A stretch of DNA of 64,000 nucleotides, taken from Methanosarcina vacuolata Z-761. GTDB lineage: Archaea > Halobacteriota > Methanosarcinia > Methanosarcinales > Methanosarcinaceae. The notes beneath the pieces were generated by a model that did no database searches, was not told the origin of the DNA, and saw only the letters and a program-made list of their open reading frames with translations. Numbering within the stretch: the first letter of the stretch is position 1; each line of letters opens with the position of its first letter. Made by a program: the position numbers and the translations under genes. The DNA lies in NCBI RefSeq assembly GCF_000969905.1, contig NZ_CP009520.1, positions 4,154,001 through 4,218,000 on the forward strand. Direction: 5' to 3'. Shown piece after piece: positions 1-64,000 of the stretch.

Positions 1-1064
1 CCCACATTGTCCCTGAAGACCTTGGGAGCTGCACCAGTCCCACCACGGAATCCGTCAATCACTACCGCATCTGCAGAAGAGCGAGCAATACCAGCAGCAA
101 TTGGAGCCACGTTATGCACAGCTGCAATCTTAACGAAGACAGGTTTCTTCCATTCAGTCGCTTCTTTCAGACTTCTAATGAGCTGAACAAGGTCTTCAAT
201 ACTGTAAATATCATGATGAGGTGCTGGACTAATCGCATCGCTGCCAACAGGGATCATGCGAGCCTTTGAGACTTCTTCGCTTACTTTTTCTCCAGGCAGA
301 TGTCCACCTATACCCGGTTTTGCTCCCTGACCGATCTTGATCTCAATGGCAGCGCCTCTTTCAAGGTAATCAATGTTTACACCAAAACGGCCTGATGCAA
401 CCTGGACAACCATGTGGTCCTGGTAAGGATATAGAGCTTCATGGAGTCCACCCTCTCCTGTTCCCATATAAGTTCCAAGTTCTGTCACTGCCTTTGCCAT
501 ACTAAGTTGAGAGTTGAGACTGATAGCTCCGAAACTCATGTGGCCGATCATAATAGGGGTGTTAAGCTTAAGATTTGGAGCAAGCTTTGTTTCGAGCTCT
601 ACGTCACCACTTTCAGTCTTTCTAAACTTGAGTTTGGATGGTTTCTTTCCAATGTAAGTCCTGAGTTCCATTGGTTCTCTCAAGGGGTCAATGCTCGGGT
701 TTGTAACCTGGCAGGCATCAAGGAGAAGACGGTCATAGACAACTGGCAAATCCCTGGCGTTTCCCATTCCTGAAAGGATAATCTTTCCACTGCGAGCCTG
801 CTTAATAATATCCTCTCTGACCTCTCTGGTCCAGAGGGGATGGCTGCGGTAATCGATAGGTTTCTCTGTGAGCGTGATTGCATCCCTTGGGCACATGGCA
901 ACACAGCGAAGGCAGCCTGTACATTTCCTGGATTCTATCAGGATTTTGTCGCCTTCTCTCCTGTACACGCCATAGGAACAGTTTTCGATACAGCGCCCAC
1001 AGTCCATGCATTGGTCACGGTCAATACTGACCTTGAATTTTGGGGGCACACTTCCGAGAGTCAT
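1..1064 (-). CDS. gltB: Archaeal glutamate synthase, FMN-binding catalytic subunit with N-terminal ferredoxin domain (partial)
   Basis: This gene runs off the left edge of the window, so its C-terminus is missing. It begins [19 protein letters not shown]. The first 60 or so residues hold two 4Fe-4S motifs ([11 protein letters not shown] and [12 protein letters not shown]). The rest matches the FMN/glutamate synthase domain, with motifs such as [30 protein letters not shown] and [11 protein letters not shown]. In archaea the large glutamate synthase subunit is split over separate genes; this part would transfer ammonia to 2-oxoglutarate to give glutamate. Its ATG overlaps the stop of the upstream amidotransferase gene by 4 bp (ATGA), so the two are translationally coupled. 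The electron donor (ferredoxin or NADPH) cannot be read from sequence. Confidence 0.93.
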
Positions 1065-2113
1065 TCAATAAACCTCCCTATTATTGGTTCTCCTGCCCTG
1101 GGGGTGTATACATTTTTAACTTCGGGGTCAAGTGCTCTTATTGCTGATTCTTCGCTGGAGATGTAAAGCCGGTTTCCATTCTCACCAACTACGAGAGGTC
1201 GCAGTTTAATCCTGTCAGTAAACCCAACAATACCATTCTCTGTTCCAACTACAATTGCAAAGGGTCCATTCATGAGGGCAGACCCGTATGTAAGGCGAAC
1301 TGCTTTGTTCAACTCTGCTTCTTTCTCAGGCATCCGGTCAATATCGTCCCAGAAAGGAGGGGCAAGAGCCTTGACAACCATCTCATACGACAGCCCATGC
1401 TGCCTTCCAAGCAGGTCAAACAGATAGGCTACAACCTCGGTATCAGTAAATAGGGAACACTTGTATCCGTATCCTTCAACATAGCGCTGGTTTGTGCCAT
1501 ATGAGGTAATTTCTCCATTATGTACTACTGACCAGTTAAGCAGGTTGAAAGGATGAGCGCCTCCCCACCAGCCTGGAGAGTTTGTGGGATAACGGTTGTG
1601 GCCAAGCCAAATATATCCCTTGTAATCTTCAATTCTGTAAAAGTTTGCCACATCTTCGGGCCAGCCGGAAGCTTTGAAGACTCCCATATTTTTCCCGGAG
1701 GAAAATATTGTAGCTCCTTTTACATTGGCATTTACTTCCATGACTATGTAAGTGACAACATCATTTTCAGAAGCCATTTTCCCTGCCATTAAGTCTTCTG
1801 AGGGCTTAAAGAAATATCTCCATGGGGTGTGTACTTTCTTTATGCCCGGCTGCGGGGTGGTAGGGATTTCTTCCTGGTGAACAATTATTCCCCATTGTTC
1901 GAGGAGCTCATCTACCTTCTTTTTTGATTCACCTAGATTGTCAAAGAAAACATGAAGAGCATAGTAGTCTGCATACTCCGGATAAATTCCATATGCAGCA
2001 TAGCCTGCCCCATCTCCACTACCTCTTTCGTTCATGAGGCTGAGGGCGACTTTTATGCTCGACCCGTCCATTCTGGACTTTGTTCGGTCTATAAAGCCTA
2101 TTATTCCACACAT
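1061..2113 (-). CDS. Glutamate synthase, class II glutamine amidotransferase subunit
   Basis: The protein is an Ntn-type class II glutamine amidotransferase of about 350 residues that releases ammonia from glutamine for the neighbouring synthase subunit. I start it at the ATG giving [10 protein letters not shown], because Cys2 must become the N-terminal nucleophile; an in-frame GTG three codons upstream would bury it. Other family signatures are [11 protein letters not shown] and the HNGEI segment, which bind and position glutamine. It overlaps the downstream FMN subunit by 4 bp. The third archaeal piece, the GXGXG domain, is not seen in this window. A TATA-like stretch lies near 2150-2160 on the minus strand. 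Confidence 0.93.
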
Positions 2114-2988
2114 TTTGATCACTCTAAAAATGGATAGGAATGAATGTAATGCATATACGTTAATAATTTTCTGGATTATTTCCGTGGCTCATTTTTGAGA
2201 ATTAGTTCAAAAAACTTGCCAGCTGAAAAACTGGATTTTTAGGGTAACTTTTATCAATTTATATAATTTATGGATCTTTAACTAAGTCGAGTCAATCATC
2301 AAGGATTCAGTGATTCCAAATAATTGCAATCGATTTTATACGACATTTTGAGGTTGATTCGACACTAAGTTTGTTTCATATAAATTATTTAATTAATGTG
2401 AGTATATAGCAACGCTTCCACATATGGTTCTACTTCTTTTCATACATCGAGAGGGTCACCACTAAGGGAAGTAAGTAATTTAGTACCTATTTGACAATAT
2501 ATATATGTTTCTTTTTTCCAATTAAAAGTTCTTGAGGTAATGCTGCAAAGCACAACGGTATAACCTTTTATTTATTTTGTTTGCACTTTTATTTTAGAAA
2601 CTTCTGCATTTTAGCATAGAATATCCCTTTTTAATAGCCTCCACACTGTCGTCTTTAGGAGCTTCTATGACGTTTGCTTGTAGTGCATACTTGAATTAAT
2701 TTTTTTAAAAAGTACTACTTTTGAATATTAGGGTTTTTCAGAAGGGAAGCATTTTTATATCAATATTTATTATAGGCATTAGTTTTAAAAAATATTAAAA
2801 AACTTATTATCCCCTGACCAGAAAATTCAAGAAAAAAATATTATATTAGTTTGGGGGAGTTGTATTGTAAAATAGGAACACACTTTCAGGAAGAAGTGTG
2901 TCTTTTCAAACAAACATTTAATTCTGCCACTATTTTTTCACAGTAAATTTTTTCGGTATCCACATGGGTTTTAGGATTTTTGATATGC
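2114..2988. other. Intergenic region between glnA and the glutamate synthase genes
   Basis: This 875-bp AT-rich stretch has no supportable ORF. It holds the presumed glnA terminator (2878-2901) and must contain the promoter of the glutamate synthase pair near 2113. I looked for a second GGTA-N6-TACC nitrogen operator here and found none. Confidence 0.6.
2878..2901 (-). terminator. Hairpin downstream of glnA
   Basis: A perfect 8-bp inverted repeat (ACACACTT / AAGTGTGT, loop of 8) lies about 90 bp past the glnA stop. On the minus strand it is followed by a short T-rich run. It may act as the glnA transcription terminator. Confidence 0.45.
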
Positions 2989-4332
2989 TTACAGCATATG
3001 TAAATATTTATCAAGTTCCCAGGGGTGAACAATTGCTTTGTATTCATCCCATTCCATCTCTTTAGCACAGAGATAGTGACTGAAAACGTGTTCTCCCAGT
3101 ACATCTTTTACGAATTTGCTGCCTTTCATTTCATCAATTGCACCTTTAAGGTCTGCAGGTAGGGAGCGAATACCCTTTTCCTTCCGTTCTTTTTCAGTAA
3201 GGTGGAAAATGTTCGCGTTAGTCGGCTCTCCGGGATCGATCTTGTTCTTTATACCGTCAAGCCCAGCTCTGAGCATCAGTGCAAAGGCAAGATAAGGATT
3301 ACACGCTGGATCTGGGCATCTTAGTTCAACTCTAGTCCCATTGCCACGGGTTGCAGGAATGCGGATAAGGGAACTTCTGTTCTTTGCAGACCAGGTGAGG
3401 TAAACCGGCGCCTCATATCCGGGTACAATTCTCTTATAGGAGTTAACAACCGGATTTGTAACGGCTGCAAATTCCGTAATATGTTTCAACAGGCCACCAA
3501 TATAGTACATTGCTTCTTGAGAAAGCTGGTCTGCACTCTCTGGATCATAGAATGCATTCTTGTCTCCCTTGAAAAGAGACTGATTGGTATGCATACCTGA
3601 GCCATTTACTCCAAAGAGAGGTTTCGGCATAAAGGTAGCGTAATATCCTTTGTGATATGCAATTGATTTTACCACATATTTGAAAGTTATAACATTGTCT
3701 GCGGTACTCAGCACGTCACCGAACCTAAAGTCAATCTCATGCTGAGAAGGTGCGACTTCGTGATGAGAAGCTTCAATCTGGAAGCCCATACGTTCAAGAG
3801 TATAATCAATATCTCTACGTACATCCTGTGCACGGTCAAGGGGAGAGAAATCGAAGTATCCTCCATGATCCGTAAGTTCTGTGGTCGGATTTCCGTTTGC
3901 GTCAAGTTTGAAGAGGAAGAATTCCATTTCAGGACCGACATTCATTGAGTACCCCATTTTCTTGGCTTCTTCAATTGCGCTCTTAAGAACATATCTGGGG
4001 TCTCCCTCAAACGGTTGACCATTAGGAAGATACACGTCTCCAAGGATCCTGGCTACTGCGCCAGTCGTAGGTCTCCAGGGAAGAATCCTGAAAGTAGACG
4101 GGTCGAGCACAAGTTTCATGTCAGATTCTTCAATCTTTGTAAAACCCTGGATCGAAGACCCGTCAAACATTACCCCGCTTTCGAAGGCTTCTTCTAACTG
4201 TTCAACAGGGATTGCCCAGCTTTTGATGATGCCAAGTGTATCCGTAAACTGGGTACGGATAAACTTTACGTCTCTTTCTTTTACAGCCTCTAATACATCT
4301 TCTTTGGTCATACACTTCTTTATCTGCACCAT
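2989..4332 (-). CDS. glnA: Glutamine synthetase, type I
   Basis: This 447-residue protein makes glutamine from glutamate, ammonia and ATP in the cytoplasm, the main ammonia-assimilation step together with glutamate synthase. Its length is typical of GS-I. Visible signatures are the beta-grasp DGSSIQGF near residue 60, the metal site segment EMEFFLF, the ATP-binding GSGMHTNQSLF region, and the NRSSLIRIPA glutamate-binding loop. No adenylylation-type tyrosine region (the NLY motif of GSI-beta) is apparent, which suggests the alpha subtype, controlled by GlnK or small proteins; that is inference. The upstream operator and TATA box at 4361-4393 show control by nitrogen status. The first ATG fits homologues. 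Confidence 0.97.
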   Translation of the reverse strand: MVQIKKCMTKEDVLEAVKERDVKFIRTQFTDTLGIIKSWAIPVEQLEEAFESGVMFDGSSIQGFTKIEESDMKLVLDPSTFRILPWRPTTGAVARILGDVYLPNGQPFEGDPRYVLKSAIEEAKKMGYSMNVGPEMEFFLFKLDANGNPTTELTDHGGYFDFSPLDRAQDVRRDIDYTLERMGFQIEASHHEVAPSQHEIDFRFGDVLSTADNVITFKYVVKSIAYHKGYYATFMPKPLFGVNGSGMHTNQSLFKGDKNAFYDPESADQLSQEAMYYIGGLLKHITEFAAVTNPVVNSYKRIVPGYEAPVYLTWSAKNRSSLIRIPATRGNGTRVELRCPDPACNPYLAFALMLRAGLDGIKNKIDPGEPTNANIFHLTEKERKEKGIRSLPADLKGAIDEMKGSKFVKDVLGEHVFSHYLCAKEMEWDEYKAIVHPWELDKYLHML

Positions 4333-4360
4333 TTTGATTTCCCATCCTAACTAGGCATTA

Positions 4361-4374
4361 GGTATCCTTTTACC
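4361..4374 (-). promoter_or_regulatory. NrpR operator (GGTA-N6-TACC) in front of glnA
   Basis: The sequence GGTATCCTTTTACC is a perfect match to the operator known for the archaeal nitrogen repressor NrpR in Methanosarcina (GGTA, six bases, TACC), with symmetric TA flanks on both sides. It sits between the TATA box (4381-4393) and the glnA start, near the expected transcription start, so bound NrpR would block initiation. The about 310 bp between glnA and the IS element hold nothing else that I can support. Confidence 0.88.
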
Positions 4375-4380
4375 TAGATG

Positions 4381-4393
4381 ATATTATATATAT
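4381..4393 (-). promoter_or_regulatory. TATA box of glnA
   Basis: The run ATATTATATATAT lies about 50-60 bp upstream of the glnA ATG, just behind the NrpR operator, as expected for an archaeal promoter. Confidence 0.65.
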
Positions 4394-4636
4394 GTTTCCC
4401 AATCTTATAAAAAACATGAAACTGTTTAAATACATAGTAAATTGAATTATTTTTGGAAATATTTGTGTGTTCATCCCCAGTTCGTTGAATATATTTCTAA
4501 TCTCATGTATATAAAGCTCATTAAACCTAATTATAAAAGGAGTGAATTTCTTAGTGCGATTTGAGCTTTCTTCCGACGGCATGTGTTTGCAAAAATGCTG
4601 TAAAAAGCAGCAACAAAAACTTAAAGCTTTTTTAAT

Positions 4637-4644
4637 CCTGAATT
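4637..4644. repeat. 8-bp target site duplication, left of IS66-type copy 1
   Basis: CCTGAATT occurs directly outside the left end of the element and again at 6174-6181 outside the right end. Eight base pairs is the usual IS66-family duplication. Confidence 0.9.
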
Positions 4645-6173
4645 GTAACTATTCAGGGTATAGCTAGCGGCGCTCCTTTGAGCGCCGCGAGAATACCCTC
4701 TAAAACAGGTAAACCATTCTTTCTTATTGTGGAAATATATGCTCTAATTCTGCAGAAAGCTTCCGCTCCCCGTGTAGTTCTGAAAGTTCCTGATATTTTC
4801 TGCTGTAGTTTCATCATCCTGACATCTCTTTCTGCTTGATTATTCTCAAACGGAACTTTCAAGTCTTTCAGGAATCTCAGAATCTTTTCTTTATGTTCTA
4901 TAAACCTATCAAGCAGATTCCTTGCTTTGGTTTTTGGATACATACCACGTTTTCCTTGTCTTTCAGGATTTAGAGAAGGTGGATTTTCTTCAATTCCTTT
5001 CGCGACTACAGTATCGAACCTTTTTTCTAATGCCTTAACTTGTTCAAAATCCAGATATTTGCCCTGCTCTTTGCACTCATCAGTATACTTTTTCATTTCA
5101 GATAACAGCTCATTCATATCTTTAGCCCATTGCTGTTTATAACTCTCCTCAATTCCAATAAGTTCTCTTTGGAGATGGGCATTGCAAAGAGCATGATCAC
5201 AATTATAACCGTTGTAAGGTTTCCATCCATCATGAACTGCTACCCATTTAAACTCTGGAAGAATTCCCATAGCATCAATAGCTTCTGATCCTCTTTTCGG
5301 ATGAGCAAAATAACAAGTGTATTTGTCAGTAGAAGCTACATGAAGCCCAATGTCTTTTTCCGTGAACTTTCATTCCAGTTTCATCACAATGGATAACAGG
5401 AGAAGAGAGTAACTTTTCTCGAATTACGTTTTCAAATTCTTCAAGATTCAGGAAACATTCTCTTTCTGCTTCAATAATGGTAGCAGAACTGATTTTTATC
5501 CCCATTACATCATGAAACAATTCAGAAATCCTTTTATAAGGAATGAAATGGTGATTTTTAAAGTAAATTGCTGAAGCTACGATATTAGGACCATATTGAA
5601 CTGGGGAATTTACTGATTCTGGAAATTCAGCTTTATTTAACCTTCCACAGCAAGGACAGATCTTAATCTGACTTTGATGTTCTGTAACAATAAGATTTAC
5701 AGGCGGAATATCAAAAACCTGTCTTACCTCATAAGCTTTAACTTCAACATCCTCAAGATTCTGGCCGCATTCTTCGCAACAGTTCAAAGAATGCTCTATT
5801 ACCTAATCAGGATTATCTACCATTTCGAGAGTTGTTCCTGGATGACCTTCTTGACCTCCAGGTTTCTTGCCACTCTGTTTACGGAGACTTTTTGGATTAG
5901 GTTTTCCTTTGGAAATATAGTCACTAGAAGGAGGTTTACTGCTGTTTCGGCTGTTTTGATTTAAGCGAAATTCTAAAACTTGCAATCTTTCAGTGAGGTC
6001 TTTAATTTGAGATTCAAGACTTATAATATAAGCAATAACTTCAGGGTTTGAAGCACACAAAGCAAGAATCTCTTCACGTTTCATCAAGGAAGAAAATGGT
6101 TCATTTTATATCCAATTTTTCCTCGGAACGAGGAAAAATTGTGTAGCCTTAACAAGGCTACCTGAATAGTTAC
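4645..6173 (-). mobile_element. IS66-family insertion sequence, copy 1 (1529 bp)
   Basis: The element is bounded by 13-bp perfect inverted repeats GTAACTATTCAGG / CCTGAATAGTTAC and flanked by the 8-bp duplication CCTGAATT. It carries one transposase reading frame on the minus strand. Near the promoter end are two perfect hairpins (TAGCCTT/AAGGCTA and a 13-bp stem made of CAATTTTTCCTCG and its complement). At the other end is a GC-rich hairpin (GCGGCGCT/AGCGCCGC) overlapping the last transposase codons. A nearly identical copy lies at 29690-31215 in the opposite orientation. The 3-bp length difference is fully explained by one inserted base here and two deleted bases there. Confidence 0.95.
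4653..6084 (-). pseudogene. IS66-family transposase with in-frame amber codon and a +1 frameshift
   Basis: The N-terminal part shows the IS66 leader with a coiled-coil (LESQIKDLTERLQVLEFRL), the NSRNSSKPPSSD motif and KKPGGQEGHPG. An in-frame TAG follows at 5803-5805, after VDNPD, and the same frame then continues with the zinc-finger CCEECG...CPCCG, the DDE-domain core (VIHCDETG) and on to residue about 245. One extra G near 5347 then shifts the frame. The rest, from GILPEF to the C-terminal NNQAERDVRMMKLQQKISG and GAPLAIP, is intact. The TAG is shared with copy 2 and could encode pyrrolysine; the frameshift is not shared. This copy is therefore probably inactive now. The stop codon lies inside the terminal inverted repeat. 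Confidence 0.9.
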
Positions 6174-6181
6174 CCTGAATT
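6174..6181. repeat. 8-bp target site duplication, right of IS66-type copy 1
   Basis: CCTGAATT, identical to 4637-4644. Confidence 0.9.
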
Positions 6182-6196
6182 AATAACACTTGAGGT

Positions 6197-6617
6197 ATGG
6201 AACAATTTTCGGGATTTGGATCGTTCAAAAAGTTAATCTATTCAAGCCTCTTGTCTCTGTATTTTTCTGCCAGTTTGCAGGGGCAATAGGTTCGGGATTT
6301 ACAGCATCACCTCTTGAAAAGTGGTATCTTTTGCTGGAAAAGCCGACTTTTACCCCTTCTTCCCAAGTATTTTTCCGGCCTGGGTCATACATTATACACT
6401 TATGGGAATCTCATTTTATGCACTGATGAGGATCTCATTTTATGCACTGATGGAAATTTCATTTTATCTTGTATGGGAATCTCATTTTATGCATGATGGG
6501 AATCTCATTTTATCTTGTATGGGAAAAAGGATTGCAAGAACAGAAAGTTAAAAAAGGATGCTTATTTTCGGAGTTCGGTTAGGCCTTAATGTCCTCTGGT
6601 CTTTTTTATATTTTTAA
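6197..6617 (+). pseudogene. TspO/MBR-family membrane protein, frameshifted, with internal repeat expansion
   Basis: Fragments in all three forward frames together spell a TspO/MBR protein (tryptophan-rich sensory membrane protein, tetrapyrrole or lipid binding). The pieces are MEQFSGFGSFKKLIYS at the start, CQFAGAIGSGFTA and WYLLLEKPTFTP in a second frame, then YTLMGISFY, YLVWEKGLQEQKV and finally FGVRLGLNVLWSFLYF. Family order is kept but there are several frameshifts and a 23-24 bp repeat expansion at 6402-6519, so no full protein can be made. A ribosome-binding GAGG precedes the first ATG very closely. The IS66 element inserted 16 bp upstream of the start codon and may have cut off the promoter. 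Confidence 0.82.
6402..6519 (+). repeat. 23-24 bp tandem repeat inside the TspO pseudogene
   Basis: Five imperfect units starting ATGGGAATCTCATTTTAT and ending in GCACTG or CTTGT follow each other. Each encodes MGISFYAL or MGISFYLV, i.e. one stretch of a TspO transmembrane helix has been copied repeatedly. Unit lengths of 23 and 24 bp break the reading frame. Confidence 0.85.
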
Positions 6618-6876
6618 AAAAATATTAGTTAAAACTGATTTATTTACAACTATTTATTAAAAATTGGTTATTTAAAACTAACCTATTCAAAAAGGGTTGT
6701 TTAAATTAGCCTATTCAAAAATGTTTTTTTGTCAAGGTCGATTTTATTCTCCCTGAACCCACGATTTTATAGTGGAGTCCTTGAATAAAATCCTTAATCA
6801 CCAAAAAAAGCTGTAAAGAAAGTATACCTAGAAATCCAGAGTAAACTTTCATTTTTCAAATATTATTAATATAGTA

Positions 6877-7086
6877 TTACAGAGCTCCACAGCCACAGCT
6901 TCTTCCCAAAAGGGTCGATATTCGGTGCTTCAAATGATGAATATCGTCTTCGGACATATTCTGAAGCTCTTTTTCATGCTCTTTTTCTATATGATCAAGT
7001 ATAGCGTTTTCAACTTCTTCCAGTTCGTTGCCGGCAGCCATAAAGTTACATTTGAACCCCAGATCGCCGCATTTTATTATTTTCAT
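6877..7086 (-). CDS. DUF1059 family small protein
   Basis: This 69-residue protein starts MKIIKCGDLGFKCNF and shows the DUF1059 pattern: an early C-x6-C pair, a conserved helix (EVENAILDHIEKEHE) and here a Cys-rich tail SCGCG. The start is set by GAGGAG five bases before the ATG; an in-frame start six codons upstream has no such signal. The family has no established function; the cysteines suggest metal binding, which is inference. It stands alone, with both neighbours separated by over 100 bp. Confidence 0.8.
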   Translation of the reverse strand: MKIIKCGDLGFKCNFMAAGNELEEVENAILDHIEKEHEKELQNMSEDDIHHLKHRISTLLGRSCGCGAL

Positions 7087-7218
7087 AAAATCTCCTCTAC
7101 GCAAACAAATCTTAATAGAAACGGTCTTTGTTGATTTAAATAAAAATATAATAAAGATTAATAGGATATAAAATTAAGTTTTTTAGAATTATTTACAATA
7201 ATCTATTATTTCATTGCC

Positions 7219-7527
7219 TTACTCAATCGGAACATACCTTGCACACGTAAAACCCTCTTTGTAAGGAACTGTGATAGTAAGCATTCCTTTATCGTTGACT
7301 GCAATTGCTTTTTCGGGATCTACGGGCCCATCCAGAAAAAAAGACCCCAAATACTCTACGGTTTTACTGAACGCTTTTATGTAAAAACTGTTTTCATGCA
7401 TTAAAATTGTGATATCCTCACTTTCTACATCGGGAAGTTCAACTTCCAAAACAAGATTTTGACGTTTATCATCGTGATACATTGCTAGTATTGGAGTTTT
7501 CAATATTCTGGGTATTACACCTTCCAT
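7219..7527 (-). CDS. Hsp20/alpha-crystallin-like protein (short)
   Basis: A 102-residue protein with the alpha-crystallin type beta-sandwich: LVLEVELPDVESEDITI, FYIKAF and the later PEKAIAVNDKGMLTITVPY, which matches the G-x-L-x-I/V-x-I/V core of small heat shock proteins. It lacks an extended N-terminal arm and an I-x-I tail, so it is shorter than classical Hsp20 chaperones and may not build large oligomers (inference). It follows a paralogue (7572-7871) by 44 bp in the same direction and was probably produced by tandem duplication. A role in protein protection under stress is likely but not shown. Confidence 0.8.
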   Translation of the reverse strand: MEGVIPRILKTPILAMYHDDKRQNLVLEVELPDVESEDITILMHENSFYIKAFSKTVEYLGSFFLDGPVDPEKAIAVNDKGMLTITVPYKEGFTCARYVPIE

Positions 7528-7571
7528 AGTATTCTCTCCCCCTGAAGAAGTTCCCCCTCAAATCTCTTCCT

Positions 7572-7871
7572 TTACTCGATTTTAACGTCCACTGCTTTCT
7601 CAAAAGGCTGCTGATAAGGTATCTTTACTTTAAGTACACCGTTTGAATAATTAGCGACCGCTTTTTCCGGTCTTACAGGACAGCAGACTGCGTAACTGTC
7701 TGCATATTCAACTCCTTCTTTGGTAGCTTTTACATAAAAACCACCTTCGGTAATTTTAAAAGTAATATTTTTCTTTTCTACTCCGGGAAGGATTACTTCT
7801 ATTTCCAGGTTTTCAGATTCATCATCAGGATATGCGCTGATAACCGGGGATAGTCGCAAAATATCTACCAT
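7572..7871 (-). CDS. Hsp20/alpha-crystallin-like protein (short), upstream paralogue
   Basis: This 99-residue paralogue has the same layout: LEIEVILPGVEKKNITFKI, FYVKAT, and PEKAVANYSNGVLKVKIPY. I choose the ATG of MVDILRLSP, preceded by GGGGG at good spacing; the 28 codons of open frame upstream are hydrophobic noise and overlap the promoter. A TATA box lies at 7902-7914, about 35 bp before the start. The two genes are probably co-transcribed. Divergence between the paralogues is high outside the beta-strand motifs, so the duplication is old. Confidence 0.82.
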   Translation of the reverse strand: MVDILRLSPVISAYPDDESENLEIEVILPGVEKKNITFKITEGGFYVKATKEGVEYADSYAVCCPVRPEKAVANYSNGVLKVKIPYQQPFEKAVDVKIE

Positions 7872-7901
7872 TATTACCCCCAAAATAATATCGTCGATTA
7901 A

Positions 7902-7914
7902 CATATTTATATGT
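7902..7914 (-). promoter_or_regulatory. TATA box of the Hsp20-like gene pair
   Basis: On the minus strand the sequence ACATATAAATATG lies 30-43 bp before the start codon at 7871, a good archaeal TATA element. Confidence 0.55.
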
Positions 7915-8441
7915 ATCATCCCCCATAAATCTAAAAATATGTAAGCTAGAACCATAATTGTTCAGTATTACTGAACATAGATCTATTGTTATTTTAAAAT
8001 AGAAGTCTAACTGTTAGCTTAATTAACTCTTGTTTCAAAGCAGATTCCATAATATAAAGATATCTTTTTTTAAAGTACTTTTATTATTTACATATAATGT
8101 GATAAAGAAAGAATTTTTTAGTAGAAAACAAAAACGGGAAATTATAAGGGTCACACTTCAATAAATAAGATTTAACCGGGTAATTTATCAGACATCTTAG
8201 AAACTTCTAGACAAAAAACAAGCAGCGTTTCAGAGATTAGTTTAGAAACTCTATTTCCTATTTATATAAACCATCTGAAACATAACTACTTGTGTAAAAC
8301 TATTAAGATATTTATTCAAACTCAATAGTTTCAGGAAACTACTTACTAAATTTATACCCATTTAATAGGGGTCTTACGTTGGGATCTAATATAAATGACA
8401 AGAGTGATCCAATACGGTAGAGGGAAGGGGTTGATTCACGT
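7915..8441. other. Intergenic, divergent promoters
   Basis: No gene is supportable. The region separates the minus-strand Hsp20-like pair from the plus-strand ABC exporter. An AATATAAAT stretch near 8389 is a candidate TATA element for the exporter. Confidence 0.5.
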
Positions 8442-9431
8442 ATGGACGATAATGTCATAGAAGTAAATAATCTTGAGCATTCATACGGTTCTGTAAAAGC
8501 TGTTAACAATATCAGTTTTACTGTAAAACAGGGGGAGATTTTCTCATTCCTTGGTCCAAATGGAGCAGGCAAAAGTACCGTGATTAATATTCTTACGACA
8601 CTCAGGAAACTCCAGAAAGGCGAAGCCAGAGTCAACGGATATGATGTCGCAAAGGAACCAAACTCCGTAAGAAGGTCAATAGGTATTGTTTTTCAGATGC
8701 TTTGCCTCGATCATGAAATGACAGTGTCCGAGAATCTGGAATATCATGGTAGAATCTATTCGATGAAAAAAAAAGAAAGAAATAAACGAATCGAAGAACT
8801 TTTAAAGCTGACAGATCTGGAAAGTAAAAAGGACACTCTGGGGAAAGATTTGAGCGGTGGAATGAAGCGAAGGCTTGAGCTTGCAAGAGGTTTGATGACA
8901 AAACCTGCGGTCCTTTTCCTTGATGAGCCGACGATAGGTTTCGATATCCAGACGAGGATGAGAATGTGGGAATACCTTAGAGAGATTAAGAGAGAGGGCA
9001 CTACTATATTCCTGACAACACACTATATGGAAGAAGCCGATCAGTTAAGCGACAGGATAAGCATAATTGACCATGGGGAAATAATCGTAACCGGAACCTC
9101 TGATGAGTTAAAGAATAAACTTGGTAAAGACCTTATTTACCTGGAAACAAGTGATAATAAGGCTGCTGCAGAGGTCTTAAAGTCGCTCGAGTCCGTTAAA
9201 AGTATAACAGAAGATACAAAATCCCTGAGAATTATGATAAAGGAGGATGTTACTCATGTGCTTCCTCAAATTATGGATGAAATTCGGAGAGAGGGGATAG
9301 ACATTATAATCGTAAATATTAAAAAACCGTCAATGGATGATGTTTTTGTTCATTACACCGGACACGGGTTAAGAGAAGGCGACGAAGACGAAAAACAGCA
9401 AGGAATAGAAATGGTGGGGATTTCTAAATGA
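8442..9431 (+). CDS. ABC exporter ATP-binding protein, DrrA-like
   Basis: A 329-residue ATPase of the drug/antibiotic exporter group (DrrA/CcmA type). Walker A is GPNGAGKST (residues about 39-47), the signature is LSGGMKRRLELARGL, and Walker B is LFLDEPTIGFD, followed by the H-loop TTHYMEEAD. The C-terminal about 90 residues form the extension typical of DrrA proteins. The stop overlaps the start of the permease gene (ATGA), so the two form one transporter: two ATPases with two ABC-2 permeases in the cytoplasmic membrane. The substrate is unknown; drug, lipid or surface polymer export are all possible. Confidence 0.93.
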   Translation: MDDNVIEVNNLEHSYGSVKAVNNISFTVKQGEIFSFLGPNGAGKSTVINILTTLRKLQKGEARVNGYDVAKEPNSVRRSIGIVFQMLCLDHEMTVSENLEYHGRIYSMKKKERNKRIEELLKLTDLESKKDTLGKDLSGGMKRRLELARGLMTKPAVLFLDEPTIGFDIQTRMRMWEYLREIKREGTTIFLTTHYMEEADQLSDRISIIDHGEIIVTGTSDELKNKLGKDLIYLETSDNKAAAEVLKSLESVKSITEDTKSLRIMIKEDVTHVLPQIMDEIRREGIDIIIVNIKKPSMDDVFVHYTGHGLREGDEDEKQQGIEMVGISK

Positions 9432-10261
9432 GCTTCGAATTTCGTGCTATATACTGGAGAGAGATGCTGAAATACTTTAGATATAAATCAGTACTCGTCA
9501 CTTCAATGATCCAGCCTGTGATGTGGCTGGCATTTTTTGGGCTTGCCATGTCAGATAGTTTTGACAAACTAACTTCACTTGTTCCAAATGAACCCGGTGT
9601 TCCCGTAGTCAAATATATTACCTACATGGGTGCAGGAATAATTGCAATGGATGTGCTGTTCAGCAGTTTGTTTGGAGGCACTACCCTTATGTTTGACAAA
9701 AAATTTAGCCTTTTGAGAGAAACTCTTGCAAGTCCAGTTCCCAGGTCTCATATTATTCTCGGTGTTGGCCTTTCCGGTGTGACTAAAGCCCTCTTTCAAA
9801 CTTTTATAATAATAGGGTTCGGAAAACTTGTAGGAATGGAGTTCTTTAAGGGATATACACTTATTGAAACTTTTATCGCAATAGTAGGTATTATGCTACT
9901 GGTAGCGATTTTTACTCTTGGCTTCCTTTTCCTATCAGGTTCAATTGCAATTACCGTTGAAAATCCGGAGGGAATGCAGTCTATTCTCACCCTGGTTAGT
10001 ATGCCCATTTTCTTCGTCAGTAACGCCCTTTATCCTATTGACGGCTTTCCTACTATCCTCAAGGTTCTATCAATGTTTAACCCGCTGACCCTTCTAGCAG
10101 GCGGAATTCGTTATTTTGCTTTGGGGACCAATTTCTCTGTGATGGGAAATCACTATATATATACACCAGTTGATATAGTCGTGTCTTTCCTGGGCCTCAT
10201 TTTCTTTGCCCTTATAATGTTATCTGCTGCTATGTGGAGGTTTAATAAAGTAGATATATAA
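9428..10261 (+). CDS. ABC-2 type permease, DrrB-like
   Basis: A 277-residue integral membrane protein with about six hydrophobic segments and the ABC-2 family pattern: a cytosolic N-terminus with the YWREMLKYFRYK amphipathic element, TMs with GAGIIAMDVLFSSLFGG, LASPVPRSHIILG, and the characteristic SMPIFFVSNALYPIDGFP and NPLTLLAGGIRY segments. It overlaps the ATPase gene by 4 bp and is its obvious partner. Export substrate cannot be told. The gene ends at a T-rich run (10290 region) that may terminate the transcript. Confidence 0.92.
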   Translation: MSFEFRAIYWREMLKYFRYKSVLVTSMIQPVMWLAFFGLAMSDSFDKLTSLVPNEPGVPVVKYITYMGAGIIAMDVLFSSLFGGTTLMFDKKFSLLRETLASPVPRSHIILGVGLSGVTKALFQTFIIIGFGKLVGMEFFKGYTLIETFIAIVGIMLLVAIFTLGFLFLSGSIAITVENPEGMQSILTLVSMPIFFVSNALYPIDGFPTILKVLSMFNPLTLLAGGIRYFALGTNFSVMGNHYIYTPVDIVVSFLGLIFFALIMLSAAMWRFNKVDI

Positions 10262-10352
10262 TATTCCCAGTTTGCTTATTTTATTTTTTTAGATTTTCCA
10301 GAGAGTTAGTAAAAAGAGCTAGTAAGATTTTTTTAACAGGCAAGTTTTATAC

Positions 10353-10577
10353 TTATTCAAAGTGAACGATCCCTTCTAAACTCTTCTCAAAGCTCAGAGT
10401 TTTAAGACGGGGGCTTCCTTGGTTCATTCTCCGGCATACCGACAAGTCACACAAGTCCTTCCCCGCGGTTCGCAGGTGACAATGTGATAAACATGACATA
10501 CTTAAGTTATTGATGTCGGTTTCCACCTTTTTTGTGGTTCTACCTCTGATCACTTCATCTACATTGGTATCGTTCAA
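10353..10577 (-). pseudogene. Possible TnpB (IS200/IS605 OrfB) C-terminal relic
   Basis: A minus-strand stretch encodes LRTAGKDLCDLSVCRRMNQG followed by SPRLKT. This resembles the ragged tails of archaeal IS200/IS605 TnpB proteins (…MNQEAPRL…). No RuvC motifs or full ORF are present, so at best this is a remnant of a lost element. The identification rests on memory of family tails, not on a domain. Confidence 0.3.
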
Positions 10578-10622
10578 GCTGCAAAGTCGATTTCCACCTT
10601 TTTCGTAGCTCTACCTCTGACC
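10513..10622. repeat. Direct repeat of about 37 bp
   Basis: The motif GTCGGTTTCCACCTTTTT...GGTTCTACCTCTGA at about 10513 returns at about 10586 as GTCGATTTCCACCTTTTT...AGCTCTACCTCTGA, 73 bp later. It lies at the edge of the TnpB-like relic and may be a duplicated transposon end. Confidence 0.6.
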
Positions 10623-10869
10623 CTAAGAGTGGTGTGTATCCTGTATGCTCACCACCTAGCTTGGTTCTCGCATCAGCTTTGGGTGATAATACAACAATAT
10701 ATGAGCCTATCCCAAAGATATTTTATTCTTAATCGTCGAGGGGTTTCAAAGATATTTTCATTATCTTGTGTTTGATTGAATATTAGAAATATAAGGCCCA
10801 AGAAGCAAATTTCAAGTTATGGGATGAGCTCTATAATAGTGTTCAAAAGACGAATAAAGTTACAGAGTC

Positions 10870-11130
10870 AATAATGAGAGATGGTTGGGGAGCCGACGGC
10901 TTTCATCTTCCACCTGTCATTTCCTGACGACAGTCAGAAAATGTCGAGGAAGGGGACTTCACGCCTTATTATTAAAATGGGATTCCTAATCCGAGTTCCG
11001 TAATGACCACCGGTATCTCCAAAGGCTTTAATTCCGGCTAAACTGTCGTACTGAGTCTTGATATTTCACTCGTTTCGGCTTTACGTAGTTACAAAACAAG
11101 ATCTGCAAGAAGAACTTTTACCGGAGTAAT
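10870..11130 (-). pseudogene. Second possible TnpB tail and right-end hairpin
   Basis: On the minus strand a broken frame reads SLAGIKAFGDTGGHYGTRI, then IRREVP, resembling a TnpB tail. It is followed by an imperfect hairpin (CTTCCTCGACATTTTCTGAC with a partner about 10 bases on) like the right ends of IS200/IS605 elements. Evidence is weak, but the GC content is clearly above that of the surrounding spacer. Confidence 0.27.
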
Positions 11131-11184
11131 CTTGCCAAAAATAGTAAAGTCCGATTTTTAATAAAAAGCTCAAAATCTTTTTAA

Positions 11185-11725
11185 TTATAACCTTAACTCT
11201 GCCACAAATAGGGAATAACTTTTTCAATAACAGTGCTCTTGAGCATGTTTCACTCTGAATCATTAAAACACAGTCTAGGATTTTTCAGTTATTTTTTGCG
11301 GAGAGAAAGATAACAAATTGATGTTTAAGCCTATAGATCTCGAATTTAAAAATAAGCAAAAATGCAAAAATTACTCATACTTATATCCTATAGGGAATAA
11401 ATTTTCTCCATATTTTTCAGTTTATTTCAGACAAAATTTTCGATATCTAAAGAATTAATAGACATTAAATACCTAAAAAATTTCTGGTAAAATTAAAAGC
11501 AATAGAGAAAGGGGTAGTGGGTTTGAATCATTGAAAACCGAAAGCGCAAGAATCTCTCAATATATTCATTAAATACGTGAGATGTACTCGCTTTTTCGGA
11601 ATTGATCAATAACTCAGGGACACGACCGAGAAAGGAAAAATGTAAAAACCCTTTAAAAAACAACATCAAAAGACACAATACTTGAATAGGTTTATTCCCT
11701 ACGCGATGCAGAGTTAAGGTTATAA
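11185..11725. mobile_element. 541-bp segment bounded by 33-bp inverted repeats (MITE-like)
   Basis: TTATAACCTTAACTCTGC followed by TAGGGAATA (11185-11217) returns in inverted orientation at 11693-11725. Eighteen outer and nine inner bases match perfectly, with a variable block of six in between. The interior holds only a minus-strand frame of about 60 residues (11493-11678) that resembles no family I recognise. A non-autonomous or internally deleted transposon is the simplest reading. I could not identify a clean target duplication. Confidence 0.6.
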
Positions 11726-12900
11726 ATATTTAAACCTCTTTCATATTAAAAAACTAAAAGAAATTCTTTTTAAAAATTTTAATTTTTTGCTTTTTTGTTC
11801 TATATACTCCAAAATTACCTCCTTATCGGGTTCTCAAGTACAAGAATAGAGCTGAGATGTAAAGATTTATTCGGCTGAACTCTTATGGCTGTTTGATCAA
11901 CCATTGGGTAGTTTCTCTATAAAAAACCTGAACCCAGTCACTTTTGCTAAGAAAAAAATGATACAGGTAACAAGCATGCATGAGCACGTAGTCTAAACCT
12001 GTATTGAGATCATTTAGAATGGTAACTGATTAATAAACACTGAGATCTACTTCACCTGGAGAACCTTCCAAAGCTACCAAAGCCCTGACCGCTAAAATAC
12101 ATCATCTTAAACCTTATAATCTCTAGAAAAATGGTAATTTTAGTATAACTCAAATAAAACATTGACATTATAAGTCCCTCCACTTCTCTACTTTCAAAAC
12201 TATCTCTTTTCAATTCATCTTCCTTCAATTAATTGAGTATCTTCTGCCAATTTAACTTGGTTCACGGACCACTCCAGATAGATGTGTTTTCGCCAAACCC
12301 CCTTAGACATCCATATTATATCATATTCCCAAGCTATACTCCCAGGAATTTACTTTTGGAACTACAGCTAAGTATAAACAATCTTGAAGATTTCCAGCTA
12401 AAACATTTAGGGATTTAAAGGATATTATGTTTGATAGCTGGGCCATATATCAATATATATTAATTAATAGTATCAAAATTGAGTATACTAAAAACCAATA
12501 TTTCCAATAATAAATTACAAGGGAATATCAATACCAAAGTATACTTCAAATTTATATATAATGTGAAGAACGAAAACTCCTTACAAATAATAGTCTTTTA
12601 GTATTTAGAGATAGAATCTTTTGCTACAATAATTGCATAGGAGTCCCAAGCATCTCGTTTCTTTAATTTCCATTTCAACTTCCCGGAGGTGAATACCCTT
12701 TTAGGGAAAGTCACAATGTTCAAAAAAGATTATACTTTTTGGATTTTCGGCTTTTTAAAAACAATTTTAAATTATAGACTGTTTCTTATCTCATATTTTA
12801 AAAAGTATATTTGAAACGGTAGAAACCTTCGAAAGAATGAATATTAGGAAAATAAAAAAGAAGTAAAAAAATGTTAATATTGCGTTTCTTTTGTAAAGAA
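11726..12900. other. Gene-poor AT-rich spacer
   Basis: No supportable gene. Short open frames (for example 12233-12418) lack ribosome-binding sites and family features. A GGAGGTGA at about 12683 is a strong Shine-Dalgarno-like sequence but has no suitably spaced start codon; an ATG 29 bases on opens a 32-codon frame that I do not trust. Confidence 0.5.
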
Positions 12901-12926
12901 GAAGTTACCTGAAAAACAGGCAACTT
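12901..12926 (-). terminator. Terminator hairpin at the end of the micro-ORF array
   Basis: On the minus strand GAAGTTGCCTG and CAGGTAACTTC form an 11-bp stem with one mismatch and a T-rich loop, followed by TTCTTT. It lies 37 bp after the stop of the last 25-codon ORF, as expected for the end of a minus-strand transcript that carries the array. Confidence 0.6.
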
Positions 12927-12962
12927 CATATGTTAGTATTATCTCTTAATCAGCATTATTGC

Positions 12963-13040
12963 TTAATCACAGTAGAAGAATTTAAAGCATTCAGCTATAT
13001 ATGTATAGGAGACCTTTGAATAGAAAATGCTGAAGGTCAT
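12963..13040 (-). CDS. Micro-protein, 25 residues, tandem copy 1
   Basis: The peptide begins MTFSIFYS and ends AECFKFFYCD; it is aromatic-rich, with two cysteines and a C-terminal Asp. GGGGG lies 10 bases before the ATG. Compared with copies 2 and 3 it has five conservative replacements (for example Lys to Asn, Val to Ile, Ile to Val) and five further synonymous codon changes, no indel and no early stop. Outside the ORF the units do have indels. I recognise no family. It is the last gene before the hairpin terminator at 12901-12926. Confidence 0.6.
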   Translation of the reverse strand: MTFSIFYSKVSYTYIAECFKFFYCD

Positions 13041-13096
13041 AATCGAACTTCCCCCAATATATCAGTTAGTTTGTTTATTTCCCGTTATACCCTGGC

Positions 13097-13144
13097 TTTC
13101 TGCGATCGGGAAATATAAGACTTTATGGCCATTCCCTGCAGAAA
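13097..13144 (-). ncRNA. Conserved hairpin upstream of micro-ORF copy 1
   Basis: TTTCTGC/GCAGAAA (7 bp), GGGAAT/ATTCCC and ATAA/TTAT pair into one long interrupted stem on either strand. On the minus strand it lies in the leader, about 55 bp before the ribosome-binding site of the 25-codon ORF. It could be an mRNA processing or regulatory element. Confidence 0.45.
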
Positions 13145-13177
13145 CCGCCTAATTTACAGCTTAATTAGCATTCCTAC

Positions 13178-13255
13178 TTAGTCGCAGTAGAAGAATTTGA
13201 AGCATTCGGCCACATAGGAATAGCAGATATTTGAATAGAAAATGCTAAAGGTCAT
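13178..13255 (-). CDS. Micro-protein, 25 residues, tandem copy 2
   Basis: This copy also begins MTFSIFYS and ends AECFKFFYCD. Its protein is identical to copy 3, although three codons differ, all synonymously at the third position (ACC/ACT, TTT/TTC, TAC/TAT). GGAGG lies 10 bases before the ATG. The pattern of third-position changes argues that the peptide, not only the RNA, is under selection. No family is recognised; a membrane-associated or metal-binding role of the Cys/Phe/Tyr-rich peptide is conceivable but unproven. Confidence 0.68.
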   Translation of the reverse strand: MTFSIFYSNICYSYVAECFKFFYCD

Positions 13256-13308
13256 AATATCAGTTCCTCCAATTTTTCTTGATTGTTCATCTCCCGTTAT
13301 ACCCTGGT

Positions 13309-13355
13309 TTTCTGCGATAGGGAATATAAGCCCTTATGGCCATTCCCTGCAGAAA
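13309..13355 (-). ncRNA. Conserved hairpin upstream of micro-ORF copy 2
   Basis: This is the same architecture as at 13097-13144: stems TTTCTGC/GCAGAAA, GGGAAT/ATTCCC and ATAAG/CTTAT, about 18 bp in all with small internal loops. Stem bases are kept while loop bases vary between the two copies. Confidence 0.45.
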
Positions 13356-13401
13356 CCGCCTAATTTACAGCTTAATCAGCATTCCTGCGTAGTCGCCCTG
13401 C

Positions 13402-13479
13402 TTAGTCGCAATAGAAGAATTTGAAGCATTCGGCCACATAGGAATAGCAGATATTTGAATAGAAAATGCTGAAAGTCAT
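13402..13479 (-). CDS. Micro-protein, 25 residues, tandem copy 3
   Basis: The peptide is identical to copy 2. GGAGG lies 10 bases before the ATG, the same spacing as in the other two copies. In this unit the upstream hairpin region has diverged (only CTGCAG and short flanks remain), while the ORF is almost unchanged, which again points to the ORF as the conserved element. Confidence 0.66.
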   Translation of the reverse strand: MTFSIFYSNICYSYVAECFKFFYCD

Positions 13480-13607
13480 AATATCATTTCCTCCAATATT
13501 TTTCTGATTGTTCATCCCCCGTTATACCCAGGCTTCTGCAGTCTGGACATAGAATATCGTTGTCGTTCTCTGCAGAGACCTCTTCTATTTCTGCTTTAGA
13601 AACTCAT

Positions 13608-13697
13608 TTAACAGAACTGGAAAAAGAAGCCAATGTTGTTTGTAAATGTAAAGAACTGGCCAAGGCTGAATCCAAAGACAATTGCTGGTAATGTCAT
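13608..13697 (-). CDS. Micro-protein, 29 residues, head of the array
   Basis: The ORF starts MTLPAIVFGFSLGQFF and ends FFFQFC: a very hydrophobic, Phe-rich peptide that could span a membrane. GGAGG lies 8 bases before the ATG. It is not clearly homologous to the 25-residue peptides but shares small size, an MT start, aromatic richness and a terminal Cys or CD. A competing frame with an ATG at 13743 (52 codons) has no ribosome-binding site. The gene is the first of the series on the minus strand. Confidence 0.5.
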   Translation of the reverse strand: MTLPAIVFGFSLGQFFTFTNNIGFFFQFC

Positions 13698-13930
13698 GGT
13701 TATTTCCTCCATAGTTTGTATTTTCGAAATCGATACTTGCATACTGTAGATAGCAATTTTATTTGCAACCGCTGTTCAATTTTGATATAATTTTCGTCTA
13801 TCAAACCTCCAAATCACACGGCTACTGTCAGCCACTTAATAAGATTCATGGGGCGGATTTCCTCTTAGTTCAGGATCTACCGTTAAAAATTTTAGCTAAC
13901 AGTGACTGTATATAGCTATATATACTAAAT

Positions 13931-13940
13931 TATATAAACT
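13931..13940 (-). promoter_or_regulatory. Candidate TATA box for the micro-ORF transcript
   Basis: On the minus strand AGTTTATATA is a near-consensus archaeal TATA element. A transcript started about 25 bp downstream would have a leader of roughly 200 bases before the 29-codon ORF. A weaker candidate (AATTATATC) lies at 13785-13793. Confidence 0.35.
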
Positions 13941-14567
13941 CAATAGAAAATTATCTCCTTATAAATAATACTTCTAAAATGATTAGAGTAAATATTTCAC
14001 ATACATATATATGTTTTTTTAACTTATATAATGTTTAGAAGTTTAAAATTTACTACCACTTAGATCTAAATATTAAATTGTCTTCACCGGTCCAAAGAAG
14101 AAATTCTCTAAAATGTCTGGTGCAACCATCTGAATTCTGCCATCGTCTTTTTAGAAAAGATGTAATATAAAAGCAGTATAAATTAATTAGAACAAATACT
14201 GGAAAAAGATTATAAATTTTCTAAGAAATGCCTCTAATCTCATTAAATAGTTACAGCTATCTGTTTTCACTGCTTCTATTTTAGTGGACTCCGGTTACAG
14301 AAATTTTTAGTAAAGAACAGTGCTTTATACTGAAAAATTTCGTCAAAATGTCCAAAATAATATATCGAACTTTTAGTTTGAAAATATAGTTTTAATCTCT
14401 TGTTTTCAAAGACAGAAATCAGCAGCTACATACCTTCAAATTGGCTCTTTAGGCGAAAATTAAGAAAGCATAAGTTAAAATGGACTGTTTTACATAATGA
14501 GTAAAAACGTTGAAATTATTCAATGTAATCCATTCATCACATTTCAGTAACTTTGGGGAAGGGGGAT
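13941..14567. other. AT-rich spacer
   Basis: I see no gene here. The region must hold the promoter for the ABC cassette starting at 14568; several TATA-like runs occur and none stands out. Confidence 0.45.
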
Positions 14568-15272
14568 ATGAATATTATCAAAAATAGTTTACCTGAGGAT
14601 GGATTCCCGATTGTCGACGTTTCCAATGTCAGGGAAAGTTATGTACTTGGGAGTCTGGAAATTCCCGTGCTCTCAGACGTCAATCTCAAAACGGAGAGAA
14701 GAGAATTTCTGGCTATAATGGGCCCATCAGGTCCAGGAAAAAGTACTCTTGTGAACCTTATAGATTACCTTGGCAGGCCTACTGCAGGTCAAGCTCTTGT
14801 AAAGGGTCATGACCTCAATAGAATGCCAGATCAAGAGCTTGTCCACCTGAAGGAGCTTGAAGTTGATTTTGTATTTCAGACTTTTAATCTTGTTCCGTAC
14901 CTGACTGCCCTGGAGAATGTTTTGCTCCCAACCTTTGCTAATTCGAGAATTAATATTGATCCAACAAGAAGTGCAAGGGAACTTTATGAAGTTATAGGAA
15001 TTCATAACCACATGCATCACAGACCAGGAGAACTTTCAGGAGAGCAGTCCCAGTGGGTTTCAATTGCACCACATATTAATGATCCTGCAATCCGTCTTGC
15101 GGATGATCCTACTGGAAACCTTTACCTCAGAAAAGGGGCCGAAGTCCTTCGTATATTTAAGGGTTTGAATAACGAAGGCAGAACAGTAGTAATCGTCACA
15201 CACGACCCCGAAATTGCAAAATATGCTAACAGAGTCATCCTGGTAAAAGATGAAATAATTCAATACAATTGA
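14568..15272 (+). CDS. MacB-type ABC ATPase, degenerate first copy
   Basis: A 234-residue ATPase closely related to 18062-18928 but with damaged motifs. Walker A is GPSGPGKST (family GPSGSGKST). The signature reads LSGEQSQWVSIA instead of LSGGQSQRVAIA. Walker B reads RLADDPTGN instead of LLADEPTGN, so the catalytic Glu is Asp. The H-loop VTHDPE is intact. The changes at the signature Gly and the catalytic acid should strongly reduce ATP hydrolysis. The frame is still open over its full length, so decay is recent or the protein has a non-hydrolytic role. I use the ATG after GGGGAAGGGGG rather than an upstream TTG. It is followed after 12 bp by the surface-protein gene. Confidence 0.82.
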   Translation: MNIIKNSLPEDGFPIVDVSNVRESYVLGSLEIPVLSDVNLKTERREFLAIMGPSGPGKSTLVNLIDYLGRPTAGQALVKGHDLNRMPDQELVHLKELEVDFVFQTFNLVPYLTALENVLLPTFANSRINIDPTRSARELYEVIGIHNHMHHRPGELSGEQSQWVSIAPHINDPAIRLADDPTGNLYLRKGAEVLRIFKGLNNEGRTVVIVTHDPEIAKYANRVILVKDEIIQYN

Positions 15273-15284
15273 AGGTGAAAGTAT

Positions 15285-16526
15285 ATGGAAATGATTAAGA
15301 AGCTTACTGTAACAATTCTTTTTCCTTTGCTTTTGATTTCCTTGCTTTTTGCAGTTCCTGCCTCTGCAGCTGTTGGAGGAGCCAATCTGAAAGTTACAAT
15401 AGTCGAAACAAACCCCTATCCTGCAAAAATAGGAGAATACCTGACTTTAACCGTTCAGGTAGAAAACATAGGAGGGGACAAAGCTGACAACGTTGATATC
15501 GAAGTGGTACCTCAATATCCTTTCTCTCTTGATTCAGAGGCAAATGCCCTGCAGAATGTTGGAGTCCTCAATCCAGGCAGAACTGCTACAAAGGAATTTT
15601 ACCTTTTTGTAGACAAAAATGCGCAGAAAGGGATCCGCTCCATTGACATCAGAACAAAAACAGGTAAAAACAGTCCCTGGAGTGAGAAAAGCTTTGACAT
15701 ACGAATAGGCACTGAGACATTTAACAGTAAAGGTACAGTTGAACTTAAGGAATTTGTCTCGGATCCTGAGGTTTTCATGCCCGGAGACAGGGGTACTGTC
15801 ACGGTAACTCTTAAGAACACTGCAAGTAATCCTACTGTTACTATTGGTGGGAGTGACTTTGATACCAATGCCAGGATTCAGGCTGCAGTTTTAAGACCTT
15901 TATCCGATGGGATAATCGTCCTTGATGCTCCTTACGGAGATATGGGTCTTCTGGGGCCCGGAGATAGCATCAAATTGACTTTCAATGTTAAAGTTGCAGA
16001 AGACGCTCCGGAAGGAACTCACAACTTTGAACTTGCAATAGAGGGGAACTCCTTCGATTACAACAGCAGAAAGAATATTCCTCTCAAGGTCGATTCTGCA
16101 AACATAAGAGTGATCCCTTCAAAAGAACTTCAACTGACAAATGGTGAATCTACAATTGAATTCGACGTAGCGAACACTCATCTGAACGAGTTTAGCTCGG
16201 TAAGTATAAAACCTGAAGCAGAGGGCATCACCTTTTACCCTGTAGAATATTTCATAGGGCCAATGAATCCGGACGAACTTTTTACGATTGAATTTAATGC
16301 CGTTGCAGATGATTCGTGGGGTGCCAGTAAGGAAGAAGAGATAAACATGAACCTTACCGCAAACTACAACAACGGAATCAACAGACATGCAAATACGGTA
16401 GGGGACCTGAAATTTATAGATACTTCAGAGTCACCTGAGTCTAATTCAACAGCCGTACTGGCAGGTGGACTTATTATAATCTCTGTTCCTGCAGCTTTCT
16501 TGTTTTACAGAAGAAGGAAACAATAA
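15285..16526 (+). CDS. CARDB/COG1361-like secreted, membrane-anchored protein, copy 1
   Basis: A 413-residue protein with a signal peptide (residues about 1-29, ending in PASAA), two to three immunoglobulin-like CARDB/NPCBM-associated type repeats (e.g. LTVQVENIGGDKADNV, GTVTVTLKNTASNPTV) and a C-terminal transmembrane helix followed by RRRKQ. It should stand on the outer face of the membrane with a small cytosolic tail. It is embedded in a MacB-like ABC operon, so it may act as the extracytoplasmic partner (a functional analogue of MacA) or as substrate binder; that is inference. A paralogue at 18979-20235 is nearly identical over the first 370 residues. Confidence 0.85.
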   Translation: MEMIKKLTVTILFPLLLISLLFAVPASAAVGGANLKVTIVETNPYPAKIGEYLTLTVQVENIGGDKADNVDIEVVPQYPFSLDSEANALQNVGVLNPGRTATKEFYLFVDKNAQKGIRSIDIRTKTGKNSPWSEKSFDIRIGTETFNSKGTVELKEFVSDPEVFMPGDRGTVTVTLKNTASNPTVTIGGSDFDTNARIQAAVLRPLSDGIIVLDAPYGDMGLLGPGDSIKLTFNVKVAEDAPEGTHNFELAIEGNSFDYNSRKNIPLKVDSANIRVIPSKELQLTNGESTIEFDVANTHLNEFSSVSIKPEAEGITFYPVEYFIGPMNPDELFTIEFNAVADDSWGASKEEEINMNLTANYNNGINRHANTVGDLKFIDTSESPESNSTAVLAGGLIIISVPAAFLFYRRRKQ

Positions 16527-16567
16527 TTAAAGAAAGGTTAGCTGACATCATATTTGTGGGGGAAAAT

Positions 16568-17782
16568 ATGATAAAACTTACACAGGCAGCTCGTATAGCC
16601 GTTGGAAGTATAGGTAGTGCTAAGCTAAGGTCTGCACTTACAACACTGGGGATAGTAATTGGCATAGCTGCAGTAGTTGTTAATGCATCTCTTGGTGCCA
16701 GTTTTAACCAGTTTTTTACTGATGAGATCTCTTCTGTAGGCTCTAATTTTATAATTGCAGCTAGCGAACAGCCAAATCTCTTCTTTGATAACGAGTATAA
16801 TCTAATAAAGAATACGCCGGGAATTTCCGGGGTATCTCCAAGAAAATCAATGAGTGGGGATCTCACATATCTTTCTGAAACTAAAAATGTGAATATTGCA
16901 GGAGTTAACAAAGATTTTCAGGAAATTCAGGGACTTCAAATGGAAGAGGGCACTTTCCTGACGGACAAAGATAGTGCTGCGGCTGTCCTTGGATATGACA
17001 TTGCAAATGATGAGTTCAGTAAGAATATTTCCCACAGGAGCACTGTAGAGATCGCTTTTCGACAGGAAAACGGTACGGTTGTGACGAAGAGTTTTAAGGT
17101 AAAAGGAATATTGAAAAATTCCAAGCCAACTGTTGTGAGTGAGGACAGCGACTATGATTTGACAGTTTTCATTCCCGTTTCTACAATGAATGAAATGATC
17201 GGGGAAAAAGACTATGGGGCTTTCCTTGCGATGGCAGACAGTCCTGAGAAAATTCGTGATATTTCAGATGACGTGGATAGCAGATTAGCCAGGAACTTCG
17301 GAGTCCCGGAAAGAGATATTGATGAGGAGGATTTAAAACCCTATTACGTCTTTAACCAGGAGGAAGTTCTTGAACAGACTGGAAAAATTGGAGACGCTTT
17401 GAGTTCTTTCCTGCTCGTTCTTGCCCTAATATCTCTATTTGTGGGCTCGATAGGAATTATGAATATTATGCTTGTAACCGTAACTGAAAGAACCAGAGAA
17501 ATTGGGATAATGAAATCCGTAGGCTATAGCAATTCTAATATTCTATCACTTTTCTTGCTGGAATCTGTAATGGTCAGTTCCTTTGGGGGGCTCGTAGGTA
17601 CTGTAATCGGTGGTCTGGGAGCTTACGCTCTTGAAATCACCCTTAAGCTTCCTCCTGTTTTCCCCTTAGCATTGATTGAAATAGGGATTGCAGTTTCGGT
17701 TCTTGTGGGGATAACTGCTGGTCTTTATCCTGCAAGAAAAGCTGCACGCATGAATCCTGTTGATGCTTTAAGATATGAATAA
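16568..17782 (+). CDS. MacB/FtsX-like ABC permease
   Basis: A 404-residue permease with the MacB layout: TM1 near residues 20-40, a large extracytoplasmic MacB_PCD domain (about 45-265), then three TMs in the C-terminal FtsX domain (LVLALISLFVGSIGIMNIML, VMVSSFGGLVGTVIGGLGAY, and the last helix). The end GLYPARKAARMNPVDALRYE is the family signature. Start chosen at the ATG after GTGGGGG. It is the only permease in the duplicated cassette, so either ATPase (14568 degenerate, 18062 intact) might work with it. Such systems move macrolides, lipoproteins or peptides, or act as mechanotransmitters; the substrate here is unknown. Confidence 0.9.
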   Translation: MIKLTQAARIAVGSIGSAKLRSALTTLGIVIGIAAVVVNASLGASFNQFFTDEISSVGSNFIIAASEQPNLFFDNEYNLIKNTPGISGVSPRKSMSGDLTYLSETKNVNIAGVNKDFQEIQGLQMEEGTFLTDKDSAAAVLGYDIANDEFSKNISHRSTVEIAFRQENGTVVTKSFKVKGILKNSKPTVVSEDSDYDLTVFIPVSTMNEMIGEKDYGAFLAMADSPEKIRDISDDVDSRLARNFGVPERDIDEEDLKPYYVFNQEEVLEQTGKIGDALSSFLLVLALISLFVGSIGIMNIMLVTVTERTREIGIMKSVGYSNSNILSLFLLESVMVSSFGGLVGTVIGGLGAYALEITLKLPPVFPLALIEIGIAVSVLVGITAGLYPARKAARMNPVDALRYE

Positions 17783-17797
17783 GAATCTGTCCCTTTA

Positions 17798-17836
17798 ATA
17801 GGGCTACTCTACCTGGAGAATGGCCCTTTTTCTTTT
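17798..17836 (+). terminator. Hairpin and T-run after the permease gene
   Basis: AGGGC and GCCCT close a loop that contains a second short stem (CTC/GAG), and TTTTTCTTTTTC follows directly. It separates the first cassette from the second ATPase gene. Confidence 0.55.
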
Positions 17837-18061
17837 TCAATCCTTTCTTCGTGATCAGCTCGATTAGATATTGATTGGCTAAAAATAGTTTCAAAATACC
17901 TTCATAAAGAGTAGCTCCACGGATCCACTTAACAAATTTAGCGCAGTGGAAAATCACTCTACTGTTAATATTTAAAACATAAAAATCAGAATAGACTATA
18001 TTTTAGGAAATAAAGAATATATAAGAATTAATTTGGATATTTGAAAAACAAGGGAGTAAAT

Positions 18062-18928
18062 ATGAAAACAAAGATTTCGATTAAAGACGTTTCTGTTCCC
18101 GGGGATTTAATCTTGGAGACAGAAACCGCAAATTCCACACTTGAGGTAGAACTGCCCTCTCGAGAAGGCCTCGTTAATTCAAATGAAGAATCGTTTAAAT
18201 GTAAATTGGGCCGTTCGAGATATCTACAAAGTGACGAAACACATAAGATAGCGTCTCCCATCATTCAAGTTATTGATATCAAAAAGAGCTATATTCTTGG
18301 AGATCTGGAAGTTCCAGTTCTTCGCGATATCAACCTTAAAGTTCGGGAGGGAGAATTTCTTGCCATAATGGGGCCCTCTGGATCAGGTAAGAGCACACTT
18401 ATGAATCTTATAGGTTTTCTTGATAGGCCTACTGAAGGGACAATCATAATTAAGGGCCTGGATATCAATAAACTATCTGACAAAGAAGTTGCCAGGCTCA
18501 GAGGGTTAGAAATAGGTTTTGTTTTTCAGACATTCAACCTGATCCCCAGGCTTACAGCTCTTGAAAATGTTGAGCTTCCCACCTATGCTAACACAAGAAG
18601 TGGAATCGATACTCATGAAAGAGCAAAGGAATTACTTAAACTCGTGGGTCTTGAGGATCGAATGCACCACAAGCCAGGTGAACTTTCAGGTGGTCAATCT
18701 CAGAGAGTTGCTATCGCCAGAGCTCTTATCAATGACCCTGCGATCCTCCTTGCAGATGAGCCCACTGGAAATCTGGACTCGAAAACAGGCTGTGAAATTC
18801 TAAATATATTTAGAAAACTCAACGAAGATGGAAGAACAATTGTAATGATTACTCATGATCCGGAAATTGCAGGATATGCAAACAGGATAGTGCTCGTAAA
18901 GGATGGAATAATTCAAAATATGGAATAA
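18062..18928 (+). CDS. MacB-type ABC ATPase, intact second copy
   Basis: A 288-residue ATPase with intact motifs: Walker A GPSGSGKST, Q-loop FVFQTFNLIPRLTALENVELP, signature LSGGQSQRVAIARAL, Walker B ILLADEPTGNLD and H-loop ITHDPE. It carries an unusual N-terminal extension of about 65 residues before the ABC domain, without a recognised motif. The start ATG is preceded by GGGAG at good spacing. It belongs to the LolD/MacB group and is followed by a second CARDB-like gene but by no permease, so it presumably pairs with the permease at 16568-17782. Confidence 0.92.
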   Translation: MKTKISIKDVSVPGDLILETETANSTLEVELPSREGLVNSNEESFKCKLGRSRYLQSDETHKIASPIIQVIDIKKSYILGDLEVPVLRDINLKVREGEFLAIMGPSGSGKSTLMNLIGFLDRPTEGTIIIKGLDINKLSDKEVARLRGLEIGFVFQTFNLIPRLTALENVELPTYANTRSGIDTHERAKELLKLVGLEDRMHHKPGELSGGQSQRVAIARALINDPAILLADEPTGNLDSKTGCEILNIFRKLNEDGRTIVMITHDPEIAGYANRIVLVKDGIIQNME

Positions 18929-18978
18929 TATCGGGTGTTAGATCTCCAAACTCAAGCTAATCGGGGTGTGGAATTAGA

Positions 18979-20235
18979 ATGATAAAAATCAAAAGTTTAC
19001 TTGTCCCTCTCGTATTGTCTTTGCTTTTAGTTTCCTCTTTTTTTGTAGCCCCCGCCTCTGCATCTGTCAGGGGGGCCAATCTGAAAGTTACAATAGTCGA
19101 AACAAATCCCTATCCTGCAAAAATAGGAGAGTATCTGAATCTGACTGTTCAGGTGGAAAACATAGGAGGAGATAAAGCTGACAATGTCGACATCGAAGTT
19201 GTACCTCAATATCCTTTTTCTCTTGATTCAGAAGCAAATGCCCTGCGGAATGTGGGGGTTCTCAATCCTGGCAGGACCGCTACGAAGGAGTTTTACCTTT
19301 TTGTAGACAAAAATGCGCAGAAAGGAATCCGTTCCATTGATATCAGAACAAAAACAGGCAAAGACAGCCCCTGGAGTGAAAAAAGCTTTGATATACGAAT
19401 AGGCACTGAAACATTTAACAGCAAAGGTACAGTTGAACTTAAGGAAGTTACTTCGGACCCAGAAGTTTTCATGCCGGGAGACAGGGGTACTGTCACGGTA
19501 ACTCTTACAAACACTGCAAGTAATCCTACTATTACTATTGACGGAAGTGACTTTGATACCAATGCCCGAATTCAGGCTGCGGTTTTGAGACCATTATCTG
19601 ATGGGATAATCGTTCTTGACGCTCCTTATGAAGATATGGGTATCCTGGGGCCTGGAGATAGTATCAAATTGACTTTCAATGTTAAAGTTGCAGAAGATAC
19701 CCCGGAAGGAACTCATAACCTTGAACTTGCAATAGAAGGGAACTCCTTCGATTACAACAGCAGAAAGAATATTCCTCTCAAGGTTGATTCTTCAAATGTC
19801 AAGGTAATTCCCTCAAAAGAGCTCCAGATAGTAAATGGTGAATCTACTCTTGAATTCGATGTAGCCAATACACACCCGAACGAGTTTAGCTCGGTAAGCA
19901 TAAAACCTGAAGCTGAAGGCATTAAATTTTATCCTGCTGAGTATTTCATAGGGCCAATGAATCAGGACGAGCTTTTTACGATCGAATTTAATGCAGTAAC
20001 AGACAATTTATCTAATGCCAGAAGGGACTCCTACGAGCCTATAAATCTAACACTTTCCGCAAATTACGGCAACGGAATAAATAAGCATGAAAATATAGTA
20101 AGCAATATGTATATTCAGCCCACTGATGAAATTCAGGGCGGGAGTTCGGGCATACTGATTCCAGGCTTACTACTTGTTGTCATTGCCATTGCAGGTATGC
20201 TAGTTTACAGAAAGAAGAAACAGAACAGAAAATGA
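18979..20235 (+). CDS. CARDB/COG1361-like secreted, membrane-anchored protein, copy 2
   Basis: A 418-residue paralogue of 15285-16526 with the same signal peptide type (ends PASAS), the same Ig-like repeats with only scattered substitutions, and a C-terminal TM helix ending in YRKKKQNRK. The last 60 residues differ from copy 1, while the middle is almost identical also at the DNA level, which suggests recent duplication or gene conversion. It lies 50 bp after the intact ATPase. Confidence 0.85.
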   Translation: MIKIKSLLVPLVLSLLLVSSFFVAPASASVRGANLKVTIVETNPYPAKIGEYLNLTVQVENIGGDKADNVDIEVVPQYPFSLDSEANALRNVGVLNPGRTATKEFYLFVDKNAQKGIRSIDIRTKTGKDSPWSEKSFDIRIGTETFNSKGTVELKEVTSDPEVFMPGDRGTVTVTLTNTASNPTITIDGSDFDTNARIQAAVLRPLSDGIIVLDAPYEDMGILGPGDSIKLTFNVKVAEDTPEGTHNLELAIEGNSFDYNSRKNIPLKVDSSNVKVIPSKELQIVNGESTLEFDVANTHPNEFSSVSIKPEAEGIKFYPAEYFIGPMNQDELFTIEFNAVTDNLSNARRDSYEPINLTLSANYGNGINKHENIVSNMYIQPTDEIQGGSSGILIPGLLLVVIAIAGMLVYRKKKQNRK

Positions 20236-20291
20236 ACATTTAGAGAAACAAAAACTTCTGGAAAATTAATGTTTCAAAGTTTTAAAAAAAG

Positions 20292-20411
20292 TTTGAAGGT
20301 GGTGCAGCTCAGATAGATCTCCTGAAACATATGGGGCAGTTTCAGGCTGCACTCGACCTTTTTGGTTCTATCCGGGTAAAGTGTGCAAACGATTACCAGT
20401 CCTGGTTTTAG
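20292..20411 (+). pseudogene. Possible coding remnant
   Basis: An open frame without start codon encodes FEGGAAQIDLLKHMGQF and then LFGSIRVKCANDYQSWF before a stop. Its composition is protein-like and unlike the neighbouring spacer, but I recognise no family. It may be the tail of a lost gene at the end of the duplicated cassette. Confidence 0.22.
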
Positions 20412-20438
20412 CCAATCTCTTTTCAAAGTATGCCTTTA

Positions 20439-21767
20439 CTATTTTATTGGAAGAGTAAAGATAAACGTGCTGCCTTTTTCTCCCTTTGATTCCACCCAGA
20501 TTTTTCCTCCATGAAGATCTACGAAGTTTTTAGCAATATAAAGTCCAAGTCCAGTTCCACCGTATCCCCTAGTTGTGGAAGAATCTGTCTGAATAAAAGG
20601 CATAAGCATCCTTTCATGATCCTCCTTTGATAACCCTATTCCGCTATCAGAAACTTTAATCTCGAGCATCTCTCCTTTTTTGAGGGCGCTGACGGTAACC
20701 TTTTTCTTTTCAGGAGTGAGTTTTATAGCGTTATTCATTAGACTGTACAGGATCTGTCTCAGCTTTGTCCTGTCTGCCCGGATGTTCTCAAGAGAGGCAT
20801 CAACCTTTACCTCTACACTGACTTTCTTACTTGAGGCAAATGAGAGGAGACTCATTCTTACCTCTCCTAAAAGGCTGGCAATATTCACATCTTCATAATT
20901 AAGGTTGTTTTCCCCGGCTTCGAGCCTTGATATATCAAGTAGATTACTGATGATTTCTAGAAGGTTCTTCCCGCTTATGAGAATATTACTTACATATTTT
21001 GATTGCCTCGTGTTCAGGGACCCAAAAGCCCCTTCCAGCAGCAAATCGGAGAAACCTATTACCGAATTAAGAGGAGTCCGAAGCTCATGGTTCATATTAA
21101 CTATCAGCCCACTCTTGGCCCAGTTTGAAACTTCTGTATCTTTTTTTTCTTTGAGAAAATTATTATTCAGCTCTATTTTTTCGTTCAGACTTTTCAAACT
21201 CTCCAATTTCCCTTTTCTTTTGGCAAAAAAGTTGCTTTCCTCCATTAATTCAAGCAGGACTTTACCTGAAAGTTCTTCAAGAGGAATGGTATAGAGAAGT
21301 GTGATGCTTTTATTCTTTTCCAAAGCCATTGTTTCAACGGCCTTTCCACACGTCTCAAGACAGGGCTTAATAGAATTTCCAGCGTTTTTAATCTCAAAAT
21401 TTGTTCTAAACCCTGAAAATCCTCCAGAAAGAGTTTTTAGATATCCTTTTTCTGCGAGTTCTTTTACTGCTGAAGCAAGAAGAGTAAGATCTTCCGGGAG
21501 CGGATTAGCCGGCAGAAATTCTAACTGAGAAGAAGCGAGATAATGCTCAACATCCACTCCTGCCTTCATAAGTTCATTTTTTGCCCCTTCAGCGGCCATT
21601 TTATCCGGGGAAAACCATAAGCAATATTCTCCCCCTTCAAGTCCTTCCTTAAAATAGGTAACAAGTAATTCTATCAATCCTTCGGTATCTTCATACACGG
21701 CAGAGATCTGGTGACTCTGCGGAACTTTTAAAGAAGGTCCGGAGTCTTCAGCAATATTCATCCTCAA
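20439..21767 (-). CDS. Histidine kinase with N-terminal MEDS domain
   Basis: A soluble 442-residue sensor kinase. Residues about 20-185 form a MEDS domain (methanogen/methylotroph DcmR sensory domain: QISAVYEDTEGLIELLVTYF, EYCLWFSPD), which may bind small ligands. HisKA follows, with the phospho-acceptor His in NMNHELRTPLNSVIGF, then HATPase_c with the N-box NNAIKLTPE, the G1 box SDSGIGLS and the G2 box GGTGLGLYIAK. No transmembrane segment is present and no response regulator lies nearby. The TTG start has GGAGGGG at ideal spacing; an ATG two codons later is the alternative. Confidence 0.92.
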   Translation of the reverse strand: MRMNIAEDSGPSLKVPQSHQISAVYEDTEGLIELLVTYFKEGLEGGEYCLWFSPDKMAAEGAKNELMKAGVDVEHYLASSQLEFLPANPLPEDLTLLASAVKELAEKGYLKTLSGGFSGFRTNFEIKNAGNSIKPCLETCGKAVETMALEKNKSITLLYTIPLEELSGKVLLELMEESNFFAKRKGKLESLKSLNEKIELNNNFLKEKKDTEVSNWAKSGLIVNMNHELRTPLNSVIGFSDLLLEGAFGSLNTRQSKYVSNILISGKNLLEIISNLLDISRLEAGENNLNYEDVNIASLLGEVRMSLLSFASSKKVSVEVKVDASLENIRADRTKLRQILYSLMNNAIKLTPEKKKVTVSALKKGEMLEIKVSDSGIGLSKEDHERMLMPFIQTDSSTTRGYGGTGLGLYIAKNFVDLHGGKIWVESKGEKGSTFIFTLPIK

Positions 21768-22500
21768 AATCTTTCCCCTCCATATTCTAATTGCGTTTCA
21801 GCATTATGCAACTGGGCTTGAATAGGGTATGAGATAGAGTCTAAAGAGGCAAATTTTAATGTTCAGCAATTTCAGGCAACTTAAGCGCTTTAAATCAGTT
21901 AAAGAATTCAGGGCAACACAATCCTCTTTCTAAACTTATGATACTTATACATACTCTTCATTTTTTATAAGTATATTGCTAGCATATATAAGAATCCGCG
22001 TTTATACTGTTCTATTAAAAGCAATTTATCGTATATTCGGGAATTAGTATTTACTGAGATTGCGGAAATCTTACAAAATGGGACCAGAAAAAATGGAGCC
22101 AGAAAAACGAAATCTGAAAATATGAAAACCGAAGAAATACGTTTTAATTTTAACTATTCGCAACTATTCGCAACTACTCGCAACTATTCGCAAACGTATT
22201 CTGTATTTCCCTACTGCAGCTGAAGATTGAAGCTCGACTTGTGAAGTTTTAAACAGAGCTACGGCATCAAGGGTGGAAACTCCCCTTTCATAATTATTTC
22301 ATCCAAACTTATACTGGGAATGTATTTCTCGGGAGAATTATGCCTTAATTAATATATTAATAAAAACCGGAATACTAATTATGTATCTTGGAAATAAATA
22401 AAGATAGGATTTTCAATTTAATTTTTCCGGCAGAATTCATACTATTAATTTAAGCCGGTGCTAAAAGATTTATTTGCGCAGCTTTGAGGAGGACTAAAAT
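21768..22500. other. Intergenic, AT-rich, with a 10-bp tandem repeat
   Basis: No gene seen. Holds the promoter region of the kinase, four copies of AACTATTCGC (22152-22193) and the leader of the flavin reductase gene with AGGAGG at 22487-22492. Confidence 0.5.
22152..22193. repeat. 10-bp tandem repeat, four units
   Basis: AACTATTCGC is repeated four times with one substitution (AACTACTCGC). Confidence 0.85.
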
Positions 22501-23109
22501 ACGGAGATTGGAGAGAAAAGGGCTATTGGAGCCAGAAATTTTCTTTACCCTATGCCCACTACCCTTGTAGGGGCTCATGTAAACGGAAAGCCGAATTACC
22601 TGACAGTCGCTTTTTGCGGAGTCGTACAGGCAAGCCCTCCCATGATCGCGGTGACCCTTGGGAAAATTCACCATACAAATGAAGGAATAAGAGAAAACCA
22701 GTGCTTCAGTGTAAATATTCCTTCTCAGGACATGGTGGAAGTTACGGACTACTGCGGCATAGTCTCTGGAAAAAAAACGGATAAATCCGAAATTTTCGAA
22801 ACCTTCTACGGAAAACTTGAAAAAGCCCCAATGATCCGGGAATGCCCTGTAAATCTCGAGTGCAGGCTTATAGATATTCTGGATCTCAGAGGCGCAAGTG
22901 AGGTTTTCATAGGGGAGATTGTTGAAGGTTATGCAGAGGAAAAATATCTCTGTAATGAAATTCCTGATATCGAGAAGATCAAGCCTATAGTTTTTTCCAT
23001 GTATGATAATAATTACTGGGGAATAGGTGAGCACCTGGGCAAGGCCTGGTCCATCGGGAAAAATTTTGCTGAAGGCGGTAAAGAAAAAAAAGCTGAAAAC
23101 GATAGATGA
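22501..23109 (+). CDS. Flavin reductase-like (flavoredoxin) FMN-binding protein, non-AUG start
   Basis: The protein belongs to the flavin reductase-like/flavoredoxin family (FMN-binding split barrel): GARNFLYPMPTTLVGAHVNG, NYLTVAFCGVVQASPP, HHTNEGIRENQCFSVNIP and CPVNLECRL. Homologues contain the conserved stretch RAIGARNFLYP, which lies upstream of the first ATG (22552). In this frame a TAA stands just six bases before position 22501, and there is no ATG, GTG or TTG between them and 22552. AGGAGG (22487-22492) is 8 bases before an ACG, exactly where a start codon belongs. Either ACG is used, or the start was lost by an ATG-to-ACG change. The flavodoxin-like gene 290 bp on has a similar problem. 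Confidence 0.78.
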   Translation, partial: TEIGEKRAIGARNFLYPMPTTLVGAHVNGKPNYLTVAFCGVVQASPPMIAVTLGKIHHTNEGIRENQCFSVNIPSQDMVEVTDYCGIVSGKKTDKSEIFETFYGKLEKAPMIRECPVNLECRLIDILDLRGASEVFIGEIVEGYAEEKYLCNEIPDIEKIKPIVFSMYDNNYWGIGEHLGKAWSIGKNFAEGGKEKKAENDR

Positions 23110-23200
23110 TATGCTGTAGTAAAACTCCAATACGAGCGAAAGGAAAATAAATCTTATTGCAAGCGTGACCGGAAGAAATAAGTAAAAACGCATAACTGCA

Positions 23201-23310
23201 CAATTAGCCTAATAAAGGTATAGTTAGCCAAATAAATGTATAATTAGCTTAATAACTGTATAATTAGTTTAATAACTGTATAATTAGCTTAATAGCTGTA
23301 TAATTAGCCT
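23201..23310. repeat. 20-bp tandem repeat, five units
   Basis: TAATTAGCTTAATAACTGTA and variants repeat five times between the two flavoprotein genes. It is AT-rich and without dyad symmetry that would suggest a regulator site. Confidence 0.85.
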
Positions 23311-23400
23311 TTCATTAGAAAAGCTATTGGAAATATTCTGTTCAGCTCAAAGGTTTTTCAGCTCAGAGGTTATTTATTCAATGGGAAAGGGGGATTACAC

Positions 23401-24132
23401 ATAAAAATAACAGTATTCAGCGGGAGCCATAAGGGCAGGGAAGGAAACACTCTAATTCTGGTAGAGGAATTCCTGAAAGGAGCAGAAGAAGTCGGAGCAG
23501 AAACCGAAAACATTTTCCTGATCGAAAAAAGAATTGGATATTGCAGAGGAAAATTCGAGTGCTGGCTCAAAACCCCTGGAAGTTGCACAATCAGGGACGA
23601 TATGGATGATCTGCTTCCCAAATTTGTAGCTTCAGATATTGCAATATTCGCATGTCCCGTGTATTTCGATAATATTCCGGCTGTTATGAAAAACTTTATA
23701 GATAGACTTACTCCTGTGCTTGTGCCTCATTTTGAAGAAGACGAAATGGGAGAGTACAGGCACGCAAAACGCTATGAAAAGCTTCCAAAACTCGCCGTGA
23801 TATCAAACGCTGGGTTGCCGGGCCAGACTAACTTTGAGGTTGAAAGCCTTTTTTTCAAGCGGCTTGCAAGAACGTTTCACACTGAACTCGTTGCTGAAAT
23901 TTACAGAGGAGAAGGAGAAATCTTCAGGGGCAAAAACAATATCATGCTAAAACCTCTCTTGGGGAAGTATAAAAAAGCTCTCAGACGCGCAGGAAGAGAA
24001 CTTGTAGAGAACCAGACACTCTCAGAAAAAACCACAACAGAACTCGAAAAACCAATTGTACCTGAAAGCCTGTACATAAAATTCGGGAACGAAGAATGGG
24101 ACCGGCTGTGCGAAGAAAATAAGGTTGACTGA
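23401..24132 (+). CDS. NAD(P)H-dependent FMN reductase-like flavoprotein, non-AUG start
   Basis: The flavodoxin-fold protein starts with the strand and phosphate loop ITVFSGSHKGREGNT, then CRGKFECWLKTPGSC, ACPVYFDNIPAVMKNFIDR and a C-terminal helical part. The cysteine motif resembles that of iron-sulfur flavoprotein relatives (C-x-G-C-x2-C) but one Cys is Lys. The fold needs the N-terminal strand, which lies upstream of the first ATG (23602). No ATG, GTG or TTG precedes it in frame; GGGGG is followed after 7 bases by ATA at 23401, the expected start position. Around 243 residues from there. An electron-transfer or quinone/xenobiotic reductase role is likely. Confidence 0.78.
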   Translation: MKITVFSGSHKGREGNTLILVEEFLKGAEEVGAETENIFLIEKRIGYCRGKFECWLKTPGSCTIRDDMDDLLPKFVASDIAIFACPVYFDNIPAVMKNFIDRLTPVLVPHFEEDEMGEYRHAKRYEKLPKLAVISNAGLPGQTNFEVESLFFKRLARTFHTELVAEIYRGEGEIFRGKNNIMLKPLLGKYKKALRRAGRELVENQTLSEKTTTELEKPIVPESLYIKFGNEEWDRLCEENKVD

Positions 24133-24192
24133 ACAGTGCTGCAAAGATATGAAGAAATTGCAGACCTATGGATACTAAACTGGATTAAAAAC

Positions 24193-24440
24193 AAGCCTTT
24201 TCAAAAAAAGCTTGACCGCAACCCTTTTCAAAAAAGGCTTAACCGCAACCCTTTTCAAAAAAGGCTTGACCGAAAACCATGAGCCAATATTTGGGTTTGA
24301 TGAACTTATCCCCAAACCCTATCGGCGTGATCACAACCCTTTTCAAAAAAGGCTTGACCGAAAACCATGAGCCAATATTTGGGTTTGATGAACTTATCCC
24401 CAAACCCTATCGGCGTGATCAACCGGCGCAACGGTTGCGG
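24193..24440. repeat. Repeat cluster with an 88-bp direct duplication
   Basis: The motif CCTTTTCAAAAAAGGCTTGACC occurs four times. The last two are part of an 88-bp unit (24246-24333 and 24334-24420) repeated perfectly apart from its edge, including the segment GAGCCAATATTTGGGTTTGA. The units contain short stems (CCTTTT/AAAAGG, TTTGGG/CCCAAA) and stand between convergent genes, so bidirectional terminator function is possible. Confidence 0.85.
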
Positions 24441-24488
24441 GTCAACGGTTGCTAAAAAAGCCTTCTGGCTGTTCTTTCTGGTTATTTA

Positions 24489-26243
24489 TTACTTAGTCTC
24501 CAAACTGCCTTCCACAAGGTCTTCCAGACTGTGTTCCATGTAAGGGGCATTGCTCCTGTTGATCAGTTCCTGACAGACTTCTGCCGGATCTCCATCCATT
24601 GCAAGGGCTCCGTTATCAATCAATATAGTCCTGTGAGCAACTTCCCGAACAAAGTCCATGTGATGGCTTACAAGCACAATGGTCGTGCCAAAGCGTTCGT
24701 TGATTCTTTTTAAAGAGTTTGTGACATCCCTGAGAGTTACAGGGTCAAGGTCTCCGAAGGGTTCATCAAGCATAAGATATTCGGGAGAGGTTGCAAGGCT
24801 TAAGGCGATGAAAGCCCTGACATGCTCGCCCCCGCTGATCTGGTAAGGAGTTTTGTCAAGAATTTCCATTGGCAGGTCAAGGGCTTCGAATACCGGCCTT
24901 GCATAGGTATCAACATCAGTTATCGGGATCGTCGGGAAGAGGTCAAAATAGATTGTGTCATTCAGATTGAGTTCCCGCAGAGCGGTTTCTTTCTCTTCTT
25001 CTGGCATGTCAGGCAGGCGGTATATAGTATCAAGGGTCTCATCCGACAGCCCTATTTCCCTGGCTTTCCTCCTTGCGTGTTCAATTGCACCTTGCTTTTT
25101 CATGCTTAACCTGAACCGAATCTGTTCCCTTACCGTGGAATTCACAGACATAGAGAATTCCTGGTTCATAATACTCATGATCCTGCGGAGTTCCATGCGT
25201 TTTTCGCTATACCTGGTGACATCTACCCAGTCTCCACTGCAGAGATATTCGACGGTTCCACTCTTTTGCTTTACAAGCCCTTCCATGAGTTTCATAAGGG
25301 TTGTTTTTCCAGCTCCCGAGGACCCGATAAAAGCCAGAATTTCTCCTCTGTAAACATCGAGAGAAAAATCTTTGATATTCAGGACTTCTCCCATCCTGAT
25401 GATGGAATAACGTTTTGAAATGTCCTTAACTTTAATGCAGACCTCTTTCTTCTCGGGTTCCACAAGCTTTTCCTTTGGCTTCATATCCCTGAGGAAATTT
25501 TTAAGTACCAGAGAAGGTTCTCCTTCGGCTGCAATTTTCCCGTTTTCAAGGAAAATCAACCTGTCGGCAAGATAAGCGTGAATTTCCGGAAGGTGAGAAA
25601 CTACTATAATTGGGATGTTCAACTTCTTTTTCAGGCTTTTTATTACATCAAGAACTTCCTGCTTTGTATCCGGCCCGGTCATTGTAACAGGTTCATCGAG
25701 AAGAAGGAGTCTCGGCTTTGCGGCAAGCTGCCTTGCCATTACAACTCTCTGTTTTTCTCCCCCGCTCAGAAGATTGGTGGAATGAAGCGCCTTATCCTCC
25801 AGGCCCACCAGTTTTAGATACTCCATTGCTTCTTTAAACAGCTCGTCGTAATCAGTATCTACACTATGCGGGAGATATTCATTCCGTGGAAGGGATTCAT
25901 ACCCCACTCGGAGGTAGTTCAGCTTTCTTATAACATTTTCAATCGCAGGCCCGTTCCAGAGCCCGAAGTTTCGCTGTAGGTGTATTGCGGTTACGCTCTT
26001 CAGAAATTTTTCCCCTTCAATCCCTGAAGCAGGCGTTATAATTTCTCCATCTACTTCCACAGTTCCCTCCTGAAAGGGCTCAACTCCTCGGACGATGCGC
26101 AACAATGTCGACTTTCCGCTTCCGCTTCGACCTGTTATCCCAAGGATTTCTCCATCCTCCACCGTGAAGTCGATATGGTCCAGCACTCTTATCTTTTCGG
26201 AACGTACCTCATAATCTTTAACCAGGTTGGAAACTCTGAGCAT
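24489..26243 (-). CDS. atwA: AtwA-like ATPase (methyl-coenzyme M reductase activation component A2)
   Basis: A soluble protein of about 584 residues with two ABC domains. Domain 1: Walker [10 protein letters not shown], signature [15 protein letters not shown], Walker [14 protein letters not shown]. Domain 2: Walker [10 protein letters not shown], signature [15 protein letters not shown], Walker [13 protein letters not shown]-loop SHHMD. There is no permease, as expected for component A2, which supplies ATP-driven reductive activation of methyl-coenzyme M reductase. A second atwA lies at the right edge of this window beside the mmp genes, so this is a paralogue. Its special role is unknown. 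I prefer the second ATG (26243), which has AAAGG at better spacing. Confidence 0.87.
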
Positions 26244-26726
26244 AATCATACCTTTTAGTGTTAATCGTGTAAGTTAATGCCTGACCCGAAATATATTCTG
26301 CAATTCTGCCAATTGCGCGTGATAACTTATCTTTATCACTGCAATTTTCGGATGCTTTTGCGCCAGTATAATTTATACTAAAATAGGAGTCAAATATTAC
26401 CTTATAACTATTTATTACAATCGGCTGCTGTAATTCAACACGAACAGTCTTAAAAACTAAGTAGGAAAACTCAAAACTTTCTGAGACATACCACACATCA
26501 ATTTAAAGCTAAAACCTTAGAGCTAAAACCTGCGCTCCTAAGAAAAGTACCCTGAAAAAAGAAGTAATTTAGAAGAGTAGTAGAACTAAATAAGTCTTAA
26601 ATAATCTTAGACAAGATTTAATAATCATATATATAATTTAATAATCTTAAATAAGTTCTATAAGTCTTAAATAAGTTCTATTATACTTAAAAGCAGGCAG
26701 CATATCCTGAATCATTTTTTCAGGGT
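26244..26726. other. Intergenic, AT-rich
   Basis: No gene seen. From 26580 to 26690 the motif TAATCTTAAATAAGTTCTA and shortened versions recur irregularly. Confidence 0.5.
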
Positions 26727-27470
26727 TCATCTTTTTATTGCTGATACAAGCTCAGCCACTTTTACAGTAACATCCCTTACTTCTTCAAGAACGGTGCCGG
26801 TAACTATCATATCCGCACCTGCCAATGCACAGAGTTTTGCAGCCTCTGCGTCTCTAATCCCACCGCCAACAATGAGTTTGTTTTCCCCTAGAACTTGCTT
26901 GACAGCTCCTATCATCTCAGGGTTGATGGGCTTGTCAGCTCCGGACCCGGCTTCAAGGTAGGTATAATGCATGCCAAGGTATTTGCCTGCAAGGGCATAT
27001 ACTGCGGCAAGTTCAGGTTTCTTTCTGGGGATCAGTTTTGCGTCCCCTACCCAACCAACAGTCCCTCCGGGTTCAACTATGAGGTATGCCATGGAGATAG
27101 GTTCTATCTGACTCTGGTATACAAGCGGAGCTCCCAGAACCTGGTTTGTGATCACATACCCTAGATCTCTCGAGTTCAGAAGACTCATGAAAAATACGGC
27201 ATCTGCATACCTGCTAAGCCCGGCTGAACTTCCCGGGAAAAGAATGGTTGGGACATCTACCTTTTCTTTTATCTTTATGACGGTTTCATCAAGCAGGGTT
27301 CCCGACGCTCCGGTTGAGCCCCCTATCATAATGGCATCAGTGCCCCCCTTGACTGCTGCAAGGGCGATTTCAGCGGCTCGTTCAGGTGTTTGGGAAGCGG
27401 GATCGATAAGGGTAAGATGAACTTTTCCTTCCTGATCAATGATTTTCTGAAGGTGTGCTTCCACCTGCAA
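26727..27470 (-). CDS. Geranylgeranylglyceryl phosphate synthase
   Basis: A TIM-barrel prenyltransferase of 247 residues (PcrB/GGGPS family) that joins sn-glycerol-1-phosphate with geranylgeranyl diphosphate, the first committed step of archaeal ether lipids. Signatures are HLTLIDPASQ near the N-terminus, IMIGGSTGASG, ILFPGSSAGLSRYADAVFF, YLEAGSGADKPI and the C-terminal phosphate site IVGGGIRDAEAAKLCALAGA with MIVTGT. The start is TTG (GTG two codons on is possible). It begins only 6 bp after the eL40 stop, so the two genes are one operon. Confidence 0.95.
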   Translation of the reverse strand: MQVEAHLQKIIDQEGKVHLTLIDPASQTPERAAEIALAAVKGGTDAIMIGGSTGASGTLLDETVIKIKEKVDVPTILFPGSSAGLSRYADAVFFMSLLNSRDLGYVITNQVLGAPLVYQSQIEPISMAYLIVEPGGTVGWVGDAKLIPRKKPELAAVYALAGKYLGMHYTYLEAGSGADKPINPEMIGAVKQVLGENKLIVGGGIRDAEAAKLCALAGADMIVTGTVLEEVRDVTVKVAELVSAIKR

Positions 27471-27476
27471 AAAAGA

Positions 27477-28166
<690 letters not shown>

Positions 28167-29513
28167 GTGTTGATTCATCCTATAGACTATCGGTATGGTA
28201 CAGCAGAAATGAAACATGTGTGGAGCCAAAAAAATAGACTTAATAAGCTCCTTCAAGTCGAAGCGGCCCTTGCCCGCGCCGAAGCGGATATGGGTTTGAT
28301 CCCTGCAGATTCGGCTGAGATTATATCTGAAAGTATCTCTTCCGTAAAAGCTGAAAGGGTTGACGAAATTGAAGCCGAAATTCATCATGACATGATGGCT
28401 GTGGTCACTGCGATTTCTGAACAGTGTAGAGATGATGCTGGAAAATGGGTACATTTCGGAGCAACTTCAAACGATATTCTAGATACGGCAACAGCTCTCC
28501 AGATTAAGGATGCAATCGACCTTATGGAAGATAAACTCAAAACTTTTCTCGGAGTTCTGCTTGACAAGGCCGAAGCCCACAAGAATACGGTCTGCTGCGG
28601 AAGAACCCACGGACAGATAGGGGTTCCGACAACATACGGCCTGCGTTTTGCCATATGGGCTTCGGAGATTTCAAGGCATCTGGACCGTCTCCATCAACTC
28701 ACTCCAAGAGCAACTGTAGGGCAGATGACAGGAGCAGTAGGGACCCAGGCTGCGTTTGGAAAAGCCGGAATTCTTATCCAGAAACTTACAATGCAGCACC
28801 TTGGAATTGGCGCTGTTGATGTTTCCAACCAGATAATTCAGAGGGATAGGCACGCTGAATTTGTAATGTGGATGGCAAACACGGTCACGACTCTGGATAA
28901 GATAGGTATAGAAATAAGGACCCTCCAGCGCAGTGAAATTGCCGAGATTGAGGAAAGTTTTGGAAAAAAACAGGTCGGCTCATCTACTATGCCCCATAAA
29001 CGCAATCCCATAAAGTCCGAGCAGATATGCGGACTTGCAAGAATTGTAAGGGCCATGGTTGAACCCGAACTCCTTAATAATACCCTGTGGGATGAAAGGG
29101 ATCTGACCAATTCTTCTTCCGAGCGGGTAGTTTTCCCTGAAGCCTGTGTGCTTACAGACCATATCCTCAAACTAGGGATAAACGTAATTGAACACCTGAG
29201 ATTCTATCCTGAAAATATCCGGAGGAATCTGGAACTGCTAAGAGGCCTTAATATGGGAGAGGCCGTAATGATTGAGCTTGCAAAAAGAGGAGTAGGCAGG
29301 CAGGAAGCCCATGAGCTTGTGCGGACTGCAGCGATGAAAGCCCACGATACGGGACAGCACTTCAAAACTGTGCTTCTGGAAACTCCTGATATTGCAAGAT
29401 ATTTGACTGCTACAGACATAGAGAATCTGGTAAATCCTGATAAATATATAGGAACTGCAGTGGAACAGGTTGAAGTACTTGTCGCGAAACTTCGTGAGGC
29501 TTATTCCCTCTAA
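28167..29513 (+). CDS. purB: Adenylosuccinate lyase
   Basis: About 448 residues of the fumarase/aspartase superfamily. The enzyme splits SAICAR to AICAR and adenylosuccinate to AMP, both releasing fumarate, in purine synthesis. Motifs: HDMMAVVTAI, HFGATSNDILDTA, GRTHGQIGVPTT, and the family signature GSSTMPHKRNP near residue 280. I start at the GTG that gives MLIHPIDYRYGT, preceded by GGTGA at 5-base spacing; homologues start just before IHPIDYRYG, and an ATG four codons upstream would add residues not seen in relatives. Confidence 0.95.
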   Translation: MLIHPIDYRYGTAEMKHVWSQKNRLNKLLQVEAALARAEADMGLIPADSAEIISESISSVKAERVDEIEAEIHHDMMAVVTAISEQCRDDAGKWVHFGATSNDILDTATALQIKDAIDLMEDKLKTFLGVLLDKAEAHKNTVCCGRTHGQIGVPTTYGLRFAIWASEISRHLDRLHQLTPRATVGQMTGAVGTQAAFGKAGILIQKLTMQHLGIGAVDVSNQIIQRDRHAEFVMWMANTVTTLDKIGIEIRTLQRSEIAEIEESFGKKQVGSSTMPHKRNPIKSEQICGLARIVRAMVEPELLNNTLWDERDLTNSSSERVVFPEACVLTDHILKLGINVIEHLRFYPENIRRNLELLRGLNMGEAVMIELAKRGVGRQEAHELVRTAAMKAHDTGQHFKTVLLETPDIARYLTATDIENLVNPDKYIGTAVEQVEVLVAKLREAYSL

Positions 29514-29519
29514 CGTACT

Positions 29520-29628
29520 TTTTCTAACCTTTTTTAATTTTTTCTCTAACCTTTTTAAGGTTTCCTCTAACCTTTTTTAAGGTTTTCTCTAATCTTTTTT
29601 AAGGTTTCCTCTAACCTTTTTAACTTTG
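29520..29628. repeat. 27-29 bp T-rich tandem repeat after purB
   Basis: CTCTAACCTTTTTTAAGGTTT and variants repeat about five times directly after purB. Each unit has a small stem (AACCTT/AAGGTT) followed by T residues, so the array may act as a serial terminator. Confidence 0.8.
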
Positions 29629-29681
29629 TAATTATTTAAACAAGTGAACGATATTGTTTTCTCTAGCCAGCGTGATCTCTT

Positions 29682-29689
29682 TTTATTTC
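29682..29689. repeat. 8-bp target site duplication, left of IS66-type copy 2
   Basis: TTTATTTC here and again at 31216-31223. Confidence 0.9.
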
Positions 29690-31215
29690 GTAACTATTCA
29701 GGTAGCCTTGTTAAGGCTACACAATTTTTCCTCGTTCCGAGGAAAAATTGGATATAAAATGAACCATTTTCTTCCTTGATGAAACGTGAAGAGATTCTTG
29801 CTTTGTGTGCTTCAAACCCTGAAGTTATTGCTTATATTATAAGTCTTGAATCTCAAATTAAAGACCTCACTGAAAGATTGCAAGTTTTAGAATTTCGCTT
29901 AAATCAAAACAGCCGAAACAGCAGTAAACCTCCTTCTAGTGACTATATTTCCAAAGGAAAACCTAATCCAAAGAGTCTCCGTAAACAGAGTGGCAAGAAA
30001 CCTGGAGGTCAAGAAGGTCATCCCGGGACAACTCTCGAAATGGTTGATAATCCTGATTAGGTAATAGAGCATTCTTTGAACTGTTGCGAAGAATGTGGAC
30101 ATAATCTTAATAATGTTGAAGTTAAAGCTTATGAGAAAAGACAGGTTTTTGATATTCCCCCTGTAAATCTTATTGTTACAGAACATCAAAGTCAGATTAA
30201 GATCTGTCCTTGCTGTGGAAGGTTAAATAAAGCTGAATTTCCAGAATCAGTAAATTCCCCAGTTCAATATGGTCCTAATATCGTAGCTTCAGCAATTTAC
30301 TTTAAAAATCACCATTTCATTCCTTATAAAAGGATTTCTGAATTGTTTCATGATGTAATGGGATAAAATCAGTTCTGCTACCATTATTGAAGCAGAAAGA
30401 GAATGTTTCCAGAACCTTGAAGAATTTGAAAACGTAATTCGAGAAAAGTTACTCTCTTCTCCTGTTATCCATTGTGATGAAACTGGAATGAAAGTTCACG
30501 GAAAAAGACATTGGCTTCATGTAGCTTCTACTGACAAATACACTTGTTATTTTGCTCATCCGAAAAGAGGATCAGAAGCTATTGATGCTATGGGAATTCT
30601 TCCAGAGTTTAAAGGGGTAGCAGTTCATGATGGATGGAAACCTTACAACGGTTATAATTGTGATCATGCTCTTTGCAATGCTCATCTCCAAAGAGAACTT
30701 ATTGGAATTGAGGAGAGTTATAAACAGCAATGGGCTAAAGATATGAATGAGCTGTTATCTGAAATGAAAAAGTATACTGATGAGTGCAAAGAGCAGGTCA
30801 AAGATCTGGATTTTGAACAAGTTAAGGCATTAGAAAAAAGGTTCGATACTGTAGTCGCGAAAGGAATTGAAGAAAATCCACCTTCTCTAAATCCTGAAAG
30901 ACAAGGAAAACGTGGTATGTATCCAAAAACCAAAGCAAGGAATCTGCTTGATAGGTTTATAGAACATAAAGAAAAGATTCTGAGATTCCTGAAAGACTTG
31001 AAAGTTCCGTTTGAGAATAATCAAGCAGAAAGAGATGTCAGGATGATGAAACTACAGCAGAAAATATCAGGAACTTTCAGAACTACACGGGGAGCGGAAG
31101 CTTTCTGCAGAATTAGAGCATATATTTCCACAATAAGAAAGAATGGTTTACCTGTTTTAGAGGGTATTCTCGCGGCGCTCAAAGGAGCGCCGCTAGCTAT
31201 ACCCTGAATAGTTAC
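29690..31215 (+). mobile_element. IS66-family insertion sequence, copy 2 (1526 bp)
   Basis: This copy has the same 13-bp terminal inverted repeats, subterminal hairpins and content as 4645-6173, in opposite orientation. The 8-bp duplication TTTATTTC is intact, which shows direct transposition rather than recombination. It sits between purB and ramA. Correcting the two-base deletion here and the one-base insertion in copy 1 gives the same ancestral length of 1528 bp for both. Confidence 0.95.
29779..31207 (+). pseudogene. IS66-family transposase with in-frame amber codon and a -2 frameshift
   Basis: It shows the same domain order as copy 1. The frame is open from MKREEILALC to VDNPD, then TAG at 30058-30060, then open again in the same frame (CCEECGHN..., CPCCGRL) to FHDVMG, where two bases are missing near 30360 compared with copy 1 and a stop follows. 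The remainder is intact in the next frame up to GAPLAIP (including VIHCDETGMKVHGKRHWLHV). The amber codon is at the same site as in copy 1; the frameshift is not. Confidence 0.9.
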
Positions 31216-31223
31216 TTTATTTC
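31216..31223. repeat. 8-bp target site duplication, right of IS66-type copy 2
   Basis: TTTATTTC, identical to 29682-29689. Confidence 0.9.
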
Positions 31224-31323
31224 TTATAATTTCCTTGAAAATCTGCATAAGCTACTTATTGCCCTATATTTTTAGATATCATTGAGGATTTAGAAGCCGC
31301 CTGACCAGAGATCCTGAGCCATT

Positions 31324-32949
31324 TTATTCCTGCAGATTCTGTTTGAAAACCTCAAGATTTTCCCAGTTAAATTTTTCCGGAGGGCAGGCTCGGATACATT
31401 TCTGGCAATGGGCACCTTCACAGAGGTCAGTGCTTATCATAACCCTGTTTTCGTCGTCAATTGATATGGCGCCAGTTGGGCAGACTTTAATACACTTTTT
31501 GCACTCGGGGCAATCGACAACCATCGTCATGTAGGTTCCGACTCTTTCAAGTACATGAAGTCCTTCTTCTCCAAGAACTGGAATATCTCTCTCCACACGT
31601 TTATCAATAATGGGATTCTGTATCGGGTCTCCCAGACCTGGAAGCTCTTTCTTTTTGAGATATTTCTTGAACATTTTAAAGGGCATGCCTTCCTCCCAGT
31701 ATGCAAGTTCAAGAACATATACGTCCCGGAATTCCGGAGAAGTCGCAAACATTATATGTGTACCTATTATCTGACTTGCAATATCCTGCAGCTCCCATAA
31801 CCTCTTTTCCGACAGCAAAATTTCACGGGCTACTGCAAGTGAAGTGTTTCCAAGCTGGGAGATCTTTCCTGTTGCGTACGGGATCAAACCGATTTTCTGG
31901 GCTTTTGCCGCATCCATATATGTACCGGCAGCACCTGCCATATAAGCCGCATCGATGTCTGCCATTTCGATACCTGCGGTGGAACAGAGAGTAATATGCC
32001 CTGCACGAATTGCGCCTATAGCTTTTCCGGCTTCCTTCAGGTCTTTTTCAGAGAAAGTCATCCGGTTTTGCAGATGAATAAGCCCGTCTGGAGTGTTAAT
32101 CTTTGGGAGCTCTATAAGGCCACGTTCGATTCCTTTTTCTATCAGAGCTATGACCCCAGTACCTGTGATTCCTTTGGCTTTGATCTGACCTTCCTCAAGG
32201 ATTTCCCCGGTTGCCGGATTTATTACATCTCCGGGAACTGGTTTCATTTCTTCACTCAGAACGTAGTTCCTTAATCCCCCATTCTCGAATTCAAAATCTG
32301 ATATAACGTACGGAGACGCAAGGTTTCCATGCCTTATCTGCTGTCCTTCAAGGGCAGGGCCAGCAGCTGCCGATCCCGTATAAATAATATCCTTCACTTT
32401 GAGGGCCATCTCTGCATTTGTTCCGTAGTCCGTGGCAATTGAAATTTCGTCGCTGTCGAGCATTCCGGATTTTATAATCAGAGCAAGGGCATCGGCCCCA
32501 ACTTCATGTTTTATTGCAGGAGGAACTACGATCTCACAGTCATACTCATCAAACTCGGGAATTTCGCTGCTATGTACGATTCTCGCGCTTCTGTCCTGCT
32601 CCTGTATATTGTACTTCTTTTTCTTCCGCTCTCCTGCATAAGCCAGATCTTCAATGCTTATCCCCTGAAAGATAGATAGCTGAATTGGGTTCCCACATAT
32701 TGAAAGTCTTTCAAGTTCTTCGTTTTTCACATCAAGAGCCTGGAATATGTTCTTTACTGCATTTATAGAAAGTCCATGTGCGAGATCCTGGCCATAGTGA
32801 ATTGCGAAATCCATATGATCCATCACATTAGCTCCAGGAAGAGGATTCCTCAAAGTTATCACTGTTCTTCGGATCTCTTCTGTATCAAGATCGATTTTTT
32901 GAGCTCGATACCCACTTGTTCCAAGGTCAATTGCAACTCCACATCTCAT
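31324..32949 (-). CDS. ramA: RamA-type corrinoid protein reductive activase
   Basis: A 541-residue ASKHA-type iron-sulfur ATPase. It starts MRCGVAIDLGTSGYR (phosphate loop) and includes GADALALIIKSGM, ATDYGTNAEMAL and ITGTGVIALIEKG. Two 4Fe-4S ferredoxin motifs close the protein (CPECKKCIKVCP and CEGAHCQKCIRACP). RamA reduces inactive Co(II) methylamine corrinoid proteins to Co(I) at the expense of ATP, enabling methanogenesis from methylamines. The methyltransferases of that pathway use pyrrolysine, which is relevant for the amber codons noted elsewhere. No methylamine gene is adjacent, so a paralogue for another corrinoid protein is possible. GGGG precedes the chosen ATG by 7 bases. Confidence 0.9.
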   Translation of the reverse strand: MRCGVAIDLGTSGYRAQKIDLDTEEIRRTVITLRNPLPGANVMDHMDFAIHYGQDLAHGLSINAVKNIFQALDVKNEELERLSICGNPIQLSIFQGISIEDLAYAGERKKKKYNIQEQDRSARIVHSSEIPEFDEYDCEIVVPPAIKHEVGADALALIIKSGMLDSDEISIATDYGTNAEMALKVKDIIYTGSAAAGPALEGQQIRHGNLASPYVISDFEFENGGLRNYVLSEEMKPVPGDVINPATGEILEEGQIKAKGITGTGVIALIEKGIERGLIELPKINTPDGLIHLQNRMTFSEKDLKEAGKAIGAIRAGHITLCSTAGIEMADIDAAYMAGAAGTYMDAAKAQKIGLIPYATGKISQLGNTSLAVAREILLSEKRLWELQDIASQIIGTHIMFATSPEFRDVYVLELAYWEEGMPFKMFKKYLKKKELPGLGDPIQNPIIDKRVERDIPVLGEEGLHVLERVGTYMTMVVDCPECKKCIKVCPTGAISIDDENRVMISTDLCEGAHCQKCIRACPPEKFNWENLEVFKQNLQE

Positions 32950-33361
32950 AGAGATTCCCCAAATTCTCCCCATTTCACCGGTACTTTGGTGTATTATATA
33001 GCTGTTTCAGATTTATTTATACATTATTTTGAAAAATAACGTATAAATAAATAGGGTGATTTATTTCTTAATACATATCTTAAGCCCCTCTGAATCTATT
33101 ATGACTTACGCAGTTGAACTGAAGAATCAACAGCATCAGACAGTCAACTGCCTAAAACATAACTTTAATTTACAATCTTTGTTGTAATTGATTTTGTTCC
33201 TCACGTGCGTAATTCCTATCTATCTTAATACTTTTCTAAGCCGTTTAAAAAATAGTCTAACTTAATAGTCCCGTTCTCATTGCTCTTTTCTTTTAAGGCC
33301 AATTGAACATTCACGTCCCATAATGAAAAACAGACATCGGGAGGGATATGAATGGCATATC
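32950..33361. other. Intergenic before SRP RNA
   Basis: No gene seen. A GCAGTTGA/TCAACTGC inverted repeat at about 33111-33152 begins next to GACTTACGCAGTTGAA, which resembles an insertion-sequence end; a similar sequence stands near 54164. This may be a solo relic. Confidence 0.35.
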
Positions 33362-33370
33362 TTTATATAT
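33362..33370 (+). promoter_or_regulatory. TATA box of the SRP RNA gene
   Basis: TTTATATAT lies about 25 bp before the inferred 5' end of the 7S RNA. Confidence 0.65.
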
Positions 33371-33389
33371 TACAAGTGACTTTGTATAG

Positions 33390-33710
33390 CTGATGAGCTA
33401 GTCCGGGTAGCCCGGCGTTACCTGTAACCCGAAATCGCCGATACGCGGGGGACGAAGCCAATGGAAGATGCGTCGAAGAGACTCCAGCCTGGAATCTCAA
33501 CGGAGAAGCCCCGTCCTGCTGGGATGGTGCAGGTATGCGGGTTTGCTGGAGAGCAGGTCTTCATACCCTAACTGCAGAAACCGGTCGAGGCCCGGAAGGG
33601 AGCAGACTTACTGTGGGCAACTATCGCTTGCGGGGCTGCGGGGTGGAGAAGAGGTTCCAGTCTCCTGGTATCTCCAAGATTCAACGACCTGAGGTGTGCT
33701 CATCGCTTTA
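33390..33710 (+). ncRNA. ffs: Signal recognition particle 7S RNA
   Basis: This GC-rich island has the hallmark SRP54-binding helix-8 sequence with GGCCCGGAAGGGAGCAGAC at about 33589-33607 and the GGAG/GCAG type internal loops. The ends pair (GATGAGC near 33393 with GCTCATC at 33698-33704) as helix 5/1 of archaeal SRP RNA do. The length of about 320 nt is typical. The RNA works with SRP19 and SRP54 in targeting membrane proteins. Exact ends are estimated from the TATA box and the 3' T-run. Confidence 0.9.
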
Positions 33711-33850
33711 CACAAAATGATTCAGAATAGATCAGGTGATTCAGTTTTATAGCATAACTATTATTGAATAGTTTCTGTGAAACCCTTTCCCTGGAAAAGA
33801 TTAAATACATAAAATGCGTTTAAGGGGACGCGCTTCTTGAAGTCCTTTGT

Positions 33851-33935
33851 GACGAGATAGCCAAGCCCGGTATGGCGCGGGATTGCTAATCCCGTGATGT
33901 TCTGCATCCCGGGGGTTCGAGTCCCCCTCTCGTCG
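33851..33935 (+). tRNA. tRNA-Ser (anticodon GCU)
   Basis: The acceptor stem GACGAGA pairs with TCTCGTC. The anticodon stem CGGGA/TCCCG holds the loop TTGCTAA with GCT at 33885-33887. A long variable arm makes it a class II tRNA, and the T arm is GGGGG-TTCGAGT-CCCCC. The discriminator is G. CCA is not encoded. It reads AGC and AGU codons. A TTAAATACAT stretch about 45 bp upstream is a likely promoter. Confidence 0.95.
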
Positions 33936-33944
33936 TTCTTTTTA

Positions 33945-34104
33945 ATTTTTTATGAGTTTAGTTTTTTATGAATTTAGTTTTTTATGAATTTAGTTTTTTA
34001 TGAATTTAGTTTTTTATGAATTTAGTTTTTTATGAATTTAGTTTTTTATGAATTTAGTTTTTTACGAATTTAGTTTTTTATGAGTTTAATTTTTTATGAG
34101 TCTC
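33945..34104. repeat. 16-bp T-rich tandem repeat, about ten units
   Basis: GTTTTTTATGAATTTA and close variants repeat directly after the tRNA gene. The T-runs could end tRNA transcription. Confidence 0.88.
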
Positions 34105-34312
34105 GTTTTTGGATGTTCACAAAAAGCCTATATAGATTACGTAACAGCCCAAGCTTCAAAGGAAATTACCACCAGGATTGAGCAGAACACTCAAGAACTT
34201 CTTTAATCACAGTACTCAACACTATGGAATTTCGAAAACAAAACCAAATAAGATTTTTTGGCTGAATGGACTTTTTCTCCTGCCAATTTCCTGTGTCTTT
34301 CAGTTTTTTGCT

Positions 34313-35290
34313 TTAGTTTATTCTTTGTTTTGACCTATTATTTTTAAGAATTTTGCACCAGATGTTCATGTCTTCAAATCCATTTCCAATCTTGCAGTTG
34401 TTAACTAGCCTACCTGTGTAAGCATAGCCAAGAGAAGCAAAAGCTGCGTTTATTCCTGGAGATAAAGCCCTACAGAGAGTATAAGAGCTCCTGAAACCTC
34501 TTTTTGAAAGTTCTATTTCCAGGGCTTTGATGAGCTCTTTTATCAATCCTTTTCCCCTCTCGGAAGGAATTGTCAGACAGTCGGTTATTTCGGCACACTT
34601 ATTTGTTGGATCCATTTCTGCCGAAGCAAGGCTCAAGATTGTTCCTTGCTTTTCCGCAAGGAAATAGAGAACATTAGAGTCCATAGTTTTTAGAAGATAA
34701 CTTTTCATGTGCAAAGGAGTGGGATAAAACTTAAACTCCTGCCTGTAAAGAGTTGCCATTGCTGAGGCATCAGCCTGGACCGCAGACTTGAGCCTGTACT
34801 CTTCTGGAAGCCCGATATTCTCTGTTTGTTTTCTTATGCTCTCATTTTTTTGGGGATCATCCGGTTTTTTCAGTTTTCTCCCGGCAATTATTACTTTTCT
34901 GAGACAGTTTTCAATTATCCGGTCTTCTTTCCCTTTATTAGGAGAAACTCCTCTGGAAGTTTCGGGGTAACTTGAGAAAACATGGCAGTCTTTTCCTGCA
35001 TAGTACCCATTAATGGTTCCTTCCTCTACATACCCACAGGTTTCAAGCTCTTTTATGTTTTCCAGAGGCGCATATACAATTATCTTCCCAATTTTTTCTA
35101 CTTTGGCAACGATTTTGAGAATTCCTGAAATGTTCTCAAAAATCCCGATAAGATTCATAACTTTTATTCTGCTGTTGTAGTAATCAATTACAAGCTCAGC
35201 TTTTGATTCATCGACCTCCAGATTTATCTTTTTCCAGTATCCCGCCAGTTCTTCTTTAATTTCAAGAATAAAGGGAAGGTTTTTTTCCAT
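34313..35290 (-). CDS. ablB: Beta-lysine N6-acetyltransferase
   Basis: A 325-residue protein whose C-terminal half (about 165-310) is a GNAT acetyltransferase: YRLKSAVQADASAMATLYR, the acetyl-CoA loop SERGKGLIKELIKALE, and SLGYAYTGRLVNNCKIG. The N-terminal half is the domain special to AblB. It acetylates beta-lysine to N-epsilon-acetyl-beta-lysine, a compatible solute made by Methanosarcina at high salt. It lies 75 bp after ablA in the same direction, the usual ablAB operon. Confidence 0.94.
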   Translation of the reverse strand: MEKNLPFILEIKEELAGYWKKINLEVDESKAELVIDYYNSRIKVMNLIGIFENISGILKIVAKVEKIGKIIVYAPLENIKELETCGYVEEGTINGYYAGKDCHVFSSYPETSRGVSPNKGKEDRIIENCLRKVIIAGRKLKKPDDPQKNESIRKQTENIGLPEEYRLKSAVQADASAMATLYRQEFKFYPTPLHMKSYLLKTMDSNVLYFLAEKQGTILSLASAEMDPTNKCAEITDCLTIPSERGKGLIKELIKALEIELSKRGFRSSYTLCRALSPGINAAFASLGYAYTGRLVNNCKIGNGFEDMNIWCKILKNNRSKQRIN

Positions 35291-35365
35291 ATTTGTTCCT
35301 CCTTACGTTTTTAAAGTTTTTTTACTTGAGGAGATTTTCCTGGTTTATTTCCTTCACTCTTTTCT

Positions 35366-36625
35366 TTAGAAACGATTTTTTCTTTCGAGGCTTTCGGGCT
35401 CGAGAGCGATGATGTCATTTTCTTCGTCATATAGTTTTGCAATGCCTGTGTCACTTTTAAGCCCTGGATACTTATCGCAGATCAAACAGGATTGCTGGCA
35501 CTCCCAGGAATAAGCTTCAGGTTCTGGGTACATACAGATCACCCCTTCGTAATTTCTAAGGACAACTCCTGTGTCCGAGCTTGAGATCAGGTAATTAGGA
35601 CCTACAGGAATTTTTCCTCCTCCTCCAGGGGCGTCAACAACAAAAGTAGGAACTGCAAGGCCCGATGTATGTCCTCTAAGCATCTCAATAATTTCTATTC
35701 CCCTCGCAACTGAGGTCCTGAAATGCTCCAGCCCAAAGGAAAGGTCGCACTGATAAAGGTAATAAGGTCTCGTTTTTATCTTCAGGAGTTCGTGGCAAAG
35801 TTTTTTAATTATCATCGGACAGTCATTAACTCCCCTGAGGAGTACGGACTGATTACCAAGAGGAACTCCGGCTTTTGCTAGCATTCTCATTGCCTTTTTA
35901 GCTTCCGGGGTAATCTCTTTTGGATGATTAAAATGGGTATTGAGCCAGACTGAAGGATATTTTTCAAGAATTTCACATAATTCAGGGGTTATGCGCTGAG
36001 GGAGAGTTACAGGAACCCTTGAACCTAACCTTACTATTTCCACATGAGGAATGTCAAAGAGCTCCCCCAGGAGCCAGTCTAGCCTTTCATCGGAAACGAG
36101 CAGGGCATCTCCTCCCGAAAGCAGGACATCCCTTATTTCAGAATGTTCCCTGATATACTCGATCCCTTCTCGAATTACCGTTTCAGGGTAGTCGTACTCT
36201 CGGTTTCCAACCCTTCGCTTGCGGGTACAGTGTCTGCAATACATCCCACAGCGGTTTGAAATGAGGAAAAGCACCCTGTCAGGATATCTGTGGGTTATAC
36301 AGCTCTCTTCAGAAGGAGAATCCTTATCCTCACATAGGGGATCTTCGAGTTCCCAGGAGGATTTTTTAAGTTCGGCTGAACTGGGTACAGCCTGCATTCG
36401 GATGGGACAGTTGGGATCTTCCGGATCGATAAGAGAAGCATAATAAGGAGATATCGCCATGGGAAAAACTTCAAGCGCTTTTTTAATATATTCTTTCTCA
36501 GTATCTGATAACTGAATCAATTTTTCAAGTTCTTCTACGGTCTCAATTCTATGCCTGTACTGCCAGTTCCAGTCTGAAAATTCTTCATCAGATGCATTAA
36601 AACAGTTCATAATCTTAGATTTCAC
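35366..36625 (-). CDS. ablA: Lysine 2,3-aminomutase
   Basis: A 419-residue radical SAM and PLP enzyme that turns L-alpha-lysine into L-beta-lysine. The 4Fe-4S motif is [12 protein letters not shown], followed by [11 protein letters not shown] (SAM binding), LRGVND and the PLP-lysine region [17 protein letters not shown]-terminal zinc-type cysteine cluster (CQQSCLICD) is present. The GTG start has GAGG at 7-base spacing; an ATG five codons on is an alternative. Together with ablB it makes the osmolyte N-epsilon-acetyl-beta-lysine, so salt control of the 690-bp upstream region is expected. Confidence 0.95.
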
Positions 36626-37321
36626 ATTTAAACCTCAGTGAAAGCTGAAAGAAAAATTGTAGGACAAACTTTCAGAGTACAATAAAATGAACTCTGTTCT
36701 AACAAATTAAATTCCTCTTTTTTCAGCTTATTTAGAGAAATATGTCATGAATTTGTTAATATTCCTATTAAACAAATATATTAAATACTTTTTTGTGTAA
36801 TCGAGTTTTAATAATCCTTTTTTCTCGAAAAAAAACTTAAAGATATCTTTTTATTTAAGGTTTTTTTTGATTTTACACTTTCTAATTGTTTCATTTTCGT
36901 TTAAAAATTCATATTTTATAGGATTTCCTTTTTTCCTTCTTTTAAAGAGGGTATATATGTATAAAGAAACAGAAAAGTAATTGATTCTTTTTTTAGTAGT
37001 TTCAGGAAAGTAACAGGACCTTCAGAGAGGAATAAAGGCTAGATTAAGTTTTTAACTTTTTAATAGACTTTGTTTTAAGCTATGAAGACTAAAAATAGTT
37101 TTTAAATCCCCGTATGCTTATTTTTGTCTTGTTTATGCAAATATATCCCGCATAATTCTTTAATTTCCTAAAACATCTCATGTTTTCAAAATACCTACCA
37201 TACCTTTTTATTTGTTAAGATAGCTAATCCATACTCCCATATTATATTTAGTATGTTCTTGCTTTTTCTCAAAGGCTCAAGTCAATGAAATTTATATTAT
37301 TTAAAAAATCATTATATATTG
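36626..37321. other. Long divergent promoter region of ablA and the antiporter gene
   Basis: This AT-rich stretch has no gene. It contains several TATA-like runs (for example GTATATATGTATAAAG at about 36951) and TTTATATT near 37290 ahead of the antiporter. Both flanking genes concern osmotic or ion balance, so shared salt-responsive control is possible. Confidence 0.5.
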
Positions 37322-39313
37322 ATGACAGATAATCTTCTAACTGACCTTTTAATCATTTTCGGGCTTTCTATTCCTGTAGTTTTTACTTTCTCAAAATTAA
37401 AAATAGCTCCACTAATTGGTTTTCTACTTGCAGGCATTCTTGCCGGACCTTTTGGTTTTGGACTTATTCGAGAGATCGAAAACATCGAATTTTTGGCTGA
37501 AATCGGAGTCGTACTCCTGCTTTTTACCATAGGTATAGAGTTTTCACTGCGCGACCTTTTACAGCTTCGCAGAATTGTAATTTTTGGAGGTGGTTTGCAG
37601 CTTTCCATAACTTCAGTTATCGTTGCACTTATATTCCTCTGGTTTGGAAATTCAAGAGAATCTTCAATTTTCCTCGGGCTTTTAGTAGCGTTAAGCAGCA
37701 CTGCAATTGTCCTTAAACTCTTACAGGAAAAAGGAGAAATCTATAGTCTTCACGGGCGGACTTCCTTAGGAATACTGATTTTTCAGGATATCGCAGCAGT
37801 GATAATTATTCTCTTAATCCCGGTCCTCGCAGGCACTCCAGGAACTGAAAAGTCCTTTTTAGAGCTTATCCTGCAGGGCCTCGGGCTCATTGTGTTCACC
37901 TTTCTAAGCGCCAGGTACGTCGTTCCTTTTATCATGTACCATGTGGCAAAGACACGAAATAACGAGCTTTTTCTCCTATGCGTTATAGTAATAGGGCTTT
38001 CCGTCGCATGGTTGACTTCCATTGTCGGGCTATCTCTGGCACTGGGAGCTTTTCTTGCTGGCCTGATTATCTCTGAGTCTGAATATTCGGTTCAGGCTCT
38101 TGGGAATATAATTCCATTCAGGGACATGTTCATGAGTATTTTTTTCATTTCGATAGGAATGTTGCTTGATCTGGATATATTAAGAGAACACTTACTCTTG
38201 ATCCTGGTTGCTACCCTGGCTGTGCTGCTCCTGAAAGTTTTAGTAAACAGTTTGAGCACCTTTTTCATAGGTTTTCCTTTGCATACAATGATTCTGGTTG
38301 GATTTTCTCTTTCACAGGTTGGGGAATTTTCCTTTATTCTTGCAAAAGTAGGTCTTGCAAATGGATTGGTTTCTTCTCTAATGTACCAGGAATTTCTGGA
38401 TGTGGCAGTGCTTTCTATGGTACTTACCCCTCTACTTATGAGTATAGGGTATAGAACTACGACTTTTGTTGATTCGCTGCATTTCCCTCCCGTATTAAAA
38501 CAGGGCTGGTACAGTAAATTTAAAGAAAAAGAATATGAAGAGAAACCTGAAAACCATGTAATTATAGTAGGATTTGGGATAAACGGTAAAAATGTCGTGA
38601 CTGCTGCAAAGGAAGCTTCAATTCCCTACATAGTAATTGACATGAATCCTGAAGTAGTTAGGATAGAGAAACAGAGAGAAGAGCATATTTTTTACGGTGA
38701 TGCTGCTCAGAGTGCTGTGCTGGAACATGCCGGCATTTATACTGCGAAATCCGTTGTTGTGACCGCAGGCGATCCTCCGAGCACCAAGAGGATAATTGAA
38801 GCTGCTCGCAGGCTGAACCCTCAAATTCACATTATTGCCAGAACACATTTCCTGCGTGAGCTGGATAAATTTTATGATTTTGGAGCAGATGAGGTCATTT
38901 CTGATGAATTTGAAAGTTCAATAGAGCTTTTCACAAGGGTACTTCACAGATATCTGGTGCCCAGCAGTGAAATCAATTCCCTGACTTCAACATTACGTGC
39001 AGACCATTATAAGATGCTTCGAAATCCTAGCATTCGCAGGAAAAAATTCTGCGACTTAGCTCTCGATTTTGCAGATGTAGAAATCCGGAGTATCAGGGTT
39101 GGAAAGCTCTCCAAAGGTGCAGGAGTTACTCTTGGAGAACTAAATCTTCGGAAGAATTATGGAGTGTCTGCACTTGCAATCTCACGTAGTCATAAAATCA
39201 TTCCCGGGCCGGAAGCTGAAACTAAAATTCTTGCTGATGATATTCTGCTTGTGATCAGCCCACCGGAAAATTTCGATGAGGTTAGAAAGCTTTTTGAGAA
39301 TAGTAAAGAATAA
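37322..39313 (+). CDS. CPA2-type cation/proton antiporter with RCK domains (KefB-like)
   Basis: A 663-residue membrane protein. About 12 transmembrane helices (residues 5-385) form a Na+/H+ exchanger-type domain (CPA2) with LLAGILAGPFGFG, FTIGIEFSL and SLALGAFLAGLIISES. A TrkA-N/RCK domain follows (HVIIVGFGINGKNV, binds NAD or nucleotide, about 410-530), then a TrkA-C domain at the end. It likely exports K+ or Na+ in exchange for protons. No Shine-Dalgarno sequence precedes the ATG and a TATA-like element lies about 30 bp upstream, so the mRNA may be leaderless. It lies divergent from the osmolyte genes. Confidence 0.92.
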   Translation: MTDNLLTDLLIIFGLSIPVVFTFSKLKIAPLIGFLLAGILAGPFGFGLIREIENIEFLAEIGVVLLLFTIGIEFSLRDLLQLRRIVIFGGGLQLSITSVIVALIFLWFGNSRESSIFLGLLVALSSTAIVLKLLQEKGEIYSLHGRTSLGILIFQDIAAVIIILLIPVLAGTPGTEKSFLELILQGLGLIVFTFLSARYVVPFIMYHVAKTRNNELFLLCVIVIGLSVAWLTSIVGLSLALGAFLAGLIISESEYSVQALGNIIPFRDMFMSIFFISIGMLLDLDILREHLLLILVATLAVLLLKVLVNSLSTFFIGFPLHTMILVGFSLSQVGEFSFILAKVGLANGLVSSLMYQEFLDVAVLSMVLTPLLMSIGYRTTTFVDSLHFPPVLKQGWYSKFKEKEYEEKPENHVIIVGFGINGKNVVTAAKEASIPYIVIDMNPEVVRIEKQREEHIFYGDAAQSAVLEHAGIYTAKSVVVTAGDPPSTKRIIEAARRLNPQIHIIARTHFLRELDKFYDFGADEVISDEFESSIELFTRVLHRYLVPSSEINSLTSTLRADHYKMLRNPSIRRKKFCDLALDFADVEIRSIRVGKLSKGAGVTLGELNLRKNYGVSALAISRSHKIIPGPEAETKILADDILLVISPPENFDEVRKLFENSKE

Positions 39314-39552
39314 CTATTCTCTTTTACTCCTTTTTTATATATCGGTTATAAAAATTCTCAAGTCTTTAGTTGGGAAATAAGCGTTAACTTATGCTTATAA
39401 TTCCTTTGTAGTCGATATAGCAGTTGCTGTTAGAATGAAGGATCGTCTATAGAATTCCTTTCTGTAATTACAGGACAAATCATGAGCCATAATTTTAACA
39501 GTAAGCTTGATGAATAAGTAAAACAGTGGTTTCTATTAAGGGAGAAAGAATT
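39314..39552. other. Short intergenic region
   Basis: AT-rich, no gene. A GGGAG lies close before the broken antitoxin start. Confidence 0.4.
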
Positions 39553-39675
39553 ATGAAAGACTTAATGGAAAAAAACTGATGAAAAACTCTTTGAGGAATT
39601 TAACCAAAAAACATACATGATATTCTTCGAATAACATGCCCCAAAAATAACAGATTTGAAGATGGGAGGCTCTAA
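39553..39675 (+). pseudogene. Antitoxin-like gene broken by frameshifts
   Basis: Reading across three frames gives MKDLMEK, then TDEKLFEEFNQKTY, then ILRITCPKNNRFEDGRL and a stop two bases before the toxin start. The first break lies in a run of seven A (39568-39574) and the second near 39620. A preceding GGGAG suggests that the gene was once translated. Size and position fit the antitoxin of a RelE/ParE pair. Confidence 0.5.
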
Positions 39676-39676
39676 A

Positions 39677-39934
39677 GTGTTTGAAATACTTCTTGACATT
39701 CCCGCTCAAGCCTTTTTGAAAATGACAGACGAAATGACTTATTTCAGAGTTAAAGAAATTCTTGACGAGCTTATCCTCGATCCAGTCCCACAACGAGCAA
39801 AAAGAATAATTGAGAGTAAGGAAAAGCTTTTCAGACTGCGGTCCAGGCATTTAAGGCTGCTTTATAGAATTAATTATGAGAACCAGACCCTTGTAGTCAT
39901 AATGATTGAGCCTGTAAATCGTATGTATCATTGA
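39677..39934 (+). CDS. RelE/ParE-family toxin
   Basis: An 85-residue protein that starts (GTG) MFEILLDIPAQAFLKM and has the family core DPVPQRAKRI, KLFRLRSRHLRLLYRINYE and TLVVIMIEPVNRMYH. The pattern is that of RelE/ParE toxins, which cut mRNA on the ribosome or poison gyrase. GGGAGG lies 7 bases before the GTG. The upstream antitoxin appears frameshifted, so either an antitoxin is made elsewhere, ribosomal slippage restores it, or the toxin is inactive. Confidence 0.82.
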   Translation: MFEILLDIPAQAFLKMTDEMTYFRVKEILDELILDPVPQRAKRIIESKEKLFRLRSRHLRLLYRINYENQTLVVIMIEPVNRMYH

Positions 39935-40612
39935 AGAGAATAAGAATTTAAATTCTATAGCCATTAAGTGCTACAGCAGGAAATTAGAAAAAGTATGACC
40001 AGGCAAACACAAAATATAATTTCAAGATCTCTTATGAAATTATCTTTCATAGTTAATAATATGCAAGACTAGTATAAATTATTTTTCAGGTTTGCTTTAT
40101 AATACATAGAGTTTTCTATAAACTATAAAAACTTTTTAATATTTCGATTGGGTTTTTAAATTATAGATTAAAGTTTTAATTTTTAGATTAGATTCATAAA
40201 TTTTAGATTAAATTCTTCAATTTTAGGTTAGATTCTTCAATTTTAGATTAGATTTTGGATTTTGAGAGTGTTCTTCTGATATAGCACGACGGCTTAGACT
40301 ATAGATTATAAAAAAGTGGGACTAAACATTGTGACCTATTAAAAACTTAGTTTGACTATTTTCCCACTTTCCACAAAGGCCCTTTCAATTTTCATAATTT
40401 TTCATGCTATCGTTTTTTCTGAAAATAGCCCTGGTTACTCAAACATGTATTTTTGAAATTTTCCAGAATTTTCGACCTTTTCGTCTTCATTGAAAACTTC
40501 TAACAAACATTTCCCGACGCTTCAGTTTAGATGACAACCGCAGGTTTTTGAATAATTCCCCAAAAAAATAAAGAGAAAGATATTATATAGTTATGAAGAG
40601 CTTTACGAAAAA
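39935..40612. other. Intergenic with 20-bp AT-rich repeats
   Basis: No gene. ATTCTTCAATTTTAGATTAG and variants repeat about five times in 40165-40256. Confidence 0.55.
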
Positions 40613-42688
40613 TTAGTGTAGCCGCCTTTTATTACTTCCTTTTATGCAGAATACAGCTAGCAGGCTAACAACCCCACAAATTATTTCAAATCCGGGAGTT
40701 TTTTTGCTTTCTTTTTCAGGAGTGCTTGTCTCATTTTTCTGCCCAGGCATCTGCTTAACATTTGCTACCGTCTTTCCATTTTCTTGTTTAAGGATCTGAG
40801 TGTTATTTTCGAGTTGTGTTACACTTAAATTCACAACAGAAGTTACTGGCTGTTCTAAGTCGAGTTTTAATATCTCAATACCATTATTGGAATTGGCTAC
40901 ATAGATACTATCGCCGGAAATTGAAACGTCCAAAATTCCCCAGGGAGACTCGAATCCTCCTTCTACAATTGGGGAAGAAGAATTGCTAATATTAACAATC
41001 ACAAGACCAGAATTAGCAATATAGGCGTAATTACCTGAAACTGAAATGTCCTTACAAATGCCAATATGGCGGCTTTCGCTTCCTTTGCGAATTGGAGAAG
41101 AAGGATTATTGATATCAAAAATCACAAGACCATCGGAATCTTCGACTAAATAAACGTAATTGCCGGAAACTGCAACGCAGTCAGCATATCCAGTTTCGTA
41201 CTTTCCTTTAAGGATCGGAGAAGAAGGATTGCTAATATCAAAAACCAAAAAACCATTATCACCATCAGCTACATAGGCATAATTGCCTGAAACTGCAACA
41301 CTACGAGCACGTCCGGCGGTATTATACTTTCCTTTGATATTTGGAGAAAAGGGATGACTTATATCAACAATCTCAAGACCTTCTTCACCAACAGCTAAAT
41401 AGACATAATTGCCTGAAACTGCAACATCTTCAGCAGATCCTTCAATAGTGCAACTTCCTTTTCGAATTGGAGAAGAAGGATTGCTGATATCAACAATCTC
41501 AAGATCACTAAATCCGGTTACATAGGCATAATTGCCTGAAACTGCAACATCCGTAGAAAAATCCTCAGGACCACAACTTCCCTTAAAAATAGGGGACGAA
41601 GGGTTGCTGATATCAATAATCGCAAGACCCATAATACCGGCAGCTACATAAGCGTAATTACCTGAAACTTCTATATTGTCAGCATATCCAACCGTATCGT
41701 AGCTTCCTTTAAGGATTGGAGAAGAGGGACGCTTTATATCAATAATTTCAAGACCACGATATACGGTTATGTAGGCGTAATTACCTGAAACTACTATACC
41801 ATCAAGGTCTACATCATTGTAACTTCCTTTGAGAGCTGGAGAAGAGGGATTGCTAATATCAAAAACCAAAAGACCCTTAGTAAAATCGGCCGCATAGGCA
41901 TACTTGCCTGAAACTGCAACACCATAAACACTTCCAGAGGTATAGTACTTTCCTTTAAATGTTGGAGAAGAAGGATTGCTAGTATCAACAATCACAAGAC
42001 CATTATCCCCATCAGCGACGTAGGTGTAATTGCCTGAAACTGCAACACTACAAGCAATTCCACGAGTATCGCAGTTTCCTTTAAGGATTGGAGAAGAAGG
42101 ATTGCTAATATCAACAACCAAGAGACCGTTATCACCAGCAGTTAAATAGGCGTAATTACCGGAAATTGCTACATTGCTAGCATATCCAGAAGTATTGTAA
42201 TTTCCTTTAAGTATTGGAGAAGAAGAATTGCTAATATCGATAATGTCAAGACCATTATAGTCATCAGCTACATAGGCGTAATTGCCGGAAATTGCTAGAT
42301 TGCTAGCGTATCCAGGCGTATCGTAGCTTCCTTTAAGGATTGGAGAAGAAGGATTGCTAACATCAACAATCACAAGACCATCATTACCAACAGCTACATA
42401 GGCATAATTGCCAGAAATTTTTACTCCAGATACTAAGTTTTTTGTCGTAACCCGGCCCACTGAAACAGGTGAAGAAGAATTAGCAATATCCAGTATCACA
42501 AGATCCTGGCCTTGCCCGATGTAAGCGTAATTGCCAACAACATCAACGGTTTCTATATATCCTCCGAAATGTCCCACAGGTTTCACTTTAACTTCAGGAA
42601 CGGATGCTGCCCCAGCAATTGTGACTGTAATTGATATCAACAAAACAACAAATATAAATGGATAAATTATTTGTCTATTTATTCCCAT
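40613..42688 (-). CDS. LVIVD-repeat beta-propeller surface protein with PGF-type C-terminal anchor
   Basis: About 690 residues: a signal peptide (IYPFIFVVLLISITVTIAGA), then about thirteen LVIVD repeats of about 42 residues (core: VSGNYAYVADGDNGLVIVD, ISNPSSP), expected to fold as beta-propellers, and a C-terminal tail TPGFEIICGVVSLLAVF plus basic residues, which is the PGF-CTERM-like sorting signal for archaeosortase processing and lipid anchoring. The start is the ATG after GGGAG, 22 codons inside the longest frame. An extracellular adhesion or scaffold role is likely. The repeats are so similar in DNA that recombination between them must be frequent. Confidence 0.9.
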   Translation of the reverse strand: MGINRQIIYPFIFVVLLISITVTIAGAASVPEVKVKPVGHFGGYIETVDVVGNYAYIGQGQDLVILDIANSSSPVSVGRVTTKNLVSGVKISGNYAYVAVGNDGLVIVDVSNPSSPILKGSYDTPGYASNLAISGNYAYVADDYNGLDIIDISNSSSPILKGNYNTSGYASNVAISGNYAYLTAGDNGLLVVDISNPSSPILKGNCDTRGIACSVAVSGNYTYVADGDNGLVIVDTSNPSSPTFKGKYYTSGSVYGVAVSGKYAYAADFTKGLLVFDISNPSSPALKGSYNDVDLDGIVVSGNYAYITVYRGLEIIDIKRPSSPILKGSYDTVGYADNIEVSGNYAYVAAGIMGLAIIDISNPSSPIFKGSCGPEDFSTDVAVSGNYAYVTGFSDLEIVDISNPSSPIRKGSCTIEGSAEDVAVSGNYVYLAVGEEGLEIVDISHPFSPNIKGKYNTAGRARSVAVSGNYAYVADGDNGFLVFDISNPSSPILKGKYETGYADCVAVSGNYVYLVEDSDGLVIFDINNPSSPIRKGSESRHIGICKDISVSGNYAYIANSGLVIVNISNSSSPIVEGGFESPWGILDVSISGDSIYVANSNNGIEILKLDLEQPVTSVVNLSVTQLENNTQILKQENGKTVANVKQMPGQKNETSTPEKESKKTPGFEIICGVVSLLAVFCIKGSNKRRLH

Positions 42689-43154
42689 TAATAATACTCC
42701 CTGCTCTCCAATCGATATTCCAGATATATACAAAAATACCACCCATTTTCTCAATAGGGCAGTAACTTAAACATGCATTCTGCTTTTAACGGATAATATT
42801 AGACAAACTGGTAAATAAATTCTACATCTGTGCACAATATCTACAAAAAGTGAATTTTTGTACGTTTTTAACTTGCTCTCTAATGACTCTCTACTTTCTA
42901 CCCATCCAATCTTGAAATTTTATTTCTTTTACTTTTCTTACTTATCTAATTCTCTCCTCTATCAGCTCGTATTTTTTTGTTCTGAACTACTCTTCAATAA
43001 CTTTATATAATGTAAGTATCTATTTACCATATGTAAAGATACTTTTACATATTGTATACAAATGAACTCAATTTGTTTCTAAAACTGTACATCAGAACGT
43101 TACGAATAAAATTTGGACTTAAACTGAAAAAATGTACTCAAGGGAGTTACGCAG
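42689..43154. other. Intergenic, AT-rich
   Basis: No gene seen. Contains the promoters of the LVIVD gene (minus) and of the DUF2178 gene (plus). Confidence 0.45.
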
Positions 43155-43538
43155 ATGAAGCAGAAACAATTTCGGATAATTATGTTCCTGATTGTAATGT
43201 TAATGGGATCAGGTTCAAGTATTTCTATTTTAGTAGGAAGTCCAGCACTTGCCATAAGCGTTTTCTTAGCAGGAATAACTGTGATATATCTTTTAAAAAA
43301 CAGAGTGGAAGAGGTTGTGGAAGATGAACGTGTTCACCAAATTAGCCAGAAAGCCTCCTGGATTACCTTTCAAATAGTAATACTTAGTTTCGCTCTTGGA
43401 GGAACAACTCTTATAGCAATGAGAAACACTTATCCAGGCTATACTAATCTTGGTTTTTTCATGGCACACATAAGTTGTGCAATTATGGTGCTTTATGGTT
43501 TGCTTTATATGTATTACAACAGGGAATATGGTGGCTGA
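43155..43538 (+). CDS. DUF2178 family membrane protein
   Basis: A 127-residue protein with four predicted transmembrane helices and the typical cytosolic loop VVEDERVHQISQKAS between TM2 and TM3. The family has no known function but is commonly found next to a small Cro-type regulator, as here (43780-44004). A role as membrane partner or target of that regulator is inference. Confidence 0.82.
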   Translation: MKQKQFRIIMFLIVMLMGSGSSISILVGSPALAISVFLAGITVIYLLKNRVEEVVEDERVHQISQKASWITFQIVILSFALGGTTLIAMRNTYPGYTNLGFFMAHISCAIMVLYGLLYMYYNREYGG

Positions 43539-43697
43539 GCAGAAAGTCAAATTGCGTCTTGTAGGGACAATAAAACCAGGTTTTATACAGAGGGCTGGTG
43601 AGTAGAGCCTGGTAAAATGGGACTTCATTAATTTCAGAACCACCCATACTATCCCAAAACATACATACTGTCCCAAAAAGAAATATTTCAGTTACAG

Positions 43698-43727
43698 TTT
43701 CTCAACTGACTTATCTAAGTTGAGAAA
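43698..43727. promoter_or_regulatory. Perfect 10-bp inverted repeat in front of the HTH gene
   Basis: TTTCTCAACT and AGTTGAGAAA with a 10-base loop lie 52 bp before the HTH gene. It could be the operator for autoregulation, or a terminator of the DUF2178 gene. Confidence 0.5.
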
Positions 43728-43779
43728 TCTTCGTGACGGACACCCTTTAAATTTTACTTAATAAAATATGGAGCCTGAG

Positions 43780-44004
43780 ATGAAGAACAACATTAAAGTT
43801 TACAGGGCAATGAACGACCTTACTCAGGAAAGCCTGGCTGAAAAAGTAGGGGTGACAAGGCAAACCATACATGCAATTGAAAAAGGAAAATATGATCCCT
43901 CTCTTGAACTTGCATTCAAGCTTGCCGGGCTTTTTGGCGTCCGCATTGAGGATATTTTCCTCTATGAAAACCGTGAAGCCAGAAATTCAGAAAGAAAAGG
44001 TTGA
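43780..44004 (+). CDS. Cro/C1-type HTH transcriptional regulator
   Basis: A 74-residue DNA-binding protein: MKNNIKVYRAMNDLTQESLA, VTRQTIHAIEKGKYDPSLEL, AFKLAGLFGVRIEDIF. This is the compact XRE/YozG-type HTH common in archaea. The second ATG is chosen because GGAG lies 6 bases before it. It follows the DUF2178 gene and probably controls it. Confidence 0.9.
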   Translation: MKNNIKVYRAMNDLTQESLAEKVGVTRQTIHAIEKGKYDPSLELAFKLAGLFGVRIEDIFLYENREARNSERKG

Positions 44005-44515
44005 TTCGCTTAATTATGAGATAAAGGATTTACTGATTTAATATTGAGAAATTTTAAGGGAAAATTTCCCAGATAGTTTCGAATTTGATTCGTATAGCAT
44101 GAAAATGCTGACATCTGCAAGCAGTTTCATTGGTTGTGCATGTTATTCAAAGAATATCATGTTTGTTTTCATTGAAAGCCAGGCTTATGAGATATTTCCA
44201 GATAAACTTAGCTTTCCCGGATTCCCTGAACAAGTAAACCCAGAGAAAAGAAGCCATATAACCATGTTTTTATTTCCGGAAAAACGAGAACTGAGAACTA
44301 TACAGGCTCTGGGATAAGTAAGCTGATTTTCCTTGTATAAATTAACGGCACCGGACTCCAAAAAGCAATTTTAGTTTCTAAATATATTTATATGAAATGA
44401 AAAGATAGTTACAATTAACGGACATCTGTGGATGGACAGACCGCCAGTTTCTGTCATCAAAAAACTAACAAGTAAATAAACAAGTTACAAAGAAAATAAG
44501 AAGGAGCAAAAATCT
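44005..44515. other. Intergenic
   Basis: A frame at 44099-44317 is open but has no ribosome-binding site and no family resemblance, so I do not call it. A TATA-like AAATATATTTATATG at about 44379 probably serves the mini-protein gene at 44516. Confidence 0.45.
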
Positions 44516-44695
44516 ATGATGCAATCGTTTATAGTGGAACACTATCTCAACAAGGATGTAGATGTTTACTGCGGCGGGCCTGACGTATTCAGAGGAAATG
44601 TAAAAGCCTGTGCCGATAACGTTTTGACACTCAACAGCCAGGGAAAACTTACCCATATAGCCATTGACAAAATAATAGCTCTCTGGGTCCAATAA
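44516..44695 (+). CDS. Small Sm/Hfq-like protein, copy 1
   Basis: A 59-residue protein starting MMQSFIVEHYLNKDVDVYCG and ending HIAIDKIIALWVQ. The alternating pattern (VDVYCGGPDVFRGNV, DNVLTL, HIAIDKIIAL) looks like the five-stranded Sm/Hfq barrel, where a residue run like this forms strands 1-3 and the final Sm2-like strand. That fold assignment is inference from pattern. AAGGAG lies 9-10 bases before the ATG. A paralogue follows 200 bp downstream. RNA binding or ring formation would be the natural test. Confidence 0.8.
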   Translation: MMQSFIVEHYLNKDVDVYCGGPDVFRGNVKACADNVLTLNSQGKLTHIAIDKIIALWVQ

Positions 44696-44896
44696 GCTCA
44701 AAGTTTCATATTCCAATTACTCCTTATAGAGGACAAATCAACTAAGGAAAGATCTTGAGGATCTTCTCCTAAATCTGATTAAAACTGGAAAGCACTCTGG
44801 AAGGCTGGATTAGTATTCTGGTTTTCCGGGAAATAAAGGCCATTCAAATTAGCGACCCAGAGTTTGATACGTGAAAAAATACCGAGGTGCAAAGAA

Positions 44897-45073
44897 ATGC
44901 AGCCGTTTATAGTAGAACACCTTTTAGGCGAAGTCGTAGATGTTTACTGCGGGGGCCCTGATGTATTTAACGGAAGAGTAGAAGCCTGCGCAGACAATGT
45001 GCTCACTCTCGAGCAGAATGAAAAGTACACGCACATAGCAATCGACAAGATAATAGCCATTTGGCCCGCTTAA
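44897..45073 (+). CDS. Small Sm/Hfq-like protein, copy 2
   Basis: A 58-residue paralogue of 44516-44695: MQPFIVEHLLGEVVDVYCGG and then FNGRVEACADNVLTL, HIAIDKIIAIWPA. The two share about two thirds of their residues, including the VDVYCGGPDVF block. GAGGTG lies 7 bases before the ATG; an earlier in-frame start has no such signal. Its own leader separates it from copy 1, so the two may be expressed separately. Confidence 0.82.
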   Translation: MQPFIVEHLLGEVVDVYCGGPDVFNGRVEACADNVLTLEQNEKYTHIAIDKIIAIWPA

Positions 45074-45150
45074 CTGATACAAACAGTTCGTCAAATAAAA
45101 AGGGTACTGAATCCTGGGCATATCAGTATTGGACGTAATGAACCCTGGAC

Positions 45151-45300
45151 GTAATGAGTCCTGAGGTATTGAATCCTGAGGTATTGAATCCTGAGGTATT
45201 GAATCCTGAGGTATTGAATCTTGAGGTATTGAATCTTGAGGTATTGAATCTTGAGGTATTGAATCCTGAGGTATTGAATCCTGAGGTATTGAACCCTGGG
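45151..45300. repeat. 15-bp tandem repeat, ten units
   Basis: GTATTGAATCCTGAG repeats ten times, with C/T change (CCTGAG/CTTGAG) as the main variation. It lies between convergent genes. Confidence 0.92.
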
Positions 45301-45369
45301 AAAGTTCCGAAGCTTTAATACTTCGCCTTTTCCAGCAGTTTTTTTGTTAAAAATTTATGTTTTCTCAGC

Positions 45370-46245
45370 TTATGCTTTCCTGCAACTCTTTGCATGAGAA
45401 GCAATAAATTCCCTCATCAATTTTGCCCCAAGCATGGCGGTTTGCCCGGAATCGTATTCAGGGGCGATTTCTACGACATCAAAAGCCATTGAAAAAGGAG
45501 CAAGCGTCCTTATTGCAGTCCTTACATCTCGCGCACTCAGGCCAAAAGGCTCAGGCGTCCCGAGACCAGGGGCATAAGACGGGTCTATTGCATCCATATC
45601 AAGGGAAAGATAGATCTGGCTGCAGTCAAGCCACTCGAGGGCCTCTTTGAGGATCTCTACCATGCCAGTGGATTCCACATCATCAGCTGTATAATACTTC
45701 AGGTTATTTTCCCTGGCAAAAACCCATTCTTCTTCCGGGCCGCTTCTTATGCCTATGGAAACAAGATTCTTGGTAACCTCACTGAGGATATTTCGGGACA
45801 CACAGGCATGGTTATGCTTAAAACCCCTGTACTCTTCCCTGAGGTCAAAATGGGCATCCAGGACAAGGACCCCGAAATCTTCTCCTGCGAATTCGGCGCA
45901 GGCTTTCACCATAGCGAAGGTCAGCGAATGCTCTCCGCCAAGCATAATGGGAAGCTTTCCATCATTCAGGAGGTCTTTTGTAGCTTCGTAGAGGTTCTGC
46001 AGAGTCTCGTCAACAAAAGCTGAAGTTTCCAGGTTTCCGGCATCATAGATCGGAAGATCGACAAGGTCTATGTCGAAAGTCGGGTTGTAACTCTCAAAAT
46101 TCGCAGAAGCCCGCCGCATAGCGTCAGGAGCCCAGCGGCTGCCTGCCCTGTAAGAAGAGGTATTATCAAAAGGCACGCCGAAGATAACATAACGTGCAGA
46201 TTCATAGTCTGCAAGAGCGTCTATAAAGGAATTGGGTAAAAACAT
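45370..46245 (-). CDS. speB: Agmatinase/arginase-family ureohydrolase
   Basis: A 291-residue manganese enzyme with the three metal-binding signatures GGEHS, DAHFDLR and SLDMDAIDPSYAPG. The early GVPFDNTSSYRAGSRWAP block is typical of archaeal agmatinases, which release putrescine and urea from agmatine. It follows the aIF5A gene in the same direction. In archaea agmatine and its polyamine products feed deoxyhypusine formation on aIF5A, so the pairing makes metabolic sense; this link is inference from context. Confidence 0.92.
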   Translation of the reverse strand: MFLPNSFIDALADYESARYVIFGVPFDNTSSYRAGSRWAPDAMRRASANFESYNPTFDIDLVDLPIYDAGNLETSAFVDETLQNLYEATKDLLNDGKLPIMLGGEHSLTFAMVKACAEFAGEDFGVLVLDAHFDLREEYRGFKHNHACVSRNILSEVTKNLVSIGIRSGPEEEWVFARENNLKYYTADDVESTGMVEILKEALEWLDCSQIYLSLDMDAIDPSYAPGLGTPEPFGLSARDVRTAIRTLAPFSMAFDVVEIAPEYDSGQTAMLGAKLMREFIASHAKSCRKA

Positions 46246-46270
46246 AATTTAGCCTGATATAAAATTATTT

Positions 46271-46307
46271 GCTTAAAAAAAGAACGACTCAGGTTCTTGA
46301 CCTGAGT
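46271..46307 (-). terminator. Hairpin between aIF5A and agmatinase genes
   Basis: On the minus strand ACTCAGGT/ACCTGAGT forms a perfect 8-bp stem with a 5-base loop, followed by CGTTCTTTTTTT. It lies 20 bp after the aIF5A stop and would reduce read-through into the agmatinase gene. Confidence 0.7.
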
Positions 46308-46327
46308 TTCACTTTAGTTTAGGAAGT

Positions 46328-46714
46328 TTATGTCCGTATATCGAGCTTGACCTTGCTAAGAGCTGTAATGTAAGAAATCTCTTCGCCCTCTTTGACCTTA
46401 TCCTTGTATTCCTCAGGAACTACGATCTCAAAGGTTGAGAAGTCTCCCATGTCCATAAGCTGGGCAATGTCGCCGGTAATCGAGATTACCTGTGCAGTCT
46501 TTCTTTCCACAATCGGGACGTATACTTTGGTTGCAACTGAGCCTATGAAGGAGCGCTTCTGGCCGTCAAAGAGTCCGATAGCCTCTACTCTTGCCTTTGC
46601 AGCCCCGTGTTTTCCCGGTTTGGACTTGGTAATGCTTTTTATGACACATGCTTCGTCATCAATGATTACATATTTCCCTTCTTTGAGTTCCTTAACTTCT
46701 ACCTGCTGTTTCAT
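46328..46714 (-). CDS. eif5a: Translation factor aIF5A
   Basis: A 128-residue two-domain protein: an SH3-like N-terminal domain with the hypusination loop KSKPGKHGAAKARVEAIGLF (the Lys before HG is the modified residue) and an OB-fold C-terminal domain. It helps the ribosome over proline-rich stretches. The ATG is preceded by GGGAG. Next gene is an agmatinase, see there. Confidence 0.96.
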   Translation of the reverse strand: MKQQVEVKELKEGKYVIIDDEACVIKSITKSKPGKHGAAKARVEAIGLFDGQKRSFIGSVATKVYVPIVERKTAQVISITGDIAQLMDMGDFSTFEIVVPEEYKDKVKEGEEISYITALSKVKLDIRT

Positions 46715-47328
46715 AATGATTCTCCCATACGTTTTTAGATGTTTATAAATAAGCTGTAAACGCCATTCCGGATTTGCCAGAAACTTTCCACGGCTCCGGT
46801 AAAGTAGTATAAGAAGGCTTTTCTAATTTTTAAGCCTGACTCTTATTTTACCAATACATTACTTAAGATCTGCATAGAAAAACTGGAAAATATTCCGAGC
46901 TTGGAGTGCCTGCAGAGCTAATCTACAGATCGAGAACTAATACGATTAATTTATCCTTGACTATATAACGCTTGTGCGAGATTTTACGTCTTTTTACTGG
47001 ATTCCGGGGAAAACTGCCTGAAATCTCGGAAAAAATCCGGAAAAATCCAGATTAAAGGAATACTGGATTAAAGGAAATAGTGGATTAAAAGAAATACTGG
47101 ATTAAAAGAAATACTGGATTAAAGGTAATACTGGATTAAAAGAAATACTGGATTAAAGGTAATATTAGGTTTCAAAGAGAAGATTCTTTACTCAATAAGA
47201 GTTATTATTCTCTTGAAGCGTGCAGTATAGTAAATTTGCCTGGAAATTTTTCCTTTTTTTATTACAGGCGTGTCAGGACTCCGTTCTGCAATTCTTACGC
47301 TATCCACACTGCCTTTCCGACTTTCGTC
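46715..47328. other. Intergenic with 17-bp repeats
   Basis: No gene. ACTGGATTAAAAGAAAT and variants repeat about six times in 47053-47163. Confidence 0.6.
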
Positions 47329-49116
47329 TTAAAAGTTGATCCCAAGCTCCTTTAACTTTTCCAATCCGGGAACTCCTTCTTCATTCCATCCGCGGTAGTG
47401 GTAATATTCCTGAAGTGCAGATTCGAATTCCTGCCTGGGAAGCCCGTAACCTTCGTTTTTGCCCTCGTTTTCAAACAACCTTTCAGGAAGGGTATCGTCT
47501 TTTCGTGTAAATCCTGCTTTAAGGTTATACATTCTCTCCAGATTATAGATTCTTTCTCCGATTTTCAGAAGCTCAGCCGGTGATATCTCCATACCTGCAC
47601 CCGAAAGCAAGAGAGACGAACCGAGCTCTTCGTTAAGGGCAAAACCCGAGTAGGGGCAGAATACAAAAGAATCCAGAACTGCAGTCAGGTTTTCAAATAC
47701 CTGAAGGATGCCTGCTTTTCCTTTAAGGCTCAGACGGTTGAGACTTACAGGCTTTCCAAGCACCTCTGGCCCGACCATGAAAGCAGTCAGATAGTCCCCC
47801 CCGTGGCTGGAAGTAGCATAAGCCAGAGCCTGTCCCCTGATTCCTCGCGGATCAAAACCTCCGAGTTCTAGCCCCTTTACATCCATGCTCAGGTCTTTTC
47901 TCCCAAAGCCTGATAAGTATCGTCTGGCTCCATTTCCTAGTTTGCCGCCTTCCCCGATTTCAAAGAGCCTGGATTCCATTTCATTAGCCTCGGTTATTCG
48001 TTCTTTGAGTTCTGCATATGCCCCGAGTACGGAACCTGCCGAGATCGGATCAAGCCCGTAGTCCTTGCATATCCTGTCAGCCTTAAGCACGGAAGTGAGA
48101 TCAGGGTTTTCAAGGTTAAACCCAAAGGCCCAGAAGGAATCATAATCAGGCAAAATCTGTCCTTCAGGTAAAATCGCCCCTTCAGGTAAAATCTGCCCTT
48201 TCTCTTTAAACATCTGCCCTACTCCTTTAATTCTCTTCTTACAACCCAGAGGACAACCAGGGCAACTCTTATTTTCAAGCTCGAAAGTGGATTTGATACG
48301 CTCTCCTGAAAGCGCATCTGCAAATGGAGTTTTCTTTCCGGTAAAGTTCCTGCTGGGGATGAGATTCATATAATCCAGCAGTTTTACAAGCGCAGACGTG
48401 CCGTAATTTGCAAGGCCTTTTGAAAGCACAGGGCTTGCATCAAAGAGCTTTAGTAGTTTTACCTCAAGTTCCCGGAATCTCTCAGGATCGGAAGGAGAAA
48501 GTTCTTTTTCCCCTTTCACAACCACGGCTTTGAGCATTTTTGAGCCGGCAACCGCGCCCAGGCCGCCTCTTCCGCTATATATGGAATCAACAACAAAAGA
48601 GGAGATGAGGACCTGTTTTTCTCCTGCCCTGCCAATACAGGCCACACTACCTTTCACACTACCTTTGTTTTCGAGGGCTTCGGTACATTCTCTGACATTC
48701 TTTCCCCAGAGATGTTCTGCGGGCACAACTTCAATGTTTCCGTCCGTGATTTCCACATAGGAAGGCCTGTTTGCCTTTCCGGTAACTACCAGAGCATCAA
48801 TTTCAGCTTTCTTCAGTTCACTCCCGAAGCCCCCAGTCATATTCCAGCTAAATATTGTGCCTGTTAGAGGCGATTTCGATGTGAGGACTGCACCTGAAGC
48901 CATCGGGGCAAGGCCTGAAAGCGGACCTGAGGTAAAAATGAGAGGATTGAGAGGGCTAAGAGGATCGATATCGGGACCTGTCAGCTCAGAAAGAAGTTTC
49001 ACTCCAAGTCCTCTGCCTCCAAGATATCTGAGAATTAACTTTTCATCAGTTTCGACGATATTAACTGATTCAGTGCCAAGGTCTACATATACTGTTTTTC
49101 CTGTCCAGCAAGTCAT
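47329..49116 (-). CDS. aor: Aldehyde:ferredoxin oxidoreductase (tungsten type)
   Basis: About 595 residues. The N-terminal domain has the tungstopterin-binding pattern YLGGRGLGVKLL, SPLTGTIFSWNMTGGFG and GRGGLGAVAGSK. The 4Fe-4S cluster Cys residues are CPGCPLGC with a later Cys in VFCPYSGF. The family oxidises aldehydes to acids with ferredoxin. I start at MTCWTGKTVYVDLGTES, with AAGGA upstream. Between residues about 305 and 320 lies an insertion GQILPEGAILPEGQILP, a tandem copy of six residues encoded by an 18-bp repeat (48152-48205). It falls just after the cluster motif and is probably a surface loop. Confidence 0.92.
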   Translation of the reverse strand: MTCWTGKTVYVDLGTESVNIVETDEKLILRYLGGRGLGVKLLSELTGPDIDPLSPLNPLIFTSGPLSGLAPMASGAVLTSKSPLTGTIFSWNMTGGFGSELKKAEIDALVVTGKANRPSYVEITDGNIEVVPAEHLWGKNVRECTEALENKGSVKGSVACIGRAGEKQVLISSFVVDSIYSGRGGLGAVAGSKMLKAVVVKGEKELSPSDPERFRELEVKLLKLFDASPVLSKGLANYGTSALVKLLDYMNLIPSRNFTGKKTPFADALSGERIKSTFELENKSCPGCPLGCKKRIKGVGQMFKEKGQILPEGAILPEGQILPDYDSFWAFGFNLENPDLTSVLKADRICKDYGLDPISAGSVLGAYAELKERITEANEMESRLFEIGEGGKLGNGARRYLSGFGRKDLSMDVKGLELGGFDPRGIRGQALAYATSSHGGDYLTAFMVGPEVLGKPVSLNRLSLKGKAGILQVFENLTAVLDSFVFCPYSGFALNEELGSSLLLSGAGMEISPAELLKIGERIYNLERMYNLKAGFTRKDDTLPERLFENEGKNEGYGLPRQEFESALQEYYHYRGWNEEGVPGLEKLKELGINF

Positions 49117-49283
49117 ATTGAGTCCTTCGTTTCTGTTCCGATCCAAGCTTTCAATCCTGTTTTTATAATCATTTCACTTATACCTTATTTAAGTTGATAT
49201 TCCTTTTTTTCTTTGAAATATACACCATCAGGAAGAAAACTTCTTAGCCGGTAACCAATGAATATATTACGGACAGGTCAGAA

Positions 49284-49634
49284 TTATTTACTTTCAGCAT
49301 GCCTGTCCAATAAACCGGATACAGAATCTATAGCCTCAATGACAATTATCCCTATAAACGCCGTAAGCATACCATAAAAAGTAGCCATTATATAAGGAAC
49401 AAAAGGTGACGCAGCTACTATATCTATGCACGCAAGGTGCCATATAATAGACTCTCCATCCCTCAAAGGGATAACATATGCAAGCACGAAAGCAAGTGGC
49501 AGTCCGATAATCGACCCCACAATACTCAGTTTTTTATTTTTGAGGATTACGTATAAAAGAGCAAATGAGATGCTAACAGGTATTAACAAGTAAAATACCG
49601 GAAACATTAGAACAAATCCTAATCCTTCATCCAA
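49284..49634 (-). CDS. Hypothetical membrane protein
   Basis: A 116-residue protein with three hydrophobic helices (LMFPVFYLLIPVSISFALLY, IGLPLAFVLAYVI, and FVPYIMATFYGMLTAFIGII). I recognise no family. A GAGGAG just before the ATG supports translation. It stands between the aldehyde oxidoreductase and a broken PKD gene, without evident link to either. Confidence 0.55.
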   Translation of the reverse strand: MDEGLGFVLMFPVFYLLIPVSISFALLYVILKNKKLSIVGSIIGLPLAFVLAYVIPLRDGESIIWHLACIDIVAASPFVPYIMATFYGMLTAFIGIIVIEAIDSVSGLLDRHAESK

Positions 49635-49752
49635 TTAATTCATCTCCTCAGTGATTGTTTCATACTGAACCTGAATTCTGGCTGTGCTGCTGGCTTCTCA
49701 TATTTATTTTCAAATTGACTTTTTACACAAATAGAACACTATCATTGAAAAA

Positions 49753-50111
49753 TTAAAAAATTGAATCCACAAGGGCATTATGGGAAAAACTTAGTATGTT
49801 TGTCTCGCTTATTTTCGTATCAGTTCCATTTGCATTGCTTGCTGTAAGCGTCACTGTATAATTTCCTGCTGCTGAACAGGTATGTGTCGGATTTTGCTCG
49901 GTTGACTTAGTTTCGTCTCCAAAATTCCTGTCACTATAGATAGAAAGGTTTACTTTAATTGATTCATTAGTGGTTATCCGGGTTTTCGTGAGAGTGAGTT
50001 GACCATCTACACACTGTGAAGAAGCTGCCAACGCTGCAGATGAAACGAAATTAAAAATACAAAGATGAAGGCTATTTCAAAAAGCATTTTTTTCTTTTTC
50101 ATTTGTTTCAT
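49753..50111 (-). pseudogene. Secreted PKD-domain protein, frameshifted
   Basis: A start MKQMKKKKMLFEIAFIFVFL after GGAGAAGG looks like a signal peptide, then the frame shifts by one base and continues with FVSSAALAASSQC and a short PKD-like end: NFGDETKSTEQNPTHTCSAA, then GNYTVTLTASNANGTD. The classical PKD WDFGDG reads RNFGDE here. The remaining protein is far shorter than other PKD surface proteins. A decayed fragment is the simplest view. Confidence 0.6.
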
Positions 50112-50221
50112 CCTTCTCCCTTTCATGCAATAATCTATCAAAAAAAATTAATGAATAAAAGTGGAGAATGTTATTGATTTTCTTTATCGCCTCCTGACGG
50201 CTGTAAACTTAATCCTCACTC

Positions 50222-52600
50222 TTAATTTGGTTCTATCTGCTCGATAATTTCCTTTGCTTTCCTGACCATGTAATCTGCTTCATCAGCCGAAACCTGTTCA
50301 CATAGCTTCATTTTCTCAACGAGATGAATGAAGGAATTAAGCATGAAAACAGATTCTTTATTCTCACCCTTTTCATAGTAACATTTAGAAGTATCAAGCA
50401 GATCTATCAGGCCTGTTTTTGTTTTTACGTTGCACCTGTATGTAATTTCCACATACTCCTTAAGAGCCTGTATCCCGTCCAGAGGCATTAGCTCCGAAGA
50501 ACAATTGTCAGAAGGCTGGGTTCCGTTTTCATATCCCTCATCCCCATCCGTATAGTTGTCATCCAGAGGAGGTACTTCAGCCGAAGAAAGAGTAAACATA
50601 TAGATATCGGGGTTTCCATTGCGGGAATCATGCCAGACTATTCTGTCCCCATAAATATCAAGTACCCCAGAATTTCCTCCCCATTCATCATCATTATCGC
50701 CTGCAAATATCCAGACTGATCCACTGGTAGTAATTCGGGTTTCCTTAGAAGTGGAAAGGTTGTACATGTAAATATCGGGCCTGCCACTGCGATCATCTAC
50801 CCATACAATTCTGTCTCCATAGATCGAAGGTGACCCTTGATTATATTCATTAGTAGTTATCTGAGTTTCCGTGGAAGTGGAAAGGTTATACATATAGATA
50901 TCCCAGTTTCCATTTCGATAGTCTTCCCATACTATCCTGTCCTCATAGATATCAGGAACTCTTTGAATTGAGTTATTTGTGGTTATCTGGGTTTCCGTAG
51001 AAGTTGAAAGGTTATACATGTAAATATCCAGATTTCCGTCACGACTATCCGTCCACACAATATTGTCTCCGTAGATTGCAGGATAGTCCTGATATGACGT
51101 GTTGTTGCTTATCTGGACTTCCGTAGAAGTGGAAAGATTGTACATGTAGATGTCATTGATTGACCACACTATCCTATCCTTGTAGATACAAGGATTATTT
51201 ATTACATCATCATGTATCTTGGTTTTATTAGAAGTAGAGATGTTATAAGTGTAGACCTCTGGGTTTCCATTCGGCCATTCATACCACACTATCCTGTCCC
51301 CGTAGATATCAGAAGATACTTGATCTGAACTATCATTGGTGATCTGAATTTCTTTGTGGGCGGAAAGATCGTACATATAGATGTCATAGCTGCCAGTAGG
51401 ATATCCAGATTGATCAATGTTTTCTCTGTTGCGAGCATCCTGCCATATTATTTTATCATCGTAGATCGTCGGTTCGGTCTGAAATGATCCATTAGTGGTA
51501 ATCTGTGTCTCAGTTCCATTTTCCCCGTTATCCACAGGCAATCCCGCAGAATCAAGAGTGAACATGTAAATACCACCATGCGAAGGTACCCATACAACCC
51601 TGTCCCCATAGATAGCAGGGTAACTTCCAGAACCCGCGTCGTATACTCCCTCGGCAGTCAACTCGGTTTCAGTAGAAGTGGAAATATTATACATTAAAAC
51701 ATGACTTCTGAAATCCCAGAAGTCTTGAGTCCACACTATTTTATCCTCATAAATATCGGGACTGCCAGTTCTTTCATAGGCTATAAGCTCTCCTGTGGAA
51801 GTGGAAAGATTATGCATTACAATCATTTCATTATTTCCTACATAATCTTCCTGCTCCCATACGACAACGTCCTTATAAATTGAAGGGTTCCAGCTCCTTA
51901 ATCCCGCAGAAAGCGGGGTTTCCGTAGAAGTGGCAAGATCGTATACACATATATTATTATTTATAGAAAAATACGGATCTATGGCATCATCTATTTGCAC
52001 TTCATCTACCCACACTATTTTGTCCCCATAAATCGCAGGATCACTCTGATTTGATTCATTAGTGGTTATTTGAGTTTCCGTGGAAGTCGATAGGTCGTAC
52101 ATGTAAACGTCCAGATTTCCATTTCGATCATCCTGCCATACTATTTTATCATCGTAAATAGCAGGTAAAGTCTGGTTAGAATTACTGGAAGTTATCCGGG
52201 TTTCCGCGGAAGTGGAGAGGTCGTACATGTAGATGTCCCAGTTTCCATTACGCAGATCCTGCCATACCATTTTATCATCGTAAATAGCAGGATTGGACTG
52301 TGTTGAGTTGTTACTGGTTATCTGTGTTTCCATGGAAGTGGAGAGGTCGTACATGTAGATATCCCAGTTTTCATCATGGTTGGAATAGAAGCTTAAGTTA
52401 TCTACCTGATCTTCTTCATTCCGAGCATCGGCCCATACAATTCTGTCCCCATAGAAATCCAGAGACCTTACTTGTGCGTCACTGATGTTGATCCTGGTTC
52501 TCGTACCCTCTGCAGGAACTGCAGTTGCGTTCCCGATGGTCATTAAAAATATAACAAAAAATATTCCAAAAAAAATTGCTGCTCTTTTATCAACTTTCAT
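50222..52600 (-). CDS. Large secreted TolB/PD40-like beta-propeller repeat protein
   Basis: A 792-residue secreted protein: signal peptide (residues about 8-28), then about fourteen repeats of about 45-50 residues with the core NWDIYMYDLSTSTETQIT, SNPAIYDDKIVWQD (WD40-like/TolB type blades, enough for two propellers). A C-terminal helical region from about 700 has Cys residues and no membrane anchor. GAGGTG lies 8 bases before the ATG. It may be a cell-surface or extracellular binding protein. Repeats are nearly identical in DNA, so copy number is likely variable between strains. Confidence 0.88.
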   Translation of the reverse strand: MKVDKRAAIFFGIFFVIFLMTIGNATAVPAEGTRTRINISDAQVRSLDFYGDRIVWADARNEEDQVDNLSFYSNHDENWDIYMYDLSTSMETQITSNNSTQSNPAIYDDKMVWQDLRNGNWDIYMYDLSTSAETRITSSNSNQTLPAIYDDKIVWQDDRNGNLDVYMYDLSTSTETQITTNESNQSDPAIYGDKIVWVDEVQIDDAIDPYFSINNNICVYDLATSTETPLSAGLRSWNPSIYKDVVVWEQEDYVGNNEMIVMHNLSTSTGELIAYERTGSPDIYEDKIVWTQDFWDFRSHVLMYNISTSTETELTAEGVYDAGSGSYPAIYGDRVVWVPSHGGIYMFTLDSAGLPVDNGENGTETQITTNGSFQTEPTIYDDKIIWQDARNRENIDQSGYPTGSYDIYMYDLSAHKEIQITNDSSDQVSSDIYGDRIVWYEWPNGNPEVYTYNISTSNKTKIHDDVINNPCIYKDRIVWSINDIYMYNLSTSTEVQISNNTSYQDYPAIYGDNIVWTDSRDGNLDIYMYNLSTSTETQITTNNSIQRVPDIYEDRIVWEDYRNGNWDIYMYNLSTSTETQITTNEYNQGSPSIYGDRIVWVDDRSGRPDIYMYNLSTSKETRITTSGSVWIFAGDNDDEWGGNSGVLDIYGDRIVWHDSRNGNPDIYMFTLSSAEVPPLDDNYTDGDEGYENGTQPSDNCSSELMPLDGIQALKEYVEITYRCNVKTKTGLIDLLDTSKCYYEKGENKESVFMLNSFIHLVEKMKLCEQVSADEADYMVRKAKEIIEQIEPN

Positions 52601-53267
52601 CTAACTTACACCTCAACCTAAAATGAAATTTTTAATCCAGACTTTCTTTTTCCTAAACTTAGTCATTCGATATTCGATTATTAAACTAAACTCTAAATTT
52701 GAGGAAAGATCCATTTGTAATCGAATCAATATTCGAGACTATAGCTTTCAATTCAGAGGTAAATTTAGGGACTGCACTCTTCAAACTTTGTGGTTTTTAA
52801 CCTGTATTAAGCACTGAGTTCTGGAGCCTACTCATGAGATTTAATTAAAAACAAGTCTCAAATTTCGACTTTCCCCAAAACCCAAACTTGAAGAATAAAT
52901 GTTCAATTCCTACTTTATAAAATATATCCAAGAAAGAATATAGATATTTCTATAAGAACTAAAATAGAATAGTTTATTATATACTATTTCAGAAAAAGGA
53001 TAAGATTAACATGTGTTAACTTTTTTGTTCAGATTTAATGATAATTATGTATCTTATATCATTATTTTGTTAATAGCGTTTTTTAAAGCCTTATTTTCAA
53101 TAATTTCAGTATAGTTGATTCTTAACTCAAATCCGCGGTTCTTTAAAATATGTCATTGAAAATATGGTTTTTAAAAAGTGTTATTGAAAGATAGTTTTAA
53201 AAAGTTATATCCAGAAGATCTTAAAAGAGCCAGCCTTTAAGACAGAGAAATCTCACATATATATTGT
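52601..53267. other. Intergenic, AT-rich
   Basis: No gene seen in this 667-bp divergent region. Confidence 0.45.
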
Positions 53268-53705
53268 ATGAACCTGGAGAAACCTTACATCGTTTCTGTT
53301 TATGCCGTTCTACGGAACGAGAAAGGCGAATTCCTGCTTCTCAGACGGTCGGAAAATTCTCACAGCAATCCGGGAAAATGGGATCTTCCGGGTGGAAAGC
53401 TTGGCCTTGGAGAACTTCTAAAAGACGCGGTTGTTAGGGAGGTCTGGGAGGAAACCGGGATTTCAATTGCGCTCGGAGAGATTGCAGGGTATGCTACCTT
53501 TGAGCTTCCGGACAAAAAAGTAATTGCCATAATATATGACGGAGGATATATCATTGCTAATGTAAAGTTGAGCTATGAACATGTGGAATATGCATGGAGC
53601 TCTCTTGAGCATATTCTGGAAATGGATGCTCTTCCGGATCACTTTAAGGAATTCTTTAAAAGATTCGCTGCCGAAAATAAAGAACCTCCAGAGCTGCCGA
53701 TTTAA
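53268..53705 (+). CDS. Nudix hydrolase
   Basis: A 145-residue MutT-like protein with an exact Nudix box GKLGLGELLKDAVVREVWEE followed by TGI, after the strand KWDLPGG. It hydrolyses a nucleoside diphosphate linked to another moiety; substrates may be oxidised nucleotides, NADH, ADP-ribose or others, not decidable here. It stands alone. Confidence 0.93.
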   Translation: MNLEKPYIVSVYAVLRNEKGEFLLLRRSENSHSNPGKWDLPGGKLGLGELLKDAVVREVWEETGISIALGEIAGYATFELPDKKVIAIIYDGGYIIANVKLSYEHVEYAWSSLEHILEMDALPDHFKEFFKRFAAENKEPPELPI

Positions 53706-54226
53706 AATATATCAGAAAATGGATTACCTGCTGAGCCTGTCACAAAACCAATTTTTATTTTCATAATTTATAAGAGTTATAGAATTACTTTCCTGGTCAG
53801 AATCTCAATTGATGATTTTAAAAATGAGTTTCAAAAAAGTAGATTTTGAGTTTTTGAATCAGCTCTTTAAGTAAAAATCCGAAAGAAAAATTAGTGACTT
53901 ACACTAAGGCCATTTGTAAGCTGATAATAAAGAACTTTTTTGCCTTTTTTAAGAATGTTTTTAATGCATCTATAATTATGATCTCAAGAAGTATTCCCTT
54001 AGTTATCACCCTATTGTGGTTGTTTTCACGAAATTGCGGATTAACTGAACTTTTTTTACAAATTAACTTTACTAATAATTTCATTCAAAAAAGTAAGCTT
54101 ATATCTAAGAACAAATTTTTTGGTCATTATCCAGTTAACAGAGTGAAAATAACTAGGACTTACGCGACTAAATTGAAGGATTGTAGAATTTACATCTTAA
54201 TTGAATTTGTCCTAAGGAGGACTTAC
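53706..54226. other. Intergenic before the PGF-anchored protein gene
   Basis: The frame of the downstream gene is open back to 53894, but the strong AAGGAGG plus signal peptide at 54227 fix the start there. The stretch GGACTTACGCGACTAAATTGAAGG near 54162 resembles the insertion-sequence-like end at about 33104. Confidence 0.45.
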
Positions 54227-55963
54227 ATGAAAAAATCTTTTTCATCTATGGTTTTATTAGTTATACTATTCTTGCAAGTAACTTTAGCTATTATACCATC
54301 AATTGGAGTGGTTTCAGCTTCAGGCAATGTAACAATTAATGATTTTACTTGTAACATTACTAAAGGGACTGTTCCTTTTGATTCAAGGCTAACTGGTAAC
54401 GTGACTGGTCAAGTTACCAGCTGGAAATGGGAATTTTATAATCCGCAAATTAACCATTGGTCTTACAGCAGTAGAAAAGGAAACTCGGTAACTACATCTC
54501 ATAGGTTTGGAAGAGCTAAAGCTTATGGAGTTTTTAATGTTACTTTGATTGTAGTTGGGCCTAATGGAAGTGATTCACTTAAAAAGATAGATTATGTTGT
54601 AGGAAATAAAAACACTACAGGTCTGCCAACTGCTAATTTCTCTGCATCGACCACTTCTGGATATGCACCATTGAATGTAACATTTACTGACAAGAGTAAA
54701 GATGCAACTACAGCTTTATGGTATTTTGGACTGACAAATACTTCAAAAGAAAAGAACTCAACATATACTTTCAATTCTCCCGGAACTTATAGAGTTGTTT
54801 TAGAAGTGAGCAATGGAAGAGGTTGGGATGCGACAGCTCAAGAAATAACTGTTCTGGGGCAACAGAAAATTCTTCCAGAAGCAGGTTTTGACGCCGATAC
54901 TTCCAATGGCCTCGATGTGCAGTTTGCAGACACCTCACAAAACGCAAATGAATGGAACTGGGACTTTGGAGATGGAACTAATTCAACCGATCAGAATCCG
55001 TCACATACCTATTCAACAGCAGGAAACTATACTGTCAATCTTGCAGCAAACAATGAAAACGGAACAAGCTTAGCAAACAAAACAATATATGTGGAAGAAA
55101 TGAGCAGCTCAAGTGGTGGAAGCGATAGTGAAGACAGTAGCAGCGGTGGAGATAGCGTGGGAACCGTTACTGTATCAGATAGCAGCGATAGTAGTAGCGA
55201 TAGTAGTAGCGATAGTAGTAGCGATAGTAGTAGCGGTAGCAGTGGCAGCAGTAGCAGTGATAGCAGCGGAGGCGCCGGTGGTTCGCCCGAACTTCAAAGC
55301 AATGTCGCAGCTAAAGAAATCTCACAGACTTCTATTACATACGGGAACTCTGTAAATTTCAATTTCCCACAAAATGCCACTCCTGTAACTAATATAAGTT
55401 TTGATTCAAAAAAGACTGTTGGCAAAACTACAGCTATAGTTGAGATGCTAATAAATCAGTCCACTCTGGTTTCTGAACCACCTTCTGATGAAGTATATAA
55501 ATTCGTAAACATCTGGGTAGGAAATAGTGGATTTGCAACGCCCGATAATATTGAAAATGCAACAGTATATTTCAAGGTTGAAAAATCCTGGTTACAAGAT
55601 CAAAATATAGACAAGTCTTCTGTTACATTTAATAGGTACAATGATTCACAATGGAATCCTTTACAAACCACTCTTGCAGGAGAAGACAATGAGTACCTGT
55701 ATTTCATAGCTGAAACCCCAGGATTATCTTCTCCTTTTGCGATAACTGGCAAGACAGCATCAAACGCAACTCTGAACGAAACAAAATCTGAAACTCAATC
55801 TGGATCTAATAGTAGTCTTGAAAACAACGCAAGTAATACAACAAATGTTAAACAGACACAAAGTCCAACTACTTCTGGAAATGGAGACAAAAAATCTCCA
55901 GGTTTTGAATCAGTTTTTGGAATCGTTAGTTTGCTTGCTGTGTTTTTGTATAAAAGAAAGTAA
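54227..55963 (+). CDS. Secreted PKD-domain protein with PGF-pre-PGF domain and C-terminal PGF anchor
   Basis: 578 residues. Signal peptide (about 1-33), three PKD-like domains (the third is best: NEWNWDFGDGTNSTDQNPSH with TYSTAGNYTV), a Ser/Asp/Gly-rich linker (about 295-350) encoded by 12-bp repeats, a PGF-pre-PGF domain (FAITGK end) and the C-terminal tail KKSPGFESVFGIVSLLAVFL plus YKRK. The tail is the archaeosortase-type signal. It is likely a glycosylated surface protein anchored by a lipid, with the linker spanning the S-layer (inference). AAGGAGG is at ideal distance. Confidence 0.92.
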   Translation: MKKSFSSMVLLVILFLQVTLAIIPSIGVVSASGNVTINDFTCNITKGTVPFDSRLTGNVTGQVTSWKWEFYNPQINHWSYSSRKGNSVTTSHRFGRAKAYGVFNVTLIVVGPNGSDSLKKIDYVVGNKNTTGLPTANFSASTTSGYAPLNVTFTDKSKDATTALWYFGLTNTSKEKNSTYTFNSPGTYRVVLEVSNGRGWDATAQEITVLGQQKILPEAGFDADTSNGLDVQFADTSQNANEWNWDFGDGTNSTDQNPSHTYSTAGNYTVNLAANNENGTSLANKTIYVEEMSSSSGGSDSEDSSSGGDSVGTVTVSDSSDSSSDSSSDSSSDSSSGSSGSSSSDSSGGAGGSPELQSNVAAKEISQTSITYGNSVNFNFPQNATPVTNISFDSKKTVGKTTAIVEMLINQSTLVSEPPSDEVYKFVNIWVGNSGFATPDNIENATVYFKVEKSWLQDQNIDKSSVTFNRYNDSQWNPLQTTLAGEDNEYLYFIAETPGLSSPFAITGKTASNATLNETKSETQSGSNSSLENNASNTTNVKQTQSPTTSGNGDKKSPGFESVFGIVSLLAVFLYKRK

Positions 55964-56278
55964 GAATACGTAATTAAGAAAGAATATATGATGAGGATTC
56001 AATATCCTCATCTAAGTCTTTTACATACGTTTTCGGTTAAGTGAAGACTCATGATAAATTGCGTCAATTTTTAAACATGTATTAAATAATTTAATAGTTT
56101 GTGAGCTGGAACAGAGTATCGATTTCATGTAAATAGGCCAAAATTTAAGGCCGGCTTTAATATAAAATCGATAATTTTCAGGCAAGAAAATTTCTTAACC
56201 GATGACCAATGAAACCAATCTTGATTTTTAGGATAGAGTTTCAACTTGGATTTACTCTGAGGCACTTTAAATAAATTT
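55964..56278. other. Intergenic between convergent genes
   Basis: No gene and no clear hairpin terminator seen. Confidence 0.4.
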
Positions 56279-56968
56279 TTACTTGAAATACTTATCCTCA
56301 AGTTTTTTTCTTTTTTTCCTGCTGCGCTGCCAGCTTACCCCGAGGTACAGGAGAACTGCAAAAGCTGCAAGAGCTGCCATACGCAGTATGGGCCCATACT
56401 TGCTAAGGAGGAGAGGGTTTAGATCTTCTCTTTGCTCGTATTCAGGATACATGATATCCCTTCTGTTGCTGCTGTGACCCAGGCCCAGAGCGTGCCCGAA
56501 TTCATGTTTTGCAACAGAAAGCATTGTCCCGTCCCCATACTGGCGCCAGGCTTTTCCCTGATAATTTCCTACCTCAAGCACTATGTCGACCTTTACATAT
56601 CGCCCATCAGATACCATGGGACTTGCATAGCCAGCAACGCCTGGGGGAGCCCCTTCAACGATCTCCAGATTTTCAACCCATTTTATCCTGATATCAGCTT
56701 CTTTCGAATCCACAAGTTTGAAAACAGGCGTAAACTCAAGGTTTCCGTTTCCTCCCTCCTCCCAGTATTTCATAGCCTTTTCTATTTGTGCATAATAGGT
56801 AGGGCTGTAGTGCTCGGGAACATTGCTGTCATCAATATATACAGTAATAGGAGAGTGGTCCCATGGATAATCCAGAATTCTTTCCGGATTCGTTTCAGAT
56901 GCAGCTGAGACAGTAGGTAAAATAAGTACCATCAGTAACAGCATAAAAGAAAATCTAACTCTGTACAT
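56279..56968 (-). CDS. Matrixin-like zinc metalloprotease, membrane-anchored
   Basis: A 229-residue protein with signal peptide (ending TVSAAS), a catalytic domain with the zinc motif HEFGHALGLGHSS and the metzincin Met-turn region DIMYP, and one C-terminal transmembrane helix followed by a very basic tail. The catalytic domain faces outside. N-terminal part PITVYIDDSNVPEHYSPTYY fits matrixin folds (residues that pair with a propeptide are absent). A role in turnover or maturation of surface proteins, several of which lie nearby, is inference. Confidence 0.9.
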   Translation of the reverse strand: MYRVRFSFMLLLMVLILPTVSAASETNPERILDYPWDHSPITVYIDDSNVPEHYSPTYYAQIEKAMKYWEEGGNGNLEFTPVFKLVDSKEADIRIKWVENLEIVEGAPPGVAGYASPMVSDGRYVKVDIVLEVGNYQGKAWRQYGDGTMLSVAKHEFGHALGLGHSSNRRDIMYPEYEQREDLNPLLLSKYGPILRMAALAAFAVLLYLGVSWQRSRKKRKKLEDKYFK

Positions 56969-57355
56969 ATGGTCTCGACTTATATAAATCGGACTACCAA
57001 ATAAATATTATTAACCCTGAAACCCAACGTAAAAGTATCTATCTCCTGCATACATCCAATATGCATCCCGCAGACACTCTCCACACTTATCACACATGTT
57101 CGCATAAAACCAGTGCGAAAGGCGGGTTTGTATCGGTGGATGGTTATTGATGGAAGAACTCTCAGAGATTAGCTTTTGGTCAGGTTTGGTCAGGGAATTA
57201 ATTTTTCAAAATTAAATAAGGTCCTGATGAACTGAATTTATAATATCACAAAAACGAATTTTGATAGTGAATTTCCATGTGAATTTCTATGTGAATTTCT
57301 ATGTGAATTTCTATGCGAATTTTTATAACGAATTTAGATCTACTGAATTATTTGT
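56969..57355. other. Intergenic with a 12-bp repeat
   Basis: No gene. GTGAATTTCTAT repeats about five times at 57267-57326. Confidence 0.55.
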
Positions 57356-57823
57356 TTACTTAAAAGTGGCTTTGGAGATATTACATACCTCACAATTCGA
57401 GTCACAGCAGTATTCTTCTTCATTTCCTTCATCCGGAAATTCGGATGTAAGTGCTCTTGTGCTTTCAGCGAGTACCGCGGCATTGGAGATGGATGCTCCT
57501 ATCATAATTGCATAAAATATTTTTTCTTTGCTAATTCCTTTCCGTTTTGCGACTCTAATATGCATTTTCAGGCAATGCTCGCAGCGAAGGGCAGAAGCTA
57601 CACCTATCGCGATAAGTTCAACTGTCTCTGGGTCGAGGTTCTTGAATCCCCTCATTATAGAGTTTTCGTAAAGCGTTTTTGGGATGAAAATCTCCGGGAG
57701 ATCTTTCATGAAGTTCATTATATATGGGACTTCACCATACTGATTCCGGACATCTTCAAGGAGTTCAGGAACAGCTTTCTCAGGGTCCTTTTTCAAAATT
57801 TCCACAATATCTTCAAGTTCCAT
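57356..57823 (-). CDS. Carboxymuconolactone decarboxylase/AhpD-like protein
   Basis: A 155-residue helical protein with the family motif LRCEHCLKMHIRVAKRKGIS, where the C-x2-C pair and the following His make a peroxidase or disulfide reductase site like that of AhpD. The end is unusual: EEEYCCDSNCEVCNISKA adds four cysteines, perhaps a metal or redox site. It precedes the mmp operon in the direction of reading but is separated from mmp7 by 140 bp and is downstream of it. Confidence 0.88.
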   Translation of the reverse strand: MELEDIVEILKKDPEKAVPELLEDVRNQYGEVPYIMNFMKDLPEIFIPKTLYENSIMRGFKNLDPETVELIAIGVASALRCEHCLKMHIRVAKRKGISKEKIFYAIMIGASISNAAVLAESTRALTSEFPDEGNEEEYCCDSNCEVCNISKATFK

Positions 57824-57965
57824 ACGAAACCACCAGCGTAGATTAACGTGGAAAAAGGATTCAGACTCCGTTTTCTGTATCAGGCTTTACAATATAAAGG
57901 ATAAGTGAAAAACACGCACCCAGTAAAATGTAAAGCAAATAACTCTTCATGCAACAGAACCCGGG

Positions 57966-58898
57966 TCAAATTGCAAAACCAACGTCAGACTTAGATTTGA
58001 TTTTTATCAATATATAATTTTTCATTTTTGATTTTGAAATATTTGCAAGTTCGGAAAGAGTAACCCCTTCATCAAATTCCAGTTTTTCAAGTCTTTCATG
58101 GAATTCATCATAGGGTAACTTGACTCTGAGCCCATTAAGCTGGAGGGTCAGTGGAGCAGGCGAAAGTACAGTTCGGATTTCCGGGACCTGATTTTCAATC
58201 TCCTTCATAACTCTAGCAGGAAGCACTGCGAGGGGGTCTTTTGCTTGCTGTTTACGAATGTTATCAGCAATCTTTCCAACCTCTTCATTGAGTTTATCAA
58301 GGGCGCTAATCTCCTCGGTTTTCCTTAACCTGTGAGAAGTCCTTCCAATATTCCCAACATAAAGGTCTGCTCCGGGAACTTCCTCGGTCTTAAGGTCAGG
58401 TCCGCCTGTAACTACAATTGGAATTTCTACGCCTTCAAAAAGCTTTGGCTTCTTGTTTATTATGCAGTCACTGAAAGACCCAAATGTGAAAACTGCAATA
58501 TCATGTTCGTTAATAAGTCTTCTTTCATAGTCCATGGACAGAGATACCCTTCGCCCCATTCCTCTTGCAAGTCCTATCATGTTTGTATTGGCTCCGGGGT
58601 GGCGGAGATACTCTGCAATGTCACATGCTGAATGCGGGAGGTGGTGAGAAGCAAGAGTCGGTGAAACAACTGCAATCTCAACTCCAGTCAGGGGAGCTTC
58701 TACCATAACTCCAAGCAGTTCATCAGATTGCTTTTTCACTATTGGGACATCTTTTTCCGGAATAAGCATAATAAGGTTGACTTCAGTCCCTGTAACTACT
58801 TTTTGGACTATGTAGCCTCCAAGGTCTTCCAGCAGCTCAATTAAAAGTCCATGCTTGTGGACGCCACCGGTATAAAGATAGGGTCGGAGTACAGCCAT
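57966..58898 (-). CDS. mmp7: Methanogenesis marker protein 7
   Basis: 310 residues, matching the methanogenesis marker 7 family: YLYTGGVHKHGLLIELLED at the start, HHLPHSACDIAEYLRHPGAN and FGSFSDCI with possible cluster-binding Cys, and a C-terminal ubiquitin-like or helical part. It is the last gene of the mmp3-6-5-15-17-7 run and starts 1 bp after the mmp17 stop. Mmp7 and Mmp17 have been described, as far as I recall, as parts of the ATP-dependent methyl-coenzyme M reductase activation complex together with McrC and component A2. Confidence 0.93.
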   Translation of the reverse strand: MAVLRPYLYTGGVHKHGLLIELLEDLGGYIVQKVVTGTEVNLIMLIPEKDVPIVKKQSDELLGVMVEAPLTGVEIAVVSPTLASHHLPHSACDIAEYLRHPGANTNMIGLARGMGRRVSLSMDYERRLINEHDIAVFTFGSFSDCIINKKPKLFEGVEIPIVVTGGPDLKTEEVPGADLYVGNIGRTSHRLRKTEEISALDKLNEEVGKIADNIRKQQAKDPLAVLPARVMKEIENQVPEIRTVLSPAPLTLQLNGLRVKLPYDEFHERLEKLEFDEGVTLSELANISKSKMKNYILIKIKSKSDVGFAI

Positions 58899-58899
58899 C

Positions 58900-59499
58900 T
58901 TAGTTTTTCCCTCCTTTCATCAGTTCTTCGAGCATCGCTCCTGCTTCTTCGATCCACTCATGTTTTAGTGCTTCCTCGGACGCCACAAAAATAAACTGGT
59001 TACCTTTATACAGGTGATACCGGACCCTGAAACCCTCAGGGGTGACACGGATTGCAAAATCAACAAGATTTTCGTGAAGCCTGTGTTTTGGATCTGCAAC
59101 CATCATATCTTTAAGAAAAGCTGCTTCTTCCTTTGGGTTATCCATACTTATGGCTACAGTCCATCGGTCCGGCTGGCTGATATTTGCTTTCCCGTAGCGC
59201 TCCCAGAGTATTCCCAGTAATTCTGGAATATACTGCTCTTTTTTTATAGAAATTATTATCTCACGGGCAATCGGTTTTGCGTCCACATCGGCAATATCAG
59301 TTGTTGTAACCCTGGTGCCCACGTCCCTCAGGAGAATTGCCATCTGAAAAAGAGAATCTTCAGGTCTCAACACTACCTTTATTCTCCCTATTGCCGGGGC
59401 AAGCTTGAGACTTGAAAGATTGTCCTCGATAATCTTTCTATAAAATCCCTGCTCCGGAGCGATTGCGGACTCGACATCAAAGACTTCAAGCGAATCCAT
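58900..59499 (-). CDS. mmp17: Methanogenesis marker protein 17
   Basis: 199 residues of the methanogenesis marker 17 family (MDSLEVFDVESAIAPEQGFY, VVLRPEDSLFQMAILLRDVG, FRVRYHLYKGNQFIFVAS). I choose the ATG with GAGG five bases upstream, 7 bp after the mmp15 stop; the open frame upstream overlaps mmp15. It is universal in methanogens and probably part of the MCR activation machinery with Mmp7. Confidence 0.92.
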   Translation of the reverse strand: MDSLEVFDVESAIAPEQGFYRKIIEDNLSSLKLAPAIGRIKVVLRPEDSLFQMAILLRDVGTRVTTTDIADVDAKPIAREIIISIKKEQYIPELLGILWERYGKANISQPDRWTVAISMDNPKEEAAFLKDMMVADPKHRLHENLVDFAIRVTPEGFRVRYHLYKGNQFIFVASEEALKHEWIEEAGAMLEELMKGGKN

Positions 59500-59506
59500 C
59501 TTTTCC

Positions 59507-60754
59507 TCACTCCTCCACAAAGCCCGAAGCAAGCAAAGCTGCTCCTACTGCTCCTATCAAGTGTGAGTTCTCGGGCACAAGGACATCGATCTTTAGAAGT
59601 TCTCCAAGGGCTTTTGGTACTCCTGCAATTAGGGAAGATCCGCCCACAAGAATCAGAGGCTCTTTAACATCTACTTCCTGCAACTGCTGCTCATAGATCT
59701 GTTCTACCACACTATAACAGGCTGCAGCAGCCACATCTTCAGGAGTAGCACCTCTTGCAAGGGAATTTACAAGGGATTGAGTTCCGAAGACTATGCAGTA
59801 GCTGTTCATAGATACATGTTCATGCATCCCTTTAACTGCCAGGGCTCCGAGTTCGGTGATATCTACACCAAGCCGCTTTGAGATCATTTCAAAGAAACGT
59901 CCTGAAGCGCCTGCGCAAATCCCGCCCATTGTAAACATTCCGGGAATCCCGTCCTGAACCGAGATTGCCTTATTGTCCATACCGCCTATATCAATAACTG
60001 TTGCATTACCTTTCTGCTTGTCAGCAAGATAGACGGCTCCTTTTGAGTTAACAGTGATTTCTTCCTGGATAAGCTGAGCTTTAAAATGAGCACCTATAAG
60101 AAATCGTCCGTATCCGGTTGTACCCAGAGCCTGAACTTCTTCCCTGGAAACGCCGGCCTCTTTCAGGGCAATAGAGTAAGCTTCTTCAGCACTTTCAAGG
60201 ACTTTTGTTGTGGGCACCCAGCCCTTGCCTATAATTTTGTTGTCCCTCATTACCACGGCTTTAGTGGTTGTTGACCCTGAATCTATTCCCGCGGTCAGTC
60301 CGGTCTGAACTTCCCTTGTAAGAAGGTGCCTGCGCCTGACAATTGTAGTAAGAGCTTCCAGGCGAGTAAGAAGTGTACCTGCACTGGTGCTTTCGGTAAA
60401 AGAATAACTGATTACCGGGATTTTGGAGTGCTCATGGATATATCTTCTAACCTCATTTCGTACAATAGCTCCTTCGGCACACCGGAAACAGGTGGTAATG
60501 AAAACTCCATCCGCATTGGCAATACCTTCAACAACAGCTTTTGCCCGGGCCATCATAAGCCTCAGGTCTCCACTCGCAACCTCAAGCCCAAAATCTCTGC
60601 CTATAGTATCTATGGATGCAACATCAATTTCAGGGAAAATAAATTTTGCATTTACTTTGGCTGCGGCTTCTTCAAATTCGGGTTGAACTCCGGCATACTC
60701 AGAGCCGCAGGATACCAGTGCAATCTTGACAAGTGCAGATTCCTCTGTGCTCAT
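59507..60754 (-). CDS. mmp15: Methanogenesis marker protein 15 (ASKHA-type ATPase)
   Basis: 415 residues. After an N-terminal about 135-residue domain ([25 protein letters not shown]) follows a BadF/HgdC-like ASKHA ATPase: [15 protein letters not shown] (phosphate 1), [12 protein letters not shown] (phosphate 2), [17 protein letters not shown] with a Cys that in activases binds a subunit-bridging 4Fe-4S cluster, and LVGGSSLI. Such proteins couple ATP hydrolysis to low-potential electron transfer, which fits activation of the nickel enzyme methyl-coenzyme M reductase. The start overlaps mmp5 by 4 bp. Confidence 0.94.
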
Positions 60755-61263
60755 TCCTTGTCCTCCTTGTCTGCCGATTCTGTCTCTTTCGCCTTTTCAT
60801 CTTCCTCAGGCTTTTCCTTAGGCAACGACTCCAGAAATGCTACTATCTTGTTTACGAAGTCGCGGGCTTCGTCGTCGGATTTCGGGTATTCTACTTCAAG
60901 TACAGGGACACCTTTTGAGCGGACCAAATACTTCGTCAGCTCATTTGTACGGTTACAACCCACACAACCAAAGTCCGTGGGTGGGTTTTCAACTATAATT
61001 GCAGCTTCTGTCTGTTCGATAAGAGGGCCTATCAACGCCATCCTTCCCCTTACTCCAGCCGGCACTTCAATTGCAGCATACTTAAGACCCAATTTAGGGT
61101 CTTCAGGAGTAATATTTAGAGGAGGAGAATCAAGGCTGAGGCTTGTAACTTTTTCTCGGATCTGGTTCATCATGGTAAGGGGTTTGTGCCCGAAACGTTC
61201 AACCAGGTCGGCCAGAATAAGACTATTTATAGGGTAAATGAAAACCTTTGCCAAAAAACTCAC
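60751..61263 (-). CDS. mmp5: Methanogenesis marker protein 5
   Basis: 170 residues: [58 protein letters not shown] with a C-x2-C pair, and a Glu/Lys-rich acidic C-terminal tail (about 150-170). Belongs to the methanogenesis marker 5 family of unknown detailed function. It overlaps both neighbours by 4 bp (ATGA), so its translation is coupled to mmp6 and mmp15. Confidence 0.93.
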
Positions 61264-61703
61264 CTCGCAAGCTCCTCTTCAATAACTTTTTCCAGATCCG
61301 AAGTTGTAAGCCTGCATTTCTTTTTGCGTTTTTCTGTTACACATTCCTTTGCTTCCAGTTCGTCAAGTGCAGCCCCTATGGCAGGAAGCATCTCCACTTC
61401 TTCCCTCAAAAAATGGAATCCCGGCCGTGGGCCTCCACCCCTGCTTGCGCGGCAGCGCCTTTCATCTCCTGGAGGGAATCCCCTATCCTTTACAAAAATA
61501 TGATTTTTATCAAGCTGCCGGATTTGTTCAACGAGGATCTGGACATCGTCTTTGGCTCCTGATACGATAAGTCCAAAACAGGTCTCCTTTACCGTAACTG
61601 GAAACTCTGACTCATAGATCTTCATAGCTGCATCTGAAGGCAGCACTTTATCCGAACTGATTACAATGTACTTTGTAATCTCTTCTTTTTTCGTTTCCGT
61701 CAT
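61260..61703 (-). CDS. mmp6: Methanogenesis marker protein 6
   Basis: 147 residues of the marker 6 family: IVISSDKVLPSDAAMKIYES, TCFGLIVSG, FVKDRGFPPGDERRCRASRG with a Cys in a basic loop, and GPRPGFHFLREEVEMLPAIG. Function unknown in detail; strictly tied to methanogens. GGAGAG precedes the ATG. First of the tightly overlapping part of the run. Confidence 0.93.
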   Translation of the reverse strand: MTETKKEEITKYIVISSDKVLPSDAAMKIYESEFPVTVKETCFGLIVSGAKDDVQILVEQIRQLDKNHIFVKDRGFPPGDERRCRASRGGGPRPGFHFLREEVEMLPAIGAALDELEAKECVTEKRKKKCRLTTSDLEKVIEEELAR

Positions 61704-61984
61704 ATTTCGTCTCTCCTTAGCCTCGGGAGACTTTAAATTTCGATAAATTAATGTGAATCCGCTTAAACATCTGGATTCATTAAAGCGGACACGTTATAAT
61801 GAGCTGACTAATTCGTTAGCAAGATTTAATCTGACCCAGCAAGCTGAAAATCATCTTGAGCTACTAACCGGGTACTTATACGTCTATTTACTTATTATTG
61901 TGCTTATGTGTATTACTTTTTTTATATATTAAGAATAGTATGTACGCCCATTATCCAATTGTATTATAGTTTATACTTTTAAGT
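61704..61984. other. Spacer between mmp3 and mmp6
   Basis: 281 bp without gene. It probably contains a promoter for mmp6 and the following genes, with TTTTTATATATTAAG at about 61918. Confidence 0.45.
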
Positions 61985-63541
61985 TTACTTGCGTACAATT
62001 TCAGTTACGTATATCACATCTCCTTCTTTGACAGCAAGGAGCTTTTCAGGATTTATTATCCGGCCAACAATATTGGTTGAGGAAAATCGTTCTCCTGTGG
62101 GGCCGAAAAGTTCGTCGTCTCCAAGTCTTATACCTATAGTCCCCATCCTCTTTGCAGACTGGTTTGTGATCCCTATTTCCCCTCCAAGTACTTTGTCCGT
62201 GGGGGTATTTTCTGGAAGGATTTCCTTGTACTTCACAACTTCCTTTTCTGTCTTAAAAAGGTAGGTGTCGTCATATATCATATAAACAGGCAGTTTCCCA
62301 ACAGTTTTTGTTTTAAGTTCAAGACCATGGCGGAAGAAATCCACAGATTTCGGGGCTTTTTCAGAGTAAAGCTCAATCTCAATCAGTTTATCTATGGGTA
62401 CTGCATACGCAGTCACCTTTGCTTCCCCAAGGATCTCAAGGGTTGTTGGAGGGTTCTGACTGACAATTACGGCATCCTTTCCGGTGTATCCGTCTTTTAC
62501 CAGTTCAACCCCTATGGAAGAAAGTACAGGCTCGGCCTCCTCAAAGCTATGTCCCAGAAGCACTATCTGGGGAGGCAGACTCTCAACCGAAAGATTCTGT
62601 CCTTCTTCTGCGAGTTTAATGAGTTCGATGCCTTTCGTTACCTGCCCTACAACAGAATGAACAAGGCTTGAAGGACGCTCGTCTCTTGAGATATATATTC
62701 TGCCCAACCCATATCCGACTGTACGGACAGAAACTGCACCTTCTCGTCTTGGATCGAAATTTTCATAAGGAGCAGGTATTCCCTTCAGGTCATCATCTGA
62801 GATAAACGAACTGGTAGTAACATCTACATTGAGAGTTCCTTCACGAGTAAGGGCATAGAAATGTTCTGCTCCCCCTGGAGCATTCCTGGAAAGTTCAACT
62901 TCAAAATAAGTAAATATGCTGTCCCCATCTTCAAGCGGAACAGAAAGATCAGTTGTGCAGGTCTTTTCTGAGATTTGTTCCCATTCTATAATTGGCTCAA
63001 TACCAAGAATTGTATCTTCTCTGGAAAGCCTGGACAAAATTTTTCTTCCGGTCACAACTTCTGCAAAGACCCCATCTTCAGGAGTCCCATATTCCGCAGT
63101 ATGTCTTTTAAGTGAAAAAATAAGATGAGTGTTACGGGGATCAAAACCTCCTGCTCCAAACATCACCTCAAAAGCTTCAAAATTTCCTGTTTCGCGCGAA
63201 GGTTTAATTTCGGCTTCAAAAGGCCCGAAAGCTAGAGCTTCAGGACTTGCCCAGTGGATAGATTTTCCTTCGTACTCTTTAAAATGCTCAGCCCATAATT
63301 TTCCTGAAGGCGACTCAGGATTTCTTATTTCTATCCTGAATTCTCCTCTGGGAGTATTGATAGCGTATTCGGTGACTGTTTCGATCTTTTCCTCAGCGAC
63401 CTCTTTCAGAATTCCGACCGCTGTACCGGCTATATAAGGGGCTCTGGAAACTTTAAGCGCATCTTCAAGGATAGAGCCTGCAGGTAAGGTATATTGTTGC
63501 CCATTCACCTCTACGCTGACCTCATTACTCGTAATCGGCAC
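61985..63541 (-). CDS. mmp3: Methanogenesis marker protein 3
   Basis: 518 residues. N-terminal beta-grasp (EVSVEVNGQQYTLPAGSILE, like TGS/ThiS domains), a middle region with GAGGFDPRNTHLIFSLKRHT, FYALTREGTLNVDVTTSSFI and GYGLGRIYISRDERPSSLVH, and a C-terminal barrel with a PPIase-like look (GTIGIRLGDDELFGPTGE, VGRIINPEKLLAVKEGDVIY). It matches the methanogenesis marker 3 family, which relates to the MCR activation machinery. It starts 42 bp after the atwA stop, so both are probably in one transcript. Confidence 0.94.
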   Translation of the reverse strand: MPITSNEVSVEVNGQQYTLPAGSILEDALKVSRAPYIAGTAVGILKEVAEEKIETVTEYAINTPRGEFRIEIRNPESPSGKLWAEHFKEYEGKSIHWASPEALAFGPFEAEIKPSRETGNFEAFEVMFGAGGFDPRNTHLIFSLKRHTAEYGTPEDGVFAEVVTGRKILSRLSREDTILGIEPIIEWEQISEKTCTTDLSVPLEDGDSIFTYFEVELSRNAPGGAEHFYALTREGTLNVDVTTSSFISDDDLKGIPAPYENFDPRREGAVSVRTVGYGLGRIYISRDERPSSLVHSVVGQVTKGIELIKLAEEGQNLSVESLPPQIVLLGHSFEEAEPVLSSIGVELVKDGYTGKDAVIVSQNPPTTLEILGEAKVTAYAVPIDKLIEIELYSEKAPKSVDFFRHGLELKTKTVGKLPVYMIYDDTYLFKTEKEVVKYKEILPENTPTDKVLGGEIGITNQSAKRMGTIGIRLGDDELFGPTGERFSSTNIVGRIINPEKLLAVKEGDVIYVTEIVRK

Positions 63542-63582
63542 CTCATTTAGTATTTTTCTATACTACAGAGGTGGCAGCATAT

Positions 63583-64000
63583 TTATATCTCTTCTGCAGC
63601 TTGGATCCTTTCATCTTCGGTGAGTTGAGATAGTATACTCTTCGGCTCACCTATGTCTACAATCTTACCATTGCGCATAAGTGCAACACGGTCACATATC
63701 TCGTTTACGAAGTCGATATCGTGAGAAACTACAACAAATGTTTCCCCTATCTCTTCTCTAGCTTTCAGGATGGAATTCGTCACCGAGACCTTGGTAATCG
63801 GGTCCATAGTCCCTGTTGGTTCATCCATAATGACGATTCTCGGTTCCTTGATCAGAACCTGTGCAAGTGCAATCCGGTGCCGCTCCCCTTCACTCAGCTC
63901 ATCAGTCATTTTGGGCAAAATAGCTTTTGCCTTGTTTTCCTCAAAACCTGCAGCTTTGAGAGTAATTACAGCTTTTCTGACCCCGAGTTCAAAAGGCAAA
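63583..64000 (-). CDS. atwA: AtwA, methyl-coenzyme M reductase activation component A2 (partial, C-terminal end)
   Basis: The visible 139 residues are the C-terminal end of the second ABC domain: signature [15 protein letters not shown], Walker [13 protein letters not shown]-loop VSHDID and [18 protein letters not shown]. The rest is cut off by the window edge. Position beside mmp3 and the marker cluster marks this as the canonical component A2 gene, in contrast to the distant paralogue at 24489-26243. Note the signature Gly-Gly is Glu-Gly here (LSEGE), a known variation of the family's second half. Confidence 0.88.

Follow-up and report, generated by a model that had tools for sequence, protein, structure and literature searches.

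The window, that is, the whole stretch of 64,000 nucleotides of Methanosarcina vacuolata Z-761 that was analysed, carries on its minus strand a single predicted transcription unit consisting of a TATA box, a leader of ~215 nt, ORF A, three copies of ORF B and a terminator hairpin (Table 1). The three tandem 25-residue ORFs and the 29-codon Phe-rich ORF with a GGAGG sequence of the original prediction are all present. In particular, the two upstream B copies encode the same protein, with three synonymous codon differences and no indels, while B3 differs at five amino acids, again with no indel. The unit starts previously assigned to 12945, 13160 and 13371 hold for the repeat units but not for the ORFs, whose repeats begin at 12958, 13173 and 13397. 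Likewise, the Shine-Dalgarno spacing, described as fixed at 10 bases, is similar rather than identical, as GGAGG lies 8-10 nt ahead of the ATG and copy 3 has GGGGG instead. B1, the 5'-most copy, has an additional in-frame ATG upstream that would give a 37-aa product, and conservation supports the 25-aa version. The genome holds no further close copy of B outside the array, and a single-copy relative, ORF C, lies 0.8 kb beyond the terminator hairpin. ORF C, an RNA box ahead of each B, the structured leader and sister loci elsewhere in the genome go beyond what had been predicted. The same window contains two Rfam matches to PYLIS_5, the pyrrolysine insertion sequence of a transposase, at 30058-30157 (+) and 5706-5805 (-), the latter inside a transposase-like frame split into ORFs 5326-5787 and 4653-5270.

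Table 1. Features of the micropeptide array and of its surroundings (positions within the window).
Feature	Position	Strand	Basis
ABC operon LolD (decayed)-CARDB-MacB, divergent from array	14553..17782	+	constant neighbour of main array
TATA box TTTATATAA of array promoter, then palindromic TATATAGCTATATA stretch	13930..13938	-	near-invariant upstream of A in 12-genome alignment
5' leader RNA, long-range stem CAGUCACU/AGUGGCUG (alternative CUGUUAGC/GCUGACAG) near transcript 5' end, then GGAGGUUUGAUA	13784..13912	-	R2 match, MFE fold, family covariation
ORF A, 29 aa, Phe-rich, MTLPAIVFGFSLGQFFTFTNNIGFFFQFC	13608..13697	-	GGAGG Shine-Dalgarno; homologues at nearly all array loci
Hairpin of A/B1 spacer, GGUCUCUGCA...UGCAGAAGCC	13531..13582	-	consensus fold of 21 spacers
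RNA box of B1, GUAUAACGGGGGAUGAACAA	13508..13527	-	3 genome matches with at most 2 mismatches
ORF B1, 25 aa, MTFSIFYSNICYSYVAECFKFFYCD	13402..13479	-	array homologues across genus
Hairpin of B1/B2 spacer	13306..13357	-	consensus fold of 21 spacers
RNA box of B2	13283..13302	-	genome box search
ORF B2, 25 aa, protein identical to B1	13178..13255	-	array homologues across genus
Hairpin of B2/B3 spacer	13094..13146	-	consensus fold of 21 spacers
RNA box of B3	13071..13090	-	genome box search
ORF B3, 25 aa, MTFSIFYSKVSYTYIAECFKFFYCD	12963..13040	-	array homologues across genus
Terminator-like hairpin GAAGUUGCCUG-loop-CAGGUAACUUC, then U-runs (12871-12865)	12901..12927	-	kept 3' of last B at all loci inspected
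ORF C, 38 aa, MSMFYLSYTKITIFLEIIRFKMMYFSGQGFGSFGRFSR, single-copy B relative, Gly/Phe tail, own upstream region	12052..12168	-	E=2e-21 here; codon selection

The array is not a peculiarity of this genome. A search with a B profile finds B arrays in 21 of 31 Methanosarcina genomes, with 2-7 copies each, a recurrence well beyond chance that bears out the tandem amplification of a tiny gene. Named relatives include M. spelaei and the isolates DH2, 2.H.T.1A.6, MSH10X1 and Ant1, and no convincing match of B was found outside the genus among 238 genomes of the class. A and C accompany the B array nearly always. A lies upstream of B at nearly every locus in differing copy ratios (1 A to 3 B in the window, 3 A to 7 B in locus L046, three A-B-B' units in L048), and a single-copy ORF C is found at E<1e-12 in 22 genomes of the genus. 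The promoter CTTATATAATTT...TATATAGCTATATACAGTCACTG hardly varies across the 12 genomes aligned, and conservation of the TATA box and of the terminator hairpin extends across the genus. The proposal of one transcript agrees with a single conserved promoter for all copies and a terminator hairpin after the last B. Each B is further preceded, ~30-50 nt ahead of its start codon, by a 20-nt box, GUAUAACGGGRRAYRAACAA, whose 3 occurrences in the genome, with 2 mismatches allowed, are all in this array. The spacers can form UCUGCA...UGCAGA hairpins, with modest covariation in a consensus fold of 21 spacers.

The codon patterns indicate that the B peptides are under purifying selection in the sense frame. 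Between adjacent B copies, differing sites fall at codon positions 1, 2 and 3 in the numbers 112, 65 and 144 (p=4e-7). The pN/pS of the sense frame, in tests on short and related sequences, is 0.40 for adjacent copies and 0.52 when genomes are compared, the lowest of the frames. Other frames are mostly near 1 or above, except for the reverse frame that shares its third positions with the sense frame (0.47 and 0.67). In addition, ORF C has a dN/dS of 0.16-0.46. The original prediction of micro-genes kept by purifying selection is borne out by these figures, and their translated appearance by the frame-specific selection and the absence of internal stops. Indeed, stops and frameshifts at neutral frequency in homologous loci, which had been named as evidence that would speak against it, were looked for, and about 80 B copies in the 31 genomes (E<1e-4) contain no internal stop.

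The leader of the transcript appears to be shared with other genes. Weak homologues of B occur at a second locus, and the leaders there were therefore compared; they share a stem, UAUACUC..GGCAAUU / AAUUGCC..GAGUAUA, that is followed by GGGGGUUGAUAA. Model R1, built from seven of these second-locus leaders only and from no A/B leader, matches 24 of the 31 genomes and finds the A/B leaders of loci L047, L041 and L077 at the right place (E 0.0005-0.03; E=0.005 in genome G009). Model R2, built with these three A/B leaders included, matches the leader position at 21 of 22 A/B loci (the three used in building it among them) and is found in 26 of the 31 genus genomes, with 1-7 leaders per genome. 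The window's own leader is only weakly matched by R2 (22.5 bits, E=0.36 in 320 kb), at the same position as in 20 other A/B loci, and the long-range stem is present in its MFE fold. A further R2 match at 8186-8298 (-) in the window has no Shine-Dalgarno-led ORF after it and was taken as chance. Similarly, three weak matches in other genera (E 0.002-0.009) precede an unrelated 59-63-aa ORF or none, and were not counted as members.

Covariation across the 78 members points to a true stem. In alignments A6 and A8, which were fitted to the structure and hence are biased towards the stem, all 14 pairs of the 14-bp stem show double changes and 93.1% of cells are paired. Fitting the alignment to the model makes the controls important, and 116 double-change cells are observed against 32.1 +/- 4.6 in shuffled and at most 32 in slid alignments. 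At the gathering threshold, Rfam returned no match for the leaders of the window and of seven sister loci, and the matches to SNORD127 and mir-198 in E-value mode were chance only. A covarying structure thus stands ahead of several homologous or co-functional genes, as in structured cis-regulatory leaders of the general kind, and, judged by its covariation, the leader is a structured 5' leader RNA family that is absent from Rfam. The covarying stem, together with the conserved box and hairpins of each unit, could also be taken to mean that the RNA itself is the functional product, as a sponge or an array of sRNAs, with incidental ORFs. This appears very improbable against the frame-specific selection, the fixed ORF length and the lack of stops in about 80 copies, and several genomes lose the spacer hairpins yet keep the ORFs.

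What the leaders precede is mostly a micro-ORF. A GGAGG-led ORF of 15-90 codons starts 77-195 nt downstream of 60 of the 78 leaders, against 162 of 4000 random positions (4%), and such a strict micro-ORF is absent after the other 18. The leader-linked micropeptide genes encode 25-70 amino acids and occur in tandem copies. The genome of the window has four leaders outside it (at 2,767,338, 2,800,090, 2,801,510 and 2,802,388), with Gly/Cys/Trp-rich peptides downstream, among them MCGWFGGCGWGGGWGWRRSWRRCGGWGGGWGDWC and a 73-mer that contains CCITAVRACKIK. Three leader-RNA transcripts with Gly/Cys/Trp-rich peptides are seen near ileS/6-HMPDK-like genes in this same genome (locus L152, G000:C2:2796000-2806000), and at loci L162 and L181 the leader RNAs are closely followed by long proteins that are rich in repeats and have a signal-like N-terminus (GVAVPSGVAVPS..., ASGEGTCAEKGNVM...). 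The sister peptides elsewhere show pN/pS of 0.23-0.62, and had no match in Pfam or NCBIfam and none that convinced among PDB sequences. A RiPP reading of the Cys/Gly peptides was dropped, as no modifying enzyme was present among the five neighbours checked with Pfam, a check that was not exhaustive. Collectively, a peptide family, selection on its protein, a structured leader and the association of leaders with ORFs are evident from genome comparison. Type I toxin-like micropeptides, with either the structured leader or an antisense RNA as silencer, would also be short, hydrophobic and tandemly repeated, as Ldr and Ibs are (PMC4147584), and such systems typically have long structured 5' leaders. 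This identity is nevertheless improbable: the alignments show no conserved opposite-strand promoter within the units, all copies share one conserved promoter, and membrane toxins do not resemble the Gly/Cys/Trp sister peptides.

A constant neighbour of the main array is the LolD-CARDB-MacB operon, divergent from it at 18 of the 18 loci checked directly and, by coordinates, in further genomes. CARDB is usually present in two copies in array-bearing genomes and in one in several genomes without array. This arrangement raises the possibility that A and B are leaderless bacteriocin-like or PSM-like peptides, exported signal-free by the transporter and acting on neighbours or membranes, and tandem leaderless peptides of 30-34 aa are indeed known in aureocin A70 and garvicin KS (PMC6131525). 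All the linkage, however, lies within one family, and synteny is therefore weak evidence for export. The Ant1 array and the sister arrays are far from the transporter, and B has a charge of -2 to +2 (A is mostly negative) while the known leaderless bacteriocins compared are cationic, at about +2 to +7. In addition, the LolD1 orthologues have decayed independently in the barkeri-like clade, where catalytic motifs or the frame are lost, and are intact elsewhere, while the peptides remain selected. Because of this decay, a dedicated exporter was downgraded as the main reading, and export of this kind is judged unlikely. In the window, damage to the LolD1 ATPase (14553-15272, +) affects Walker A, the signature and the Walker B region (GPSGPGKST, LSGEQSQW, LADDPTGN). 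The transporter-linked site can also carry other peptides. Genome G026 has tandem 32-mers MFDTLIGIGNFAIQTATGNAFIAQIIGQWTWV (MFDTLIGIGNFAIQTATGNAFIAQ...) there (L089:7862-8382, +), with no Pfam match and a resemblance by eye to curlin repeats. In UBA9310 (L109, reverse strand, about 2056-3690) the site holds at least three tandem F-rich 21-mers of the MLDFLIFAFNTFVGSWFQFFM type, with further copies partly masked and a similar box in each unit.

The expectation that the peptides belong to no known family is in line with the databases: A, B and C had no significant profile match in Pfam or NCBIfam, nor was there one in Rfam, and the peptide strings were not found in the open-access literature. 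As for folds, A shows strong beta alternation, B is helical, and C is beta by moment and a helix by AlphaFold. Since these predictions differ, no single fold is claimed, and a beta-sheet or amyloid reading was set aside for the same disagreement. In particular, AlphaFold, which tends towards helices when run on single sequences, predicts one helix each for C and extended B (pLDDT about 81). Such helices would fit peptides that regulate membrane complexes or form small subunits of them and are needed in high copy, as MtrI/MtrR do for the Mtr complex. Binding to Mtr is known for one sORF protein of Methanosarcina (PMC12774963), and another study reports a membrane-associated sORF protein (PMC11456600). 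Such a role seems rather unlikely, as no sequence similarity to these proteins is shown and the fast change and replacement of the peptides (L089, L109) would be unusual for a fixed binding partner.

All in all, the array is probably a polycistronic micropeptide operon, amplified for dosage under one leader RNA, within an undescribed genus-wide Methanosarcina regulon. ORF A and the tandem B copies, each ORF with its own Shine-Dalgarno sequence, would share a single promoter, a structured 5' leader RNA and a terminator. Folded at the mRNA's 5' end, the leader would set translation or transcript stability on a common signal, and tandem copies would raise the yield of one peptide. This leader RNA would recur on several transcripts per genome, most of them coding for very short aromatic- or Gly/Cys/Trp-rich peptides. 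These patterns lead us to infer translation of all the micro-ORFs, a regulatory role of the leader and a dosage achieved via copy number. As to function, the self-association of the peptides as envelope or structural micropeptides fits best, since their composition is of low complexity (aromatic and Gly/Cys/Trp), they are amplified in tandem and their turnover is fast; it is put forward as a tentative reading. More speculative, and doubtful as a whole, is a wider proposal in which the 5' leader represents a new class of regulatory RNA in Archaea that senses a ligand or a protein. It would control, across the genus, aromatic or Gly/Cys/Trp-rich micropeptides that self-assemble, have been multiplied in tandem to raise their dosage, and build or alter the cell surface of Methanosarcina.

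Methanosarcina are model methanogens, that is, methane-making archaea, and to our knowledge few RNA-based control systems are known in Archaea, to which this leader may offer an entry point. The databases searched have no family that matches the peptides or the RNA, so the system appears to be a regulon of unusual micropeptides that has not been described before; it comprises several peptide families, and as many as seven leaders were detected in one genome. Leader and peptide families alike appear new, being absent from Rfam, Pfam, NCBIfam and open-access text. One RNA model and a few short peptides might thus give a handle on hundreds of unexplained archaeal small ORFs.

Several known systems come close, among them the sORF proteins of M. 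mazei, where Ribo-seq is reported to have given 314 unannotated sORFs, 21% of them inside former sRNAs (PMC11456600). These are likewise very short, often located in former sRNAs and genus-restricted, and some of them may be members of the ORFs described here; unlike here, tandem arrays and a common leader RNA do not feature in the main text of that paper. The leaderless bacteriocins aureocin A70 and garvicin KS also consist of several homologous tandem peptides (27-34 aa) without leader sequence, a feature that the array shares, whereas B is not clearly positive but near neutral and Phe/Tyr-rich, has a structured 5' leader and has sister loci away from any transporter. Ldr/Rdl and Ibs/Sib type I toxin-antitoxin systems similarly combine tandem repeats, short hydrophobic peptides and structured RNA, but the array has a single polycistronic promoter, and no conserved antisense promoter was seen in it. 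Finally, riboswitches and ribosomal-protein leaders in Rfam resemble the leader in having a covarying 5'-end stem on several unlinked transcripts; the leader differs from them in lying outside Rfam and in being followed by micro-ORFs of extreme composition.

Follow-up and report, generated by a model that had tools for sequence, protein, structure and literature searches.

The window, a stretch of 64,000 nucleotides from Methanosarcina vacuolata Z-761, contains two neighbouring flavoprotein genes, one encoding a flavin reductase and the other a flavodoxin-fold protein (Table 1). An earlier note on this DNA had claimed that both lack a normal start codon, with AGGAGG, 8 nt and ACG at the first gene and GGGGG, 7 nt and ATA at the second, and both arrangements were verified in the sequence. 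Its statement that neither gene has an ATG, GTG or TTG upstream in frame holds as well: at the flavin reductase gene the in-frame TAA excludes an upstream canonical start, and the 96 nt of open frame before ATA contain none. Conserved N-terminal residues do precede the first in-frame ATG, RAIGARNFLYP lying before codon 18 of the flavin reductase gene and SGSHKG before codon 68 of the flavodoxin-fold gene; initiation at codon 68 would delete the latter motif. Inspection of the sequence before codon 18 found no Shine-Dalgarno sequence. A longer antisense open reading frame (ORF) probably overlaps the flavin reductase gene.

Table 1. Features of the two genes (positions within the window)
Feature	Position	Strand	Basis or conservation
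Shine-Dalgarno AGGAGG, flavin reductase gene	22487..22492	+	sequence; GGAGG retained by most relatives in the genus
TAA in frame, two codons before ACG	22495..22497	+	sequence
Putative start codon ACG	22501..22503	+	orthologues have ATG/GTG at this position; G077, G079 and G088 share ACG (as does G096, beside GTG)
Flavin reductase (PF01613), flavoredoxin-like, 202 codons and TGA	22501..23109	+	
First ATG in frame, codon 18 of the flavin reductase gene	22552..22554	+	
Leader ORF of 7 codons (MGKGDYT), TAA overlapping the ATA	23381..23404	+	
GGGGG, Shine-Dalgarno-like, flavodoxin-fold gene	23389..23393	+	conserved across most of the genus
Putative start codon ATA	23401..23403	+	orthologues have ATG/GTG/TTG at this position; G083 shares ATA
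Flavodoxin-fold FMN_red protein (PF03358), 243 codons and TGA	23401..24132	+	
First internal ATG/GTG/TTG (ATG, codon 68), flavodoxin-fold gene	23602..23604	+	

In a Pfam profile search the flavin reductase matched PF01613 with 88.4 bits (curated cut-off 27) from residue 16 onwards. The flavodoxin-fold protein matched PF03358 with 65.8 bits (curated cut-off 24) over residues 1-104, a match which needs the N-terminus ahead of codon 68; to solved structures it showed weak matches only. The closest solved structure to the flavin reductase is the flavoredoxin 3bnk (residues 5-191, E 1.2e-59), presumably from Methanosarcina acetivorans. M. acetivorans is also named as the origin of 3bnk in a reference entry of PMC4023990. 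Genome G075, which we take to be M. acetivorans, has a closer orthologue (82%), so that 3bnk is probably a paralogue.

Several repeats surround the pair. The gap between both genes measures about 290 nt, more than, for example, in the related G077 and G102, being lengthened by AT-rich repeated units (ataattagcttaataactgt-like) at 23200-23310 of the window. Downstream of the flavodoxin-fold gene (24190-24440), aacccttttcaaaaaaggcttgaccg and a longer unit are directly repeated. The window also holds two matches to PYLIS_5, the transposase pyrrolysine insertion sequence, at 30058-30157 (+) and 5706-5805 (-), which probably mark insertion elements carrying UAG in frame. At the gene pair itself there was no Rfam match.

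Start codons among relatives and their history

In a search of 111 genomes of the family, the genome of the window (G000, 4.56 Mb) among them, 74 had a match to the first protein and 109 to the second, counting paralogues. Start codons were compared in the best 30 loci per gene, 28 of which were counted in each case. For the flavin reductase the 52% paralogue L031 was omitted from the alignment and L030 (G076, frame break) from the counts; for the flavodoxin-fold gene these were L059 (cut at a contig end) and L055 (Ns at the start), respectively. Orthologues of the second gene that fall outside the best 30 loci, e.g. those of G006, G007, G009 and G091, are not part of the comparison. The alignment of orthologues at the start codon, which the earlier note had proposed as a check, places ATG, GTG or TTG at exactly ACG 22501 and ATA 23401. 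The first gene starts with ATG in 17 loci, GTG in 5, ACG in 5 and TAT in 1, the TAT belonging to G101 with Ns at its start; the second with ATG in 19, GTG in 5, TTG in 2 and ATA in 2. Pooled over both genes and with G101 excluded, 19 of 55 readable start codons are not ATG. An excess of weak starts in the second gene is suggested by its 9 non-ATG codons in 28 loci, as compared to 19 among 128 canonical starts in a sample of G000 genes (Fisher P 0.053, the loci being related).

ACG occupies the orthologous start in G000, G077, G079 and G088 and the homologous site in G096. There, GTG lies a few codons off and ACG also stands at the usual distance from AGGAGG, and the flavin reductase of G096 may, judging from this layout, be independent of ACG. 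In G076 (L030) an ATG immediately precedes ACG and the frame breaks later in the gene. ATA occurs in two second-gene loci, G000 and G083, which sit on separate branches, the sister sequences of G083 carrying ATG. The Shine-Dalgarno sequence is retained in all ACG and ATA loci.

In a tree built from both genes G000, G077 and G079 cluster with 99% support, followed by the ATG-bearing group of G078, G100 and G102 (96%) and then by G088 with ACG (99%). This tree accommodates ACG equally briefly in two ways, by two gains or by a gain followed by a reversal. Under both histories ACG is no fresh lesion and has persisted at least since G000, G077 and G079 diverged. The ATA of G000 is younger than the split between G000 and G077, and that of G083 is a separate event. 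The earlier note had derived each codon from ATG by one transition, which stands for the ATA of G000, whose sisters carry ATG; for ACG the direction is ambiguous.

Selection, gene loss and genomic baseline

All frames of the first gene are open in G000, G077, G079 and G088, with dN/dS of 0.13-0.22 at dS of 0.22-0.39; these values are close to the 0.07-0.17 of most pairs with ATG or GTG, G080/G103 with 0.38 being the one exception. The second gene is likewise open in these four genomes and has dN/dS of 0.09-0.13. Neither relaxed selection nor a broken frame, the marks of a pseudogene, was found for either gene in this set. As regards the first gene, these values and the sharing of ACG by four genomes contradict the recent parallel inactivation put forward in the earlier note. 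It is unlikely also for the second gene, where ATA is recent but nothing else is broken and the G000 branch carries 7 synonymous and 4 nonsynonymous changes (P 0.006 against neutrality). On the G083 branch of this gene, which is open there too, the figures are 29 and 12 (P 4e-10); part of the selection on both branches may predate ATA.

Codons 2-17 of the first gene are read only if initiation precedes codon 18, so that their constraint bears on an upstream start. Within the clade of G000, G077 and G079 they carry 3 nonsynonymous changes, compared to about 15 expected without constraint (Poisson P 1.8e-4), the expectation being calculated for 37 sites, with dS in the clade taken as 0.41 (half the sum of the three pairwise values); pairwise counts over these 16 codons are too small to reveal constraint. 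Over the whole first gene, the branch to G000 has 7 synonymous and 7 nonsynonymous changes (P 0.03 against neutrality), that to G088 11 and 15, and that to G077 11 and 2. The signal of constraint is weaker on the G000 and G088 branches than on the others, which counts against a working gene.

Gene loss was seen as well. In G087 (L040) the flavin reductase gene is deleted down to a C-terminal remnant, beside an intact flavodoxin-fold gene that starts with ATG. The metagenome-assembled genome G076 has the first gene split over two frames, perhaps by a sequencing fault. Going by these two sequences, the function of the first gene is dispensable in some relatives, which suits weak expression and early decay alike.

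For a genomic baseline, 400 kb each of G000, G077, G078 and G079 yielded 136 orthologue groups under a codon-usage filter, with the start column inferred from alignment and Shine-Dalgarno sequence; this design is blind to genes with a non-canonical start in every genome compared. G000 showed 128 ATG, GTG or TTG starts, 3 gaps and 5 others. In the G000 sample, only the ACG and ATA described here combined a non-standard start with a ribosome-binding site while lacking a replacement nearby. Another ACG of G000 (sample position 321114) was rejected on inspection for its conserved upstream sequence with starts in frame 13 and 21 codons before it, as were an AAC followed directly by ATG and an ATT without downstream conservation. 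Non-canonical starts numbered 1 of 130 in G077 (the same flavin reductase ACG) and 0 of 128 in G078; the 85 starts of G079 included the flavin reductase ACG and one ACA with a start four codons on. A further 400 kb was compared for G000 and G077 alone: none of 127 starts in G000 was non-canonical, and G077 had three doubtful cases without Shine-Dalgarno sequence. The chance that two such genes adjoin is about 1.5%, judged post hoc; the adjoining ACG and ATA starts exceed chance.

Probable near-cognate initiation and its alternatives

Both genes are probably intact and translated from near-cognate ACG and AUA start codons. Each codon aligns with the starts of orthologues, lies at a normal spacing behind a Shine-Dalgarno sequence and has no canonical start nearby. 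The earlier note had offered real use of weak start codons as its other reading, and on the comparative evidence this fits better than inactivation. The Shine-Dalgarno helix, being correctly spaced, would hold the small ribosomal subunit on ACG or AUA, where the initiator Met-tRNA would pair with one mismatch and start at low efficiency. The products would be Met-EIGEKRAIGARNF... for the first gene and Met-KITVFSGSHKG... for the second. Low output may be tolerated or favoured for both proteins, because GTG, TTG, ACG and ATA replace ATG at both starts in many relatives. No unusual RNA folding was found at the starts (z 1.1 and -0.2), and nothing in these values points to a riboswitch or a structured start. 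A tRNA other than the usual initiator might conceivably serve at these codons; the genome has 55 tRNA matches, a count irrespective of anticodon.

By Ribo-seq, ATG makes up 79% of the starts of longer genes in Methanosarcina mazei, CTG is found in about 5% of unannotated small ORFs, and ACG and ATA are not among the start codons given in the accessible part of that report (PMC11456600). A review of archaeal initiation names, in the portion available, AUG, GUG and UUG (PMC7531240). Archaeal genes starting with ACG or AUA did not turn up in our literature search, which covered few subscription papers. According to the accessible text of the review PMC8211752, aIF1 of Sulfolobus solfataricus helps to discriminate against non-canonical starts, so that initiation at ACG or AUA would stay low.

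In a decay scenario, the weak or lost starts would mark the beginning of the loss of a redox pair that the cell can do without, and hardly any protein, if any, would be made. The remnant in G087 and the broken frame in G076 are consistent with such decay, as are the relatively many amino-acid changes that the first gene has accumulated towards G000 and G088 and the fact that both members of the pair are affected in one genome. We nevertheless hold decay to be unlikely: ACG is common to four genomes with open frames and dN/dS of 0.13-0.22, the N-terminal codons are constrained in the ACG clade, the Shine-Dalgarno sequences are retained, and the loss in G087 adjoins an intact second gene. Constraint on codons 2-17 also makes it improbable that the first gene is initiated internally, at the ATG of codon 18 (MPTTLVGA), to give a slightly shorter working protein. 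The beginning of the PF01613 match at residue 16 and the presence of ATG at codon 18 in all 13 genomes whose first codons were compared would agree with this, but the codon lacks a Shine-Dalgarno sequence, and internal initiation is inapplicable to the second gene with its first internal start at codon 68.

For the second gene, ribosomes ending at the TAA of the leader ORF could restart at ATA, and at such an overlap a poor start codon could work. Of 28 loci, 13 have the overlap, namely all 4 with ATA or TTG versus 9 of 24 with ATG or GTG (Fisher P 0.035, which is optimistic because the loci are related), and archaeal termination-reinitiation at overlapping stop and start codons is described in the part of PMC6728339 available. 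However, nearly every locus has AAA as codon 2, which makes TGA out of ATG and TAA out of ATA; any upstream ATG in the leader frame thus stops there automatically, and the overlap is a lead only. With a leader ORF that lacks a clear Shine-Dalgarno sequence in G083 and is missing or differently framed in many relatives, coupled reinitiation appears quite unlikely. That either codon, or both, stems from faulty sequencing or assembly is very improbable, since four different genomes agree in having ACG at this position and ATA is found in another species (G083) as well, even though each codon is one base away from ATG; an error in the ATA of G000 alone, which is known from one assembly, is conceivable. 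Finally, deamination of the mRNA might restore AUG, by C-to-U change of ACG and by A-to-I change of AUA to AUI, read as AUG. Each codon differs from ATG by exactly the transition a deaminase undoes, and as these two transitions are the sole pointer to editing, we regard it as extremely improbable. If true, an archaeon would edit start codons in its RNA the way plant plastids do.

Near-cognate initiation at this pair would have wider bearing. Gene finders commonly accept ATG, GTG and TTG only, so that genes with near-cognate starts would be truncated or called broken. A start codon of ACG retained by several species would offer a natural test of the strictness of archaeal start selection (aIF1, aIF2 and initiator tRNA), and in a genetically tractable genus it would permit testing whether weak starts set low expression.

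Among known systems, flavoredoxin 3bnk is related to the first gene by sequence match. E. coli infC and pcnB, which start with the non-canonical AUU, resemble the pair in having a near-cognate codon behind a Shine-Dalgarno sequence in a conserved gene; they differ in codon (AUU, here ACG and ATA) and in belonging to a bacterium rather than an archaeon, and we know of no autoregulation for the ACG/ATA gene pair. In plastid rpl2, psbL and ndhD the unedited start codon is ACG, likewise in conserved genes and where orthologues carry ATG, and to our knowledge mRNA editing of this kind is unknown in archaea. The AUG start of these plastid genes is made by C-to-U editing, as stated in the accessible part of PMC9845219, a change that cannot mend the ATA of the second gene. 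Termination-reinitiation in archaea, so far as PMC6728339 is accessible, resembles the second gene in that the leader stop overlaps the ATA start, and differs in that the leader here has just 7 codons and its frame is not conserved.
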